Both the position numbers and the translations under genes were made by a program. The notes under the pieces are model-generated. The model searched no databases, had not been told where the DNA came from, and worked only from the letters and a program-made list of their open reading frames with translations. From Deltaproteobacteria bacterium (GTDB taxonomy: Bacteria > Desulfobacterota > Desulfuromonadia > Geobacterales > DSM-12255), in the NCBI GenBank assembly GCA_021849045.1, contig JAJZTK010000006.1, forward strand, positions 1 through 60,983: a DNA stretch of 60,983 nucleotides, read 5' to 3'. Positions 1 to 60,983 of the stretch are shown here, one piece after another. Position 1 is the stretch's first letter, and the number at the start of each line of letters is the position of its first letter.

Positions 1-588
1 CTGCTGCTGCTTGATGTAGCGGGCAATGCCGCTGATGGTCCCGCCGGTACCCACACCGGATACCAGGACATCGATACCGCCGGCGGTATCGTCCCAGATC
101 TCGGGGCCGGTGGTCTTTTCGTGGATCGCCGGGTTTGACGGGTTTTTGAACTGTTGCGGCAGAAACCAGCGTTTCGGATCAGAGGCCGCAAGCTCCTCGG
201 CCTTTGACACGGCCCCTTTCATCCCCTCGGCACCGGGGGTGAGGATCAGGTTGGCCCCCAGAGCGGCCAGCACCCTTCGGCGCTCGACGCTCATGGTCTC
301 GGGCATGGTCAGGGTCAGCTTGTATCCCCTGGCTGCTGCCACATAGGCCAGGGCAATACCGGTGTTGCCGCTGGTCGGCTCGATGATCTCCACACCCGGC
401 TTCAGGATGCCGCGCTCCTCCGCGTCCCAGATCATGTTGGCGCCGATGCGGCACTTCACCGAGTAGGCCGGGTTCCGTCCCTCGATCTTGGCCAGCACCG
501 TAGCCCCGGCCCCTTTGGTCAGATGATTCAGGCGAATCAGCGGGGTGTTGCCAATGGAACGTGAGTTATCTACGTAAATTCCTGGCAT
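1..588 (-). CDS. cysK: Cysteine synthase, E. coli CysK-like subtype (3' end outside window)
   Basis: PLP-dependent O-acetylserine sulfhydrylase, making L-cysteine from O-acetylserine and sulfide in the cytoplasm. Only the first 196 codons are visible; the gene runs off the left edge. The start is ATG at 588, preceded by AAGGAG. Lys45 in SVKCRIG is the expected PLP lysine, followed by the substrate loop [10 protein letters not shown] and the phosphate-binding GVGTGGT. The [15 protein letters not shown] block matches E. coli CysK, whereas the neighbouring paralogue at 810-1739 has the SVKDRIG form, so the two are different subtypes rather than a recent duplication. It has its own promoter-like sequence (686-713). 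Family assignment is firm; the physiological split between the paralogues is unknown. Confidence 0.93.
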
Positions 589-685
589 GTCGATCTACTC
601 CTTTCCGGACGTGTGCTCGTGTGTCATGTATGAAAGCTGACTGTACCTGGAAGCAAAGATTCCCCTCTTGTAAACGGTAGCTGAC

Positions 686-713
686 AATATAGCAGCACAA
701 GCGCCGTCGTCAA
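686..713 (-). promoter_or_regulatory. Sigma70-type promoter of the left cysK
   Basis: On the minus strand a TTGACG -35 box (708-713) and a TATATT -10 box (686-691) are separated by 16 bp. They sit about 95 nt upstream of the cysK start at 588. The fit to consensus is good, but it is a sequence match only. Confidence 0.6.
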
Positions 714-809
714 GAACGTACCCCTGACATCCCACTACAGCATGAGCCATGATTCGACAGTTGAATCAATCCCGCGTTCCACCAATGGACAACTATCCGG
801 CTATCCCCC

Positions 810-1739
810 TCAGGCGTCCTGGAACAGGGCTGTAGAGAGGTAGCGCTCCCCAGTGTCCGGCAGGATCACCACGATCAGCTTGCCTTTGTTCTCCGGCCGC
901 TTGGCAATCTGTACGGCGGCATATGCTGCCGCGCCAGAGGATATGCCGACCAGAAGCCCTTCCTTGGCAGCAAGGCGGCGGGCGGTCTCGAACGCCTCCT
1001 CGTTTTTCACCTTGTATATTTCGTCAATGATCCCCGTGTTGAGCACCCCTGGTACGAAACCGGCACCAATTCCCTGAATCTTGTGCGGTCCGGGCTGTCC
1101 GCCGGACAGTACCGGAGAATCGAACGGCTCAACAGCCACCACCTTGAATTCCGGCTTGCGCTCCTTGATCACCTCGCCGATGCCGGTTATGGTGCCGCCT
1201 GTGCCGACGCCACCAACCAGGATATCAACCTTGCCGTCCGTATCGGACCAGATCTCTTCGGCTGTGGTGACCCGGTGGATCGCCGGGTTGGCGGGGTTGT
1301 TGAACTGGTGGGGGATAAACGAGTTCGCAGTGGCGGCAGCCAGTTCCTCGGCCTTTTCAATGGCACCCTTCATCCCCTTGGCACCGGGAGTCAGAACCAG
1401 TTCGGCACCATACGCCTTGAGCAGGTTGCGCCGTTCAATACTCATGGTGTCGGGCATGGTCAGGATCAGCCGGTACCCCTTGGCCGCGGCCACAAATGCG
1501 AGGGCAATGCCGGTGTTGCCGCTGGTCGGCTCGATGATCACCGTACCCTTTTTGATCAGCCCCTTTTCCTCCGCATCCTTGATCATGGCAAAGCCGATCC
1601 GGTCCTTGACGCTGCCGCCGGGATTGAAAGACTCCAGCTTGCCCACCACCTCGGCCACTGCTCCTTCAGCGATCCGGGAAAGCTTGAGCAGGGGAGTCCT
1701 GCCGATCAGTTCGGTCAGGTTGTTTGCGATCTTTGCCAT
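810..1739 (-). CDS. cysK: Cysteine synthase A, SVKDR subtype
   Basis: Second O-acetylserine sulfhydrylase, 309 aa, the usual length for CysK. The PLP lysine is Lys45 in [21 protein letters not shown] and [10 protein letters not shown] follow, and the protein ends in the family-typical [14 protein letters not shown]. The start ATG at 1739 is preceded by GGAGG. It lies 221 bp upstream, in the reading direction, of another cysteine synthase of the E. coli type. Each has its own promoter-like sequence, so they may be regulated separately. One of the two may be dedicated to another sulfur donor, such as a thiocarboxylated carrier protein (compare the MoeB-like gene at 3140-3946), but nothing in the sequence proves that. 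Confidence 0.95.
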
Positions 1740-1778
1740 TGTAAACCTCCATTCTCCAATGCTTAAAATGTATACCTC

Positions 1779-1830
1779 TATCGAGTAAGTGTCTGTTTAA
1801 AAACATACGTTCTTGCACTATTCGAGTCAA
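1779..1830 (-). promoter_or_regulatory. Promoter of the second cysK with repeated ACTCGA motif
   Basis: On the minus strand TTGACT (1825-1830) and TATGTT (1802-1807) are separated by exactly 17 bp. The motif ACTCGAAT overlaps the -35 box (1820-1827), and ACTCGATA recurs just after the expected start of transcription (1779-1786). Two copies bracketing the promoter suggest a repressor site, possibly for a sulfur-responsive regulator; that is inference. Further upstream a 10-bp perfect palindrome, ATTGGCCAAT, lies at 1886-1895. Confidence 0.6.
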
Positions 1831-1983
1831 GATATTTTTTAACAACCCTAGTTATTTGTACTGCGTATTACTAGTGTTTATATTGATTGGCCAATACCCA
1901 TGGTGAAATATGACAGAGGTGCATCTGAAATCTATCAGGAAGGGTATTATTGGCCCGCTCCGCTTTGGCTGCACAAAGACATT

Positions 1984-3009
1984 TCATGTATCAGCGGAGA
2001 CGGCTCCGAGCAGAGAGATCAGATCGATCAGCCGGCCGGAGTAGCCGGTTTCATTGTCATACCAGGCAATGAGTTTGACCAGGTTGCCACCCACCACCCG
2101 GGTGCAGGAGGCATCAAGCACGGCAGAATACCGGATACCCCTGAAGTCGGCGGAAACGAGCGGTTCGTCGGTGACGCCGATTATACCTTTCAGCGATCCC
2201 CTGGCCGCCCTGCGGAAGGCATCATTCACTCTCAGGCTGTCTACCGACTGCTCCAGTTCCACAGCCAGATCGATGTCGGCCACCGCTGCCGTCGGCACCC
2301 GGATCGCCAGCCCATCAATCCTGCCGGCCAGTTCGGGCATGACCTGAATCACGGCGCGGATGGCACTGGTCGTGGTCGGAATCATGGAAAGGGCACTTGC
2401 TCTCGCCCGCCGAAGGTCCGGGTGGGGGGAGTCGAGGAGCGACTGGTTGTTGGTATAGGGATGGACCGTGGTCATGAACCCCTTTCGGATACCGAAGGTA
2501 TCGTCGAGCACCTTGAGAAGCGGCGCCAGTCCGTTTGTCGTGCATGAAGCGTTGGAGATGACCGTATGGCGCAAGGGGTCGTACTGATGATGGTTGACCC
2601 CCAGCACCAGTGAGATGTCGGCATCTGCCGAGGGGGCGGAGATGACGACCCGTCGGGCTCCGGCCCGGAGATGGGCCGCAGCGGCGGCGCGCGAGGTAAA
2701 ACGGCCAGTGGCCTCAATGACGATATCGACCCCCTCCTCGAACCAGGGAAGCTCTTCCGGTTCGGTTTGACGGAGCAGCCTGATGGAACGACCATTGACG
2801 ACCAGGCGCTCCCCGTGCAGGGCTATCTGGCCGGGGAACACACCGTGGGTAGAATCGTACTTGAGTTGATGCAGAATCATGGAGGAGTCGGCCAAATCGT
2901 TGATAGCCACCACCTCTATCCTCTTATCGTCCAACGCCAGGCGGAGCGCCGTCCTTCCAATGCGGCCGAAGCCGTTGATGGCTACGCGTACCGGTGCATC
3001 ATCTCCCAT
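1984..3009 (-). CDS. Type I glyceraldehyde-3-phosphate dehydrogenase paralogue
   Basis: NAD(P)-dependent phosphorylating aldehyde dehydrogenase of the GapA/GapB/Epd family, 341 aa from ATG 3009 (an in-frame GTG lies just before, at 3012; AGGGGAT precedes). The Rossmann motif INGFGRIGR is N-terminal. Asp38 in INDLAD favours NAD. Cys156 in SNASCTTN is the thioester nucleophile and His183 in TTVHPYTNNQ the general base. It differs from the operonic GAPDH at 26733-27734 at several strictly conserved positions (CTTNG for CTTNC, HPYTNNQ for HSYTNDQ), so it may be the gluconeogenic form or an erythrose-4-phosphate dehydrogenase rather than the glycolytic enzyme. It sits between a cysteine synthase and a MoeB-like gene, all on the same strand. 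Confidence 0.88.
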   Translation of the reverse strand: MGDDAPVRVAINGFGRIGRTALRLALDDKRIEVVAINDLADSSMILHQLKYDSTHGVFPGQIALHGERLVVNGRSIRLLRQTEPEELPWFEEGVDIVIEATGRFTSRAAAAAHLRAGARRVVISAPSADADISLVLGVNHHQYDPLRHTVISNASCTTNGLAPLLKVLDDTFGIRKGFMTTVHPYTNNQSLLDSPHPDLRRARASALSMIPTTTSAIRAVIQVMPELAGRIDGLAIRVPTAAVADIDLAVELEQSVDSLRVNDAFRRAARGSLKGIIGVTDEPLVSADFRGIRYSAVLDASCTRVVGGNLVKLIAWYDNETGYSGRLIDLISLLGAVSADT

Positions 3010-3044
3010 CACTATCCCCTTTGCCAGGCAATTGAAAACTGCTT

Positions 3045-3073
3045 ACGATAACCGAATATATTTCCTCGGTCAA
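3045..3073 (-). promoter_or_regulatory. Candidate sigma70 promoter of the GAPDH paralogue
   Basis: TTGACC (3068-3073) and TATCGT (3045-3050) with a 17-bp spacer on the minus strand, about 36 bp upstream of the start at 3009. The -10 box is imperfect. Confidence 0.45.
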
Positions 3074-3139
3074 CCTCAGTGCGCCTTGGCGTTGGGCAGA
3101 CACCCCGCATTGCAACTGTCGTTATCGTATCAACCGTGT

Positions 3140-3946
3140 CTATCGCATTTCACACACATTAATCGCCCCGACCTCATCCCTTAATCCGGTTATCGTCGGA
3201 TGGTCCCCACAGACCGGGCAGACGGGGTTCCTCGCAACTGTTACCTTGCTGAACTCATTTCCCAGGGCGTCGTAAATCAGCATCCGGTCGCAGAGGAGTT
3301 CACCGACACCGAGAAGGTACTTGATCGCCTCGGTGGCCTGGAGCGTGCCGATCACCCCGGGCAGCACCCCGAACACTCCGGCCTCTGCGCAGGAGGGAAT
3401 CGCACCCGCTGGCGGAGGGGTGGGAAAAAGGCAGCGGTAACATGCCGAGACACCAGGCTTCACAGTCATGGTCTGCCCGATGAACTGGAGTATTCCGCCG
3501 TGGGAATACGGTTTGCCGGTCATGACGCAGGCGTCGTTGATCAGGAACTTGGCGGCAAAGTTATCCGTTCCGTCGATAACGAAATCATAGTCGCCAATGA
3601 TGCCGGCGATATTCCCGGCGTTGACCCGGGCATGATAACAGTTGACCGCCACGTCGGGGTTTATCGACACAATCTTCTCCCTGGCCGACTGAACCTTCAG
3701 ACTCCCCACATCGGAGGTGTGATGGATGATCTGTCGCTGCAGATTCGACAGCTCCACCAGATCGGGATCCGCAATGCCGATGGTGCCGATCCCGGCCGCG
3801 GCCAGGTACAGGGCCGCAGGTGATCCAAGCCCTCCTGCGCCGATAATCAAGACCCTGCCGTTGAGAAGTTTTCGCTGCCCCTTGCCCCCAACCTCCCGCA
3901 GAATGATATGGCGGGAATATCGCTCCACCTGATCATCAGTAAACAC
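3140..3946 (-). CDS. moeB: MoeB/ThiF/HesA-family adenylyltransferase
   Basis: E1-like enzyme that adenylates the C-terminal glycine of a ubiquitin-fold sulfur carrier (MoaD, ThiS or CysO type). It has 268 aa. The ATP site GAGGLGS is at residues 36-42, an Arg/Asn-rich segment (LSNLQRQ) follows, then DGTDNF near 125. There are two CxxC zinc pairs (Cys169/172 and Cys243/246) and a candidate acyl-disulfide Cys186 in PSCAEAG. It starts with GTG at 3946 after a strong GGAGGT. No small carrier-protein gene is visible next to it. The nearby cysteine synthases make a role in carrier-dependent cysteine synthesis possible, but molybdopterin or thiamine synthesis is equally compatible. Confidence 0.88.
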   Translation of the reverse strand: MFTDDQVERYSRHIILREVGGKGQRKLLNGRVLIIGAGGLGSPAALYLAAAGIGTIGIADPDLVELSNLQRQIIHHTSDVGSLKVQSAREKIVSINPDVAVNCYHARVNAGNIAGIIGDYDFVIDGTDNFAAKFLINDACVMTGKPYSHGGILQFIGQTMTVKPGVSACYRCLFPTPPPAGAIPSCAEAGVFGVLPGVIGTLQATEAIKYLLGVGELLCDRMLIYDALGNEFSKVTVARNPVCPVCGDHPTITGLRDEVGAINVCEMR

Positions 3947-4127
3947 GAGTACCTCCTGTAAAAACGGGATAGTCGGGCTATGATACTATGAGTCAATCCA
4001 AAGTCCGATCATTTTTATCAACAAAACAGCATTGCCGTACCCATTTACCTGCTAGTCTTTATATGCTAAGGTCGGCCTCGATACATCGAGTGACGGATTT
4101 CAATACAACATATCCGGAGGATTTACC

Positions 4128-4703
4128 GTGAAACGCTCCCTTGGACCGAAGACCCTTCCCCTTCCCGCCCCTGCCTGGCTGGTGGGGACGTATGATGCCG
4201 ATGGCCGCCCCAATCTCGTTACCGTTGCCTGGGGTGGGGTGTGCAGCTCCGAACCACCGAGCGTGGCCATTTCCCTCCGTAAATCCCGCCATTCCTACGA
4301 TGCCATCGTCCAGCGGAAAGCGTTCACGATCAACGTGCCATCCGAGTCCCATGTCCGGGAAACGGATTTTGCCGGCATTGTCTCCGGCAAGGACGTGGAC
4401 AAGTTTGCTGCTGCCGGCTTGACGCCGGTCAAGAGTGAACTGGTGGACGCCCCCTATGTCGACGAATTCCCGCTGGTGCTCGAATGCCGCCTGATTCACA
4501 TCATCGAACTCGGCATCCACACCCAGTTCGTGGGCGAAATAGTGGATGTCAAGGCCGACCAGGCGGTTCTCGATCCCCACGGACTGCCGGATGCGGAAAA
4601 GGTCCGCCCCATCATCTACGACACCGGGACCAGAAACTATTTCGGCATCGGGACACTGCTCGGCAAAGGGTTTTCGGTCGGCAAGGATCTGCACAAGAAG
4701 TAG
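4128..4703 (+). CDS. Flavoredoxin-like flavin reductase family protein
   Basis: 191-aa FMN-binding split-barrel protein of the flavin reductase-like family to which Desulfovibrio flavoredoxin belongs; it would carry electrons or reduce flavin in the cytoplasm. The N-terminal half has the family pattern with TVAWGGVCSSEPP and the SLRKSRHSYD stretch near residues 45-60, where FMN is held. The start is GTG at 4128, eight bases after a strong GGAGG. It is divergent from the moeB-like gene, sharing a 181-bp intergenic space, and is followed 36 bp later by the PatB/MalY gene. The exact redox partner cannot be inferred. Confidence 0.85.
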   Translation: MKRSLGPKTLPLPAPAWLVGTYDADGRPNLVTVAWGGVCSSEPPSVAISLRKSRHSYDAIVQRKAFTINVPSESHVRETDFAGIVSGKDVDKFAAAGLTPVKSELVDAPYVDEFPLVLECRLIHIIELGIHTQFVGEIVDVKADQAVLDPHGLPDAEKVRPIIYDTGTRNYFGIGTLLGKGFSVGKDLHKK

Positions 4704-4739
4704 GACGAAGTTGGCTCAACATACCGGGAGAAGTGACAG

Positions 4740-5882
4740 GTGACAGAGTTCGATCAGATCATCGACCGGCGCGGCACCGGAAGCGTCAAGTGGGACAAAT
4801 ACCGCGACCGGGACATACTCCCGCTCTGGGTGGCGGACATGGACTTCCGTTCGCCGCCGGCCGTGATCGAGGCCCTGCACGAGCGGGTCAGCCACGGCAT
4901 CTTCGGCTATACCGCCCCGCCCGATGAACTGGCTGACGCAGTTAGCGCTCATCTGCGCGCTGCATTCGACTGGGAGATCGACGTCGACTGGCTCGTCTGG
5001 CTACCGGGGCTGGTAACCGGACTCAATGTCGCCTGCTGCGCCGTTGGCCGTGAGGGTGACGCTGTTGCCACCCTGGTGCCGGTCTACCCGCCGTTCCTCT
5101 CGGCGCCATCCCTTACCGGCCGGCAACTGGTCACGATCCGCCTGGAGCAGACCAACGGACGCTGGGGGATCGATTTCGACCTGCTGGAGCAAAGCATTTC
5201 TCCACGTACCCGACTGTTCATGCTCTGCAATCCCCACAACCCGGTTGGTCGGGCCTTTGACCGGCAAGAACTGGAACGGGTTGCCGATCTGGCCCTGCGC
5301 TTTGATCTGATCATCTGCAGCGACGAGATACACGCCGGGCTGATACTGGATGAGGGAAAACGGCACATTCCCATCGCGGCTCTGGCTCAGGAAGTGGCTG
5401 ACCGTACCATCACCCTGCAGGCGCCGAGCAAGACCTTCAACATTCCGGGGCTCGGCTGTTCCTTTGCCGTGATTTCCAATCCATCCCTCCGAAGGACTTT
5501 CAAACAGGCCATGGGAGGGCTTGTACCCCACGTCAATACGCTGGGATATACCGCCACCCTGGCCGCCTATCGTTACGGGAGCGAGTGGCACCGGGAACTG
5601 CTCGCCTACCTGCGGGGAAACCGCGACCTGGTGGAACGGACGATCAGAGAACTGCCCGGCCTGTCAACGGCCCATGTGGAGGCAACCTATCTTGCCTGGG
5701 TCGACACCCGGGAAACCGGCCTGACCGACCCGGGACGGTTCTTCGAGGCCGCCGGGGTTGGGTTGTCTGATGGGAGGGAATTTGACGGCAACGGTTTTGT
5801 ACGGCTCAATTTCGGCTGTCCCCGCCCGTTGCTGCAGGAGGCCCTGCAGCGGATGAGAGACGCCCTTGCAGTTCGCGCATGA
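4740..5882 (+). CDS. patB: PatB/MalY-type cystathionine beta-lyase (class I aminotransferase fold)
   Basis: PLP enzyme of fold type I, 380 aa, cleaving C-S bonds of cystathionine or cysteine conjugates to homocysteine or thiol, pyruvate and ammonia. Recognisable blocks are KWDKY and LPLWVADMDF at the N-terminus, CNPHNPVGR, CSDEIHAGL, and Lys231 in APSKTFNIPG, the Schiff-base lysine. The start is GTG at 4740, with GGGAG about 10 nt upstream. The reading direction and 36-bp gap suggest co-transcription with the flavoredoxin-like gene. Together with two cysteine synthases nearby it fits a sulfur amino acid neighbourhood. Some MalY homologues also act as regulators. Confidence 0.88.
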   Translation: MTEFDQIIDRRGTGSVKWDKYRDRDILPLWVADMDFRSPPAVIEALHERVSHGIFGYTAPPDELADAVSAHLRAAFDWEIDVDWLVWLPGLVTGLNVACCAVGREGDAVATLVPVYPPFLSAPSLTGRQLVTIRLEQTNGRWGIDFDLLEQSISPRTRLFMLCNPHNPVGRAFDRQELERVADLALRFDLIICSDEIHAGLILDEGKRHIPIAALAQEVADRTITLQAPSKTFNIPGLGCSFAVISNPSLRRTFKQAMGGLVPHVNTLGYTATLAAYRYGSEWHRELLAYLRGNRDLVERTIRELPGLSTAHVEATYLAWVDTRETGLTDPGRFFEAAGVGLSDGREFDGNGFVRLNFGCPRPLLQEALQRMRDALAVRA

Positions 5883-5889
5883 CGTTACG

Positions 5890-5919
5890 AAAAAAGGCCC
5901 GGGATTGCTCGCCGGGCCT
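5890..5919 (-). terminator. Intrinsic terminator after shikimate kinase
   Basis: On the minus strand an 8-bp stem AGGCCCGG (arms 5912-5919 and 5895-5902) with a 9-nt loop is followed by a run of six T. It lies between the convergent aroK-like and patB-like genes. In the plus direction it lacks a T-run, so it serves mainly the leftward gene. Confidence 0.85.
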
Positions 5920-5943
5920 CACAGTTACTGCCGGGTGATCTAT

Positions 5944-6474
5944 TCAACCGGTGTTGCGGGCAGACTGATGTCGCTGCCACAGTTCGATAATGCTCTCCAC
6001 AACCTGATCGGGAGTTACGTCGTCGGTTTCAATTTCGTACTGAGAAGCAATTTTGTAGATAGACGTTCTCCGCTCCAGCACTTCGGAAACTTCCTCAGTG
6101 AACGTTTTCCCTGCTGTCAGGGCCGGGCGCTGCGTCCCGGCCTGAATGCGTGCCACGATCGTGGGTACCGAGGCCTTCAGCCAAACCACGCAGGCATTCG
6201 TCCGCAGTGCCTCGATATTTTCCGGCCGCTCGATCACCCCGCCACCGGTATCGATAATAATGTTGTCACGTGCTGTCAGCTCCCTGGCCACAGCGGATTC
6301 CATATCGCGGAATTTCTGCCAGCCGTATTTCTCAACTATTTCCGGTGTCGACATCCCGGCCCTTCTGACGATTTCATCGTCCATGCTGATGCACGGCATC
6401 TGAAGCCGTTGGGCGAGGATCTCTCCCACTACTGTTTTCCCGGTACCGCGATACCCGATAAGAACTAAAATCAT
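5944..6474 (-). CDS. aroK: Shikimate kinase
   Basis: ATP-dependent phosphorylation of shikimate at O3, the fifth step of chorismate synthesis. The protein has 176 aa, the normal family length. The P-loop GYRGTGKT is at residues 7-14, the MDDEI stretch near 31-35 carries the Mg/shikimate aspartates, and DTGGGV near 77 is the shikimate-binding glycine loop. The lid-domain arginine lies in QRPALT. It is an isolated leftward gene with its own terminator. A candidate promoter (CGTCAA/ATTATC read in reverse, 6550-6576, 15-bp spacing) lies about 75 bp upstream. Confidence 0.95.
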   Translation of the reverse strand: MILVLIGYRGTGKTVVGEILAQRLQMPCISMDDEIVRRAGMSTPEIVEKYGWQKFRDMESAVARELTARDNIIIDTGGGVIERPENIEALRTNACVVWLKASVPTIVARIQAGTQRPALTAGKTFTEEVSEVLERRTSIYKIASQYEIETDDVTPDQVVESIIELWQRHQSARNTG

Positions 6475-6615
6475 ACGCTCAATCTCTCCATTGCGTCAGC
6501 CAGCACTCTTGTCAGAGCGTGGTCAACAGTCTCAATTCAATCCGAGCAAATTATCACTTGTTACATCAACCGTCAATCTTTGTAGCAAGCGGCCGTTACT
6601 GTCGGCAGCCCCAAG

Positions 6616-9600
6616 CTAGTCAACTTTCATAACAACAATCGTCAAATCATCATCAAAGTTTTGCAGCCCGGTAAATGCCCTGACCTCCCGGAACAGTTTG
6701 TCAATGATCTCCTGCGGTGAGAGCTGACAACTCTCGCTGAGTATGGTACGGAGGCGATTCTCGCCGAAAAATGCCCCGGCCTTGTCCGCAGCCTCGGTAA
6801 TACCATCGGTGTACAGCAAAAGGATGTCGCCCGATTGCAGTTGCAGCTGTTTCTCCTCAAAGGCGACCTTTTCTTTGACCCCGAGCAGGAGACCTTCCGC
6901 ATCCAGCCAGAGACAAGACCGTGACGAATTGCTCCAGACCAGGGGTGGATTATGACCGGCACTGGCAAAAAAAAGCCTGCGACTCTCGTAATCGAACTTC
7001 AGATAAAACATGGAGATGAAAAACTCGGCCCGCGTAAGATCGTCATAGAGAAACTCATTGAGGGCCGATAGAACCTCTTTGGGGCTTAACCTGTTCCTGG
7101 CAATGGATTGAATGAATGTGCGGGCTTCCGCCATGATCAGTGCAGCACCAATGTTATGACCCGACACATCGGCGATTACCAGATCCAGGGCTTTGTCGTC
7201 CCGAAGAAGAAAGTCGTAATAATCGCCCCCCACTTCGCTGGCGGGAACACACCTGCCAGCAATGGATATACCGACGATATCGGGGGCGCCATGCGGCAGG
7301 AGGCCCAGTTGGATGGTTCTTGCAATCTGAAGTTCCTGTTCCTGTTTCTTTGCCTCAATGAGTTTCTCCGTCTGGCTGGCGTTGCGCCATGCAACCCCGA
7401 TCTGACCCGCAAGCATCGTGAAGAGTTCCTTGAATTCATCGGTAAACATCCCCCTCGCCGACTCCGAATAGGCGGAAAGAACGCCGATCGGCTTCCCTTC
7501 GATGGTGATGGGAGCGTGGGCAAACGACTTGATCCCTTTCAGGTGTGCAAAACGTATGGAACTGGGCTTATCCATCAGATCGACATCATTGACCACCACC
7601 TCCGAATTTGTGAGAAAAGCCGCACCTGCGTATGACTCCATGGTCAGCCCGCGTTCCGATTCCTTTGGGTCCCACCAAAACGTCCCCTTCTGGCTACGGA
7701 CCGTAAGCACCTTTCGCTCTTCATCCAGCATGCGGATCATGCACAGATCTAGTTTGAACTGCTGCCTGAGGAGATCCAGAATATTGTCCTGGATTGTTTT
7801 CAGGTCGGCCCCGCTCGCGACAACCCTGGCCGCTTCATAGAGAACCCCCAGCTGTTCGCGACTTGTTGTACGGCCGAGCGTGACCGACCCGAAGATGTCG
7901 AACACCTCTTCCAGCTCGCTTCCCCTGGCTGCCATATAGCTTTCGATAATGATGCCGGCCGAGGCGGCGCCGACCGAACCTGCCAGGACCTTTTCGGTAT
8001 AACGCTTCAGAATGGGAAGCTCGTATTCCGAAAGGCTCCCCCGTTCATCAATCTGCTTGTCCCCGAGGTATTCGGCAATTGCCGCCTGAGCCTCCTTTTC
8101 ACCGATGAACTTTGTCATGAGATCAACGAATTCCACAATGGCGGGGGCCTTGATCATCCTTTCACGCGGAAATGGTTCTTCGCGCACCTTGAAAACATCT
8201 ACGAACTTGATGGCCTGCTCAGCCTCATTTTTATCCGGGTCGGTGAGCAGGGAAATACCGATAAATGCTCCGAGATTAAAAAACAGGGTCCAAAACAGGG
8301 AGTGGGGCAGCATCTCAAAACCACTCAGACCAAAGAGTTCAAGGGGGCGCAGGATTGCAAGACCGAACAATCCTTTATCAAGGATATTGCTCTCCATCCA
8401 TCCCGAACGCACGAACAGGGGGATCAGAATAGTGTAGAACCAGAAGACAAATCCCAACAGCAGTCCCGTTATGGCACCGATTCGAGTGGCCCGTTTCCAG
8501 TAGAGTCCGACGACAACGGCCGGCGCGAATTGAGAGGTGGCGACGAAGGCGGCGAACCCGATATTTGTCAGGGTATATGACTCACCGATAAACCGGTAAT
8601 AGAGATACCCGAGAAAGACGACCGTGATGATTCCCATCCGTTTGATGGTAACGAGCACCCCCGACATGTCTGAGTAGTCGATTCGTAATTTCAGGATGAC
8701 CGGCATGACCAGATGGTTCAGTATCATGGTGGAAATGACAACCGATTCGACAATTACCATGCCGGCCGAGGCAGAGAACCCTCCGATGAAGACCAGCATC
8801 GCCAGCCAGGAATGACCGGTTCGCAGAGGAAGATTGATAATGAAAAAATCCGCAGCGGCAGTATCTCCGCCGCTGATAATGACCCCTCCCAACGCTATGG
8901 GAACAACGAACAGAGTTATCAGAAACGCATAGACGGGGTAGCACCACATTGCATTCTTGATATGCTCCTCGTTCGAATTCTCGATAACCATAATGTGAAA
9001 CTGGCGTGGATGGAACATAACCGTGGTCATGGAAAAAAAGAGCCAGGAAATCCACATGCCATAGGAAAATTGCGGCGTCCCCAGTTGAAAAAGGTAAGAA
9101 CGGTCGGGAAATTGAACTGCGAAACGGGTAAAGATATCGGCAACGCCATCGAAAAGGCCGTAGGTGACATACAGGCCAACGGAGAGGAAGGCAATCAGCT
9201 TGACCACCGATTGCATGGCAATGGCGGCAACCAGCCCTTCATGGCGTTTCGAGGCATCCAGCTGTTTTGCCCCGAACATAACACTGAACAAGCTCAGCAA
9301 CAAGGCGACGATAATTGCTGTATCTACAGAAAAATGCGGCGTGGTAATAACGTTCTTGCTGCCAGCCGCTACATCGAGAGGGGTCGTGAGGATATTGAAT
9401 GCGTACGCTATTGCCTTGATCTGCAGGGCAATGAGCGGCATGATCCCTACGACGGTAAAGATGGTGATGATACCGCCAAGCAGTGCCGACTTTCCGTAGC
9501 GGCTGGAGATGAAATCGGCAATGCTGAGGATGTTCTGTTCCTTACTGACACGTACCATTTTGCGCAGCAGAAACCACCAGATGAAGGCCATCAGAGTAGC

Positions 9601-9822
9601 GCCGAGATAGGCGGCGACGAATCCTATGCCGCTTGTGGCGGCCCGGCCGACGACACCGTAGAATGTCCAGGAAGTGAAATGCAGCGCCAGTGAAAGGGAA
9701 TAGATGTAGGAATTGGAGACGATGCTCTTGCCGGCGTCGCGCCTTTTTTCGGCAAAATAGGCCACGGCAAACAACAATCCGATATAAAGGAAGCATGTAA
9801 TGGCTACGGTGCCGATCGGCAT
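6616..9822 (-). CDS. SLC5-STAC-GAF-SpoIIE multidomain membrane phosphatase/sensor
   Basis: 1068-aa membrane protein. Residues about 1-540 form a sodium/solute symporter (SLC5/PutP-like) bundle with many hydrophobic helices. Residues about 560-650 look like the STAC linker found in CbrA-type sensors (ending in AGSVGAASAGIIIES). Residues about 664-800 are a GAF domain. Residues about 830-1066 are a SpoIIE/RsbU PP2C-type phosphatase with ASEVGGDYYDF, VIADVSGHNIGAAL, YTDGITEA and FDDDLTIVV carrying the metal-binding aspartates. CbrA-like proteins normally end in a histidine kinase; here the output is a serine phosphatase, which in other bacteria acts on anti-sigma antagonists. The ligand or transport substrate cannot be told. 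No anti-sigma partner is encoded next to it. Confidence 0.9.
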   Translation of the reverse strand: MPIGTVAITCFLYIGLLFAVAYFAEKRRDAGKSIVSNSYIYSLSLALHFTSWTFYGVVGRAATSGIGFVAAYLGATLMAFIWWFLLRKMVRVSKEQNILSIADFISSRYGKSALLGGIITIFTVVGIMPLIALQIKAIAYAFNILTTPLDVAAGSKNVITTPHFSVDTAIIVALLLSLFSVMFGAKQLDASKRHEGLVAAIAMQSVVKLIAFLSVGLYVTYGLFDGVADIFTRFAVQFPDRSYLFQLGTPQFSYGMWISWLFFSMTTVMFHPRQFHIMVIENSNEEHIKNAMWCYPVYAFLITLFVVPIALGGVIISGGDTAAADFFIINLPLRTGHSWLAMLVFIGGFSASAGMVIVESVVISTMILNHLVMPVILKLRIDYSDMSGVLVTIKRMGIITVVFLGYLYYRFIGESYTLTNIGFAAFVATSQFAPAVVVGLYWKRATRIGAITGLLLGFVFWFYTILIPLFVRSGWMESNILDKGLFGLAILRPLELFGLSGFEMLPHSLFWTLFFNLGAFIGISLLTDPDKNEAEQAIKFVDVFKVREEPFPRERMIKAPAIVEFVDLMTKFIGEKEAQAAIAEYLGDKQIDERGSLSEYELPILKRYTEKVLAGSVGAASAGIIIESYMAARGSELEEVFDIFGSVTLGRTTSREQLGVLYEAARVVASGADLKTIQDNILDLLRQQFKLDLCMIRMLDEERKVLTVRSQKGTFWWDPKESERGLTMESYAGAAFLTNSEVVVNDVDLMDKPSSIRFAHLKGIKSFAHAPITIEGKPIGVLSAYSESARGMFTDEFKELFTMLAGQIGVAWRNASQTEKLIEAKKQEQELQIARTIQLGLLPHGAPDIVGISIAGRCVPASEVGGDYYDFLLRDDKALDLVIADVSGHNIGAALIMAEARTFIQSIARNRLSPKEVLSALNEFLYDDLTRAEFFISMFYLKFDYESRRLFFASAGHNPPLVWSNSSRSCLWLDAEGLLLGVKEKVAFEEKQLQLQSGDILLLYTDGITEAADKAGAFFGENRLRTILSESCQLSPQEIIDKLFREVRAFTGLQNFDDDLTIVVMKVD

Positions 9823-9935
9823 AATCTCTGGATTTCCTCACCCCTTACGGGAACTGTTACGGCGGCATCCTTTGGCCATGCCTTTCCAAAAGAAAACAGT
9901 TCAGGCCAGGTTACGGTGCCGGGAGGTCATCGGCT

Positions 9936-10259
9936 CTAAGGCCGCCACCGATACCGGTCAAGCGGTATGCGGCCCTGCCCGTCGAAATGAACTCCTTCCT
10001 CTTCCAGGCGGAGCCGCTGCACCGTGTCGCCCGGGCCGCCATCGGAACGTTGACTGATCTCCCCCCTGGCATTGACGACGCGATGCCAGGGGATGGACGG
10101 ATCATTGAGGGCGCTCAGGGCATACCCCACAAGGCGCGCCCTTCCGGGCATGCCCGCCAGGCATGCGACCTGGCCATAGGTCGTCACCCGCCCCCTGGGG
10201 ATTCGGCTGACAACACCGTATATATCACGATAGGTCTCAGAGTTTATCGACATATTCAA
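9936..10259 (-). CDS. atl: Alkyltransferase-like protein (ATL, MGMT family without catalytic Cys)
   Basis: 107-aa homologue of the C-terminal DNA-binding domain of O6-alkylguanine-DNA alkyltransferase. The usual PCHR active site is replaced by PWHRVV (Trp58), the hallmark of ATL/YbaZ proteins. These bind O6-alkylguanine and flag it for nucleotide excision repair rather than removing the alkyl group. The helix-turn-helix segment is around TTYGQVACLAG, and the arginine finger region lies near GRARLVGYAL. The start is at 10259 (a second in-frame ATG is at 10253). It lies only 5 bp after the argJ stop, so the two are probably co-transcribed. Confidence 0.88.
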   Translation of the reverse strand: MNMSINSETYRDIYGVVSRIPRGRVTTYGQVACLAGMPGRARLVGYALSALNDPSIPWHRVVNARGEISQRSDGGPGDTVQRLRLEEEGVHFDGQGRIPLDRYRWRP

Positions 10260-10264
10260 GAGAA

Positions 10265-11449
10265 TCAGGTCGTGTAATGGGCATTCTCCTCAACATACCC
10301 CTCGGTAAGGTCGCAACCCCAGACCCTTTCCGAATATGGCCCCTTCCCTAACACGATCTCTATGGTGACCTCATTCTGCTTCAACAGTTCGGAAATCTGT
10401 TCAAGCGGCACTTCGTCACGATCCAACGTACCGGCATCGATCCTGAGCCGATTATCCCCTTCACCAAAGTGAATTACCAAATCGCCGATTGCCACGGTGT
10501 ACTGGAACACCTTGCCGATGGCCATGACAAACCTTCCCCAGTTCGGATCCGCCCCATAGATGGCCGTCTTCACCAGCGGAGAGTTGATGACCGATTTTGC
10601 GGTCAACAGCGCCTGTTCTTCCGTCTGCGCCCCGGACACCACCAGCTCGATCAGCTTGGTGGCCCCCTCACCGTCCCGCGCGATCTCCTTTGCCAGGTAC
10701 ACGGCCATGTCCGACAGTGTTTCCTCGAACCCGGCAGGGTCCACCGGACCGGCAAGACCATTGGCCAGGATGACAACCGTGTCGCTGGTAGAGGTATCCG
10801 TATCAACGGAAATCCTGTTGAACGACTTGTTCACCACCCTGTTGAGCATCAGCTGCAACTGCCCGGAGGGGATCTCCGCATCGGTCATGAAGTAGCAGAG
10901 CATGGTCGCCATGTTCGGTTCGATCATGCCGGCGCCCTTGGCAATGCCGAGCAGCGTTGCGTTGCCCACCCGCGCACTCACCCGCTTGGGGCGTGTGTCC
11001 GTAGTCATGATGCTGCGGGCGAAACTTTCCGCATGGTGTTCGGTCTTGCCAAAGTCCTGCTTCAGCGTCTCGCATCCCTTGGCAATGATCTCCATCGGCA
11101 GACGCCGGCCGATGACTCCCGTTGACGATGGCAGCACCATGTTCGCATCGATCCCGAACGGTTCGGCCACCAACCGGCAAATTCTTCTCGAGTCCTCAAC
11201 CCCTCGCTGTTCGGTGGCCACATTCGCGTTTTTAGAATTGACGATAACCGCCTGGAGCAGTCCGTTGCGCAGATGCTCCCTGCCGACCAGGACCGGCGCC
11301 CCGGGCATGGTGTTTCGGGTAAACACCCCGGCTGCCTGGCAGGGGACGTCGGACAGGATACCCCCGAAATCAAGGGTGCTGTCCTTTATGCCGATGTTTT
11401 TGCCAAACCAGGAAAAACCCGGCACGATCCGGATACCCACTTCCATCAT
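10265..11449 (-). CDS. argJ: ArgJ-family glutamate/ornithine N-acetyltransferase
   Basis: 394-aa N-terminal-nucleophile enzyme of the arginine pathway. It transfers acetyl from N-acetylornithine to glutamate and, in bifunctional forms, also uses acetyl-CoA. The autoproteolysis site is visible in KGAGMIEPNMATMLCYF, where cleavage at Ala-Thr yields alpha and beta chains. The oxyanion segment STGVIGRRLP and the late GADPNWGR are also conserved. Two ATGs (11449 and 11446) follow AGGAGGTTAA. No other arg gene is nearby, and the N-terminal third is somewhat divergent from common ArgJ sequences, so a paralogue with altered specificity is possible. Confidence 0.88.
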   Translation of the reverse strand: MMEVGIRIVPGFSWFGKNIGIKDSTLDFGGILSDVPCQAAGVFTRNTMPGAPVLVGREHLRNGLLQAVIVNSKNANVATEQRGVEDSRRICRLVAEPFGIDANMVLPSSTGVIGRRLPMEIIAKGCETLKQDFGKTEHHAESFARSIMTTDTRPKRVSARVGNATLLGIAKGAGMIEPNMATMLCYFMTDAEIPSGQLQLMLNRVVNKSFNRISVDTDTSTSDTVVILANGLAGPVDPAGFEETLSDMAVYLAKEIARDGEGATKLIELVVSGAQTEEQALLTAKSVINSPLVKTAIYGADPNWGRFVMAIGKVFQYTVAIGDLVIHFGEGDNRLRIDAGTLDRDEVPLEQISELLKQNEVTIEIVLGKGPYSERVWGCDLTEGYVEENAHYTT

Positions 11450-11506
11450 TTAACCTCCTCTATCGATTATTTCGATTTTTACTCCGGCAACAGGCGGCGA
11501 AAACGC

Positions 11507-11562
11507 AAAAAGCCCCTGACAAAACAGCACCAGAACAGTGGTACATGTATATCAGGAGCCTT
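11507..11562 (-). terminator. Intrinsic terminator after tRNA-Asp
   Basis: Reading leftwards, AAGGCTCCTGA (11552-11562) pairs imperfectly with TCAGGGGCTT (11510-11519) across a roughly 32-nt loop, and a short T-run follows. It lies 28 bp after the tRNA 3' end and before argJ. Confidence 0.6.
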
Positions 11563-11589
11563 GAGGAGGACACCGTTCAGCATGTTTAG

Positions 11590-11666
11590 TGGCGGGGCAG
11601 ACGGGGCTCGAACCCGCGACCTCCGGCGTGACAGGCCGGCACTCTAACCGACTGAGCTACTACCCC
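11590..11666 (-). tRNA. tRNA-Asp (GTC)
   Basis: 77-nt cloverleaf on the minus strand with the acceptor stem GGGGTAG/CTGCCCC, discriminator G and an encoded CCA (11590-11592). The anticodon loop CTGTCAC gives GTC, decoding Asp. The T-loop GGTTCGAGCC is canonical. Confidence 0.97.
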
Positions 11667-11671
11667 AACAG

Positions 11672-11872
11672 GTTGACACAACTAAAAAGCGTTTTGAATT
11701 CACCGACAGATTTTTGCTGGGCAAAGATTGCAAACCGAAGAACAAGCAGTTTTATATCCGCGAGGGGAATGGCTTTGCGATTCGGATCTTACCGTCAGGC
11801 GTCAAAACTTTCGTGTACTTATATACACTCGCCGTTCAACGACGTCAAATGAATTTTGGTACTGTCCTGTAA
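11672..11872 (+). pseudogene. Remnant of a tyrosine integrase N-terminal domain
   Basis: An open frame from about 11672 to the TAA at 11870-11872 encodes about 66 residues without a convincing start codon. Segments such as FTDRFLLGKDCKPK, FYIREGNGFAIRILPSG and KTFVYLYTL resemble the DNA-binding N-terminus (DUF4102-like) of P4-type phage integrases. The frame stops where the family would continue, and no catalytic domain follows. It begins 5 bp from the 5' end of tRNA-Asp and reads away from it, which is the opposite side from the usual 3'-end attachment. It is probably a decayed trace of an integrated element. Confidence 0.55.
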
Positions 11873-12000
11873 CTCATATTTCTTCGTAGGTTGGGCAAGT
11901 GGCGAGGGTGGTCTTCGTGACTATCCGATTTTCGCGGAGCTGCGAATGTCATCCCCCTTCGTCAAGGTGTCCCTTGGGTAGACAGATGGAGTTAGATAGA
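11873..12000. other. Intergenic tail with no recognisable gene
   Basis: Together with the integrase remnant this completes a 334-bp gene-poor stretch. It holds the motif CGTAGGTTGGG near 11886-11896, which also starts the dispersed repeat at 30965. Nothing else is recognisable; it may be further debris of a mobile element. Confidence 0.4.
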
Positions 12001-12723
12001 TCAGCAGTAGTTGGCGAGCATTGGCGAAGTGGAGTGCCCGGCATAATTCCCTTCATCGGTTATAAATGCCCAGACAGCGGGATTTTCGGCTTCGGTCCGC
12101 TGTAACTGGCGCGTAAGGTTGGCGTGACACGGCTGGCGCATCCCATGATAATTGATCAGCGGACCGATCGGGATAAAATGGATCGATAGCCGCGCCAGCA
12201 GCCGAATCAGGGCTGGCTCCATTACCGCAAACAGTTCATCGACACCATGCTCCCGGCTCATGCGCACAACGCCCCGCATCAGTCCCAGACTGAGCACCGG
12301 CAACGAAGGAGCCACCCGTTGACCTTGTCCCCCGAGCGACTTGCTGATGGCAAACCTAGACACCTCAGCCGCTCCGCCGAAGATGAACTGCCGGTCGTGC
12401 AACATTTTATGGTTACAGATCTTCTGGATCGGAAAACTCTGATCAAGCTGCTTGTATTTCGGCAGAATCAGTCGGACATTACCCACGGCATTTTCATGAG
12501 CATCCACAAGCAGCGTGTGGACCGACTGATCGTCAAAGGCATCGAACTCCATGCCTAAACTCTTATCGCAGGATTCGTACTGCTTCTCCACGCAGTATAC
12601 TTGATAACGGAGCTGAAAAGCCTTTTGAAGCTGGTCAGAGGTAGCGACCGGCAGCAGCTTATACGGTCCAAGTGGACCATCAGCTACATCCGTGACATTT
12701 CTCGCTGATGTGTTCAGCAGCAT
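12001..12723 (-). CDS. PEP-CTERM/exosortase system-associated acyltransferase (GNAT/FeeM-like)
   Basis: 240-aa protein of the exosortase-associated acyltransferase family, related to N-acyl amino acid synthases with a GNAT fold. The N-terminal core LRYQVYCVEKQYE, the central VGNVRLILP strand, and AAEVSRFAISKSL followed by VLSLGLMRGVV fit that family. The likely reaction is acyl transfer from acyl-ACP or acyl-CoA to an amino group, though no substrate is known. ATG 12723 follows GGGAGGT. The leader contains a GEMM-I riboswitch and a terminator (12749-12856), so expression should respond to a cyclic dinucleotide. The exosortase locus that this family accompanies lies at 39.6-61 kb. Confidence 0.85.
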   Translation of the reverse strand: MLLNTSARNVTDVADGPLGPYKLLPVATSDQLQKAFQLRYQVYCVEKQYESCDKSLGMEFDAFDDQSVHTLLVDAHENAVGNVRLILPKYKQLDQSFPIQKICNHKMLHDRQFIFGGAAEVSRFAISKSLGGQGQRVAPSLPVLSLGLMRGVVRMSREHGVDELFAVMEPALIRLLARLSIHFIPIGPLINYHGMRQPCHANLTRQLQRTEAENPAVWAFITDEGNYAGHSTSPMLANYC

Positions 12724-12748
12724 TCGTCTTACCTCCCTGGACCAGGCA

Positions 12749-12797
12749 CAAAAAAACCGGGTCGTCGATATCTATGTGAGATATTTCGGCGACCCGG
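12749..12797 (-). terminator. Riboswitch-controlled intrinsic terminator
   Basis: On the minus strand CCGGGTCG (12790-12797) pairs perfectly with CGACCCGG (12757-12764). The stem is extended by ATATCT/AGATAT inside and is followed by seven T (12750-12756). The 5' arm is also the conserved 3' part of the aptamer (after GACAG), so aptamer folding and the terminator are mutually exclusive. Ligand should therefore turn the gene on. Confidence 0.85.
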
Positions 12798-12856
12798 CTG
12801 TCTCGGTGAGACCCGTAGGCTTTCCGTCCCATCCTCGCGGATGGTTTAGTATTATC
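12780..12856 (-). promoter_or_regulatory. GEMM-I cyclic-dinucleotide riboswitch aptamer, probable 3',3'-cGAMP subclass
   Basis: The minus strand shows the whole GEMM-I core in order: AAACC, the hairpin CCATCC-GCGA-GGATGG with a GNRA tetraloop, GGGACGGAAAGCC, the receptor stem GGGTCTC..GAGAC, then GACAGCCGGGT and GCCGAAA. Outer GATA (12853-12856) pairs with TATC (12780-12783). The base matching ligand-contacting G20 of the Vibrio aptamer (third before AAACC) is A here, and the base before AAAGCC is G instead of C. As I recall the published structures, both changes mark the cGAMP-selective Geobacter type. Class GEMM-I is firm; ligand preference is inferred. Confidence 0.9.
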
Positions 12857-12881
12857 GTCTATCTATGTAAATTACCCTGTG

Positions 12882-12910
12882 TAAATACCAAAAATTATCC
12901 CTGTTGGCAA
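12882..12910 (-). promoter_or_regulatory. Weak candidate promoter of the riboswitch leader
   Basis: TTGCCA (12905-12910) and TATTTA (12882-12887) with a 17-bp spacer on the minus strand, about 25 bp upstream of the aptamer. The -35 box fits well and the -10 box poorly. Confidence 0.35.
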
Positions 12911-12932
12911 CTGCCTTTTTGTCTCACCGAAA

Positions 12933-14228
12933 TCAGTACTGAGACGCAAGTACGCGATGCAGGCCCGCAGGTGTCGCCTCGGCTACGGCCACAGGAACCT
13001 TGAGAGCCTCCTCCAGAGCACTGACCGGCAGGTCGTCCAGAAAAACCCCCTCCCCTTCCTTCAACATCACGTCCGGGATCACCACCAGACTGCCAAGGTC
13101 GCGACCTTCCAGGGCGGCAACGATATCCCGACCGGAGACGAGCCCGGTAACCGTCACGCTCTCACCGAACAGCCGGTTTTCCACTGGCACCAGATCAAGC
13201 GTAGCACCGGTCCGTTCGGCGAGGCTCCGGAGAAAATCAGCCAGGTATGGCAGGGGCGACAGGCCGCTCACCACGGTGACGTGCAGCGGCGGTAAAGGTC
13301 CTGCCATAGAAAGCACCTCCGCAGCCTCTTCCCGAAACAGGGGGATCATCCCCACACCGTTTTCCAACTGCGGGAAGTCGCCGTACTCCTCAGCCGGCGG
13401 AAACGGGAGTTCCGCCTTGAGGAAAAACTCGTCGGCCAGAAAAAGAAACGGTTCCCCTAAACGCCCGGCAACCTCCCTGGCCCTAGGCTGCCACTGCGCG
13501 ATGAACGCGACTGCGTACTCCTTGGTCACTGGCTCCAGGTGCGGCAGTCCGCGACGATGCCTGGTGAGCCCAACCGGCACGATGGCCAGGGAGGCCACCT
13601 GCGGATAAAGGGCTGCCAGCTCCGCAACCGTCTGCTCCAGTACCCCTCCGTCGTTCAGCCCCGGGCAGAGAACTACCTGTGTATGCATGGTAATCCTCGC
13701 CTCGGCCAGCTCATTCATGACCTCCAGGATCGGCCGGATCCCCTTCTTCCCCAGAAGCCGCTCACGCAGCGCCGGGTCGGTGGCATGGACCGAGACGTAG
13801 AGGGGAGAGAGCCGCTGTTCCTTGATCCGCGCCAGCTCTGCATCGCCGATATTGGCCAGGGTCACGTAGTTGCCGTAGAGAAACGAGAGCCGGTAGTCCT
13901 CGTCCTTCACGTAGAGCGGTGGCCGGAGCCCCTTGGGGAGCTGGTGCACAAAGCAAAAGACGCAGCGGTTGCCGCACTTGGCCGGCGCAGGCGGGGCAAA
14001 GGTGAGCCCCAGCGGCTCTTCCTGCTCCCGCTCCACCTCCATTTCCCAGATCTCGCCGTCTGCCTTGAGTATCTCCAACAAAAGCTCAGGCTCGTCGCAA
14101 TAAAACTGATAGTCGATGATATCCCGCAACGGGTGGCCATCGATCGCCACCAGCCGGTCGCCGGGAGTGATCTCCAGTTCCTCGGCAATGCTCCCCGAAG
14201 CTACGGCTGAAACGAGCAGTCCGGCCAT
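12933..14228 (-). CDS. DUF512 radical SAM protein with N-terminal PDZ domain
   Basis: 431-aa protein of the DUF512 family, widely conserved in anaerobes and cyanobacteria with no settled function. A PDZ-like domain (residues about 1-65; PGDRLVAIDGHPLRD) precedes the 4Fe-4S motif CGNRCVFC with Cys85, Cys89 and Cys92, typical of radical SAM enzymes. The DUF512 core follows. I chose ATG 14228 because GGGAGGAGG precedes it and it overlaps the upstream TAA as TAATG. An in-frame start at 14261 would lie inside the previous gene and lacks that site. It is translationally coupled to the AI-2E-family permease gene. Confidence 0.88.
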   Translation of the reverse strand: MAGLLVSAVASGSIAEELEITPGDRLVAIDGHPLRDIIDYQFYCDEPELLLEILKADGEIWEMEVEREQEEPLGLTFAPPAPAKCGNRCVFCFVHQLPKGLRPPLYVKDEDYRLSFLYGNYVTLANIGDAELARIKEQRLSPLYVSVHATDPALRERLLGKKGIRPILEVMNELAEARITMHTQVVLCPGLNDGGVLEQTVAELAALYPQVASLAIVPVGLTRHRRGLPHLEPVTKEYAVAFIAQWQPRAREVAGRLGEPFLFLADEFFLKAELPFPPAEEYGDFPQLENGVGMIPLFREEAAEVLSMAGPLPPLHVTVVSGLSPLPYLADFLRSLAERTGATLDLVPVENRLFGESVTVTGLVSGRDIVAALEGRDLGSLVVIPDVMLKEGEGVFLDDLPVSALEEALKVPVAVAEATPAGLHRVLASQY

Positions 14229-15304
14229 TACCCCTCCTCCCGAAAGTAACCGCTGCCCCAATAGGTATCCCGCAGCATGCCAACAAACACCTTCAGCACC
14301 GCCGCCGCGGGAACGGCCAGGATCATCCCGGCAATACCGAACAACTGCCCGCCTATGAGCAATGCCAGTATGGTGAGCACCGGATGGAGACCTACCCGGT
14401 CACCCACTATCTTCGGCGTGATGACCGCCCCTTCCAGGGCCTGCACGATAACGAACCAGCCGAGACAGAAAAGCGGATGGAGCAGATCGTGGAACTTGAG
14501 GAGTGCCAGGAGGGTCGACAGCACGATCCCCAGGATCGTCCCCACATAGGGAATGATGAAGGTGATGCCGGCCAGGGTACCGACCACCACAGCCAAATCG
14601 ATACCGATGAAGGAGAGGCCGATGCTGTAGAGAACGGCCAGGATGGCGCAAACCAGGAGTTGCCCCCGCACGAAGGCCGAGAGAATACCGCCGATCTCCC
14701 GGCTACGGGCCACGCACTGCTCGCGAAACCTGAGCGGTACCAGGGCTAGGACACCCTCCTCGAGCTTCGGCAGGTCCTTCAGAAAGTAGTAGAGGTAGAG
14801 CGGGGTGATGCAGTAGCCGAGAACCGCCAGCACGACGGCCAGGGTGGAGCTGAAGGCCTTGCGGATGACTGCCAGCGACTCACGTACCAGATCGAACGAT
14901 ACCCCCTTGAGCTGCACCAGGGCGCGGTTGACCTGCACCTGGACCTTCTCTGGCGTCTCGATCTCCAGGAAGCTCTTAACCTTCTGGGGAATGATCGCAT
15001 AGAACCGTTCGGCGTACAGGGGGAGATTCAACTGCACATTGGTGAACTCGTTTCGTATGGCCGTTGCGTAGAACGCAGCTATCCCTATGAGCAACAGGAT
15101 AACGCCGGTAAAAACAATGACAATCGCCAGGGTACGGCTCCTGATGAGTTTGGCCAGTCGTATGACCAGAGGTTCGAAGAGATAGGCAAGCAGCAGGGCA
15201 ATGAACAGCGGGAAAAAAATGGACCCGAGCTGATAGATGCCGTATCCCAGGAGGATAACGGAAAAGACGATGAGATACGGCAGGAATGGGGGGCGATTGG
15301 TCAT
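14228..15304 (-). CDS. AI-2E/PerM-family membrane permease
   Basis: About 358 aa with some seven or eight hydrophobic helices. It begins with two close N-terminal helices, has a soluble middle region (residues about 85-145) and ends with the family's conserved C-terminal membrane half, including GTLAGITFIIPYVG and LEGAVITPKIVGD. Family members have been linked to autoinducer-2 export, Na+/H+ antiport or metabolite efflux, so substrate assignment is not possible. ATG 15304 is taken as start; a TTG nine bases upstream is also in frame and neither has a clear Shine-Dalgarno. The stop overlaps the DUF512 start. Confidence 0.85.
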   Translation of the reverse strand: MTNRPPFLPYLIVFSVILLGYGIYQLGSIFFPLFIALLLAYLFEPLVIRLAKLIRSRTLAIVIVFTGVILLLIGIAAFYATAIRNEFTNVQLNLPLYAERFYAIIPQKVKSFLEIETPEKVQVQVNRALVQLKGVSFDLVRESLAVIRKAFSSTLAVVLAVLGYCITPLYLYYFLKDLPKLEEGVLALVPLRFREQCVARSREIGGILSAFVRGQLLVCAILAVLYSIGLSFIGIDLAVVVGTLAGITFIIPYVGTILGIVLSTLLALLKFHDLLHPLFCLGWFVIVQALEGAVITPKIVGDRVGLHPVLTILALLIGGQLFGIAGMILAVPAAAVLKVFVGMLRDTYWGSGYFREEG

Positions 15305-15314
15305 GAGCGGCAAC

Positions 15315-15347
15315 TAAAAGGCCGGGGAGCACACGACTTCCCGGCCT
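15315..15347 (-). terminator. Intrinsic terminator after hfq
   Basis: The 8-bp stem AGGCCGGG/CCCGGCCT (15340-15347 with 15319-15326) is followed on the minus strand by four T. The weak T-run may allow read-through into the downstream permease gene. Confidence 0.6.
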
Positions 15348-15363
15348 GGAGGGAAAAATGTAT

Positions 15364-15588
15364 CTACTGGTGGAGACGGAACGAACCGTCGGTGGAAGTG
15401 ATGGTGGCAATGGCGTGCTTGTAGATCAGGATATCCCCCTGAACCTCCATCAGCACGGAGAAATTATCGAACGACTTGATATATCCCTCCATCTTGACAC
15501 CCGACATGAGTTGAACCACCACCCGAATCTTCTCCTTACGGGACTGGTTCAGGTACTGGTCCTGGATATTGAATGGGGCTTTTGACAT
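15364..15588 (-). CDS. hfq: RNA chaperone Hfq
   Basis: 74-aa Sm-like hexameric RNA chaperone that helps small RNAs pair with mRNAs. The Sm1 motif (VVQLMSGVKMEGYIKSFDNF) and the Sm2 segment around IYKHAIATI are intact, and the tail is short. ATG 15588 follows AAGGAG; an upstream in-frame codon at 15615 has no such site. The start lies 53 nt inside the 3' end of miaA, in another frame, so hfq translation is likely tied to miaA. The miaA-hfq order is common in proteobacteria. Confidence 0.96.
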   Translation of the reverse strand: MSKAPFNIQDQYLNQSRKEKIRVVVQLMSGVKMEGYIKSFDNFSVLMEVQGDILIYKHAIATITSTDGSFRLHQ

Positions 15589-16531
15589 GGTTCCGCTCCT
15601 TTTCAAGAAATGCAATAACAGTTGCTAGGATACTAGCAAAACTTTTGGGATATTCAACCCATTTAATTTCCTGCTCCCGCCTGAACCAGGTCAGCTGCCG
15701 CTTGGCATACCAGCGGGTATTCCGGGCGATGAGCCGCTTCGCCTCTGCCAGGTCAATCCTGCCCGCCAGCAGCTCCACCGCTTCCCGATATCCTATTGAT
15801 CTCATTGACTTATCCCTGGGAAGGCACCCCTGTTCCAGAAGTCGCGTCACCTCGGCCACCAGGCCGTCGGCGAACATCCGCTCCACCCGTTCGTCTATCC
15901 GGCGGTAGAGTTCTTCCCGCTCCAGATCGATGCCGATCTTCAGATAGTCATACTGTGCGGCTGCGAAGCCATGTTCCTGCTGGTAGCGGGAAAGGGGGAT
16001 ACCGGTCTGCTGAAAGACCTCCAGCGCCCGGATGATCCTGACCCGGTCGTTCGGGTGCAGACGGGCGGCAGTCGCCGGATCGACCACGGCCAGACGGCGA
16101 AGCAGCTCCTCCGGACCGTATTGTTCGGCAACTGTCTCCAGGTCGTGACGAATCGCCTCGCAGCCGGCCGGCGAAGGCGCAAGCCCGAACAGGAGCGCCC
16201 GGATGTAGAGGCCGGTCCCGCCGACCACTATCGCCTGCCTGCCACGGTGATGGATGTCGGCAATGGCCGTTTGCGCAGCCGCCGCAAAGTCGGCGGCAGT
16301 AAAGTTTACCGCAGGCTTGACGATATCCAGCAGGTGATGGGGCACGCGTCCCTTAAGTTCAGGGGACGGCTTGGCCGTACCGATATCCATCCCCCTGTAC
16401 ACCTGCATGGAATCAGCGTTTACGATCTCTCCGTCAATGCTTTCGGCGAGGCGGACGGCCAGTTCCGTCTTCCCTGACGCGGTCGGGCCGACGATGATGA
16501 CCACCTTCTCCTGTTCCCTGTCCGGTTCCAT
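15536..16531 (-). CDS. miaA: tRNA dimethylallyltransferase
   Basis: 331-aa enzyme that adds a dimethylallyl group to N6 of A37 in tRNAs reading UNN codons. The Walker A motif GPTASGKTE lies near residues 15-23, followed by DSMQVYRGMDIGTAKP and GGTGLYIRALL, all diagnostic. ATG 16531 is chosen because AAAAGGGA precedes it and the P-loop then sits at the usual distance from the N-terminus; the frame is open for 42 more codons upstream. Its start lies 98 nt inside the rluB-type frame and its end overlaps hfq by 53 nt, so three genes are nested end to end. Confidence 0.95.
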   Translation of the reverse strand: MEPDREQEKVVIIVGPTASGKTELAVRLAESIDGEIVNADSMQVYRGMDIGTAKPSPELKGRVPHHLLDIVKPAVNFTAADFAAAAQTAIADIHHRGRQAIVVGGTGLYIRALLFGLAPSPAGCEAIRHDLETVAEQYGPEELLRRLAVVDPATAARLHPNDRVRIIRALEVFQQTGIPLSRYQQEHGFAAAQYDYLKIGIDLEREELYRRIDERVERMFADGLVAEVTRLLEQGCLPRDKSMRSIGYREAVELLAGRIDLAEAKRLIARNTRWYAKRQLTWFRREQEIKWVEYPKSFASILATVIAFLEKERNHVKSPIQYPGPVPEPVP

Positions 16532-17474
16532 GGTCCCTTTTCTGCCCGGTGCTGCGGGTAGGATCGTACTTCTTGCCAGTCGGCGGGCCGGCATCTGTCG
16601 GCCGGCGCCGGGGACGCTCGGCACCCTCGGTTGCTGGCTTCCTCTGGTGTTCTTCACGCCTTCCCGTTACGGTACGCCCACCGGCCTCGTTTTTGAACTG
16701 CTTAACTGGAGCGCCCCGCGGCCGTTTAACCGCTTCCGTAACCGGCATGGGCGGTGCCGGTTCACCACCGGCAAGTGCCCTGGCCTCACTATCGGACAGC
16801 ACCCGGTATTCTCCCGGCTTCAGGTCACCCAAGGCAAGCGAACCATAGCGGACACGCTTGAGTCGAACCACCGTCAGCCCAACGGCCTCGCACATGCGCC
16901 GCACCTGGCGAAAGCGCCCCTCATGGATCACCACCGAGAGCCAGGTGTTGTTATCGCTGGCCTTGATCTCACCCACCCGGGCAGGTGCCGTCGGCCCGTC
17001 CTCCAGCACCACGCCGCTTGCCAGGCTCTCAATCTGTTCACGGGAAACCGATCCCCGCACCCGCACATGGTACTCCTTGTCCACCTCATGCCGCGGATGG
17101 GCCAGCGTGTTGGCCCACGCCCCGTCGTTGGTAAGCAGGAGCAGCCCCTCGGTGTTGTAGTCGAGCCTTCCGACCGGAAACAGTCGCTCCTTTGCCCCCT
17201 TCAGCAGATCGGTCACCACCGGCCGCCCCTGGGGGTCCTTCATAGTGGTGACGTAACCGGCCGGCTTGTGCAGAAGAATGTAGACGTTGCGGGTCGCCGG
17301 CCTCACCGGCTTGCCATCCAGGGTTATGGTATCCCGCTCGGGATCGGCCTTGCTCCCCAGTTCCGTCACCACCTGGCCGTTCACGGTCACCCTGCCGGCC
17401 GTGATCAACTCCTCAGCGGCCCTTCGTGAGCTGATGCCGGCCCGGGCCAGTATCTTCTGCAATCGTTCCTGCAC
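16434..17474 (-). CDS. rluB: RluB/RsuA-family rRNA pseudouridine synthase
   Basis: 346-aa enzyme converting a specific rRNA uridine to pseudouridine. An S4 RNA-binding domain (residues about 1-60; ISSRRAAEELI) precedes the catalytic domain with Asp105 in GRLDYNTEGLLLLTNDG. The start GTG 17474 follows GGAG. The family core ends near residue 245. The remaining roughly 100 residues are a basic, Pro/Gly/Arg-rich, low-complexity tail, and its last 98 nt overlap miaA. That tail could be a genuine disordered extension or the result of a lost stop. RluB versus RluE/RsuA specificity is not resolved. Confidence 0.88.
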   Translation of the reverse strand: MQERLQKILARAGISSRRAAEELITAGRVTVNGQVVTELGSKADPERDTITLDGKPVRPATRNVYILLHKPAGYVTTMKDPQGRPVVTDLLKGAKERLFPVGRLDYNTEGLLLLTNDGAWANTLAHPRHEVDKEYHVRVRGSVSREQIESLASGVVLEDGPTAPARVGEIKASDNNTWLSVVIHEGRFRQVRRMCEAVGLTVVRLKRVRYGSLALGDLKPGEYRVLSDSEARALAGGEPAPPMPVTEAVKRPRGAPVKQFKNEAGGRTVTGRREEHQRKPATEGAERPRRRPTDAGPPTGKKYDPTRSTGQKRDHGTGQGTGEGGHHRRPDRVREDGTGRPPRRKH

Positions 17475-17487
17475 GGTTACTCCATTC

Positions 17488-17517
17488 CAAAGAAGAAGGG
17501 CGGCACCGACCGCCCTT
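17488..17517 (-). terminator. Hairpin before the rluB start (terminator or attenuator)
   Basis: AAGGGCGG (17510-17517) pairs with CCGCCCTT (17496-17503) with a 6-nt loop, followed on the minus strand by a T-rich stretch interrupted by C. It ends about 15 nt before the GTG start of rluB, immediately upstream of its ribosome site. It may end DUF378 transcription or act as a leader attenuator. Confidence 0.5.
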
Positions 17518-17624
17518 TGCATCCTATCGTCAACATCTGTAAAGTATCCGCACCTGATCGGTGCGGCCATTAATGCACTTTTATCACACGCCCTGATACC
17601 CTAACCACTCTTCCCATCCTGCGG

Positions 17625-17861
17625 TTAATGTTTAACGGTGGAAAACTCGCACCACCTGTCATGCATCGCTTTGTAGCCAAAGGTAACTGAAAACAGTTCA
17701 TACAACCCACCCAGACCAACCAGGGCATAAATCACGCGGGATACAGCCGTTGCATCGCCAAAGATTGCCGCTACCACGTTAAGGCCGAAGAACCCGACCA
17801 ATCCCCAGTTGACTGCTCCGATGATCAGCAACACGGTTACCACTACATCCAACACTTTCAT
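17625..17861 (-). CDS. DUF378 small membrane protein
   Basis: 78-aa protein with two predicted membrane helices (about residues 5-27 and 40-62) and the family features AVNWGLVG and a C-terminal YELF. DUF378 proteins are short bacterial membrane proteins without an assigned role. It is a single leftward gene between accA and the rluB-type gene, with a GGAGGT ribosome site near 17870. Confidence 0.85.
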   Translation of the reverse strand: MKVLDVVVTVLLIIGAVNWGLVGFFGLNVVAAIFGDATAVSRVIYALVGLGGLYELFSVTFGYKAMHDRWCEFSTVKH

Positions 17862-17953
17862 ACTGCCACCTCCCTCATCTCGGGCAATAGGTGGAAGGTA
17901 TCAGGTGGGAAGCTACCAACTCCCCGCTTTAATTATACTACAAGCAGCTAAAT

Positions 17954-18910
17954 TTATTCCACAAACCGCGACATCTTGCGGAATTTCTGGTACCGCTCCT
18001 CCACCAGCTGGTCTGCGGGGATCTCCATGAGCTCTTTCAGGTTGCGGCTGAGCGCCTCGTGCAGCGTTTTGGCCATGGCCTCGTGGTCGTTGTGGGCACC
18101 ACCGACCGGCTCCTTCACGATCTCGTCTATGACCTCCAGCCCTTTGATATCCCTGGCGGTCAGCTTGAGCGCCTCGGCAGCCTGTGCGCCCTTGGTGCCG
18201 TCGGACCAGAGAATGGCCGCGCACCCTTCGGGAGAAATGACCGCATAGACCGAGTACTCCAGCATCATGATCCGGTCACCGACGGCAATGGCCAGTGCCC
18301 CGCCAGATCCCCCCTCGCCGGTGATGACCACGATGATCGGCACGGTCAGTGCCGCCATCTCCCGGAGGTTCCTGGCAATGGCCTCGGCCTGGCCCCGCTC
18401 CTCGGCGCCGATCCCCGGAAAGGCCCCCGGCGTGTCGACAAAGGTGATGATGGGGAGCTTGAACTGCTCCGCCATCTGCATGAGGCGCAACGCCTTGCGG
18501 TACCCCTCGGGGTTGGGCATGCCGAAGTTCCGGAAAACTTTCTCCTTGGTATCCCGCCCCTTCTGGTGGCCGATCACCATTACCGGCTCACTGTCCAGCC
18601 TCGCCAGGCCACCGACAATGGCGTGGTCGTCGCCGAAATTCCGGTCGCCGTGGAGTTCGACGAAATCGGTAAAGATCAGGTTCAGATAGTCCAGGGTAAA
18701 GGGGCGGTTGATGTGACGGGCGATCTGGGCCGTCTGCCAGCGGGAGAGGTTGACAAAGACATCCTGCCGCATCTCCTCCACCTTCTGCTGCAACTTTGCC
18801 ACCTCGTCCTTCAGGTCGATGGAGTCGGTAGAAAAGGCCATCAGCTCTTCGATCTTCTTCTCCAGCTCCGCGATCGGTTTTTCAAACTCAAGGGGTTGGG
18901 TATTTGCCAT
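17954..18910 (-). CDS. accA: Acetyl-CoA carboxylase carboxyltransferase subunit alpha
   Basis: 318-aa alpha subunit of the carboxyltransferase that moves CO2 from carboxybiotin to acetyl-CoA, giving malonyl-CoA for fatty acid synthesis. The N-terminal helical region is followed by the crotonase-like fold with [36 protein letters not shown] and [11 protein letters not shown]. Length is standard. ATG 18910 follows GGAGG. It is immediately downstream of dnaE, a pairing found in many proteobacteria. No beta subunit (accD) is present in the window. Confidence 0.97.
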
Positions 18911-18947
18911 GATAGCGTCTCCTCCTAACTAGCTGATAAATATAACG

Positions 18948-18975
18948 TTGAACATTGAACCTTGAACATTGAACC
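18948..18975. repeat. Two tandem copies of a 14-bp unit
   Basis: TTGAACATTGAACC occurs twice without a gap (18948-18961 and 18962-18975) in the short dnaE-accA spacer. It resembles simple spacer repeats and has no visible role. Confidence 0.8.
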
Positions 18976-18977
18976 AG

Positions 18978-21900
18978 TTAGTCAAAGCTCACCGCCTGAT
19001 ACCCCACCAGGTTCCGCACCGCGATTGCCAACTCTTCGGTGGGGGCAACGCTCCAGGTCTCGGGAAGGGCGATGGTTGCCCGGCACTCATGGGGGATCAC
19101 CAGGTTGAGTCGGGCCCGGCAACCGCCGGCATGGCGGGCCATGATATCACGCAGGGACTCCAGCAGTTCCCGCTCCAGACTGTCGGTCTTCAGGGTAACG
19201 GTGACACGGCTGGTCCCCTTCTCCAGCACCTCACGGAACGGAACGATGGTGGTGGCGATCACCTTGTTCGCCTTTTCCCCCACGTCCAGCGTGCCGGTCA
19301 CCAGGATCGGGTCGTCACACTTCAGATACTCGACCGCTGTAGCGTAGATATCTGCGAAGACCACAACCTCCACGCTCCCCAGCAAATCTTCCAGGGTGAC
19401 AAAGGCCATCCGGTCACCCTTCTTCGTCAGGAGCTCCTTGAGCCCGACCACGATACCGCAGAGCCGCACCTCGCTCTTGTCCGCCAGTTCCCCCATGGAA
19501 GCGGTATCGGTGGAGGCGAGTCGCTTGATGTCCTGCTCGTAGCGCCCCAGCGGGTGACCGGTGATAAAGAAACCGAGAGCCTCTTTCTCGAAGTTCAGCA
19601 GCAGTTTCTCATCCCACTCCGGCACGTCCGGCAGATGCCCCTTGCCGTTGCCATTGGCCTTGACGATCTCGGCGGTACCGAACAGGGAGACCTGGGCTGA
19701 CTCGCGCTCCTGCTGAATCTTCTGGCCGAGCGACATGACATCCTCCAGGCCGGCCATGAGCTGGGCACGCCGCCCGCCGGTGGAGTCGAAAGCACCGCAC
19801 TTGATGAGCGCTTCCACTACCCGCTTGTTGACCCGGCGCAGGTCCACCCGTTCGCAGAAGTCGTAGATATCCTTGAACTCCCCGTCCTTCCTGGCCTCGA
19901 TGATAGCCTCGATGGCCGACTCACCCACGTTCTTCACGGCGCCGAGACCGAAGCGGATGGAGTTCCCCAGAACCCGGAACGAACGGTCCGAGGCGTTGAT
20001 GTCCGGCGGCAGCACCTGGATCCCCATCTCCCGGCAGTCGGCGATGTTCTTCACTACCTTGTCGGTGCTCCCCATGTCCTCGGTGAGCAGCGCGGCCATG
20101 AACTCCACCGGATAGTGGGCCTTGAGATAGGCGGTCTGGTAGGCGACCAGGGCATAGGCGGCCGAGTGGGACTTGTTGAAGCCGTACTCGGCGAACTTGG
20201 CCATCAGGTCGAAGATCGCCCCGGCCTTCTTCAGGTCCACCTTACCCTTCTCAGCCCCCTCCAGGAAGATGTCCCGCTGCTTGGCCATCTCCGCCGGGTC
20301 CTTCTTACCCATGGCCCGCCGCAACAGGTCGGCGCCCCCCAGGGAGTAGCCGCCGAGGGTCCGGGCGATCTGCATGACCTGTTCCTGGTAGACAATGACC
20401 CCGTAGGTGTCCTTCAGGATCGGCTCCAACTGCGGCAGGTCGTAGACGACCTTCTTCCGGCCGTGTTTGCGGTCGATGAAATCGTCCACCATCCCCGAAC
20501 CGAGCGGGCCGGGACGGTACAGGGCGCAGGCGGCAATGACGTCCTCGAAGCAGGAGGGCTTGAGCTTGGTCAGCATCTCCTTCATCCCCGAGGATTCAAG
20601 CTGGAACACGCCGGTGGTGTTGCCGGCCGAGACCAGGTCGTAGCTGGCCTTGTCGTCGTCCCGCAGGGTGGTGATGTCGAACGCCGGGTCTTTGCCCAGG
20701 CGGATCAGCTTCACCGCGTTGTGAATGACCGTCAGGTTCTTGAGGCCCAGGAAGTCGAACTTCACCAGGCCGATCTTCTCCACGTACTTCATGGAGTACT
20801 GGGTGGTGAGGGAACCGTTTTTCTGGTCCTTGTAGACCGGGCAGAACTCCTCCAGCACATCCGGGGCCACCACGACCCCGGCCGCGTGGGTCGAGGCATG
20901 GCGGGCCAGCCCCTCCAGGCGGAGGGCGACCTCCAGAAGCTCTTTGACCCGTGGATCGGCCGCCGCCATCTCCTTCAGCTTCGGCTCCTGGACCATGGCC
21001 TTGTCCAGGGTGATCCCCAGGACCTCAGGGACCAGTTTGGCGATCCGGTCCACATCGCCGTAGGTCATGTCCATGGCCCGTCCCACGTCCCTGATGACCG
21101 AGCGTGCCGACATGGTCCCGAAGGTGATGATCTGGCAGACCTTGTCCCGGCCGTATTTCTCCGTGACGTACTGGATCACCTCCTCACGCCGGTCCTGACA
21201 GAAGTCCACGTCGATATCGGGCATGGAGATCCGTTCCGGGTTCAGGAACCGCTCGAACAGGAGGTTGTACGGGAGCGGGTCGATGTCGGTGATCCGGATG
21301 GAGTAGGCAACCAGGGAGCCGGCAGCAGAGCCACGGCCCGGCCCGACCGGTATCCCCTGGTCCTTGGCCCAGTTGATGAAGTCGGCAACAATCAGGAAGT
21401 AGCCCGGGAACCCCATCTGCGTGATGCAGTCCAACTCGATCCGCAGCCGGTCAGAGTACCCCTGCTCCTGCTCGGCAGTGAGGTCGGGATACTTGGCCCG
21501 GATGGTGACCAGCCGTTCCTTGAGCCCCTCGTATGCCTGCTCCTCCAGCACCTCGTCCAGGCTCTTGTCCGCCGGCTTGGTGTACTGGGGGAAATGGTAG
21601 GTCTTGAAATCGAACGCCAGCTCGCAGCGATCGGCAATGGCCAGGGTATTGGCGATCGCCTCCGGTGCGTAATGGAACGCCGCGGCCATCTCCTCCGGCG
21701 TCTTGACGTAGAATTCCTCGGCCGAAAAGCGCATCCGGTTCGGGTCGTTTATGGTCTTGCCGGTCTGGATGCAGAGCAGAACCTCGTGGGCACGGGCATC
21801 TTCGCGGTTCAGGTAGTGGCAGTCGTTGGTGGCCACCAGCGGCAGGGAGAGCTCCCTTGCAACCTCCAGGAGCCGCTTATTGGCCACGTCCTGTTCCGGC

Positions 21901-22436
21901 AGGGTGTTCTCCTGCAACTCGATGTAGTAGCGGTCCGGGAAGAGATCCGCATACCAGCTGGCCGTTGCCAGGGCATCGTCCATCTTGCCACGGCTGCAGA
22001 GTGTCGCCACCTCCCCTTTCAGGCAGGCGGAGAGACAGATCAGCCCGTCGCTGTGCTGGGCCAGCAGTTCCTTGTCGATCCTCGGCTTGTAGTAGAACCC
22101 CTCCTTGTGGCCGGCAGAGACCAGGCGGGAGAGGTTCCTGTACCCCTGCATGTTCTCGCAGAGCAGGAGCAGGTGGTACATGGAGGAGTCGCCCGCACCG
22201 GACTCCTTGCTGAAACGGGAGCCAGCCGCCATGTATACCTCGGAGCCGATGATCGGCTTGACCCCGTAATCCTTGCATTTCAGGTAGAACTCCACCGCAC
22301 CGAACATGCTGCCGTGGTCGGTGATGGCCACAGCGGGCATCTCGCACCCCTTGACCTTTTTCACCAGATCGCCGAGGCGAATGGCACCGTCAAGAAGGGA
22401 GTACTGGGTATGGAGATGCAGGTGGACAAAGCTCAT
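18978..22436 (-). CDS. dnaE: DNA polymerase III subunit alpha
   Basis: 1152-aa replicative polymerase catalytic subunit. The PHP domain starts at the N-terminus (FVHLHLHTQYSLLDGA, with ITDHGSMFG). Catalytic aspartates are in PDIDVDFCQDRR near residue 405. The finger and tandem helix-hairpin-helix regions follow, and an OB-fold segment is near residue 990 (VRLCGIVVGLKE). Length is normal for the DnaE1 class. I start at ATG 22436; an ATG six codons upstream is in frame but the PHP domain and the AGGG site fit the inner one. No holoenzyme partner is nearby. Confidence 0.97.
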   Translation of the reverse strand: MSFVHLHLHTQYSLLDGAIRLGDLVKKVKGCEMPAVAITDHGSMFGAVEFYLKCKDYGVKPIIGSEVYMAAGSRFSKESGAGDSSMYHLLLLCENMQGYRNLSRLVSAGHKEGFYYKPRIDKELLAQHSDGLICLSACLKGEVATLCSRGKMDDALATASWYADLFPDRYYIELQENTLPEQDVANKRLLEVARELSLPLVATNDCHYLNREDARAHEVLLCIQTGKTINDPNRMRFSAEEFYVKTPEEMAAAFHYAPEAIANTLAIADRCELAFDFKTYHFPQYTKPADKSLDEVLEEQAYEGLKERLVTIRAKYPDLTAEQEQGYSDRLRIELDCITQMGFPGYFLIVADFINWAKDQGIPVGPGRGSAAGSLVAYSIRITDIDPLPYNLLFERFLNPERISMPDIDVDFCQDRREEVIQYVTEKYGRDKVCQIITFGTMSARSVIRDVGRAMDMTYGDVDRIAKLVPEVLGITLDKAMVQEPKLKEMAAADPRVKELLEVALRLEGLARHASTHAAGVVVAPDVLEEFCPVYKDQKNGSLTTQYSMKYVEKIGLVKFDFLGLKNLTVIHNAVKLIRLGKDPAFDITTLRDDDKASYDLVSAGNTTGVFQLESSGMKEMLTKLKPSCFEDVIAACALYRPGPLGSGMVDDFIDRKHGRKKVVYDLPQLEPILKDTYGVIVYQEQVMQIARTLGGYSLGGADLLRRAMGKKDPAEMAKQRDIFLEGAEKGKVDLKKAGAIFDLMAKFAEYGFNKSHSAAYALVAYQTAYLKAHYPVEFMAALLTEDMGSTDKVVKNIADCREMGIQVLPPDINASDRSFRVLGNSIRFGLGAVKNVGESAIEAIIEARKDGEFKDIYDFCERVDLRRVNKRVVEALIKCGAFDSTGGRRAQLMAGLEDVMSLGQKIQQERESAQVSLFGTAEIVKANGNGKGHLPDVPEWDEKLLLNFEKEALGFFITGHPLGRYEQDIKRLASTDTASMGELADKSEVRLCGIVVGLKELLTKKGDRMAFVTLEDLLGSVEVVVFADIYATAVEYLKCDDPILVTGTLDVGEKANKVIATTIVPFREVLEKGTSRVTVTLKTDSLERELLESLRDIMARHAGGCRARLNLVIPHECRATIALPETWSVAPTEELAIAVRNLVGYQAVSFD

Positions 22437-22515
22437 GGGGACCCTGAAAGGCATTTACTGTGGCTAAAAAATTTCAGCGATTATGACACGGGAGCGGAAA
22501 GGGGTCAATAAGGCA

Positions 22516-22536
22516 GTGACTGGTGACTGGTGACTG
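22516..22536. repeat. Three tandem GTGACTG heptamers
   Basis: GTGACTG is repeated three times (22516-22522, 22523-22529, 22530-22536) in the spacer between the aldolase-like gene and dnaE. It is a short simple repeat without spacers. Confidence 0.85.
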
Positions 22537-22566
22537 GAAAAAACTTTCCCCCTCGCACCTCGTCCC

Positions 22567-23796
22567 TCAGACGCCGTGCGCGGCCAGCCGACGGAAGTAC
22601 TCGGTCCGGCACCAGTTCTCCACCTCGACCATGGCGCTGAACGCCTCGCCAAAACCTGAGCGGCCGATGGTGAAGACGCCGTGACCGTAGACGATCGCCC
22701 GGCCCGGGCCGGCAATGACCGGTGGCACCCGTTTGGCGAGACCGCCGGCGCCGATCTCGCCGGCAACCACCGGCGCCCCCCCCAGGTCGCGCACATGGGG
22801 ACAGTCCCGCCAGCAGTCGGTGATGCCGCATCCGGCGTTGTCGCAGAGCATGCTCATTACCACACTGAACTTCGGGTGGCCATGGAGGATGCAGCAGGCG
22901 TCACTCGTCTCATAGATCCGGCGGTGGGCAGCCAGTTCGCTGGAGGCGGTAATGCCGGTGGTGGAGGAATTGTCCATGGCTACCGGATCGATGCAGCCGG
23001 GCAGTTCGTCAAGGCTGGCCGCGGTCTGGGAAATGTAGATGAGATCGTTGCTGTGCCAGGAGATATTGCCGAAAAAGGAGTCGACCAGCCCACGTTGGAC
23101 GGTATAGCTACCGACAGTGGCCACCTCGTCGAGAATCGTTCCCGGATCGGGCAATGGTCCGGTCCGAAACGCCAGGCCATCCGCGGTCAAAGGCCGCAGC
23201 CAGCCATCGCGGAAGCCGGCAAAGGCCGCTTCCTCGCCGGGCAGAGAGAATCCGTGGTGCAGCAGCTCCTCCAGGTACTTGACAAAGGTGGCGTGAAAGA
23301 TTGACGAATAGTTGATGTAGGCCTGCTCCACCGTGATGGCGCCCACAGCCAGGATACCGATCCCCTCGACGATGACCCCCTTGCGACTGCCGAGCAGCCG
23401 TGCCAGAAAGGGTGCCGGATCGGCGGTGAGCTCATCCTGGCGTACGAACGGGATGTCGTGGAGAAAGGTGCGGGTTTCGGTGTCGCGGGGGATGATCGTG
23501 TGTTCGTCGGGTCGTGCGCGTCTCGCAAGGAGTTCGGCGAAGGGGAGCGATGGCCCGGCTACTACCAGGGCAATGGCGTTCAGTTGGGTCAGGACCTGTT
23601 CGGCGAGCGTGGCAAGGGGGGTGGTGCCGCGTGAGAAGATTCGATCGTCCTTGACGGCAATGGCGATCCGGTCAGCATCTGCCGAACGGTCGGTGACGAG
23701 TTTGGCTGTATACTTCGCAATCTGATCGAGCACCGTCTCTCCCGTGCCTTTTGCCGAACGGATGAGCTGCTTAACAGGATGTCTAAGGTTGCTCAA
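22567..23796 (-). CDS. Class II aldolase/adducin-family protein with extended N-terminus
   Basis: 409-aa protein. The C-terminal half (from about residue 215) is a class II aldolase/epimerase domain: GNISWHSND near 250, the metal-binding ILHGHPKFS, and the late AIVYGHGVFT. The N-terminal 200 residues are not typical, but the stretch GVIVEGIGILAVG followed by a helix resembles the end of another class II aldolase domain, so it could be a degenerate second copy. Sugar-phosphate aldolase or epimerase activity is possible but the substrate is unknown. It is a lone leftward gene with no sugar-pathway neighbours. Confidence 0.78.
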   Translation of the reverse strand: MSNLRHPVKQLIRSAKGTGETVLDQIAKYTAKLVTDRSADADRIAIAVKDDRIFSRGTTPLATLAEQVLTQLNAIALVVAGPSLPFAELLARRARPDEHTIIPRDTETRTFLHDIPFVRQDELTADPAPFLARLLGSRKGVIVEGIGILAVGAITVEQAYINYSSIFHATFVKYLEELLHHGFSLPGEEAAFAGFRDGWLRPLTADGLAFRTGPLPDPGTILDEVATVGSYTVQRGLVDSFFGNISWHSNDLIYISQTAASLDELPGCIDPVAMDNSSTTGITASSELAAHRRIYETSDACCILHGHPKFSVVMSMLCDNAGCGITDCWRDCPHVRDLGGAPVVAGEIGAGGLAKRVPPVIAGPGRAIVYGHGVFTIGRSGFGEAFSAMVEVENWCRTEYFRRLAAHGV

Positions 23797-23872
23797 AAAT
23801 AGTCAGATCGTCGCACCCGCACAAAGGAGCTTGCGAGGACGGCGGCGAGATGGCTGTTTTTCAGCAACCTCC

Positions 23873-23903
23873 TAAAGGAAAAGGCCGGGAAGAACCCGGC
23901 CTT
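23873..23903 (-). terminator. Intrinsic terminator after tRNA-Leu
   Basis: The 9-bp perfect stem AAGGCCGGG/CCCGGCCTT (23895-23903 with 23881-23889) has a 5-nt loop and is followed on the minus strand by a T-rich tract. It lies 8 bp downstream of the tRNA 3' end. Confidence 0.88.
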
Positions 23904-23910
23904 ATCATAT

Positions 23911-23997
23911 TGGTGCGGTGGAATGGACTCGAACCATCACGAGATTGCTCCCGCCAGCCCCTCAAGCTGGTGCGTCTACCAATTCCGCCACCACCGC
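23911..23997 (-). tRNA. tRNA-Leu (GAG)
   Basis: 87-nt class II tRNA on the minus strand. The acceptor stem is GCGGTGG/CCACCGC with discriminator A and encoded CCA (23911-23913). The anticodon loop CTTGAGG gives GAG, and a long variable arm follows. The T-arm GGTTCGAGTCC is canonical. Confidence 0.97.
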
Positions 23998-24077
23998 ATG
24001 CTTGTTACGCTCAACAGAGCGTCTATGTCTGAATCTTCTACTTCTCGGTTGCCTGCAAGCCATCAGCAGGGACCGAT

Positions 24078-24106
24078 TAAATACCACCGGAACGGTCCGG
24101 TGTCAA
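24078..24106 (-). promoter_or_regulatory. Promoter of tRNA-Leu with a palindromic spacer
   Basis: A consensus TTGACA (24101-24106) and TATTTA (24078-24083) are separated by 17 bp on the minus strand, 81 bp before the tRNA. The spacer contains a perfect inverted repeat, CACCGGA-N4-TCCGGTG. The -35 box starts 12 bp after the secG stop. Confidence 0.7.
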
Positions 24107-24117
24107 CAGAAATTTCC

Positions 24118-24501
24118 CTACTTTTGCGCCGGCGCTGCCGGTGCCGGGGCCTGCAGCGGCTGGCTGGCCGGGGCAGGAGCTGCCGGCTTGGTTTGCGCCG
24201 GCTGCGAGGCCGGTGCAGCAGGCTTCTGGGGCGCAATCTTGGGTGCAGACGACATGATGGACGAGCTGCCCGACTTGCCGGACTGGTACGCCAGCACCAG
24301 TGACGTGAGCATGAAGATGATGGCCGCACCGGTGGTCATCTTGCTCATGAACGTGCTGCCGCCACCGGCGCCAAAGACCGACTGGCTGCCGCCGGCACCG
24401 AAAGAAGCCCCCATCTCCGCCCCCTTCCCTGACTGCATCAGGACAACGGCGATAAGGATGATACTCACAAAGATATGAAGAAAAATCAGCAGGTAGATCA
24501 T
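24118..24501 (-). CDS. secG: Preprotein translocase subunit SecG
   Basis: 127-aa inner-membrane protein that assists SecYEG export. Two membrane helices (about residues 3-22 and 52-72) flank the conserved loop QSGKGAEMGASFGAGGSQSVFG. A C-terminal tail of about 45 residues is rich in Ala, Pro and Gln, a common low-complexity extension in this family. It is downstream of tpiA by 71 bp, an arrangement frequently seen for secG. Confidence 0.94.
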   Translation of the reverse strand: MIYLLIFLHIFVSIILIAVVLMQSGKGAEMGASFGAGGSQSVFGAGGGSTFMSKMTTGAAIIFMLTSLVLAYQSGKSGSSSIMSSAPKIAPQKPAAPASQPAQTKPAAPAPASQPLQAPAPAAPAQK

Positions 24502-24572
24502 GCTTCCGATCCTTTCCGAACTTTTTCAAGAAAGGGGATACATACCACATTCATGGTTTATTGGCAACGTGA

Positions 24573-25331
24573 TTATTGTACCGTACCGTTGACGATGGCA
24601 GCGAAGGAATCGGCCTTGAGACTTGCCCCGCCCACCAGTGCGCCATCGATGTCGGGCTGGGCGATCAGCCCCCTGATGTTTTCCGGTTTCACGCTCCCGC
24701 CGTACAGAATCCTCATGGCCGTTGCCGCCGCCCGACCGCAGAGGGTTGCCACTTCCTGCCTGATGAAGGCGTGGGCCTCCTGGGCCTGCTCATCGCTGGC
24801 CGTCTTGCCGGTGCCGATGGCCCAGACCGGTTCGTAGGCGATGACCAGCGTGGCGAGGCCTGCTTCGGAAATCCCTTCCAGCCCCCCCTTTATCTGCCGT
24901 TTCAAAACGTCGAAAGTTTTTCCGGATTCACGCTCCGCAAGGGTTTCGCCGATGCAGAAGAGGACGGTGAGCCCGGCAGCGATGGCGGCCTTGTTCTTTC
25001 TATTGACGGTGGCATCCGTCTCGCCAAAGAACTGGCGCCGCTCCGAGTGCCCGATGATGACATGGCTGCAACCGGCATCCAGCAGCATCTTCGGGGAGAC
25101 CTCGCCGGTGAACGCCCCTTCTTCCTCCCAGTAGCAATCCTGGGCTGACAGCCTGACATTGGAGCCTGCCAGGGCATCGCGCACCCGGGACAGCACCGTG
25201 AAAACCGGCGCCACTACGATCTCCACCCCTTTGGTGTCCTTCACCAGCGGTATGAGCCCCGTAACGAGCTCCAGGGCCTCGGACGACGTCTTAAACAGTT
25301 TCCAGTTACCGGCAATGATCGGTGTTCGCAT
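24573..25331 (-). CDS. tpiA: Triosephosphate isomerase
   Basis: 252-aa TIM barrel that interconverts dihydroxyacetone phosphate and glyceraldehyde 3-phosphate. Catalytic residues are visible: Asn9 and Lys11 in AGNWK, His95 in IIGHSERR and Glu167 in [11 protein letters not shown]; the phosphate-binding GGS lies near 226. The common AGNWKMNK is AGNWKLFK here. It is the third gene of a leftward gap-pgk-tpiA-secG series, 10 bp after the pgk stop. Confidence 0.97.
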
Positions 25332-25341
25332 GAAGACTCCT

Positions 25342-26538
25342 TTATTTTCCCTTCACATCCAGTGCCTTGACCCCGGGGAGAACCTTCCCTTCCAGCAGTT
25401 CCAGGAAGGCGCCGCCGCCTGTGGAAATGTAGCTGACCTTGTCGGCCACCCCCGCCTTGTTCACGGCCGCATCGGTATCCCCCCCGCCGATGACGGTGGT
25501 GGCGTAACAGTTGCCAACCGCCTCGGCTACGGCAAAGGTACCGCGGGCAAAGGCGTCCATCTCGAACACCCCCATCGGGCCGTTCCAGATAACCGTTTTC
25601 GCGTCCCGCAGGGTTTCGGCAAAGAGCGCAGCCGAGGCGGGCCCGATATCCAGGGCCATCCACCCCTCGGGAATCTCCTGGACCGGGGTGATGAAGTTGG
25701 TGGCTTTCGACTCGAAGGCATCGGCCACGACGCAGTCCGCCGGCAGGTAGAACCTGACCCCTCTCTTCTTTGCCTTGTCCATCACCTTCTTGGCAGTCGG
25801 GATCAATTCGTCCTCCACCAGTGATTTGCCCACCTGGTACCCCATGGCCTTCAGGAAGGTAAAGGCCATGCCGCCGCCGATGACGATCTTGTCGACCTTA
25901 TTGACCAGGGTTTCCAGCACCTCCAGCTTGCCGGAGACCTTGGCTCCGCCCAGGATGGCCACCAGCGGCCGCACCGGGTTTTTCATCGCCTTGTCGAAAA
26001 AGGTCATCTCGTTCTTCATCAGAAAGCCGGCGGCAATCGTCGGCACGATTTTGGTGATCGCCTCCACCGAGGCGTGGGCGCGGTGGGAAACGGCAAAGGC
26101 GTCGTTGACATAGATCTCGCAGCCGTTGAGAAGCTTCCCGGCAAAAGCGGCATCGTTCTTCTCTTCGCCGGGATAGAATCGGACGTTCTCCAGCATGACC
26201 ACGTCGCCGGGTTTCATTGCAGCGATGAGCTTGTCGACCTCAGGGCCGAAGCAGTCCGGAGCCTGGGTCACCTTCTTGCCGAGCAGTTGGGACAGCCGCT
26301 TGCTTGCCGGGGCCATGGTATATTTCGCCTTTTTCTCCCCCTTGGGCCGCCCCAGGTGAGAAGCCAGAACCACCTTCGCCCCTTGTTCGACGGCGTATTT
26401 GATGGTCGGCACGGCACCGGCAATGCGGGTATCCTCAGTGATGTTTCCCTTGTCATCCTGCGGGACATTGAAGTCCACCCGGATGAAAACCTTTTTCCCC
26501 TTCAGCTCCTTGAGTTGGTCGATGTAGCGGATTGGCAT
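25342..26538 (-). CDS. pgk: Phosphoglycerate kinase
   Basis: 398-aa two-domain kinase moving phosphate between 1,3-bisphosphoglycerate and ADP. The N-terminal substrate-binding region RVDFNVPQD, the SHLGRPKG segment, GGAKVSGK and the C-terminal nucleotide loop GGGDT are present. ATG 26538 is preceded by AGGAGG. It follows the glycolytic gap gene on the same strand after a 194-bp spacer that contains a repeat element (26559-26629), so co-transcription with gap is likely but not certain. Confidence 0.97.
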
Positions 26539-26558
26539 TTTCTCCTCCTTTATGGAAT

Positions 26559-26629
26559 TTGTTCATGGTAGGGGCGGCGCTTGCTCCGCCTAACAAGGGC
26601 GCGGCAAGCAGCGCCCCTACATTGTTCAT
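26559..26629. repeat. Short inverted-repeat element flanked by 8-bp direct repeats
   Basis: Arms at 26568-26584 and 26604-26620 (17 nt, three mismatches) form a hairpin that starts with GTAGGGGC. The element is flanked by identical TTGTTCAT copies (26559-26566 and 26622-26629), each one base from the arms. It lies in the gap-pgk spacer and looks like a small non-autonomous insertion or REP-like unit. Confidence 0.7.
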
Positions 26630-26732
26630 TTTTGTGTCATCTTCATACGACATCGAATTAGCAAGCTGGTGAGGGCCGTATCGGGCAAAAGAATGGGGAG
26701 GCAGTTTCCTGTCTCCCCATTCCTTCAGTAGC

Positions 26733-27758
<1,026 letters not shown>

Positions 27759-27760
27759 CT

Positions 27761-27788
27761 AGTGTACTCTATCGCTCATCCGAGTCAA
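27761..27788 (-). promoter_or_regulatory. Proximal candidate promoter of gap
   Basis: TTGACT (27783-27788) and TACACT (27761-27766) with a 16-bp spacer on the minus strand, giving a leader of about 20 nt before the gap start. Confidence 0.5.
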
Positions 27789-27799
27789 ATGGACGCCGC

Positions 27800-27829
27800 A
27801 TAATAAGCATTCGCCGGATTTGCCGTCAA
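27800..27829 (-). promoter_or_regulatory. Distal candidate promoter of gap
   Basis: TTGACG (27824-27829) and TATTAT (27800-27805) with an 18-bp spacer on the minus strand. Together with the proximal box it suggests tandem promoters for the glycolytic cluster. Confidence 0.55.
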
Positions 27830-27975
27830 TAACTTTGTTAACGATCAATAATCAGATTAGCACGCATGCTGCACCGCCAGAAGACGCATTGCGAAAAATT
27901 AATATCCAACAACTAATTCTATGGTAGTATTCATCAATTCAGGCTTATGATTTTGTCGCACCTCTTGCACAGCGA

Positions 27976-30045
27976 ATGAAAAACTCTTTAGAAAAACGCA
28001 TTCTTATCTTCTCGTTCCTTGTCCTTTCCCTGACCATTCTGGCCAACACCGGCATGGATATCATCGGTTTTCGCACGGATTACGAGAATGCCCTTATCCT
28101 CCGCTCCCAGAGCCTTGGTGCCTCCCTGAAGGGGTCGGTGGAAAAGGTCCTGGGGCTCGGCGTCGACCTGCTCGCCATAGAAGGTCTTTCCGCCAAGTGC
28201 CAGGAACTGGTGGCCAACAACCCGGAAATCGCTTATTGCGCTATTACCGATCCCGACGGCATCCCCCTCTACATAAACGACGAAAAGTTCAAACGGCTGA
28301 ATTTCACCGCCATCATCAAGTCGCTCAACCTGCGGCTGAATGAGCGGACCCACCTGATCGGCGACGGCACCAAATACTACGACACGGTCACAACCATCAA
28401 GACCCCGGACGGCAAGGTGAGCGGCCTGGTCCATATCGGCTTCGAGGAAAGCGCCATCACGGACAAGGTCACGAAGATGGTTGTCCGCTCCGTCTTCATC
28501 CTGGCGGTCTTTTTGCTGGTGGTCTTCTCTCTCGTTGCCCTCTTCATCAGGAAGAGTGTCATGCAACCGATCACCAAACTTCTGGCCGGGGTCCAGAAAA
28601 TCTCCCAGGGGGCGCTGGACACCAAGATCCCGGAAGTGCCGGTCTTCGAATTCAACGAGTTGGCCAGATCGATCAATGCCATGGCCGCATCGCTGAAAGA
28701 GCGCGACCTGGAGCTCAAGAGCCATTATCAGGAGCTCACCGACACCCACCAGCAACTCCAGGCCTCCTTCAACCAACTGGAAGAGATGAGTCTGGATCTG
28801 GAACGCTCGGAAGAACTTTACAAGTCCCTCATGCAGGACGCCAGCGATGCCATCGTGGTCCTGGGGGCGGACGAGACCATTCGGATCGTCAACAAAATGG
28901 CCGAAGAGATCTTTGGTTATTCTGCCGCCGAACTGCTGGGGCTCCACGTCACAAAATTCCTGCTCCTCCTGAACGTGGAAAACGTCCCCAGAGTCCACCG
29001 GCTGTTTGCCGCGACCCGCACTGGCGACCATGTCACCGACGAACTGCAACTGGTCAACAAAAACGAGAGCGTCGTCCTGGCAAAGATTTCCATCGTCAGT
29101 ATCCAGCAGGGGAACGAACGGATTATCCAGGCCATCTTCCGTGACATTACCAAGGAACGGGAGATCCTGAGCAATCTGAGCAAGAGCGCCGCCGACCTGG
29201 CCCGGCTCAACCGGATGAAGGACTCGTTCCTGGGACTCGCTTCCCACGAACTAAAGACCCCCCTGACCGTCATCATGGGCTATGCGGAGCTGATCACCAC
29301 CGATATGGCCGACCGGCTGGACAAGACTGTCCTTGAGATGATGCAGAACATCTCCAACGCAGCCATGCGCCTGGACAACATCGTCAGGGATCTGGTGGAC
29401 ATCTCCATGATCGACGAGCAGCGGGTCCGCCTCAAGTTCGAGGAGTTGGACATCAACTCCCTGGTGGAGGCCACCGTCAACGAACTCAGCTTTTTCTTTT
29501 CCATGCGCCACCAGAAGATCCAGGTCAAACTGGATACCACCATCCCCGGCATCAAAGGAGACCGGATACGTCTGATGCAGCTCCTGTCCAACGTGCTGGG
29601 TAACGCCATAAAGTTTACCCCGGACGGTGGCACCATATCGGTTTCCACATCCGCCAAATACCTCCTCCGTGGCATCCAGCCTGCTCCTGATAACCACGCC
29701 CTTGCGGCCGACAATGGCCGCAATCATCACCTGTACGTGCAGATCACCGTCAGCGACACCGGTATCGGCATCGACCGGGACGATCAGGTGCGCATTTTCG
29801 AAAAATTCTACGAAGCCGGGAATATCGAGGAGCACAGCTCGGGAAAGGTCGCCTTCAAGGCCAAGGGTGCCGGCCTTGGCCTGGCCATCGCAAAAGGGAT
29901 CGTCCAGATGCATGGTGGTGACATCTGGGTGGAATCCCCGGGACATAATCCCGACGATTTCCCGGGCTCCACGTTCCACATAATTCTTCCCGTCAACCCG
30001 GTCGCCGATCAAAGCAGCATCGATTACATGAGCATTTTCAGATAA
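27976..30045 (+). CDS. PAS-containing membrane sensor histidine kinase
   Basis: 689-aa hybrid-free histidine kinase. A membrane helix (about 8-28) is followed by a periplasmic sensor region (about 30-170), a second helix (about 173-191), HAMP, a coiled coil with Gln-rich heptads, a PAS domain (about 285-395), HisKA with His424 in SHELKTPL, and HATPase with an N-box near GNAIKFTPDG and DTGIGID/GAGLGLAI. It autophosphorylates in response to an unknown signal. No response regulator is adjacent; the next gene is a YycJ-like hydrolase. It is divergent from gap with a shared 241-bp intergenic region. Confidence 0.93.
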   Translation: MKNSLEKRILIFSFLVLSLTILANTGMDIIGFRTDYENALILRSQSLGASLKGSVEKVLGLGVDLLAIEGLSAKCQELVANNPEIAYCAITDPDGIPLYINDEKFKRLNFTAIIKSLNLRLNERTHLIGDGTKYYDTVTTIKTPDGKVSGLVHIGFEESAITDKVTKMVVRSVFILAVFLLVVFSLVALFIRKSVMQPITKLLAGVQKISQGALDTKIPEVPVFEFNELARSINAMAASLKERDLELKSHYQELTDTHQQLQASFNQLEEMSLDLERSEELYKSLMQDASDAIVVLGADETIRIVNKMAEEIFGYSAAELLGLHVTKFLLLLNVENVPRVHRLFAATRTGDHVTDELQLVNKNESVVLAKISIVSIQQGNERIIQAIFRDITKEREILSNLSKSAADLARLNRMKDSFLGLASHELKTPLTVIMGYAELITTDMADRLDKTVLEMMQNISNAAMRLDNIVRDLVDISMIDEQRVRLKFEELDINSLVEATVNELSFFFSMRHQKIQVKLDTTIPGIKGDRIRLMQLLSNVLGNAIKFTPDGGTISVSTSAKYLLRGIQPAPDNHALAADNGRNHHLYVQITVSDTGIGIDRDDQVRIFEKFYEAGNIEEHSSGKVAFKAKGAGLGLAIAKGIVQMHGGDIWVESPGHNPDDFPGSTFHIILPVNPVADQSSIDYMSIFR

Positions 30046-30169
30046 TTCTCCCTCTTGAACCAGACCCCGAACTAAGGTATAAGGAGATGTTCTGCCTACG
30101 ACCTGCCCTGGCCAAATCGCCGGCAACGGCAGGAACGCGACTATCCTACAGCATCACGGGAGACAGTGT

Positions 30170-30940
30170 GTGCAGATCTGCCTGCTAGCCAGCGGCAGCA
30201 AGGGGAATGCGGTTTTCGTACGGAGCGGCGCTACAAGGCTCTTGATCGACGCCGGGTTGTCGTCCGTCGAGATCATCCGCCGGCTGGCGCTGATCGGCGT
30301 AAACGGCAGCGACCTGCACGCCATCCTTGTCAGCCACGACCATACCGACCATATCAAGGGAGCCGGCACCCTGGCGCGCAAACTCAAGATCCCGGTCCTG
30401 GTCAGCTACCCGACCCACAAGGCAGCCGAAAGCACATTTCGCAAGTCAGAGGTGGTGGAGTTCGAATCGGGCTATTCCTTTGCCTTCCGGGATCTGATAA
30501 TCGAACCGTTTCCGACCACCCACGACGCCTGTGATCCGGTTGGCTTTACCATAGAAAGCGGTGAAGGACGATTTGGCTTTGCCACAGACTTCGGCATTGT
30601 GACACGACTCATCACGGAAAAGCTCAAGGGATGCCGGGCACTGGTCATCGAGTCGAACCACGACGAAGAGATGCTGCAGAACGGCCCCTACCCCTGGCAT
30701 CTGAAGCAGCGGATCAAGTCCCGGCACGGACATATCTCCAACAACGAGTCGAACCAGCTGCTGGGAGAACTGCTGCACAACGGGCTCGAAGGGGTCTTTC
30801 TCGCCCACCTGTCGGAGGTCAACAACGACCCGCGACTGGCGGAGAGTACCGCCACCACTCTCCTTGCCGGCCAGAACGTTTGTGCACCGAGACTGTTCGT
30901 CGGCGACCAGTACCGGCCGAGCGAACTGCTGGAGATTTAG
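30170..30940 (+). CDS. Metallo-beta-lactamase fold hydrolase, YycJ/WalJ-like
   Basis: 256-aa MBL-fold protein. The metal motif SHDHTDHI is at residues 55-62, with the third-site histidine in PTTHDA and the aspartate in FATDFG, and it begins with LLASGSKGN as in YycJ/WalJ. Members have been implicated in DNA-end processing and cell-wall control, but the substrate is unresolved. GTG 30170 follows GGGAG. In Firmicutes YycJ is encoded beside the WalK histidine kinase; here too a PAS histidine kinase is directly upstream, though without a WalR partner. Confidence 0.85.
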   Translation: MQICLLASGSKGNAVFVRSGATRLLIDAGLSSVEIIRRLALIGVNGSDLHAILVSHDHTDHIKGAGTLARKLKIPVLVSYPTHKAAESTFRKSEVVEFESGYSFAFRDLIIEPFPTTHDACDPVGFTIESGEGRFGFATDFGIVTRLITEKLKGCRALVIESNHDEEMLQNGPYPWHLKQRIKSRHGHISNNESNQLLGELLHNGLEGVFLAHLSEVNNDPRLAESTATTLLAGQNVCAPRLFVGDQYRPSELLEI

Positions 30941-30964
30941 CACCCTGTTGCTCTTCAACTAAGC

Positions 30965-31046
30965 GTAGGTTGGGTTAGGCGGTTGTATCGCCGTAACCCA
31001 ACGAATCAGCTATATGTTGGGTTACGCTGACGCTAACCCAACCTAC
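30965..31046. repeat. 82-bp palindromic dispersed-repeat unit
   Basis: A 14-bp perfect inverted repeat, GTAGGTTGGGTTAG (30965-30978) and CTAACCCAACCTAC (31033-31046), encloses two smaller hairpins, each with TTGGGTTA/TAACCCAA arms. No flanking duplication is seen. A short fragment of the same sequence recurs near 11886. Confidence 0.8.
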
Positions 31047-31068
31047 AATTGCATCCCGTGTGATCACA

Positions 31069-31262
31069 TTGATTCACCTGATTAGCACTAATCTTCCGCC
31101 CGCTTGAAAAAAATCCCCTCCCCCCTGGCGGGGGAGGGTGATGGTGGGGGGGAAGTTGCCACGAAGTCCGCTGGTTGCAGCTTCACCCACCCCCCCGCCC
31201 CCCTCCCGTCAAGGGAGGGGGAGAGTGTGTTGCGGAAGATTGGTACTAATCAGGTTGATTCA
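31069..31262. mobile_element. MITE-like element with terminal inverted repeats and target duplication
   Basis: The element spans 31077-31254 (178 bp). Its 23-bp termini, starting CCTGATTAG, are inverted copies with two mismatches, and the interior is a G/C-run palindrome without coding capacity. It is bounded on both sides by perfect TTGATTCA copies (31069-31076 and 31255-31262) that abut the termini exactly, as expected for an 8-bp target duplication. It ends 20 bp before the purB start, leaving the ribosome site AAGAGGAG intact. With the 30965 repeat it accounts for most of the 342-bp gap between the hydrolase and purB genes. Confidence 0.75.
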
Positions 31263-31282
31263 TAACAAGAGGAGTTTTCAGC

Positions 31283-32578
31283 ATGATCGAACGTTACACC
31301 CGTCCTGAAATGGCCCGCATCTGGACCGACGAGAACCGCTTCCGGAAATGGCTCGATATCGAGATCTACGCCTGCGAGGCCCACGCCGAACTGGGCAATA
31401 TTCCCACTGACGCCGTCGAACGGATCAAGGAGAAGGCCAGCTTCAACGTCGACCGGATCAACGAAATCGAGCGCACCGTCAAGCACGACGTTATCGCCTT
31501 TCTTACCTCGGTGGCCGACTACATCGGCGATGACTCGCGCTTCGTTCACCTGGGGCTCACCTCCTCCGACGTGCTGGACACCTCCTTTGCCATGCTGCTG
31601 GCCGAAGCGAGCGACCTGATCATCGACGATATCCGGCGCCTGATGGCAGCCATCAAGAAACGGGCCTTCGAGCACCGGATGACCCCGATGATGGGGCGCT
31701 CCCACGGTATCCACGCCGAACCGGTCACCTTCGGCATCAAGATGGCCCTCTGGTACGACGAGATGCGCCGCAACCTCCGCCGGATGGAGTCGGCCCGGGA
31801 GACCGTGGCCTACGGCAAGATATCCGGCGCGGTCGGCACCTTTGCCAACATCGATCCCCGGGTCGAAGAGTACGTCTGCCAGAAGGCGGGCTTGAAGCCT
31901 GCCCCCTGCTCCACCCAGGTGATCCAGCGCGACCGCCATGCCGAGTTCTTCTCCACCCTGGCCATCATCGCCTCCTCCATTGAGAAGTTTGCCGTCGAGA
32001 TCCGCCACCTGCAGCGGACCGAGGTGCTGGAGGCCGAGGAGTTCTTTAGCAAGGGGCAGAAAGGCTCTTCCGCCATGCCCCACAAGCGGAACCCGGTCCT
32101 GTCCGAAAACCTCACCGGTCTGGCCCGCCTGATCCGCGGCTATGCCGTATCGGCCATGGAGAACGTGGCCCTCTGGCACGAACGGGACATCTCCCACTCG
32201 TCCGTGGAGCGGGTCATCGGCCCGGACGGCACCATCCTCATGGACTTCATGCTCAACCGTTGCGTCGGCCTGATCGAAAACCTGGTGGTCTACCCGGAAA
32301 ACATGCTGAAGAACCTGAACCAGATGCGGGGGCTCATCTTCTCCCAGCGGGTACTGCTCAAACTGGCCACTGCCGGCGCCTCGCGGGAACAGGCCTACTC
32401 CCTGGTACAGCGCAACGCCATGAAGGTCTGGGAACAGGGGAAGGACTTCCTGGAGGAACTGCTGGCCGACAGCGATGTGCGCGGCTACCTGCCGGAAGAG
32501 GAGATCCGCGAGGCGTTCAACCTGGGCTACCACATGAAACATGTGGACACCATCTTCACGAGGGTCTTTGGTGAATAG
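31283..32578 (+). CDS. purB: Adenylosuccinate lyase
   Basis: 431-aa fumarase-superfamily enzyme. It acts twice in purine synthesis, splitting SAICAR and adenylosuccinate with release of fumarate. HLGLTSSDVLDT, MGRSHGIHAEP and the signature loop SSAMPHKRNP are intact. ATG 31283 follows AGAGGAG. It opens the rightward nucleotide operon purB-mscS-purL-purQ-purF-pyrE, and an insertion-like element lies directly upstream, so its promoter is either inside or beyond that element. Confidence 0.97.
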   Translation: MIERYTRPEMARIWTDENRFRKWLDIEIYACEAHAELGNIPTDAVERIKEKASFNVDRINEIERTVKHDVIAFLTSVADYIGDDSRFVHLGLTSSDVLDTSFAMLLAEASDLIIDDIRRLMAAIKKRAFEHRMTPMMGRSHGIHAEPVTFGIKMALWYDEMRRNLRRMESARETVAYGKISGAVGTFANIDPRVEEYVCQKAGLKPAPCSTQVIQRDRHAEFFSTLAIIASSIEKFAVEIRHLQRTEVLEAEEFFSKGQKGSSAMPHKRNPVLSENLTGLARLIRGYAVSAMENVALWHERDISHSSVERVIGPDGTILMDFMLNRCVGLIENLVVYPENMLKNLNQMRGLIFSQRVLLKLATAGASREQAYSLVQRNAMKVWEQGKDFLEELLADSDVRGYLPEEEIREAFNLGYHMKHVDTIFTRVFGE

Positions 32579-33653
32579 CATCCTGGAGTTTTTCCAGCAG
32601 CAGGAAACCGACAGCCCCTATCTCTACTGGATGAAGGAGATCCTGGTCGCGACGGTGATCTTTGCCCTTTTCTGGGTGCTGTCGCGGCTGCTCCGCTGGC
32701 TCCTCACGAACTGGGTGCCAAGGCTGACCGCCTTTACCGCCACCGACCTGGATGACCGGATCCTCAACAGGGTAACGCCGCCAACGGCGCTCTTGGTGGT
32801 TTTTGCCGGACTCTACGCGGCACTGCACTCCCTGCCGTTTCCGACAAAGGTGCAGCTCTGGGTATCGGGTGGAGTCTTCGTCATCAACGTGGCGCTGCTC
32901 ACGAACATCGCCTACCGGGCCACCGACGAACTGCTCGACTGGTACGGCAACCGTCTCGCCCAGCGCCACGGCGACGGGCTCGACCGACAGCTGATCCCGC
33001 TCCTGGAAAAGCTGATCACCATCTTCGTGGTCGCCACGGCCCTGATCATCATCCTCAAGCATTTCAACTACGACATCCTCTCCCTGGTCACGGCCCTGGG
33101 GATCGGCTCCCTGGCCATCGGTATGGCAGCCAAGGACACCCTGGCTAACATGATCTCCGGCTTCACCCTGATGATCGACCGGCCGTTCAGAATCGGCGAC
33201 CGTATCCAGCTCAAGGAGGGGCACTGGGGGGACGTGACCGACATCGGCCTTCGGACCACCAAGATCAAGACCGTGGACAACACCCTCCTGATCATCCCCA
33301 ACTCGGACCTGTGCAACACCACGGTCATCAACCAGGCGTTCCCGGACGTTCGCGCCAAAGGCAGGATCAGCCTCGGCGTCGCCTATGGCAGCGACGTGGA
33401 GCGCGTAAAAGAACTCCTGGTCGCCACGGCCCTGGAGATTCCGACAGTCCTCAGGGAGCCGGCTCCAGAGGCCTATTTCACCTCGTTCGGCGACAGCGCC
33501 CTGCAGATGGCCCTCTTCTTCTGGGTTGAGGAGTACACCAGGGTCTTTCCCGTTACCGACACCATCAACACCCTGCTGATCAGGCGGCTGGCCGAACAGG
33601 GGGTGAGCATCCCCTACCCGACCCGGACCGTGCTGCTGCACAAGGAAGGATAA
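32571..33653 (+). CDS. mscS: MscS-family mechanosensitive channel
   Basis: 360-aa small-conductance channel. Helices at about residues 18-40, 65-85 and 95-115 precede the pore helix GIGSLAIGMAAKDTLANMISG near 180-200. The beta domain RPFRIGDRI and a C-terminal alpha/beta region follow. The start is GTG 32571, overlapping the purB stop by 8 nt, with AGGG seven bases upstream. The purL ATG follows directly after its stop, so it is translated within the purine operon although it has no purine role. It would protect against hypo-osmotic shock. Confidence 0.9.
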   Translation: MNSILEFFQQQETDSPYLYWMKEILVATVIFALFWVLSRLLRWLLTNWVPRLTAFTATDLDDRILNRVTPPTALLVVFAGLYAALHSLPFPTKVQLWVSGGVFVINVALLTNIAYRATDELLDWYGNRLAQRHGDGLDRQLIPLLEKLITIFVVATALIIILKHFNYDILSLVTALGIGSLAIGMAAKDTLANMISGFTLMIDRPFRIGDRIQLKEGHWGDVTDIGLRTTKIKTVDNTLLIIPNSDLCNTTVINQAFPDVRAKGRISLGVAYGSDVERVKELLVATALEIPTVLREPAPEAYFTSFGDSALQMALFFWVEEYTRVFPVTDTINTLLIRRLAEQGVSIPYPTRTVLLHKEG

Positions 33654-36644
33654 ATGGCCCACAGAATCGAAATCGCCCTCAAGGACGGGGTGCGCGACGC
33701 CCGCGGTGAGCGGATTGCCCGGGAAATCGCCCACTTTCTCCACCTGCCGGTGGCAGCGGTCCGGACCATCGACGTCTTTACCGTTGATGCCGCCCTCTCC
33801 CGAGCCGAACTGGAGCAAGCTGCCAGCGGCCCCCTGTGCGACCCGGTCATCCAGACCTGGAGCATCGATGCCCCCCAGGGCCACGACTTCGACTTCGCCG
33901 TCGAGGTGGGACTGCGCCCCGGCGTCACCGACAACATCGGGCGCACCGCCCGTGAGGCGATCGAGTACCAGACCGGCCGGCCCTTCTCTGCCGGCGAAGC
34001 GGTCTACACCGCGGTCCAGTACCTGATCAGCGGCCCTCTCACCAGCGCCGATATCGAGCTGATCGCCACCGGCCTCCTCTGCAACACCCTGATCCAGCGT
34101 TTCACCATCCTTTCCGCTGCTGACTTCGGGGCCAAGGGAGGCTTCCCGGTCACCCTGCCCAAGGTTAGCGGCGAAACAAAGGCCGAGGTCCGGGAGATCG
34201 ACCTCAACGTGAGCGACGACGAGCTGATGCGGATCAGCAAGGATGGAGTGCTCGCCCTCACCCTGGAGGAGATGCGGATCATCCGGGACCATTACCGCGA
34301 CCCGCAACTGCTGGCCGAGCGCCGCACCGTCGGTCTTTCCGACCGGCCGACCGACGTGGAACTGGAGTGCCTGGCCCAGACCTGGTCCGAGCACTGCAAA
34401 CACAAGATCTTCGCCAGCACGGTCCAGTACGAGGACGAAAACGGCACCAAACAGGAGATCAAATCCCTTTTCAAGTCGTTCATCCAGCGGACCACCAAGG
34501 ATGTCCGGGAAAAACTGGGAGACAAGGACTTCTGCCTCTCGGTCTTCAAGGACAACGCCGGAGTGATCCGCTTCAACGACCAGCAGTCCCTGGTCTTCAA
34601 GGTGGAGACCCACAACTCGCCGTCGGCCCTCGATCCGTACGGCGGGGCGCTCACCGGCATCGTCGGCGTCAACCGCGACCCGTTCGGTACCGGCAAGGGG
34701 GCGAGGCTGATCTTCAACACCGATGTCTTCTGCTTTGCCGACCCGTTCTATGCCAAGCCGCTCCCCTCCCGCCTGCTGCACCCCCGCCGTATTTACGAGG
34801 GTGTCGTGGAAGGAGTCGAGCACGGCGGCAACAAGAGCGGCATCCCGACCGTCAACGGCTCACTGGTCTTTGACGAACGATTTGCCGGCAAGCCCCTGGT
34901 CTTCTGCGGCACTGCCGGCATGATGCCGGCCGAGATAGGCGGCGAGCCGAGCTTTGAAAAGAGCATCAAGCCGGGCGACCTGATCGTCATGACCGGCGGC
35001 CGGATCGGCAAGGACGGCATCCATGGCGCCACCTTCTCCTCCGAGGAATTGAACGAGAACTCACCGGTATCGGCGGTACAGATCGGCGACCCGATCACCC
35101 AGAAGCGGATGTTCGACTTCCTGATACGGGCCCGGGATAAGGGGCTGTACCGCTTCATCACCGACAACGGCGCCGGCGGACTATCCTCTTCCATCGGCGA
35201 GATGGCGGGTGAATGCAACGGCTGCCGGATGGACCTGGCCAAGGCCCCCCTCAAGTACCCGGGTCTGGCCCCGTGGGAGATCCTGATTTCCGAGGCCCAG
35301 GAGCGGATGAGCCTGGCCGTGCCGCCGGAGAAGCTCGACGAGTTTCTGGCCATGGCGAAGCGCTTCGGCTGCGAGGCCAGTGTCCTGGGCGAATTCACCG
35401 ACAGCGGCACCTTCCACATCCTCTACAACGACCGGACCGTCGCCTTCCTCCCCATGTCGTTCATGCACGAGGGACTTCCCCCCATGCAGCTCCCAGCAAA
35501 GTGGGTACCGCCACGCCACGAGGAGCCGGTCATCGAGGTCAAGGAAGACTACAGCGACGATCTCGCCTCACTCCTCGGTTCGCTCAACATCTGTTCCAAG
35601 GAGTCGGTGGTGCGGCGCTACGACCACGAGGTGCAGGGTGGGAGCATCGTCAAGCCGTTCACCGGCGTTGCCAACGACGGCCCGTCCGACGCGGCCGTTG
35701 TCAGGCCGATCCTCGACTCCTGGGAAGGGGTGGTGGTGGCCCACGGTATCTGTCCCCGCTACAGCGACATCGACACCTACCACATGACCGCCAACGCCGT
35801 CGACGAGGGATTGCGCAACTATGTAGCCACGGGAGGCTCCCTGGAGCTGGTGGCCGGCCTGGACAACTTCTGCTGGTGCGACCCGGTCCAGTCGGACAAG
35901 ACCCCGGATGGTCCCTACAAGATGGCCCAGCTGGTCCGCTCCAACCAGGCGCTGTACGACATCTGCCTGGCCTATTCCCTTCCGCTCATCTCCGGCAAGG
36001 ACTCCATGAAAAACGACTTCTACGACGGCACCACCAAGATCTCCATTCCGCCGACCCTGCTCTTCTCGGTGATCGGCAAGATCGAGGACGTCCGGAAGGC
36101 GGTCACCATGGACGTGAAGCGTCCCGGTGACCTCGTCTACCTGCTGGGCAAGAGCGCCAACGAGCTCGGCGGCTCCGAATACCTGGCACTGAAAGGGGCG
36201 ACCGGCAACCGGGTGCCAGTGGTGGACGCCGCCAAAGCCTACCAACGCTACCAGGCCTATCACCGGGCGGTCATGGCCGGGACTGTCGCCTCCTGCCACG
36301 ACCTGTCCGACGGCGGGCTGGCAGTTGCCGCGGCGGAGAGCGCCTTTGCCGGCGGCTACGGCATGAGCCTCGACCTGTCCGCTGTCCTCTGGAAAGGGGA
36401 TGCCACGGAGAAGAACGACGTGGCCCTCCTCTTCGGCGAGTCGGCCTCCCGCCACCTGGTGACCGTCCGTCCGGAGCAGCGGGACGCCTTCGAGGCCTTA
36501 ATGAGCGGCAACTGTTTTGCCGCCATCGGCGAGGTCATTGCGGAACCAACCCTGACCATCACCGGCCTGAACGGAACACCAGTGGTCAATGCCGGGCTGG
36601 CCGAGCTGAAGGAAGCCTGGCAAAAGCCCTTGAGGGAGCTGTAA
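33654..36644 (+). CDS. purL: Phosphoribosylformylglycinamidine synthase, PurS-PurL fusion
   Basis: 996-aa ATP-dependent enzyme making FGAM, with the ammonia supplied by the separate PurQ. The first roughly 170 residues hold two PurS-like ferredoxin-type units (the second begins about DFAVEVGLRPGVTDNIG). Then comes the PurL catalytic part with LAQTWSEHCKHK, the motif ETHNSPSALDPYGGALTG and a late CHDLSDGGLAVA. This length is longer than Bacillus PurL (about 740) and shorter than the E. coli single-chain enzyme (about 1300) that includes the glutaminase. Its stop TAA directly precedes the purQ ATG. Confidence 0.95.
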   Translation: MAHRIEIALKDGVRDARGERIAREIAHFLHLPVAAVRTIDVFTVDAALSRAELEQAASGPLCDPVIQTWSIDAPQGHDFDFAVEVGLRPGVTDNIGRTAREAIEYQTGRPFSAGEAVYTAVQYLISGPLTSADIELIATGLLCNTLIQRFTILSAADFGAKGGFPVTLPKVSGETKAEVREIDLNVSDDELMRISKDGVLALTLEEMRIIRDHYRDPQLLAERRTVGLSDRPTDVELECLAQTWSEHCKHKIFASTVQYEDENGTKQEIKSLFKSFIQRTTKDVREKLGDKDFCLSVFKDNAGVIRFNDQQSLVFKVETHNSPSALDPYGGALTGIVGVNRDPFGTGKGARLIFNTDVFCFADPFYAKPLPSRLLHPRRIYEGVVEGVEHGGNKSGIPTVNGSLVFDERFAGKPLVFCGTAGMMPAEIGGEPSFEKSIKPGDLIVMTGGRIGKDGIHGATFSSEELNENSPVSAVQIGDPITQKRMFDFLIRARDKGLYRFITDNGAGGLSSSIGEMAGECNGCRMDLAKAPLKYPGLAPWEILISEAQERMSLAVPPEKLDEFLAMAKRFGCEASVLGEFTDSGTFHILYNDRTVAFLPMSFMHEGLPPMQLPAKWVPPRHEEPVIEVKEDYSDDLASLLGSLNICSKESVVRRYDHEVQGGSIVKPFTGVANDGPSDAAVVRPILDSWEGVVVAHGICPRYSDIDTYHMTANAVDEGLRNYVATGGSLELVAGLDNFCWCDPVQSDKTPDGPYKMAQLVRSNQALYDICLAYSLPLISGKDSMKNDFYDGTTKISIPPTLLFSVIGKIEDVRKAVTMDVKRPGDLVYLLGKSANELGGSEYLALKGATGNRVPVVDAAKAYQRYQAYHRAVMAGTVASCHDLSDGGLAVAAAESAFAGGYGMSLDLSAVLWKGDATEKNDVALLFGESASRHLVTVRPEQRDAFEALMSGNCFAAIGEVIAEPTLTITGLNGTPVVNAGLAELKEAWQKPLREL

Positions 36645-37475
36645 ATGGCACGGAAAACAAGAGCTATCGTCATTACCGGCAACGGTACCAACTGCGAGGT
36701 GGAGGCGGCCCATGCCTGCCGCCTGGGCGGGTTCGACGAGGCGATTATCGCCCACATCGCCGAACTGCTCTCCGGCGAGATCCGCCTGGACGACTTTCAC
36801 TTCCTGAACCTGACCGGCGGCTTCCTGGACGGCGACGACCTGGGGAGCGCCAAGGCCCAGGCCAACCGCCTCAGGTACGCTAAGGTGGACGAACTGGAGG
36901 AGCACCTGCTGGACCAACTGCTCCGCTTCATCAGTGCCGGCAAGCCGATCCTCGGCGTCTGCAACGGCTTCCAGTTGATGGTCAAGATGGGGCTCCTGCC
37001 CGGCTTCAGCGGCACCACCCTGGAACAGGTGGCCACCCTCACCCACAACGACTGCGGCCGCTTCCAGGACCGCTGGGTCTACCTGAAGGTCGACCCTGCC
37101 TCACCATCCGTCTTCACCAAGGGGATCAATAAGGGGATCTACCTGCCGATCCGCCACGGGGAAGGGAAATTCGTTGCCGCCTCGGCCGAGGTACTGGCCC
37201 GGATCGAACGGGAGAACCTGGCACCGCTCAAGTATAGCGATGCCGGCTACGGGGCGCCCACCATGGAGTTTCCCCTGAACCCCAACGGTTCGGAGAATGC
37301 CATCGCCGGCATCTGCGACGCGACCGGCCGGCTCATGGGGCTCATGCCCCACCCGGAGGCTTTCGTCCATCGCACCAGCCACCCCCGCTGGACGCGGGAG
37401 GAGCTGCCTGAGGATGGAGACGGTCTGGTCCTGTTCAAGAATGCGGCAGAATACGTGAGACAAAACCTTGTCTGA
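36645..37475 (+). CDS. purQ: FGAM synthase glutaminase subunit PurQ
   Basis: 276-aa class I glutamine amidotransferase that feeds ammonia to PurL. The nucleophile is in GVCNGFQLM near residue 107, and the His/Glu pair in MPHPEAF near 235. It is longer than Bacillus PurQ (about 227), matching the extended form that goes with the PurSL-type partner. It starts at the base after the purL stop. Confidence 0.95.
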   Translation: MARKTRAIVITGNGTNCEVEAAHACRLGGFDEAIIAHIAELLSGEIRLDDFHFLNLTGGFLDGDDLGSAKAQANRLRYAKVDELEEHLLDQLLRFISAGKPILGVCNGFQLMVKMGLLPGFSGTTLEQVATLTHNDCGRFQDRWVYLKVDPASPSVFTKGINKGIYLPIRHGEGKFVAASAEVLARIERENLAPLKYSDAGYGAPTMEFPLNPNGSENAIAGICDATGRLMGLMPHPEAFVHRTSHPRWTREELPEDGDGLVLFKNAAEYVRQNLV

Positions 37476-37512
37476 TCCGTTACTCACCGATGTACAGCAA
37501 CGTGGAGACCTT

Positions 37513-38931
37513 ATGAATTTCTCACGCCCAGAAGAAGAGTGCGGCATCTTCGGCATCTTCAACCACCAGGAGGCGTCAAACCTCACCTACCTCGGCCTGT
37601 ACGCCCTACAGCACCGGGGCCAGGAGGCATGCGGCATCGTCTCCTCCGACGGCACAACCCTCCATACCCATAAGGCAATGGGGCTGGTGGCCGATGTCTT
37701 CGGCAACCAGGAGATCTTCCAGAAGCTGCCGGGACGCTCCGCCATCGGCCATGTCCGCTACTCCACCGCCGGCTCCTCCGTCATCAAGAACACCCAGCCG
37801 ATCATGGTGGAGTACTCCCGCGGCGCCATCGCCGTGGCCCACAACGGCAATATCGTCAATGCCCAGCTGATCCGGGACGAACTGGAGGCCTACGGTTCCA
37901 TCTTCCAGACCTCCATGGACACCGAAATCATCGTTCATTTGCTGGCCACCTCCAAGAACAACTCCCTGGTGGATCGGATCACCGGCGCCCTTGAGCGGAT
38001 CGAGGGGGCCTACTGTCTCCTGTTCCTGACAGAAAGCCGGATGATAGCGGTCCGCGACCCGTACGGCTTTCGCCCGCTGTGCCTGGGCAAGCTGGGCGAG
38101 TCCTACGTGGTCGCCTCGGAGAGCTGCGCCCTCGACCTGATCGAGGCCGAGTTCATCCGGGAGATCGAGCCGGGCGAGATGATCGTGATCAACAAGAACG
38201 GCATCACCTCCCACTTCCCCTGGAAGAAGGTGACGCCGACCCCCTGCATCTTCGAGTTTGTCTACTTCGCCCGTCCCGACTCCTACATCTTCGGCAGGAA
38301 CGTCTACATGGTCCGCAAGGAGATGGGGCGCCAGCTGGCGAGGGAGCACGGCGTGGAGGCCGATGTGGTCATCGCGGTTCCCGATTCCGGGGTACCGGCT
38401 GCCATGGGGTATGCCGAGGAGGCGGGTATCCGCTTCGAGTTGGGGTTGATCCGCAACCACTACGTGGGGCGAACCTTCATCGAGCCCCAGCAGGCGATCC
38501 GCCACTTCGGGGTCAAGATCAAGCTGAACCCGGTCAGGGAGGTGCTTGAAGGGAAACGGGTGGTGATCATCGACGACTCCATCGTCCGGGGCACCACCTC
38601 CCGCAAGATCGTCAAGATGGTGCGAAACGCCGGCGCCAAAGAGGTGCACATGCGCATCTCCTCTCCACCCACCAGCTACCCCTGCTACTACGGCATCGAC
38701 ACCCCCAACCGCAAAGAGCTGATCTCCGCCTCCCACACCATCGACGAGATCCGCCGCTACATCACCGCCGACAGCCTTGGCTATCTCTCCCACAACGGCC
38801 TGATCCACTCGGTCGGCCCGGAGAACACCGCCCACTGCAAGGCCTGTTTCTCCGGCGATTACCCCATCAGGTTTCCCAACATGGGGATCGATCCGCAGAT
38901 GGACCTATTTGATAAGGAGTATGTAAAATGA
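37513..38931 (+). CDS. purF: Amidophosphoribosyltransferase, iron-sulfur type
   Basis: 472-aa first enzyme of purine synthesis, converting PRPP and glutamine to phosphoribosylamine. Start ATG 37513 leaves a 9-residue propeptide MNFSRPEEE before the nucleophile Cys10, with GGAG upstream. The PRPP loop is VVIIDDSIVRGTT. Cysteines in TPCIFEFVYF, SYPCYYG and CKACFSGDY match the four ligands of the Bacillus-type 4Fe-4S cluster, so oxygen sensitivity is expected. The stop overlaps the pyrE start by ATGA. Confidence 0.96.
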   Translation: MNFSRPEEECGIFGIFNHQEASNLTYLGLYALQHRGQEACGIVSSDGTTLHTHKAMGLVADVFGNQEIFQKLPGRSAIGHVRYSTAGSSVIKNTQPIMVEYSRGAIAVAHNGNIVNAQLIRDELEAYGSIFQTSMDTEIIVHLLATSKNNSLVDRITGALERIEGAYCLLFLTESRMIAVRDPYGFRPLCLGKLGESYVVASESCALDLIEAEFIREIEPGEMIVINKNGITSHFPWKKVTPTPCIFEFVYFARPDSYIFGRNVYMVRKEMGRQLAREHGVEADVVIAVPDSGVPAAMGYAEEAGIRFELGLIRNHYVGRTFIEPQQAIRHFGVKIKLNPVREVLEGKRVVIIDDSIVRGTTSRKIVKMVRNAGAKEVHMRISSPPTSYPCYYGIDTPNRKELISASHTIDEIRRYITADSLGYLSHNGLIHSVGPENTAHCKACFSGDYPIRFPNMGIDPQMDLFDKEYVK

Positions 38932-39479
38932 CCGATCGGGAACGACTGAAGCAGATCATCCTGGAACTCTCCTATGAAAAGCGCAGAGTGACCCTCGCCT
39001 CCGGGCGGGAGAGCGACTTCTACTTCGACGGCAAACAGACCACCCTCCACGCCGAAGGCGGGCTCCTGGTCGGCAGGCTCTTTTTTGAGGCGATCAAGGA
39101 CGTTGCCGGCGTCCAAGCCGTGGGCGGGATCACCCTGGGTGCCGACCCCATAGCCACCGCCACCTCCATTGCCGCCTATCTGGCGGGCAAACCACTCCAC
39201 GCCTTCATCATCCGCAAGGAGCCGAAGGGGCACGGCACCGGCCAGTGGCTGGAGGGGCGCAAGAACCTCCCCCCCGGCACCAGGGTCGTCATCGTCGAGG
39301 ACGTGGTCACCACCGGCGGTTCCTCCATGAAAGCGGTGAACCGGGCCAAGGAAGAGGGGCTGGACGTGCTCGGCATCGTCTCCCTGGTGGACCGTGAAGA
39401 AGGAGGCCGGGAGAACATCGAGAAGGAAGGCTACTGGCTGAAGGCGATCTTCACCAAAGGCGAGCTGGTGGGGGAGTAG
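38928..39479 (+). CDS. pyrE: Orotate phosphoribosyltransferase
   Basis: 183-aa pyrimidine enzyme forming OMP from orotate and PRPP. The PRPP-binding motif VVIVEDVVTTGGSS is near 121-134, and the flexible loop lysines lie in RKEPKGHGTG. It overlaps purF by four bases and ends the operon, joining pyrimidine and purine synthesis. No terminator is evident in the 122 bp before the convergent epsI. Confidence 0.95.
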   Translation: MTDRERLKQIILELSYEKRRVTLASGRESDFYFDGKQTTLHAEGGLLVGRLFFEAIKDVAGVQAVGGITLGADPIATATSIAAYLAGKPLHAFIIRKEPKGHGTGQWLEGRKNLPPGTRVVIVEDVVTTGGSSMKAVNRAKEEGLDVLGIVSLVDREEGGRENIEKEGYWLKAIFTKGELVGE

Positions 39480-39601
39480 ACCCTTGCTCCATAGGTAGTT
39501 GCAAAAAGAATTAGTGCCAAGACGTTAGTTCTACTGAACCTGATATGTCTTCGTATAAGATGTCCAATTGCCTCAAGTGTCTCTACCCAACCGATTCATC
39601 A

Positions 39602-40228
39602 TCAGTCGGGCAGGAAATTGTTCATGAGTGGCAGAAAATCTTTCATGAAGGATTCAATGGGCTGGAATGCACTTTTGCCATCGCCCGACGCGGGCGCCGA
39701 GAGCCTGATGAAGGCAGCATCGTTTCGCTGATAACGGAGAGAATTGAGGATCATGTACCATTTCAGGCCATAATCGCTTGTAATGGTTGCGTTTTTCATC
39801 CGGTACCAGTAAACGAATGACTCTCGGCTCTCACCCTTCTGGTAAAGGGCCTCGACGAACCTGACAGGGCCATAGCCGGCAATAGTCGTGGTGCCGGTCC
39901 GCTCGGAAAGCTTCTGCCACCCCCCGCCCGGCAGGCAGTGTTTCGGGGAGTGGATCTGCGCCCCCTCCCTCTGTGCCCCATAGTAACCTACATAGAGCGA
40001 CAGCCTCTGTCCGCCGCGCACATATTCGCGAGAGAGGTATTCGGTCACCTTCAGCTTGTCCAGGACCACGTCAGTGAGCAGTTGGTCCCTTCCGGTCCAC
40101 CCGTTATGCTGCAAGGGAAACTCGGCAAAGGGCCGCTTCAGCGGCACGACCTGATGGAACGGCACAAAATGAAGAACAAGTCCTGCGATCAGGAGCAAGG
40201 CGGACGCGATATAGAGGCGCTTATTCAT
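39602..40228 (-). CDS. epsI: Exosortase-associated protein EpsI (DUF3485)
   Basis: 208-aa protein with one N-terminal membrane helix (about residues 5-24) and a periplasmic domain. Diagnostic features are SREYVRGGQRLSLYVGYYGAQ and the motif SPKHCLPGGGW. EpsI accompanies, or is fused to, many exosortases and is needed for exopolysaccharide production or sorting, with an unclear activity. It overlaps the exosortase gene by 8 nt and is the last gene of the leftward polysaccharide locus. Confidence 0.9.
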   Translation of the reverse strand: MNKRLYIASALLLIAGLVLHFVPFHQVVPLKRPFAEFPLQHNGWTGRDQLLTDVVLDKLKVTEYLSREYVRGGQRLSLYVGYYGAQREGAQIHSPKHCLPGGGWQKLSERTGTTTIAGYGPVRFVEALYQKGESRESFVYWYRMKNATITSDYGLKWYMILNSLRYQRNDAAFIRLSAPASGDGKSAFQPIESFMKDFLPLMNNFLPD

Positions 40229-41078
40229 GGCGCTGCCTCCCTATCTTCCCCAGGACTACGGACGAGAGGAGCAACAACGCCATGGCGACCCCGAAGATCA
40301 CCAACCCGGCAAACTCGTGGAAAAACCCCTCTGCGGCCCTTGAGCCGTAACGACTGGCCAGGACACCGGTGCCAATGACCCGGATGGCATTAGCAAACAC
40401 GGCAATCGGCAACGCCAGTAAGATCAGTACCCAGCGCTTCAAAAGCCCATGATGGCTGAACCAGGCAAGGGCCGTGGCCAAGGCTAGGAGAGAGACGATT
40501 GAACGGATGCCGCTGCAGGCATCCGCCACCTCCAGAGTGGTACTCACCAGATTAATGACATTTCCCTCCCGGTAGACCGGGATGCCGATCAACTTGAGGA
40601 ACGCCACCGAATACCTGGAGACCAGAAGTTTCAGCGGGAAAGCAACCGCATCGTAGAGGATATAGGGGAGTGGGATCATGAAGATCAGGTAGCCGAAGGG
40701 AAACGCCACTTTCTTGAATACGGCAAACCCTGTCGAGAAGATGATCACCCCGGCCAGGACAACGAGCATCGAAATCCGCATGGTAAAGGCTTCACCGGCA
40801 ACCATGCCGAACAGGTCGAGACAAAGCCCGGCGAGGAGCACGACCACTCCCCAGTTTGCCGGTGCCGGTTTGAGAGAACGCAGGTCATCCTTTCGCAACC
40901 AGAGGAAGTATCCGGAGATGAATGGAACGAGAAAACCATGGGAATAGTTCTCGTCATGGTACCAATCGAGGACCATGCCGCGGATGGCATCGAAATAAAG
41001 AACTACGAAGGCTGCCGCAAATATCACGACGGAGAGGATGCCGACAGCACCGCGGCCCTTCGCTTCCGTACCGGTCAT
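40221..41078 (-). CDS. xrtA: Exosortase (probably type A/EpsH)
   Basis: 285-aa polytopic membrane transpeptidase of the exosortase/archaeosortase superfamily. Its seven or eight helices carry the conserved catalytic set: Cys188 in ADACSGIRS, Arg233 in NAIRVIGTG and His254 in FFHEFAGL. It should cleave PEP-CTERM-type tails of exported proteins and attach them to a surface glycolipid or polymer. The surrounding genes belong to families described with exosortase A, which is why type A is favoured. Its start overlaps the CapK-like stop as ATGA. No PEP-CTERM substrate is encoded in the window. Confidence 0.88.
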   Translation of the reverse strand: MTGTEAKGRGAVGILSVVIFAAAFVVLYFDAIRGMVLDWYHDENYSHGFLVPFISGYFLWLRKDDLRSLKPAPANWGVVVLLAGLCLDLFGMVAGEAFTMRISMLVVLAGVIIFSTGFAVFKKVAFPFGYLIFMIPLPYILYDAVAFPLKLLVSRYSVAFLKLIGIPVYREGNVINLVSTTLEVADACSGIRSIVSLLALATALAWFSHHGLLKRWVLILLALPIAVFANAIRVIGTGVLASRYGSRAAEGFFHEFAGLVIFGVAMALLLLSSVVLGKIGRQRHE

Positions 41079-42385
41079 GGCGTCACCTTAGACTCGACAT
41101 ACCTGAATTTGCCGGACTTTTCCGGCGGTATCCGTTCAACGTACTCCACAGCCACAGCAACTCCCTCACCCAACCGCTTCAACCAGTCAGCCCGGATAGC
41201 GTCCTCACCGGCAGGCATATAGCGGCTGTTCACCGCCAGGATGAGCCTGATCCGGTCGTAATCTTCCTGGACTATTTTGAATGACTCGACCCCTTCGGTG
41301 TCGCGCACCTTGTAGATGAGCGCCAGTCCATGAAGAACCTTCCCCGCCGGGGTGACGATAAAGTCGGTGCTTCGCCCCTCCACCGACTTCAAAACAGTTA
41401 ATCCCCGGCCGCAGGGACAGCGCTCGTCGGAAAGCACCCCCATATCGCCGGTACGGTAGCGTAAGAACGGGAATTCGTGGGACTGCAACTCGGTCACCAC
41501 GATCTCGCCCATCTCTCCGACGGGAACAGGGCGATCTTCCTGGTCCACAATTTCCACCAGGATGTTTTCGTCCGCGATGTGAAGCCTCCCCTCCGGGCAC
41601 TCGTTGGCAATGAAGCCGGCATCCCGTGCACCGTAGCTATTGGCGACCCGTGCCCCGAAGCTTTCGGCAATCAGTTCCCGCTGATGGTCGTACAGCCGCT
41701 CGGCCGTACAGATCACCACCTTAACCCCGAGATCGTCGAGACGGAGATTCTTCTTGCGGGCGAAGTCGCACAGAAGCCCTATGGAACTCGGATAGCCGAA
41801 AATATGCAACGGGCGGGACTGCCTGATAAAGGCAAGATAGGAGAGCATGGTCTCCTCAGTCATGTCAAAGGCGGAGAGAAGCTTGGTCCGGAAGATCCGG
41901 TCGCGCAGTTCGCGAACCCGGTCCTGCTTGGTAAGTTCCACCGGCGACCCCCAGATCACTACCTCGGGATCGCCGATATCAACCCCCCACCAGCGAGTGG
42001 CTCGGATCTTGGCCGCAACATCTGCGCTGATCCTCCGCTTGCCAAGGTAGAAAATAAGCGGCTCCCCTGACGAGCCACCGGTGTTGAAACGAGTGAGTTT
42101 GGTCGCTCCACGGGCCTTAAACTCTTCTGTATGCGCCTTGATCTCCCCCTTGGTCATGAAAGGGATTGCCGAGAAATCCTCCCCCGGTGCCAAGATGTCC
42201 TGATAATAGGGGACTGTTTCCCGGACGGCCGCCAGGAACTCTCCCAGCTTATGCCGCTGGATCTCGCGAATCTCGTCAGGTGCCAGCCACTGGGTCCGTT
42301 CCAGTTCGGTGAGCATCTCCATGGTGCGGTGATCTTTGAGGAACTCGTGGATGGGAAAAAGAATCTTGCTGACATAATTAGCCAT
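41075..42385 (-). CDS. CapK/phenylacetate-CoA ligase-like adenylate-forming protein
   Basis: 436-aa member of the adenylate-forming family that includes phenylacetate-CoA ligase and CapK of capsule clusters. The ATP-binding loop FNTGGSSGEPL, the NSYGARDAGFIANEC segment and RTGDMG are conserved, and a GRGL-linked cysteine pair (CPCG) sits near residue 340. It may activate a carboxylic acid for polymer decoration, but the substrate is unknown. It lies between a GT4 gene and the exosortase gene, a regular place for this family in exosortase loci. Confidence 0.85.
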   Translation of the reverse strand: MANYVSKILFPIHEFLKDHRTMEMLTELERTQWLAPDEIREIQRHKLGEFLAAVRETVPYYQDILAPGEDFSAIPFMTKGEIKAHTEEFKARGATKLTRFNTGGSSGEPLIFYLGKRRISADVAAKIRATRWWGVDIGDPEVVIWGSPVELTKQDRVRELRDRIFRTKLLSAFDMTEETMLSYLAFIRQSRPLHIFGYPSSIGLLCDFARKKNLRLDDLGVKVVICTAERLYDHQRELIAESFGARVANSYGARDAGFIANECPEGRLHIADENILVEIVDQEDRPVPVGEMGEIVVTELQSHEFPFLRYRTGDMGVLSDERCPCGRGLTVLKSVEGRSTDFIVTPAGKVLHGLALIYKVRDTEGVESFKIVQEDYDRIRLILAVNSRYMPAGEDAIRADWLKRLGEGVAVAVEYVERIPPEKSGKFRYVESKVTP

Positions 42386-42403
42386 GGCACCACTCCCAAT
42401 AAT

Positions 42404-43492
42404 TCAGTTTGTCGCTCGTCTATCAGTCGAACTTTCTTCATACAAGGAGAACAGAACCTTCTTAATCTCCTCCCATCGGTAGCTCTCGGCCTTTTGACGT
42501 GCATTCCGCGCCAGTTCAAAAGCCAAATCAGGACATTCGATCAATTTTTCAACAGCCGCAGCAAGTGAAACATGATCATCTGATGAAACGAGGAGGCCAC
42601 TGACTTCATGCTTTACCATCCACGGAATCCCCCCCACCGACGTGGTTACAACGGGAAGGCCGCACATGAACGCCTCCAGGAGTGATCCCGGGAAATTATC
42701 CGCCAAAGAAGCATTAACCATAATCGATGATTCGTCGTACACACGGGCAAGCTGGTCATGGGTTAGGGCACCAAGAAAAATAACATCTTGAAGATCCAAC
42801 TGATCAACCAGTTCACGTAGTCTACCCTCTTCGGAACCTGCCCCCGCAATATTTAGCTTTGCATGGGGATAACTATTCTTTATCAGAGAAAACGCTCTCA
42901 AGATGCACTCGTGATTGTAAATCCTCTCCAGTTGGCGGCTGACTATCAGCACAGGCTGAACTGTCTTGCGCTCAACAAAAGAAAACGACTCAAGATCCGC
43001 AAGATTCGGGAGAATATGCGTCGAAACATTGAAATATCTTGAAAAAACGTCCTGAAGAAACGGTGAAGGCACGGCAATCAAATGAGCCATTTTTACAAAA
43101 GGGCGCACTATCCCCCGCCACCGAATAAAAAAAACCTCCGCTTCCCCTCCCCGATAATTAAGAATCGTTCTCTTACCGAAAAATCGAGCAAACAAAATCG
43201 TCGGGACAACTACCACGAAGAAATACAAATGCGATGCCGCCAATATATGTACCAATCCTGCGGAACGTATTCTATTAAGGCTTCGTGCAAAAATAATGAA
43301 ACGCACGACAGTCCGAATGACGGGTATTTTTTCAAAACCTGAAAGCAGAGAAGGAAACCTAGGATTCGCAATAATCCTATCTACAGTGAACCCTTCATCA
43401 ACAAGTCTATTACAAAGCTTTTCCGCCTGGACAGCCATCCCGCCATAGGGCGGTGGGAATGGTGAAACTATAGCCACATTCTTGTTGTCCAT
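42404..43492 (-). CDS. Glycosyltransferase family 4
   Basis: 362-aa GT-B fold enzyme. The N-terminal FPPPYGGMAVQAE and the C-terminal nucleotide-sugar region with NFPGSLLEAFMCGLPVV and TSVGGIPWMV are typical of GT4. It would add a sugar to a lipid-linked exopolysaccharide intermediate on the cytoplasmic side. I start at ATG 43492, two bases after the stop of the asparagine synthetase gene; an upstream GTG at 43516 would overlap it. Donor and acceptor are unknown. Confidence 0.85.
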   Translation of the reverse strand: MDNKNVAIVSPFPPPYGGMAVQAEKLCNRLVDEGFTVDRIIANPRFPSLLSGFEKIPVIRTVVRFIIFARSLNRIRSAGLVHILAASHLYFFVVVVPTILFARFFGKRTILNYRGGEAEVFFIRWRGIVRPFVKMAHLIAVPSPFLQDVFSRYFNVSTHILPNLADLESFSFVERKTVQPVLIVSRQLERIYNHECILRAFSLIKNSYPHAKLNIAGAGSEEGRLRELVDQLDLQDVIFLGALTHDQLARVYDESSIMVNASLADNFPGSLLEAFMCGLPVVTTSVGGIPWMVKHEVSGLLVSSDDHVSLAAAVEKLIECPDLAFELARNARQKAESYRWEEIKKVLFSLYEESSTDRRATN

Positions 43493-43494
43493 TC

Positions 43495-45366
43495 CTACAA
43501 CCAATTCCGACACCACTGTTCAAAGAACAGCAACGCCCAGATCCGTGCGCTAAGGTCACGTCCTTTTTTTTGGTGGGTGTCGAGAATCAACTCCACATAG
43601 CGAGGTTCGAACAACCCGCGCTCCCGTGCCTCCCGCGAGAGGAGAAGATCCCGGGCATAGTCCACAAGATCCTTCTTGAACCAGTGTACAAGCGGCACCC
43701 CGAACCCCATCTTCTTCCGGTAGAGGATATCGTCCGGCAGTATCCCTTCCATTGCCTTCTTGAGGATATACTTGGTTTCTCCCCCTCTCAACTTGAACGA
43801 AGACGGCATCCTTGCCGCCAGTTCCACCACCTCGTGGTCAAGCAGCGGCGCCCTTGTCTCAAGACTGCAGAGCATGCTCGCCCGGTCCACCTTGGTAAGA
43901 ATATCCTCCGCCAGATAGACCTTGGTATCCACGTACTGAATACGGGTGAGGTAATCCGACAACGCCTGGGCGTCATAAAAACGCTTCATGGCCGAAAAGT
44001 CTGGCAGCTCCCGACCAATGGCAGCCCGCAGGTCGGCAGAAAGAAGCCGCTCAAGATACGGCGGTTCACCGAAGGTATTGAGTCCCGCATAGCGCTCGAA
44101 GGGATCTTTCGAGAGATGAAGAAGCGCTCCCTTCCCCTTTATTCCATCAGGGAGAAGACGGCCTGGAAGTCCGAAGAGCGTCTTTTTGAGCGGCGCGGGG
44201 AGCCAATCGTGACGGCACATCTCCTGGGCCCACCCGTAGCGCCGGTAGCCGGCAAAGGTCTCGTCCCCACCGTCCCCCGAGAGGATCACCGTCACATGTT
44301 CCCGTGCCAGCTTAGACACGTAATAGGTCGGAATGGCTGAGGAATCGGCAAACGGCTCGTCGAACTCCCAGGCCAGTTTCGGCAACATCTCAATGGCATC
44401 TGGCTCGACCACGAACTCATGGTGCTCGCAGCCAAAACGCTCCGCAATCTGCCGGGCATAAACAAGCTCGCTGAAATCCTCTTCCTTGAAGCCTATGGAA
44501 AAGGTCTTCACCGGCGCGCTCTGCACCTGACTCATAAGAGCAACCACCGTACTCGAATCGATTCCACCGGAGAGAAAAGCTCCCAGTGGCACTTCAGATA
44601 TCAGCCTGATCCGCACCGCCTCCTTGAGTTTCTCGCGCAACGCTTCGATCCAATTAGCCTCGGACAGCGAGTAATCGGGGGCGTAGGTGATGTCCCAGTA
44701 TTTCTGTGTCGTAACAAAGAGAGTGTCCGACTCTCCCAACTCAACCGACATCCAGTGCCCCGGCTCCAGCTTCCTGATCCCCTTGAAGATCGTGCCGGGA
44801 AAAGGAATGTAGTGGTAGGTCAGGTAGTCTGCCAGTGCCTTCGGATCGAGTTCCCGCTTCACCCGTTCATCCTGGAGGATCGCCTTGATCTCCGAGGCGA
44901 ACAGCAACCGTTTCCCGTCCGTCCAGTAATAAAAGGGCTTCTTGCCGAGACGATCCCGCGCCACGAAGAGTTGGCGTTTCCGCGCATCCCATATTACAAA
45001 AGCGAACATGCCGCGAAATTGTTCGACACACTGCTCGCCGTACTCTTCCCAGGCATGCACAATGGTCTCGGTATCGCTTCTGGTAGCGAACCGGTGCCCC
45101 TTGTCTATAAGCTCCTGCCGCAACTCCTGGAAGTTGTACACTTCACCGTTGAAGGTGATCCAAACCGTCCCGTCCTCATTGGAGAGAGGCTGACCGCCGC
45201 CTGAGAGGTCGATAATGGAGAGACGGCGGTGACCGAGCGCCACCGGTCCGTCCAGGTAGTACCCCTCCCCGTCCGGCCCACGGTGGTGCATGATCCGATT
45301 CATCCGCTCAATGAGCCCACGGTCCGGAGATGCAGTCGAATCAAAAATTCCGGCTATGCCGCACAT
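43495..45366 (-). CDS. Exosortase A-type asparagine synthase-like amidotransferase
   Basis: 623-aa class II glutamine amidotransferase. Cys2 of MCGIAG is the nucleophile; HHRGPDGEG, FNGEVYNF and SDTETIVHAWEEYG complete the glutaminase domain. The synthetase domain has the PP-loop GAFLSGGIDSSTV and SGDGGDETFAGY. Members of this length and order are known as exosortase A system-associated amidotransferases and probably amidate a sugar or uronic acid rather than aspartate. It is the first base next to the GT4 gene at 45367 and almost overlaps the following GT4 start. Confidence 0.9.
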   Translation of the reverse strand: MCGIAGIFDSTASPDRGLIERMNRIMHHRGPDGEGYYLDGPVALGHRRLSIIDLSGGGQPLSNEDGTVWITFNGEVYNFQELRQELIDKGHRFATRSDTETIVHAWEEYGEQCVEQFRGMFAFVIWDARKRQLFVARDRLGKKPFYYWTDGKRLLFASEIKAILQDERVKRELDPKALADYLTYHYIPFPGTIFKGIRKLEPGHWMSVELGESDTLFVTTQKYWDITYAPDYSLSEANWIEALREKLKEAVRIRLISEVPLGAFLSGGIDSSTVVALMSQVQSAPVKTFSIGFKEEDFSELVYARQIAERFGCEHHEFVVEPDAIEMLPKLAWEFDEPFADSSAIPTYYVSKLAREHVTVILSGDGGDETFAGYRRYGWAQEMCRHDWLPAPLKKTLFGLPGRLLPDGIKGKGALLHLSKDPFERYAGLNTFGEPPYLERLLSADLRAAIGRELPDFSAMKRFYDAQALSDYLTRIQYVDTKVYLAEDILTKVDRASMLCSLETRAPLLDHEVVELAARMPSSFKLRGGETKYILKKAMEGILPDDILYRKKMGFGVPLVHWFKKDLVDYARDLLLSREARERGLFEPRYVELILDTHQKKGRDLSARIWALLFFEQWCRNWL

Positions 45367-46566
45367 TTATGATTTCCCCGCCAATTTTCGATATACCGGC
45401 AAGTAACGTTCCACAGCCTTTCGCCAGTCATGCTTCACCCGCACCGTCTCCATCCCCCGCTTCGCAACCGCTGAAAGATCCTGGCCGCCGGAGGCAATCT
45501 CCCGCAAGAGCTCAGCCAGTGCCTGCGTGTCACCAGCCTTGAAGAGAAATCCGTCATGACCATGGGTGATCAGTTCCTTGATCCCTCCCACATCGCTTCC
45601 GACCACCACTTTACCCATAGCCATCGCCTCCAAAGGTTTAAGTGGAGTCACCAGTTCGGTAAGCCGCATGCTGAGCCGGGGATAGACGAGGAGATCGATC
45701 ACTGAGTAGTAACGGTTGACCTCCTCGTGCGGCACCTTCCCGGTAATAATCACGGGTCCGAGCAACCCCATCTCTTTGGCCTTGCGACTGACCGCCTCAT
45801 GCTCTGGACCGTCACCCACCAGGAGAAGGCAAGCGTCCATCCCCTTTGTTAATGCCCGGGCAAAGCTTTCGAGCAAGAGTTCAAGCCCTTCATAGTTATA
45901 GAACGACCCGATAAAACCGAAGACACGCTTGCCCGCCACGCCCAGACGCTCCGCAATCGCCGCATCGTAGGGAATCGGTGCAAATGCGTCGGTATCGACA
46001 CAGTTGGGAATGATGGTGATCTTATTGGCCGGTATACCCCGCCCAACCATGTCAGTTTTCAGCCCATCGCAGATGGTGAACAGGGCATCGGCATCGCGGA
46101 ACAGATTGGTTTCCAAGTGGTTACTGATCCGGTACTTGAGCGACCCTTCGACAAAGGTTCCATGATCAACGGCGGCATCCTCCCAAAAGGCCCGTACTTC
46201 ATACACCACCGGGATACCGAGTTTACGTCCTGCTCTGACGGCCGGCATCCCGTTCAGGCTCGGCGAATGGGCATGGATGATGTCGGGCTTCTCAATCTCT
46301 GCCGCTTCCTCTATTCTTTGTTGCAGCGCCTTCATCAGCCGCTTTTCCTTCACGAACGGCAAGGAGCCGAACTCGGTTTCTCCGGTCCGGTAGACCCGCA
46401 TCCCGTCGATCTCGTCCAATGGGCTTTCTACGGGACCATGTTTGGGTGAGGTGACGATGACCGGTTCCAGGCCCAATGCCTGCTGGTTCTTGAGGATGGA
46501 GGCGGTGCGAAAAACATAACCGCTGAAGTGGGGTTTGTAGTGGTCGAGAATGTGAATAATTTTCAT
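45367..46566 (-). CDS. Exosortase A-associated glycosyltransferase (GT4, Daro_2409-type)
   Basis: 399-aa GT-B glycosyltransferase resembling the exosortase A-associated family. It begins MKIIHILDHYKPHFSGYVFR, has HAHSPSLNG and VYEVRAFWEDAAV mid-way, and ends with SMRLTELVTPLKPLEAMAMGK and DVGGIKELI. ATG 46566 is separated by one base from the stop of the VanZ-like gene (TGAGATG), implying coupling. It is expected to extend the exopolysaccharide; the sugar is unknown. Confidence 0.87.
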   Translation of the reverse strand: MKIIHILDHYKPHFSGYVFRTASILKNQQALGLEPVIVTSPKHGPVESPLDEIDGMRVYRTGETEFGSLPFVKEKRLMKALQQRIEEAAEIEKPDIIHAHSPSLNGMPAVRAGRKLGIPVVYEVRAFWEDAAVDHGTFVEGSLKYRISNHLETNLFRDADALFTICDGLKTDMVGRGIPANKITIIPNCVDTDAFAPIPYDAAIAERLGVAGKRVFGFIGSFYNYEGLELLLESFARALTKGMDACLLLVGDGPEHEAVSRKAKEMGLLGPVIITGKVPHEEVNRYYSVIDLLVYPRLSMRLTELVTPLKPLEAMAMGKVVVGSDVGGIKELITHGHDGFLFKAGDTQALAELLREIASGGQDLSAVAKRGMETVRVKHDWRKAVERYLPVYRKLAGKS

Positions 46567-46567
46567 C

Positions 46568-48973
46568 TCAATCGCCTGTCTGATAAAATCGCTTATCAAG
46601 GTTTTCGCGTTCGGCCATGAGGTCCAAACAACCCAATGCCCTCATATATGGAAACTGACTGATGCCTACGGTCACGACTACGAAGATGTGGGCCAGCAGA
46701 TAGCGGCGTAAAAGCGCCATCTCACCAACGTAATGCTTGCGATCAGGACTCAGAATAAACTGTAGCGCTGAAAAATGCTGATCATATTTGTAGATATCAC
46801 CTTCTGTCCCCACAAAAAGAAAACAATACCCCAAGGGAATTGACAGTATAACTATCAGCAAGACAGATGCAAATCCGCTCCGAAAGTATCCGGAGAAATA
46901 GGCAGAAAGAACTGTCCCGGTCTGTGCCAAAGTGAATATCCAGCCGCACAACAGTATCGATTGGAACAAACCTCCTCCGCCCGCCATCAGTTCGGTGAGG
47001 TTATCGGTACAAGCCCTGGTCACCACTACCCAATGTGCAAATGGCAGGACAAAAACGGCAGCAGCAAGCCAGCGCAAGGCAGTTTGACGAGGTACCGTTC
47101 GCTCGTCACCATCCAGTGGCACGATCAGCAGCCCGCCGGTTAGAAGGATAGTCGGCACGGAGAACAGTGTGACAAAGCGACCTAACGGTTCCCATTCCCA
47201 AGGCCAGTACAGTACCGGCGAGCCGACGATTTTATGGATCATTTCAATGGGTACCGATATGCGCAACAGGAAATACACCACTACCCCGAGCAGTGCGGTA
47301 ATAAGGGGAAAGCCGGCAACCCTGAGGATAGACCCTTTTGCCAGCCAGCGTTTGAGCAGGACGGGCATACCACCTGCAAGGTAGAGGACCGTCACTAGCC
47401 CAGTCATGGCTATAAGGGGGTGTCCTCCACCGAAAAGCTTTCGGAAATTGTAAGGAACTGCCGGTGAATTCATGGCGGTAACGCCGGCCAGCATCAGCAG
47501 TACTGGGCCACAGGCGATATACCACCAACCACTGCTGATTGATTGTGACTTTTCTTCCGGCACTGGTCGACCACATTCAGCAGATATAACCGGCTGCACA
47601 GTAGAACGTCCCTTATCTTGTCGTTTTTCCATCGAATGCGAGGTGTTACGACCAATCAAATAGTGAGCCAGACCATACCCGAGCAGGGCGCCAGCTAATT
47701 CCAGGACAGGGTCAATCAAATCGATATTCTTCGTTGGCAGGAATATGCGCCCCATCTCTATGGACGCTATAACAACGCCACAAAGGGCCATGGTCAAGAA
47801 TCGCCGAGACAGGGAGGGCACCCGCCATTCACGAAAAGCAACTGCAAGAAATCCCCCCAACGGGGCAAAAAATATGATCCGATGCACCAGTTCCGTTGCC
47901 GCCCGGTATTCAGTTCCATAGTAATATGCATAAAAGGGAACACGTTTCAGCAGCACCAGACGGTCGAGAAGAAACGAACGCTCAGTCGTAAAGTTGAACG
48001 GATACAAGAAAAGAGTACCGACGAATAGTGACCACACCACAAAACAACTCAGCCAGAACCATGCAGATTGGTTCAAACCAGCCTGCTGGGTAGAGCCGCT
48101 TTCCTGACGCTCTGCCAGACTAAACCGTCCCGCCAGCAATACCCCCATGCCACCGGCAATGACAGACTCCAGAACCTGATTCACGTTGGTAACACGAGTC
48201 CAGACGAAAAGCTGTAAAAACTCCAAGAGCATGGAGGCAAGAACGGTCCAGAGCCACGCCTCCTTAACTGACCTCTTCTTGGAAAGAAGCAACAGCGTTG
48301 TCACCGGAATCCAGATTGCGATATCAGCAAGGAGACCGTAGGCCGATTTAATGTTATTCAGGCCAAGGGAAGTAAACGGGATGAGAATGATCCGCCCTTC
48401 ACGCCACTTGTGAAAGAGTTCCACCGGGCTGATGATTAGATCAAGAGGAAGAAGGTTGTAGGCGAACAGCCCCGAGAGATAAAGCCAGAGAACCCTTTCG
48501 GCACGGTTAGCCGGTTTGTGGACAGCCATCCACCCCTCCAACCAGCGGACCAAACGGGGACCCGATAGCCACCACGCCGTAATGCCAACTGCCGCGCCGA
48601 TACTCTCGGCAATGATGTCATTTATTGAAACGGTGCGTGGTGGGAAGAAAAGTTGCGTGAACTCTATTCCGATGCTTAACCCGACACAAAAGGTCAATAC
48701 AACCGATGTCGATACCAGGCGAAGTACATAACTGCGGTCACAATCAAGACAACTACACAACAGAAAAGCAAGAGGGATGAAGAGAAGGATGTTTGCCACC
48801 CAGTCTGACCGAGAGTCTATGCCCAGATTCAGATAGGGGATTTCGCGAAACCGCGCCACTGCTTCTGCAAGAGGAAATGGTCTGAAATGGAAAGGGACAA
48901 GACTTCCATAAATGACAAAAGCGAGGTAGGCAAGGGCTGCAACAAGCAGGTAGCGCTTCGTTTCATTTTTCAC
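46568..48973 (-). CDS. Large membrane protein with three VanZ-like units
   Basis: 801-aa polytopic protein. Three successive segments repeat the VanZ pattern: a Leu/Val-Pro-hydrophobic opening, a conserved N/D-rich loop and an IE-hydrophobic-FTQLF/FLQLF type helix. They run about residues 15-135 (SIGIEFTQLF), 165-285 (LLEFLQLFVW) and 305-435 (IASIEMGRIF). A fourth membrane region without recognised family follows (about 480-790). Single VanZ domains occur in teicoplanin resistance and in exosortase loci; a triple copy is unusual. It may take part in handling a lipid-linked polymer, but this is only context. Confidence 0.8.
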   Translation of the reverse strand: MKNETKRYLLVAALAYLAFVIYGSLVPFHFRPFPLAEAVARFREIPYLNLGIDSRSDWVANILLFIPLAFLLCSCLDCDRSYVLRLVSTSVVLTFCVGLSIGIEFTQLFFPPRTVSINDIIAESIGAAVGITAWWLSGPRLVRWLEGWMAVHKPANRAERVLWLYLSGLFAYNLLPLDLIISPVELFHKWREGRIILIPFTSLGLNNIKSAYGLLADIAIWIPVTTLLLLSKKRSVKEAWLWTVLASMLLEFLQLFVWTRVTNVNQVLESVIAGGMGVLLAGRFSLAERQESGSTQQAGLNQSAWFWLSCFVVWSLFVGTLFLYPFNFTTERSFLLDRLVLLKRVPFYAYYYGTEYRAATELVHRIIFFAPLGGFLAVAFREWRVPSLSRRFLTMALCGVVIASIEMGRIFLPTKNIDLIDPVLELAGALLGYGLAHYLIGRNTSHSMEKRQDKGRSTVQPVISAECGRPVPEEKSQSISSGWWYIACGPVLLMLAGVTAMNSPAVPYNFRKLFGGGHPLIAMTGLVTVLYLAGGMPVLLKRWLAKGSILRVAGFPLITALLGVVVYFLLRISVPIEMIHKIVGSPVLYWPWEWEPLGRFVTLFSVPTILLTGGLLIVPLDGDERTVPRQTALRWLAAAVFVLPFAHWVVVTRACTDNLTELMAGGGGLFQSILLCGWIFTLAQTGTVLSAYFSGYFRSGFASVLLIVILSIPLGYCFLFVGTEGDIYKYDQHFSALQFILSPDRKHYVGEMALLRRYLLAHIFVVVTVGISQFPYMRALGCLDLMAERENLDKRFYQTGD

Positions 48974-50100
48974 GACGGTACCATCACATCTTCATACATC
49001 CGTGCGTAGGCGGTAGCCATTGCCTCCAGTGAAAAATGCTCCTCGCAGCGGCGCCTCGCCGCACTACCCAGAGATCTCGATAATTCACGGTTATTCAGGC
49101 ATTGAGTTATCAGCGCAGCAAGCCGCTCAACGTCGCCGGCAGGGAAAAGATAGCCACTCACCCCATCCTCAATCAGTTCGCTGCTTCCTCCAACGGAAGT
49201 TGCAAGGACCGGTAAGCCGGTAGCCATAGCTTCCAGAATCGTATTTGAAATCCCCTCAGCAATCGAAGGCAGCACAAAGAGGTCCATGTTCCGCATCTGT
49301 CCGGGAATGTCCCGACGCTCTCCAGGCATCAATACAGCGTCCCCTACCCCAAGTTCCGCGACCAGCTGCGTTAACCGGTCTTTTTCAGGGCCTGCCCCGA
49401 CGATGAGGAGTTTGAGTCGCTGGGCCTGCACGGTGTTGCTCCGTTTCAACAGTGCAAACGCTCTGATTAGAAGCTGATGATCCTTCACCGGATCAAGCCG
49501 GCCAACGGTTCCAATTACGAAAGCATCAGGTGAAAGCCCCTCCCGCTCTCGTGCAGAAGGTGAAAACATCTTCGGAGCAAATCGAACCGTATCGACACCA
49601 TTAATAATCTGCACCACTTTGTGGGAAGCGACCCCCACATCGTTGATAAGCCACTTTCCGAGGTCATTGGAAACCGTCACAAAACGTGCGATGAAAGGAC
49701 TCACCAGCTTCCGGAACTGCTTACGTCTTTTATTGGCGCCGCCCGGATCAGTCGCCTCTCTGCCGTGTTCACCATGAACGAGATGCTTCACCCCGGCAAG
49801 TTTCGCGGCAATAATCCCGTCGATAGTGCCCCAGTTACGGGTGTGGACAATATCTGGCCTGATTCTTCTAATTACTCTGGCAATTCTGAACGGCAGGAGA
49901 TAGTCCCGCTGCCCCCCCTTGCCTATCTCGTGAATATCCACTGGGTGCTGAATTCGCTCAGCCATGGCGCCTGAATTCGCAATACAACATATAGCGTGTT
50001 CAAAACACCCAGCATCGAGACGATTAATGAGATTGACGACCCCGTTTTCGAGACCTCCAACTTCAAGCGAATGGAGGATGTGGAGGATCTTGATTTTCAC
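48970..50100 (-). CDS. PEP-CTERM/EpsH1-associated glycosyltransferase (GT4, Stp2-like)
   Basis: 376-aa GT4 enzyme close to the sugar transferases described in PEP-CTERM/EpsH1 loci. It starts VKIKILHILHSLEVGGLENGVV, with VHTRNWGTIDG, TVGRLDPVKDH and PSIAEGISNTILEAMATGLPV downstream. The GTG start at 50100 overlaps the upstream stop (GTGA). The frame is open 60 codons further, inside the previous gene, without homology. Its 3' end overlaps the VanZ-like start by 4 bp. Confidence 0.88.
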   Translation of the reverse strand: MKIKILHILHSLEVGGLENGVVNLINRLDAGCFEHAICCIANSGAMAERIQHPVDIHEIGKGGQRDYLLPFRIARVIRRIRPDIVHTRNWGTIDGIIAAKLAGVKHLVHGEHGREATDPGGANKRRKQFRKLVSPFIARFVTVSNDLGKWLINDVGVASHKVVQIINGVDTVRFAPKMFSPSAREREGLSPDAFVIGTVGRLDPVKDHQLLIRAFALLKRSNTVQAQRLKLLIVGAGPEKDRLTQLVAELGVGDAVLMPGERRDIPGQMRNMDLFVLPSIAEGISNTILEAMATGLPVLATSVGGSSELIEDGVSGYLFPAGDVERLAALITQCLNNRELSRSLGSAARRRCEEHFSLEAMATAYARMYEDVMVPS

Positions 50101-51335
50101 GCCCCAGCAACCGATAACGCGGCAGTACTCCTTACCGTCTTTTCTAACATCACTTTCAGAACGGCACTGATTGCAACAAGATGGTAGAAAATGTCCCAAT
50201 AGGCTACGCCTAGTGCCATTCCACCGACCGCATAGCCAATCAGAGATATCTGAAGAGTCCGAGCATAATCCTTCATCCATGCGGTTTCAGCATAACGCAG
50301 CGATTTGCGTTGCAACTGTTCAAGACTCAGGATTGTACCGAACAAAAGCATTATCCATAGCCCAAGAGCCACAAAACCGTGTTCGCCAAGAATCTGAAAA
50401 TAAGCACTGTGCGCGTCCCTTGCATCATGGAACATCGCGAATCCGCCTCCTGTCAGAGGGTCTCTTTGCGCACGTTCCAGGGCATTTTCCCAAGAATCGA
50501 AGCGTCCTTGAACCGATCCATCATCCTCATAGGTTTTAATGGTATTCATCCGGTCGAACCATTGCTCTGGCAGATTAGGCCGCGCGAAAAAGACCGCTAT
50601 TAATATAAGGGGGATTGACAACCATTTACGACGATTCAATAACGTAATCAAACCCAGAACTGCACATAGGGCAATCAACCCTCCGCGTGACCAGGAACTG
50701 ATGATTGAGCAGATTGAGAAGAAGAAACAGGAATAAAAGAAAATCTTTGCATATTTGTTGTTCACTTCCTTGGCGGTAAGTAAAAGGAAAGGAAGTACCA
50801 TATTGAATGCAAGGGCTATTTCGTTATTACCTCCGTAAAAGGTGTCATCCGGCCCCCAAACACGATAATTAAAGCCAGTACCCAGGGCAAAAATCCCCCC
50901 TTTGAGACCAATAAGGCCAAACGAGAGCGCAATCACCAGAATCAACCAGCGCAACTTTTCACGTGAATTTATAAGCCATAATGTCGGGAAAATGCCAAGA
51001 TATATCTTCATGACTTTTACCCACTGCTCATGAGCCTCCGCAGGGAAATCAGGTGCAACAAACGTTGTCATCGTAAAATACGCTATCAGTACGACGAACA
51101 ATTTTGTTTCCCGTGTCCAAGGGAACGGTTCTCGTTCATTGTTGTGAAAAAATATAGCAACCATCGTGGCAAGAAAGAGAATCAGATAGAGAGGAAATGA
51201 ACGAGAAAATCCCCAGGCATACCGATGCGGATTCAGGTATGCCAGGACCGCCAGCGACAGCACACCAGTCCAGGGGCGTTTCAGGGCGTAATAAGCAGCC
51301 CCGAGCATAAATATCAGCACTACCAGATCACGCAT
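50097..51335 (-). CDS. Putative O-glycosylation ligase, exosortase A-associated
   Basis: 412-aa polytopic membrane protein of the Wzy/WaaL O-antigen ligase-polymerase superfamily, in the subgroup found with exosortase A. About ten helices are visible. A conserved periplasmic loop carries TGFNYRVWGPDDTFYGGNNE and the family-typical HDARDAHSAYFQILGEHGF near residue 310. It would polymerise glycan or transfer it to an acceptor such as a sorted protein. ATG 51335 is the first gene of a tight run down to epsI. Confidence 0.88.
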   Translation of the reverse strand: MRDLVVLIFMLGAAYYALKRPWTGVLSLAVLAYLNPHRYAWGFSRSFPLYLILFLATMVAIFFHNNEREPFPWTRETKLFVVLIAYFTMTTFVAPDFPAEAHEQWVKVMKIYLGIFPTLWLINSREKLRWLILVIALSFGLIGLKGGIFALGTGFNYRVWGPDDTFYGGNNEIALAFNMVLPFLLLTAKEVNNKYAKIFFYSCFFFSICSIISSWSRGGLIALCAVLGLITLLNRRKWLSIPLILIAVFFARPNLPEQWFDRMNTIKTYEDDGSVQGRFDSWENALERAQRDPLTGGGFAMFHDARDAHSAYFQILGEHGFVALGLWIMLLFGTILSLEQLQRKSLRYAETAWMKDYARTLQISLIGYAVGGMALGVAYWDIFYHLVAISAVLKVMLEKTVRSTAALSVAGA

Positions 51336-51409
51336 TGTGTCAACTCAGACTATACGAAAATAGGCACATCATCAATCTAGCTCGACTACACTCAACAAAA
51401 ACAACAAAC

Positions 51410-52582
51410 TCACAGTTTGTCGATCACTTCAAGTGTTCTGCACGCGACTTTTTCCCAGCCGAAATCTTCACGCACCCGCTTCAGGCCTGCAGCGCCCATC
51501 CGATCAGCAAGACCCGGATCGCTCAGGATTTTCACAACGGCTGAGGCAATTTCGTGCACATCGTCACCATATACCCGCAGCCCTGTAACACCGTCCACTA
51601 CAGCATCACCTGTTCCACCGTCCCTGCCGGCCACGACCGGTCTGCCGCACGCGTTGGCTTCTATAAAGACCATGCCGAATCCCTCGGAATCGTTTCCCAC
51701 AGAGCGATTGGGCATGACAAACAGCTCACCAAGGTTATACCACAGGGGAAGTTCGTCTTCCGCTGCAGCTCCAACAAAAGTGACCATGTCAGAGATTCCG
51801 CAGCTAGCAGCAATCTCCTTCAGATAGCGATCGTCCTCCCCAATTCCGACCACAACGTAGTGAGCATCTGCAATTTCTCTTGAAATCAGATTCATTGCCC
51901 GTATCACATTGTCAAAACCTTTACGGCGGCTCAGCCGTCCAATCGACAAGATAACCCTTTTCCCTTCCAAACCATAGCTGCATCGTAAATTGCTACTATC
52001 AAGGCCTGGTCTGAAAACAGCAAGGTCAACACCTGGATTGATCAGGTGTAACCGCTCGTCCTTAACACCCAGATTCCTCAACAACCCCAGCGTAAAAGAG
52101 CCATTGGCAATTACATGATCAGCATGACGGTACACGAATTTAAGAGCCGTTCTCTTTAAACCGTGTAACCAGGTTGTAATTTCTTCACCATGGGCATATA
52201 CAACGCACCGGTGCCCTGTTAGTCTGGCTACCATAAGCGCCACCAGTCCTTCTGGCAGCACCCTACCGGCGTGAATGCTGTGGAAGGAGTGTTTCAGTGA
52301 AAGCTGGAGTGACTTACAAAAAAGAGACCGATACATGCCCAAGGATTCCGGACGGTAATACCAGCGTCTCTGAAGTTTAAGGCGATGTACTGGTAGCGGA
52401 TAAGTTGCATCATATTCAGTTGACCCAGGAACCTCAGCTGTCACGATGTGCGTCGCTTTGCAACCCATTGCCCGGTATACTTTGTCAAACCAGACAGCGG
52501 TTCCTCCTCTGGTCGGAGAAAACAGCTCGGTGACAACCAGATACCCAATATCATTACTAGAAGATGAACCGCGATATTTCAA
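51410..52582 (-). CDS. Glycosyltransferase family 4
   Basis: 390-aa GT-B enzyme. It has SPTRGGTAVWFDKVY near the N-terminus, HAGRVLPEGLVA, the conserved VYAHGEEITTW, ILSIGRLSRRKGFDNVI and EGFGMVFIEANACGRPVVAGRDGG, the usual GT4 E-x7-E region. Sugar and acceptor are unknown. It is 74 bp upstream of the ligase gene, a small break in an otherwise tight run. Confidence 0.87.
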   Translation of the reverse strand: MKYRGSSSSNDIGYLVVTELFSPTRGGTAVWFDKVYRAMGCKATHIVTAEVPGSTEYDATYPLPVHRLKLQRRWYYRPESLGMYRSLFCKSLQLSLKHSFHSIHAGRVLPEGLVALMVARLTGHRCVVYAHGEEITTWLHGLKRTALKFVYRHADHVIANGSFTLGLLRNLGVKDERLHLINPGVDLAVFRPGLDSSNLRCSYGLEGKRVILSIGRLSRRKGFDNVIRAMNLISREIADAHYVVVGIGEDDRYLKEIAASCGISDMVTFVGAAAEDELPLWYNLGELFVMPNRSVGNDSEGFGMVFIEANACGRPVVAGRDGGTGDAVVDGVTGLRVYGDDVHEIASAVVKILSDPGLADRMGAAGLKRVREDFGWEKVACRTLEVIDKL

Positions 52583-52646
52583 TTATAACTCACCCCGGCT
52601 CTTTAAATCTCGACTACAATCAACATCAGTGAACTCAGACATGACT

Positions 52647-53306
52647 CTAACGTTTTTTCAGCACGAATAGATAGTGATAAGGAGATAAAGGAATCCTGAA
52701 TTCACTTATTATCTCTGCATATTCCAATATAACACTGCGCACACTATCAATAGGATAATCTCTATATCCTATCTCCCATTGATGTTCACCATCAGCTACG
52801 AAAGTCGTGCTCGACTTTGAGATGCCATAATTTACACAAAAACTTCCATATTTATCAATAATTCGGTTAAGTAGACCTCTGAATCCGAGGTATTTATTTA
52901 CTTTTGTTGAGCAATAAAACGTAACATTATGCTGATTGAATGGAACAGTGATAATGCAATAACGTTTTGCCACTCGACACATCTCCTTTAGAGCAACGTT
53001 AACATCACTGAAAGGGATATGTTCAAGAACTTGACTGGCTATAACTGTATCAAATACATCCTCTTCAAAAGGTAACTTACGAATGTCAGCAATGATTTCA
53101 GGTTTTAAAGATGGGTCAAAATCAGCTCCAGTTACTATTACCCCATTTTGTCGAAGCAAATGAGTCAATACTCCTGAACCTATTCCAATTTCAAGAGCAT
53201 TAACTGGATTGAGATCAATAATTGTTTTGAATAAATGGTAATAAAGCTGAAACCTTTCAGCTGTCTGATACTTAGAACTATAGTGATCTGAATCAACCTG
53301 TACCAT
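52647..53306 (-). CDS. SAM-dependent methyltransferase (class I)
   Basis: 219-aa Rossmann-fold methyltransferase: motif I is ALEIGIGSGVLTHLL (residues about 38-52), the motif II acid is in GADFDPS, and SQVLEHIPFSDV marks motif IV. It may methylate a sugar or lipid carrier in the polysaccharide pathway. The gene is AT-rich compared with the housekeeping genes, and it starts on the base after the upstream GT4 stop, suggesting operon membership after lateral acquisition. Confidence 0.82.
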   Translation of the reverse strand: MVQVDSDHYSSKYQTAERFQLYYHLFKTIIDLNPVNALEIGIGSGVLTHLLRQNGVIVTGADFDPSLKPEIIADIRKLPFEEDVFDTVIASQVLEHIPFSDVNVALKEMCRVAKRYCIITVPFNQHNVTFYCSTKVNKYLGFRGLLNRIIDKYGSFCVNYGISKSSTTFVADGEHQWEIGYRDYPIDSVRSVILEYAEIISEFRIPLSPYHYLFVLKKR

Positions 53307-54464
53307 TTATTTTACTCCCTCAGCCATTATCCCACGATACAACTCATTCAATTTTGTTATATGGCTGCCTACACCAAAATGTTTCATAACATGCTGTCTG
53401 GCACAGGATGCAGTCTGCCTGCTTAAATTCTCATCTAGCAAATAACGAACTATTGCTTCTGCAAAACCGGCATCATCCCCAGATTCGACAAGTTCACCAA
53501 CTTGTTTACTAATAATTATTTCAGGAATACCACCGACCCTTGAAGCAACAACGGGTTTGCCACAACTCATTGCCTCCATGACACAGCGGCCAAAGGTTTC
53601 AACAACTGAAGTACATACAACCACATCAGAAGCTGCGATGACAGAACGTATATCATCTACAAAACCAATAAACCGCGTAGCTTCGGCTATTCCCAGTTCA
53701 ACTGCAAACTTCTTTAGTTCATTTTCACGCTTTCCGGAACGTAAGACATCCGTTCCGGCCAAAACAAACAGTGCATTATGAATGGAACGCCTGACCAGCT
53801 TTGCCATCCGAAGAAAAGTTTCGTGGTCTTTAGCCGGGGTAAAATTGGCCACGATACTGATCACCGGTGTTTTCTGATCAATACCAAACTCTTTCTTGCA
53901 GGAATCTGAGAATACAACGGGGCAAAAAAAATCTGTATCCAGAGCATTATGGAGAACAGACTTCTTGACGCCAGGCATATATTCATCTGCAATATTACCT
54001 AACTCATGCTCCATCGCGTGGCTGTTATAGACCAAAACGTCCGGCCAGCGAGTACGTTTGGCCAAATACGCCAAACCCACTCTTGAATACGGAAACCTCA
54101 CATGGCACATAGTCGGAAGAAGCGGATATTTATTTAGTGCAGCGCCTATCCATAAGTATGTAGCAATGTCATTGACATGAACCAGATCAATTTTCTGCTC
54201 CTGCATGATATCAATGTACATTCGCACCGCACGAAAAAACGGAAAAGGCCAGATTTTAGTTGGTTGCGCCCTGGATATTATCCTGTGTGGGATCCCCCTC
54301 TTAACAAGCTCTTCAACCATCGGCCCTGAACTCGGCACAATAACAAAGGGAATGAAACGTGTCCGGTCGAGATGATCAAGGATGAGGAGTAGAGAGCGGT
54401 TGGCACCGCCGATCTCTGAGCTATTTTCCACATAGAGAATATTTTGGGGCAGGTTATTCAACAT
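53307..54464 (-). CDS. Glycosyltransferase family 4
   Basis: 385-aa GT4 enzyme beginning MLNNLPQNILYVENSSEIGGAN, with VHVNDIATYLWIGAA, NFTPAKDHETFLRMA and VVETFGRCVMEAMSCGKPVV in the donor-binding part. ATG 54464 overlaps the upstream GT2 stop (ATGTTGA). The coding sequence is AT-rich. It likely acts in polymer assembly; specificity is not predictable. Confidence 0.85.
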   Translation of the reverse strand: MLNNLPQNILYVENSSEIGGANRSLLLILDHLDRTRFIPFVIVPSSGPMVEELVKRGIPHRIISRAQPTKIWPFPFFRAVRMYIDIMQEQKIDLVHVNDIATYLWIGAALNKYPLLPTMCHVRFPYSRVGLAYLAKRTRWPDVLVYNSHAMEHELGNIADEYMPGVKKSVLHNALDTDFFCPVVFSDSCKKEFGIDQKTPVISIVANFTPAKDHETFLRMAKLVRRSIHNALFVLAGTDVLRSGKRENELKKFAVELGIAEATRFIGFVDDIRSVIAASDVVVCTSVVETFGRCVMEAMSCGKPVVASRVGGIPEIIISKQVGELVESGDDAGFAEAIVRYLLDENLSRQTASCARQHVMKHFGVGSHITKLNELYRGIMAEGVK

Positions 54465-55408
54465 GTTCTGGTAAACAGGATACCAACCAGCGTTCTGAGC
54501 AGTCGCCCATCCCAACCGCTTGCCAACCCCACAATAACTTCCCTCAGTGCGTCACAGCGCCGCTTCGACTTCGCCAACCCATATATGAGGTCGAGACGCG
54601 CCGTCTGGAGACGATATCGAAGAGCCTTGGTAAGATCACGATGTTCATTTCCTATCGTCCTCAGCAGTTCCCGATAAACCAGGACAGTCTGTTCGTTTCC
54701 TCGGGCATTATCATTTCGCGTAGCGCTTTGGCTTCGTATTCGATAAACACCTAGAGGCTCAAATATGGCTCCAAAAGCGCATGAGGCAGCGAGATATCGA
54801 ACCTGAAAGTGGACATCTTCTGCGACCGTGAACGCACTGCAATAACCACCGACCTTCTTAAATAGGCTTTTTCGGAATATTGTCAAGCTGGGATGACCAA
54901 ACGGATTCATTAAGAATTCCGGCAACTGCTCCCTCTGAAATAAAAGAGAACCAATTGACCGCGACTGTTCAAGCATTGCGCCAACTAGTGGATTCCTTTC
55001 AAATGCGCTTGGCAGCACATCCCCTTCATCCGTCAGATAGTTATAGTTAGAAGTAACCAGATCCAAGTCAGGATATCTTTTAAATAGTTCAATCTGCTTC
55101 TCCAACTTGTTGGGATACCAATAATCATCAGCGTCGAGTAGAGCGATCAGATCCCCCCGGGCTAGCTCCACACCCTTATTTCGTGCCGCTGCTACACCAG
55201 AATTCACCTGACGGTAATACTTAATATGCTTACTAAACTGAGCACAAACATCACCTGTTCTATCCTTAGAACCATCATCTATTACAATAAGTTCCCAATT
55301 ATTAAAAGTCTGATCAAGGACACTTCTGATTGATTGTGAAATATAATTTTCAACATTATATGCTGGAATAACTACACTAACTAGCCAGTTGTTTTGGTTC
55401 ATACTCAA
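54458..55408 (-). CDS. Glycosyltransferase family 2
   Basis: 316-aa GT-A enzyme: SVVIPAYNVENYISQSIRSV at the N-terminus, IVIDDGSKDRT, and the metal-binding DADDYW near residue 95. It is an inverting transferase using a nucleotide sugar. Its stop overlaps the next GT4 start. The protein ends abruptly, shortly after the GT-A fold, without a membrane anchor. Confidence 0.86.
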   Translation of the reverse strand: MSMNQNNWLVSVVIPAYNVENYISQSIRSVLDQTFNNWELIVIDDGSKDRTGDVCAQFSKHIKYYRQVNSGVAAARNKGVELARGDLIALLDADDYWYPNKLEKQIELFKRYPDLDLVTSNYNYLTDEGDVLPSAFERNPLVGAMLEQSRSIGSLLFQREQLPEFLMNPFGHPSLTIFRKSLFKKVGGYCSAFTVAEDVHFQVRYLAASCAFGAIFEPLGVYRIRSQSATRNDNARGNEQTVLVYRELLRTIGNEHRDLTKALRYRLQTARLDLIYGLAKSKRRCDALREVIVGLASGWDGRLLRTLVGILFTRTC

Positions 55409-55451
55409 TTATTTCCAATTTTATAAATCAGTTATTGCGTAGATTATATAT

Positions 55452-56384
55452 TCAAAGTTGTAAATGAGCAGCAATTTCACCTAATGTGTAAGAAAGTTTC
55501 AATCTATGAAAGAATCTTTCTGTTGGAATCGGCATAAATATCCTTGAAAGAGCATGATAAATCAGCTTTCGTATCAAATAAACAGGAAGCTTACCAACCA
55601 TCCGGCAGTTTTTATAACCTATTTCTCTGATTACTTCTGATTTGGCACAGCTGTATTGCCATCTACAAAGATATTTTTTTTCAAGTCTCTCTGGATGAAT
55701 CGGATGATACACAACGGCATCAGCAATGTACTGGAACCTTTCCCCTCGTTTGACGAACCTTTGCCCAAATTCAACATCTTCTGAAAAGCCCAAATGGTCT
55801 CGTACTGGACCCAAATCCGACCTAAAATAACCATTTTGAACAAGAGCTTGGCGGCGGAAAAACATATTCCCTCCAGGTGCTGACCCAGTTCCGTAATCGC
55901 GGTCAGATTCTCCACCATCAACATCAGCAAGCATAGTCCTTACAAATTTCATCTTCCCGTCCAAACGAAGCCATCGCGGCAGTTCCTTCGGATATACGCC
56001 AACTACCCTCCCTCCAAAGCAACTTCTTTCGGGATATCGATTGAATGCTGAGATCATGTTCATGACCCACCGCCTATCCACAGTAATATCATCGTCGGTA
56101 AACGCTACGAAATCACCCTCAAGATTATCCAGCGCTTTATTAAGTGCATGCGATTTCCCTTGTTTGTTTTCAAACAGATATAAGACCTTAACAGTTTCAG
56201 TTTGTTCGAACTTATCGATAATCTCCTTAGTGCCATCATTGGAATTATTATCAACAATCAGAATACGAACTAATATATTTTCTGGCACTTCACAGACAAG
56301 CAGACTTCTGAGGCACTCAGCCAAATAGTATTGCCGATTATAGGTACAAATCACGATATCAAGTAATTTAGTCATATAAGTCAT
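55452..56384 (-). CDS. Glycosyltransferase family 2
   Basis: About 310-aa GT-A enzyme with KLLDIVICTYNRQYYLAECL, NNSNDGTKE and the metal site FVAFTDDDITVDRRWV. Starts at 56384 and 56375 are both in frame; neither has a clear Shine-Dalgarno, and I favour 56384 because it lies just after the upstream stop and would allow re-initiation. It is similar in organisation to the next gene (56389-57285), so the pair may derive from a duplication. AT-rich. Confidence 0.85.
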   Translation of the reverse strand: MTYMTKLLDIVICTYNRQYYLAECLRSLLVCEVPENILVRILIVDNNSNDGTKEIIDKFEQTETVKVLYLFENKQGKSHALNKALDNLEGDFVAFTDDDITVDRRWVMNMISAFNRYPERSCFGGRVVGVYPKELPRWLRLDGKMKFVRTMLADVDGGESDRDYGTGSAPGGNMFFRRQALVQNGYFRSDLGPVRDHLGFSEDVEFGQRFVKRGERFQYIADAVVYHPIHPERLEKKYLCRWQYSCAKSEVIREIGYKNCRMVGKLPVYLIRKLIYHALSRIFMPIPTERFFHRLKLSYTLGEIAAHLQL

Positions 56385-56388
56385 TTTG

Positions 56389-57285
56389 TTACGATCTGCG
56401 ATAAACATCAAAACATCCTCTTATAAAACCCAAATCCCACCAGATGTTCATTTTTTTCCGAACTGATGGATTGTAAGCACACCTGCCGATGTTTCGAAAC
56501 AATTGTAGAAAAATGTACAACGGTATCCCTAATAACTGTCCCTTTATTTTCCCCTTAAGCATCTTCCCGTTGCTCTTTCCTTCCAAAAAATGCAGGGAAT
56601 AAAAATACGACTTCTGCAATTTATAATCGTCAATCACATGATTCACAATTGCGGAAGGAACATAATAAACTTCACCATGGAAGGCTCTTATTCGATCTAT
56701 AAGATCGGTTTCTTCACCCCCGATAGGCAAGTATCCTGTCCTTCCCAACTCGGTATTAAATTCGCCAACTATATTCAATATCCTTCGCGTAAAAGCCATG
56801 TTCGTGCCGTAAATATATTGTGTTGGCAATTTGAGAGGCGTATCTCCATAATCAAGGCAAGCGAGAAACCCCCACAACTCTTTTGTCAACCATCGTGGAA
56901 GGGGGTTGACATGTTTGAGATAAATCTTACCACCAACACAGTCACACTTATAACGATCAAGGGCATTGGATAATTCTATAACCCAATGTGCATCTGCCAA
57001 GGCATCATCATCAATGAACGCCAGATACTCACCCGACGCTTCAGCAATCCCGCGATTACGGGCATGGGAAAGCCCCTGCCGAGTCTCCATAACGTAGCGA
57101 ACCTGGAGCTTTCCTCTGCGGGCAAACTCTTCGAATACCGCCTGAGTATCGTCACGCGAATTGTTATCTATAACAAGTACCTCCCACTGGAACCCCTCGG
57201 GGGTCTGTTGAGTGGAGAGGCTCTCAAGGACACTTGCCAGATGGCGACTTCTATTGTACGTACAAACTATAATGCTCAATTTCAT
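56389..57285 (-). CDS. Glycosyltransferase family 2
   Basis: 298-aa GT-A enzyme: KLSIIVCTYNRSRHLASVL, VIDNNSRDDT, and the DxD site AFIDDDALAD. LPIGGEETDLIDRI is the catalytic ED-type region. It shares with its downstream neighbour both the opening and the SHARNRG/SHALN block. It likely adds a sugar to the polymer. Coding sequence is AT-rich. Confidence 0.86.
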   Translation of the reverse strand: MKLSIIVCTYNRSRHLASVLESLSTQQTPEGFQWEVLVIDNNSRDDTQAVFEEFARRGKLQVRYVMETRQGLSHARNRGIAEASGEYLAFIDDDALADAHWVIELSNALDRYKCDCVGGKIYLKHVNPLPRWLTKELWGFLACLDYGDTPLKLPTQYIYGTNMAFTRRILNIVGEFNTELGRTGYLPIGGEETDLIDRIRAFHGEVYYVPSAIVNHVIDDYKLQKSYFYSLHFLEGKSNGKMLKGKIKGQLLGIPLYIFLQLFRNIGRCAYNPSVRKKMNIWWDLGFIRGCFDVYRRS

Positions 57286-57291
57286 GTCAAA

Positions 57292-58227
57292 TCATCCATC
57301 GGTAGATCTACGACTGATTAGCTTCATTAGCAGGGTGTGAACGGCAAGAGGGAATAACGACGGTAACATATACTTCCAGTCCCGAGGCTCCCCATATCCC
57401 ACCTTCATGACCTGTCGAAAAATTTTACGCGCCGAAGTAAGATCTCTGGCCCAATAGCATTCATAACCAGAGCGTAGAAGCTCTCCATACGTCAGATCAC
57501 TTAACTTATCATTCAATTTGTCGACTATTTCCGGAAATTTGACTTGATATTCTTGCTGAGCATAAAACCTGTTTAATGCAATAGATGCCCGGTTATTCGT
57601 CATCTGACCGACACCGTGAAAGCGGTAAAATGCCATTACTTCAGGGACCAGAACAATCCGGTTCTTGATAGCGGCACGCAACCAAAAAGCAAAGTCCTCG
57701 CAAGCTCGCCACTTCGGGTCAAAACCACCAATCATTTCGACTATTTCACGCCGAATAACGGCAGCATGTACGGGCCAGCAGGTATTCTTAAAAAGAAATT
57801 CAAGCTTCTGTTGCGAATTCTCATAATCGGGCGGGATATAAGGTTTTCCCCTGTCCCCAGGCAACCCAACATTTTGCCAACCACAATAGGCTAATTGGGC
57901 TCCAGAACTCTCGATGGTTGTGACCATTTTTTCAAGAAAATCCTGGCGCCAGTAATCATCCGAATCCAAGAATGCTAAGAACCGGCCACGGCTGACAGCA
58001 ATACCTGCATTACGTGCAGCTGAAAGCCCTGCGTTAGACTGTCGCACTACATTAATGGCGGAGCCATACTGCTTCATTATCCGTGAAGAGCTATCAGTTG
58101 ATCCGTCATCGACTACAATAACTTCATATTCAACAAAAGTCTGTTGTAACACTGAATCAATTGCTTCAGCAAGAAACGTTTCCCCATTAAAACAAGGGAT
58201 TATTACTGAGATTTTAGGAGACGACAT
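57292..58227 (-). CDS. Glycosyltransferase family 2
   Basis: 311-aa GT-A enzyme with ISVIIPCFNGETFLAEAIDS, VVDDGSTDSS, SAARNAGIAVSRGRF and FLDSDDYWRQDF. It begins with ATG 58227 and is separated from the next gene by 6 bp. Acceptor and donor are unknown. The C-terminus includes an ED/Q-rich region and a short basic end without membrane helices. Confidence 0.86.
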   Translation of the reverse strand: MSSPKISVIIPCFNGETFLAEAIDSVLQQTFVEYEVIVVDDGSTDSSSRIMKQYGSAINVVRQSNAGLSAARNAGIAVSRGRFLAFLDSDDYWRQDFLEKMVTTIESSGAQLAYCGWQNVGLPGDRGKPYIPPDYENSQQKLEFLFKNTCWPVHAAVIRREIVEMIGGFDPKWRACEDFAFWLRAAIKNRIVLVPEVMAFYRFHGVGQMTNNRASIALNRFYAQQEYQVKFPEIVDKLNDKLSDLTYGELLRSGYECYWARDLTSARKIFRQVMKVGYGEPRDWKYMLPSLFPLAVHTLLMKLISRRSTDG

Positions 58228-58272
58228 TTAGTATTTATTCCCTATAACAAAGTCGAATACAGACCAGCCTTT

Positions 58273-59049
58273 TCATTTACCCATTCCAATTTTTTGAAAG
58301 CAGCGGTTTATTGCATACCGCAATGGCAGCATATAACTGCCATTATTGGTGCCAAAAGTCACTTTAATGGAAAAAGACCTAATGGTATCACTCCCAAAAA
58401 TATCAAGCCGTCTCAGCAAGAATCTGTTTTCGCCCTTCGAGTTAAAACCTGAACGGGTTGTAAAGGCTGCGTCATATCCCGCTTCATTAACGAGTGCTGC
58501 TACGGTGTGATCAACGTCGCCATATGGATAAGCAATATGTTTGACCGGAATCCCTAACCGATCTTCCAAAAATTTGCGGGAGCCAGCAATCTCTGCCGAC
58601 GACTCCACACGTGATATTTTACTCATTCTTCGATGGGATAGTCCATGTGACCCGATTGAGACCCCAGCCGCCAACGCTCCTTCTATCTGCTGCCACCCCA
58701 TCAGAGGCCAAGCACGACCTCCCTCCTCGAGCAGCCAGTCGCTACTGCAGCCGATTCGATCAGCTACAACAAATACCGTAGAAGGATACCGATATTTTGA
58801 CAGCACCGGCATGGCGTGCTCAGCAAAATCAGAATAGCCATCATCGAAAGTGAGCGCGACGGATCTCTCGGGAAGGCTACCTTGTCCAGATACAAAAGAA
58901 ACCACTGACGTTAAAGGAACTATGGTATATCGGTTCTTGTGCAACCACAGCATCTGCTCGCCGAATGCAGAGGGAGTTACCGAATAGACTTTCTCCTCAG
59001 GAGAAGATGATATTCCAAGTCGATGATACATGAGAATCGCAACTTTCAT
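58273..59049 (-). CDS. Polysaccharide deacetylase (NodB domain)
   Basis: 258-aa carbohydrate esterase 4-type protein. TFDDGYSDF at residues 67-75 supplies the catalytic aspartate, and SHGLSHRRM near 133-141 gives the HxxxH metal pair. It removes N- or O-acetyl groups from a polysaccharide. It lacks an obvious signal peptide or membrane helix, so where it acts is unclear. It overlaps the upstream GT4 stop as TAATG, so the two are translated together. Confidence 0.88.
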   Translation of the reverse strand: MKVAILMYHRLGISSSPEEKVYSVTPSAFGEQMLWLHKNRYTIVPLTSVVSFVSGQGSLPERSVALTFDDGYSDFAEHAMPVLSKYRYPSTVFVVADRIGCSSDWLLEEGGRAWPLMGWQQIEGALAAGVSIGSHGLSHRRMSKISRVESSAEIAGSRKFLEDRLGIPVKHIAYPYGDVDHTVAALVNEAGYDAAFTTRSGFNSKGENRFLLRRLDIFGSDTIRSFSIKVTFGTNNGSYMLPLRYAINRCFQKIGMGK

Positions 59050-60365
59050 TAGCTGCGCTCAAAAGAAGATCGAACAACATCTTTAAATCGGCGACTTAGT
59101 GAGCGGTCAACGTCCATTTCGTCGATTCTCAATCTCGCCTTATCGATCTCCCCCAAAAGACCAGTTATCACTTCAACAGCGCCCTTTTGCCCACGCGGAG
59201 GGCCATATGCAATTGCATCACGAACAACATCAAGAAAATCCGTTGCGTATTTAGTGTTGGAAAAACGGTTAATAATGGTTTTTTTTGCTTCTGCGCCAAG
59301 GTTTGAACTCAATGTTGAATCAGCCAGCAGCTTCACTACCGCATCTGCCGTAGCATCAATGTCTCCAAGTGAGGTAAGAATCCCATCCAAGCCATCGGCA
59401 ATACATTCGCGTAAACCAACACAGGCCATTGCCACTACCGGACATTGCAGCGCCATTGCTTCAAGAGTGCTTACTGGATGACCTTCATAGATTGATGTGG
59501 ACAGAAAAATATTGCTTTGACACATCAAAGAAGGGACATCCCCTCTTGCTCCGAGAATAAATATTTTAGATGTAAGGGATGCTTCACGGACCTGCTCCTG
59601 CAAAGCCGCAGCAAGTATAGGATCTTCTGGGGGTCCAGCAATCAAAAAAAAGACATCTCCCTTCTTTGCGATTACCTGCTGAGCTACCCGAACAAAGCAC
59701 GCAAAATCTTTCTGAGCGGAAATTCGGCCTACCCCCAAGACCAGCCGGCTCTCGGAAGGAAGTCCGAGTTCTTGTCGAATTGAGCCCGTACTTTTTTCAG
59801 ATCGACGTCGAACGTCCTCAACATCAACGCCGTTATGCACCACCTTAATCTTATCTCCATGAAAATGTTCAAGCATTGTGCTGCGGTTGTCTTCAGACAC
59901 TGATATGATTAAACTGCCTAGTTCACCCAATATCCAAGCATAACCCTCTTGAGATATAAATTGCTGATATCGTCGATAATCAACGTCGAAAGGGGTATGA
60001 ATCTGCCAAATTACGGGAACCCCTACCTTGGTTGCTGCCAGAGCCGCGTCAAGCAAATGACCAGTATTCAAGTGTATGTAATCATATCTGCCTCGATACA
60101 AGTAATCTTCAAGCCATCGTGCCCTAACGTGTGCTTCTCCAAGAAAACGCAACTGAGCGCGCCACGCAGGGCCAATACAACAAGAAAGAGGCATCATTTC
60201 CCATTTGAAGCCATCTTCCGACAAAGCATCAGTAATAGGCCCCTCCGCTGGAACCAAAATATGGGTTTCACACCCTAAATCGCGAAGTGCATTTAAAAGT
60301 GTATGACAAGTACGCTCCACGCCATTATTCAAATCCCGATTATGAAAAATATGTAGAGATTTCAA
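59049..60365 (-). CDS. Glycosyltransferase family 4
   Basis: 438-aa GT-B enzyme: LHIFHNRDLNNGVERTCHTL at the start, IHLNTGHLLDAAL, VLGVGRISAQKDFACFVRVA and SIYEGHPVSTLEAMALQCPVV. The C-terminal 60 residues beyond the GT domain are charged and helical. It probably acts in the polysaccharide pathway with the overlapping deacetylase. Confidence 0.85.
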   Translation of the reverse strand: MKSLHIFHNRDLNNGVERTCHTLLNALRDLGCETHILVPAEGPITDALSEDGFKWEMMPLSCCIGPAWRAQLRFLGEAHVRARWLEDYLYRGRYDYIHLNTGHLLDAALAATKVGVPVIWQIHTPFDVDYRRYQQFISQEGYAWILGELGSLIISVSEDNRSTMLEHFHGDKIKVVHNGVDVEDVRRRSEKSTGSIRQELGLPSESRLVLGVGRISAQKDFACFVRVAQQVIAKKGDVFFLIAGPPEDPILAAALQEQVREASLTSKIFILGARGDVPSLMCQSNIFLSTSIYEGHPVSTLEAMALQCPVVAMACVGLRECIADGLDGILTSLGDIDATADAVVKLLADSTLSSNLGAEAKKTIINRFSNTKYATDFLDVVRDAIAYGPPRGQKGAVEVITGLLGEIDKARLRIDEMDVDRSLSRRFKDVVRSSFERS

Positions 60366-60417
60366 GTAGGACTACCTTTCTATATCAGTTTTAGGTAAGT
60401 AGTTCAATAAAACTGGT

Positions 60418-60983
60418 TCATTTTATAAAACCTCTTCTTAATTTACTGTAATACCACTTTAGCGCTGCTATTTGTTTTTGATTCAGAAACCCTGAAAGGA
60501 ATCCGAAATATGCCCGGGAAGAGAACGGATTGACTTTTATCCCTTTTTGCCAAAAACGCAGTGCATCGTTTTTTTTTTCTTTGAAAGCCAACAACTCTGC
60601 GGTCTCACAATATAAGTCGAACTGTTTCGATATAACATTATTCTTACCAATTGTCTTGATCTCATCTAGATAATTATTAATAAAAGCTTCAACTACAGAA
60701 ACTTCAGCCAATTTCATATTGATTAGGTTCCTGCTCACATTTGTAGCATGCCATCGATATTCTGCAGTTACTTCTTCAACAAATCCAATTTGATATTTTG
60801 AAGCAATACGTAGCCAAAGTTCCCAGTCGTCTGCAGGTGCAAATTGCTGCTTAAATAATCCCACCTCATCAAGGCAACTTCTTCGGAATAATGTAGTAAG
60901 AGTTGCTATTGGGTTAAATTCTTCTAGGTAATCCCCCGGCTCTGCCGGGGGACCCCAAATGTTTGACAGTTCCTGAAATAAGG
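60418..60983 (-). CDS. Glycosyltransferase family 2 (5' part beyond window)
   Basis: The frame is open to the right edge, giving 188 visible codons. The visible part is the C-terminal half of a GT2 protein: FRRSCLDEVGLF and FAPADDWELWLRIA are the acceptor/catalytic block, followed by an EYRWHATN region. A trailing helical part (about 60 residues) contains a TPR-like segment ALRFWQKGIKVNPFS. The gene is strongly AT-rich except for a local CCCCCGGCAGAGCCGGGG stretch. Start and N-terminus lie outside the window. Confidence 0.78.
   Translation of the reverse strand, partial: LFQELSNIWGPPAEPGDYLEEFNPIATLTTLFRRSCLDEVGLFKQQFAPADDWELWLRIASKYQIGFVEEVTAEYRWHATNVSRNLINMKLAEVSVVEAFINNYLDEIKTIGKNNVISKQFDLYCETAELLAFKEKKNDALRFWQKGIKVNPFSSRAYFGFLSGFLNQKQIAALKWYYSKLRRGFIK

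Follow-up and report, generated by a model that had tools for sequence, protein, structure and literature searches.

A GEMM-I riboswitch with adenine at the ligand-specificity base precedes a TIGR03694 acyltransferase gene in a Geobacterales genome

The window analyzed in this study is a stretch of 60,983 nucleotides (contig JAJZTK010000006.1) from a member of the order Geobacterales. On its minus strand, an intergenic gap of 209 nt separates a PDZ/radical-SAM/DUF512 gene, which ends at 12933, from an acyltransferase gene (ATG at 12723; 240 codons), and a GEMM-I aptamer was found inside this gap, with the gene start about 60 nt 3' of the aptamer. The acyltransferase gene stands alone and is followed by a tRNA (11666-11593) and argJ. 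The features of the locus are listed in Table 1, together with an exosortase gene, an EpsI-family gene and a GGDEF protein that bear on its interpretation.

Table 1. Features of the riboswitch-acyltransferase locus and of possibly related genes (window coordinates unless a contig is given)
Feature	Position	Strand	Evidence
TIGR03694 acyltransferase, LuxI/FeeM fold, 240 aa	12001..12723	-	212.9 bits vs 111.95; Pfam Acetyltransf_5, Autoind_synth, FeeM; modelled fold
Shine-Dalgarno-like GGGAGG	12732..12737	-	read from sequence
Seven-U tract of terminator	12750..12756	-	read from sequence
Terminator hairpin, 8-bp outer stem CCGGGTCG/CGACCCGG	12757..12797	-	folding; consensus fold of 8 leaders
P2 3' strand CCGGGU, common to aptamer and terminator	12792..12797	-	Rfam alignment, computed folds
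GEMM-I aptamer, A20 type	12785..12860	-	RF01051 50.2 bits (cut-off 35); RF03167 53.1 bits (cut-off 59, under)
P1b hairpin CCATCC-GCGA-GGATGG	12829..12844	-	5/6 pairs changed on both sides among 18 A20 aptamers
Ligand-specificity base A (Vc2 G20)	12850	-	read on minus strand; A in 8/8 related leaders
Possible sigma-70 promoter TTGCCA, 17 nt, TATTTA	12882..12910	-	by eye; near-identical in G007
EpsI-family protein adjoining exosortase	39602..40228	-	TIGR02914 148.4 bits vs 42.8
Exosortase (XrtA type), possible partner system	40221..41078	-	TIGR03109 225.4 bits vs 208; PF09721 256.1 bits
HAMP-GGDEF protein, Hypr-site Ser, GGDDF motif	L099, G000:C106:12071-13417		resembles GSU1937 as described

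A sequence-only reading of this DNA had claimed a complete GEMM-I core on the minus strand and proposed a covariance-model search with RF01051. When the whole window was searched against Rfam, a single RF01051 match above the gathering threshold was returned at 12860-12785 (-), with an E-value of 7.2e-7, and the claimed core was thereby borne out; the only other Rfam matches in the window were two tRNAs. Position 11 of the RF01051 model is A in the window aptamer, and we take this position to be equivalent to G20 of Vc2, whose numbering is used here. On this numbering A20, C21 and U22 are located at 12850, 12849 and 12848, G45 and G46 at 12825 and 12824, and A47 at 12823. C21 and U22 face G46 and G45, A47 is retained, and G46 is the base preceding AAAGCC, in agreement with both base assignments of the earlier reading (A at the G20 site and G before AAAGCC). 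The c-di-GMP-I-GGC family (RF03167), with which the aptamer shares the GEMM-I core, outscored RF01051 in a lax search and yet stayed below its own cut-off; its consensus carries G at positions 20 and 47, whereas the window aptamer has A at both, and with the signature G47 absent, membership of RF03167 was rejected.

Conservation was analyzed in 18 aligned A20 aptamers, comprising eight linked to TIGR03694 genes and ten more from the window's own genome. In P1b, five of the six pairs showed changes on both sides, and 98.2% of cells were paired, against 94.6% for shuffled and 35-50% for slid controls, while P2 was nearly invariant and carried little covariation information. The bases A20-C21-U22, G45-G46 and A47 were identical in all 18, and the four G20 aptamers of the own genome differ at these sites. 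The 82-nt aptamer stretch alone did not fold unusually well against shuffles (z -1.4, 20 of 200 as good), so the evidence for the aptamer comes from the covariance model and conservation and not from stability. A chance or artefactual match was ruled out by the curated score and by recurrence in seven other genomes.

Downstream of the aptamer, CCGGGTCG (12797-12790) pairs with CGACCCGG (12764-12757), followed by seven U (12756-12750). The 5' arm of this terminator starts with CCGGGU (12797-12792), which is also the 3' strand of aptamer P2; aptamer and terminator are thus mutually exclusive, as had been claimed, and ligand should turn the gene ON. The 122-nt leader had a folding energy of -42.2 kcal/mol, which was matched by a single one of 200 shuffles (z -3.7). 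Stepwise-length folding was applied to the window leader and seven relatives, and in the lowest-energy folds of all eight the terminator first captured the P2 strand at 102-105 nt from the aptamer start, only once the last bases before the U-tract had been made. At full length, the terminator fold was better than the best aptamer-keeping fold by 12.8-23.6 kcal/mol in the eight leaders, with the energy of ligand binding left out. These computed folds fit a leader that would behave as a ligand-ON transcriptional riboswitch. Upstream, a possible -35 element (TTGCCA, 12910-12905) and a possible -10 element (TATTTA, 12887-12882) were picked out by eye, and the end of the region marked by the earlier reading (12910) coincides with the first -35 base. 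A consensus scan listed neither this candidate promoter nor the terminator (the scan allows loops of 3-8 nt, and the 8-bp outer stem encloses 25 nt); since the promoter is absent from that list, its assignment to sigma-70 is a guess.

To place the locus in a wider context, 141 genomes of the order were searched for TIGR03694, of which 13 matched at E 0.001 and ten, together holding 19 genes, scored above the cut-off. An A20 aptamer with a terminator lies directly 5' of a TIGR03694 gene in eight of these ten genomes (8 of the 19 genes), at a spacing of about 60-160 nt as judged by eye. All eight aptamers read A20-C21-U22, each is followed by a terminator, and the aptamer-terminator-gene order spans three families. 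The nearest case is G007, in which the protein is 97% identical to the window acyltransferase and the switch is intact. In the protein tree, seven of the eight switch-bearing proteins, including that of the window, fall into one clade, and the eighth (G119) belongs to another subfamily; the same clade holds a protein from an Acidobacteria MAG with no aptamer within 6 kb upstream. Parsimony on this tree required three label changes, for which the simplest history is two gains with a single loss. Model R1, run over 59 loci, gave six strong matches (G007, G087, G059, G062, G064 and G022), and the remaining 53 contained no credible match, L110 (14.2 bits, E 0.85) being at chance level. Elsewhere in the class, 20 TIGR03694-like loci were searched and none had an aptamer, and no GEMM-I element was found near the LuxI-like genes (PF00765) of G046, G050 and G051 (places L039-L041). 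Because none was found outside the order in the loci searched, the aptamer-TIGR03694 pairing looks confined to the order within that scope. The window element is a genuine, conserved riboswitch-gene pair.

The encoded protein matched TIGR03694 (PEP-CTERM/exosortase-associated acyltransferase, exosort_acyl) at 212.9 bits against a cut-off of 111.95, which confirms the gene family claimed earlier, and gave weaker Pfam matches to Autoind_synth and FeeM. An AlphaFold model was built from a 22-row alignment (mean pLDDT 84.3). The nearest solved structures in a PDB sequence search were AHL synthases (5w8c, E 3.6e-7); FeeM was absent from that search at E 0.01 but was found by fold comparison of the model, in which TofI (Z 18.6), LasI (Z 18.0) and FeeM (Z 17.8) tied. 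Residues R39, E59, D61, D64, R84, E120, S122 and R123, which are catalytic-site positions of the LuxI/FeeM fold, were invariant in 22 of 22 aligned relatives, and E120 is presumed to be the catalytic Glu from the E-x-S-R motif. AHL synthases carry a conserved Trp after the F/Y-x-E motif; the corresponding residue is Y49 in the window protein, and among the 22 relatives one has W and the other 21 have F or Y. N-acyl amino acid synthases have been reported to adjoin PEP-CTERM/exosortase genes, with Craig 2011 as the cited source (PMC4897644, PMC7293339). The conserved residues, the missing Trp and this literature together favour an N-acyl amino acid, which is the somewhat likelier product of the enzyme.

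The association with exosortases, as stated by the sequence-only reading, is by family name: the window gene stands alone, although in the relatives the gene lies among exosortase-system genes. The exosortase and EpsI genes of the window are located about 27 kb from it, with a run of glycosyltransferase-like genes; in 39602-60981 they occupy one end of this minus-strand run, within which no GEMM-I match was found. The own genome contains four exosortase matches above the cut-off (one of them weak) and five PEP-CTERM matches. Among the relatives, G064 shows the order riboswitch, acyltransferase, TIGR03008 protease and PepA-type PEP-CTERM protein (94.1 bits, cut-off 80); TIGR03008 and a second TIGR03694 gene adjoin the switch-bearing gene in G087 and G062, and a PEP-CTERM protein is encoded downstream of the acyltransferase in G059. 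Exporter genes also occur nearby: in G022 a HlyD/ABC/MacB-type exporter is encoded upstream in the opposite orientation, and in G087 a MacB-type permease is encoded downstream. Two TIGR03694 genes are arranged divergently in G064, G059 and G062, with the switch before only one of them.

Fifteen GEMM-I aptamers were identified in the own genome, 11 of the A20 and four of the G20 type by eye. Over three genomes, 29 of 43 aptamers were A20 (11/15 in the own genome, 11/17 in G119 and 7/11 in G087), in a count that includes as G20 six unparsed and two out-of-register rows read by eye and omits the sub-threshold fragment L240. A20 is therefore the usual state, and the finding that eight of eight aptamers before TIGR03694 genes are A20 is by itself weak evidence for cGAMP; enrichment of A20 as a proof of the ligand was dropped for this reason. 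In one aptamer of G119 (L218, G119:C60:39939-40015), A20 occurs in an otherwise c-di-GMP-type context (G21-C22 with G45-C46), which provides a natural test of whether A20 is sufficient. cGAMP riboswitches are an established trait of Geobacter: 13 GEMM-Ib riboswitches are listed for G. sulfurreducens and 12 GEMM-I riboswitches were demonstrated to bind cGAMP (PMC8835794), and deletion of gacA is reported to have lowered all genes behind GEMM-Ib (PMC6456294). Affinity capture failed to enrich known cGAMP riboswitch transcripts (PMC8835794), which reflects a limit of the capture method, and the base-20 site has been termed a selectivity factor and not a hard filter (PMC9262584). cGAMP is the likely ligand of the window riboswitch.

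Candidate cGAMP-making enzymes were sought among the GGDEF proteins of the own genome, in which 22 matches, two of them to one domain, represented 21 domains. The Hypr-deciding site, which we equate with Ser348, is Ser in one of the 21 domains, a candidate Hypr enzyme, and Thr in another. The Ser-bearing protein, L099, is likened to GSU1937 by its published description (HAMP and GGDDF; PMC8835794). A long homologue of L099 with Ser was present in 11 of 14 chosen genomes, including all eight with the aptamer-TIGR03694 pairing, and the three genomes lacking it had 2, 0 and 0 GEMM-I matches. In the GSU1937-like protein of G064 the signature is GEDAF, and its counterparts in G059, G062 and G022 no longer have Asn in the ND motif, so activity in these four is doubtful. 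No GacA-type GGDEF with Ser was found among the 21 domains. L091 (G000:C191:56847-57317) is a membrane GGDEF protein with an intact GGDEF motif and Thr where the canonical residue is Asp and the Hypr residue is Ser.

Several other GEMM-I loci of the own genome were also recorded. Six aptamers are clustered in about 10 kb of G000:C32:18965-40599, on a contig that also has an exosortase gene, a PEP-CTERM protein and glycosyltransferase-like genes. Four of them form tandem leaders in L020 (G000:C32:20600-40599; aptamers at C32:33985 and 34194, and at C32:37661 and 37865), in which a G20 aptamer carrying a separate terminator-like hairpin lies about 130 nt 3' of an A20 aptamer; these leaders precede secreted fn3/Big_7 proteins of 1089 and 371 aa, and the remaining two aptamers of the cluster lie before polysaccharide-lyase-like proteins. 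An inverted-repeat search of the tandem leaders returned nothing, but folding does show hairpins. If the two bases mean cGAMP and c-di-GMP, the tandem leaders would be two-messenger AND gates. A20 aptamers separated by about 1.1 kb in L025 (G000:C246:1355-5464) stand one before an uncharacterized 283-aa protein and one before an 895-aa multihaem-cytochrome-like protein, an arrangement as expected for the electron-transfer cGAMP regulon.

Overall, we consider it likely that an A20 (GEMM-Ib) ON riboswitch with a cGAMP-released terminator controls the single acyltransferase gene, whose enzyme would make a surface or exported lipid. In the proposed mechanism, polymerase would stop at the U-tract when ligand is absent. 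A Hypr-type GGDEF protein of the cell would supply 3',3'-cGAMP, whose binding would keep P2 in the aptamer; no terminator would form and the acyltransferase would be made. The enzyme would then acylate an amino acid to yield a lipid that is exported or placed on the surface and tied to the exosortase/exopolysaccharide system, and cGAMP would set surface lipid chemistry along with cytochromes and adhesion-type proteins. A bolder version is put forward tentatively, in which RNA would relay cGAMP from a pathway sensing contact or electron acceptors into a diffusible or surface N-acyl amino acid acting on neighbours or on exosortase-anchored proteins, the switch having been acquired more than once.

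These proposals have to be weighed against three others. The ON switch may be real and yet sense c-di-GMP, or both dinucleotides about equally, as is reported for the A-class OmcST switch (PMC6456294); a Desulfobacca A20 aptamer is likewise described as having gained cGAMP affinity while its c-di-GMP affinity was perhaps only slightly reduced (PMC9481103), and the four G20 aptamers among the 15 of the own genome suggest that c-di-GMP riboswitches work in the same cell too. We regard this as unlikely, given the core bases shared by all 18 A20 aptamers and not by the four G20 ones, the demonstrated cGAMP binding of 12 G. sulfurreducens riboswitches (PMC8835794) and the predicted Hypr-type GGDEF protein in the genome. 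That the aptamer and the gene were brought together by accident, or that their link has decayed, a riboswitch copy having landed without effect, is highly improbable: the fifteen aptamers of the own genome do imply that copies move about, and the window gene lies outside an exosortase operon, but the same order in eight genomes of three families, the intact switch of G007 and the covariation of P1b all contradict it.

The remaining alternative concerns the product and not the ligand. The enzyme might be an AHL synthase in which the riboswitch takes the place of a LuxR regulator, as was suggested for Gmet_2037 in 2009 (PMC2700814), and both the closest solved sequences and the tie in fold comparison are compatible with such a role. 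Against it, TIGR03694 and the Pfam FeeM model both match, and the Trp conserved in AHL synthases is replaced by F or Y in all but one of the 22 relatives, so that this alternative appears not very likely. If the favoured explanation is correct, it would give the cGAMP pathway of Geobacter a specific output other than cytochromes and pili, and the role of TIGR03694 acyltransferases would become directly testable, since the switch indicates when the enzyme is produced. This explanation is built from known parts and needs no new kind of system.

The suggestion of the earlier reading that the locus extends the cGAMP regulon beyond extracellular electron transfer was overstated. Other surface genes are part of the known regulon, among them the lipoprotein transpeptidases GSU0181-0183 (PMC6456294) and the fibronectin-type GSU1945, which lies two loci from the PEP-motif GSU1943 and GSU1944 and is among the genes with GEMM-I (PMC10599522, PMC8835794). 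A conserved element that overlaps with predicted c-di-GMP riboswitches was described before Gmet_2037 in 2009, and this gene was suggested to encode a riboswitch-regulated autoinducer synthetase (PMC2700814). Within the literature covered, no paper was found that links a cGAMP riboswitch with TIGR03694, and the gene class may already be tabulated in Kellenberger 2015 or Nelson 2015; no paper on riboswitches and exosortases was found that makes the riboswitch-acyltransferase link, and none was found on cGAMP riboswitches and PEP-CTERM. As judged from sequence, the new elements are the family of the protein, its pairing with the A20 class, the shared terminator logic and a distribution across three families. 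If the favoured explanation is correct, the 2009 proposal of an autoinducer-like synthase under riboswitch control would thereby gain a protein family, a likely ligand and a phylogenetic extent.

Besides RF03167, three known systems resemble the locus closely. Like the Geobacter GEMM-Ib (cGAMP) riboswitches described before pgcA, GSU1761 and other genes (PMC6456294, PMC8835794), it combines the GEMM-I fold, A20 and a predicted ligand-released terminator (ON) with a position before a surface-related gene and a candidate Hypr GGDEF in the genome, but its target, known here from sequence, is a LuxI/FeeM-fold acyltransferase and not a cytochrome or pilus gene. Gmet_2037 of G. metallireducens, compared here by its published description, is weakly autoinducer-synthetase-like, has a riboswitch element 5' and lies divergent to the similar Gmet_2038 (PMC2700814), a layout that matches G064, G059 and G062, whereas its ligand was then thought to be c-di-GMP. 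The N-acyl amino acid synthases FeeM, Nas354 and Nas343 share the fold and the conserved catalytic Glu (E120 here, by motif), and the Nas354 type is reported to bear a PilZ-like c-di-GMP-binding domain (PMC4897644), so that a parallel exists for cyclic-dinucleotide control of such enzymes; in the window gene, control would be exerted by RNA and not by a protein domain.
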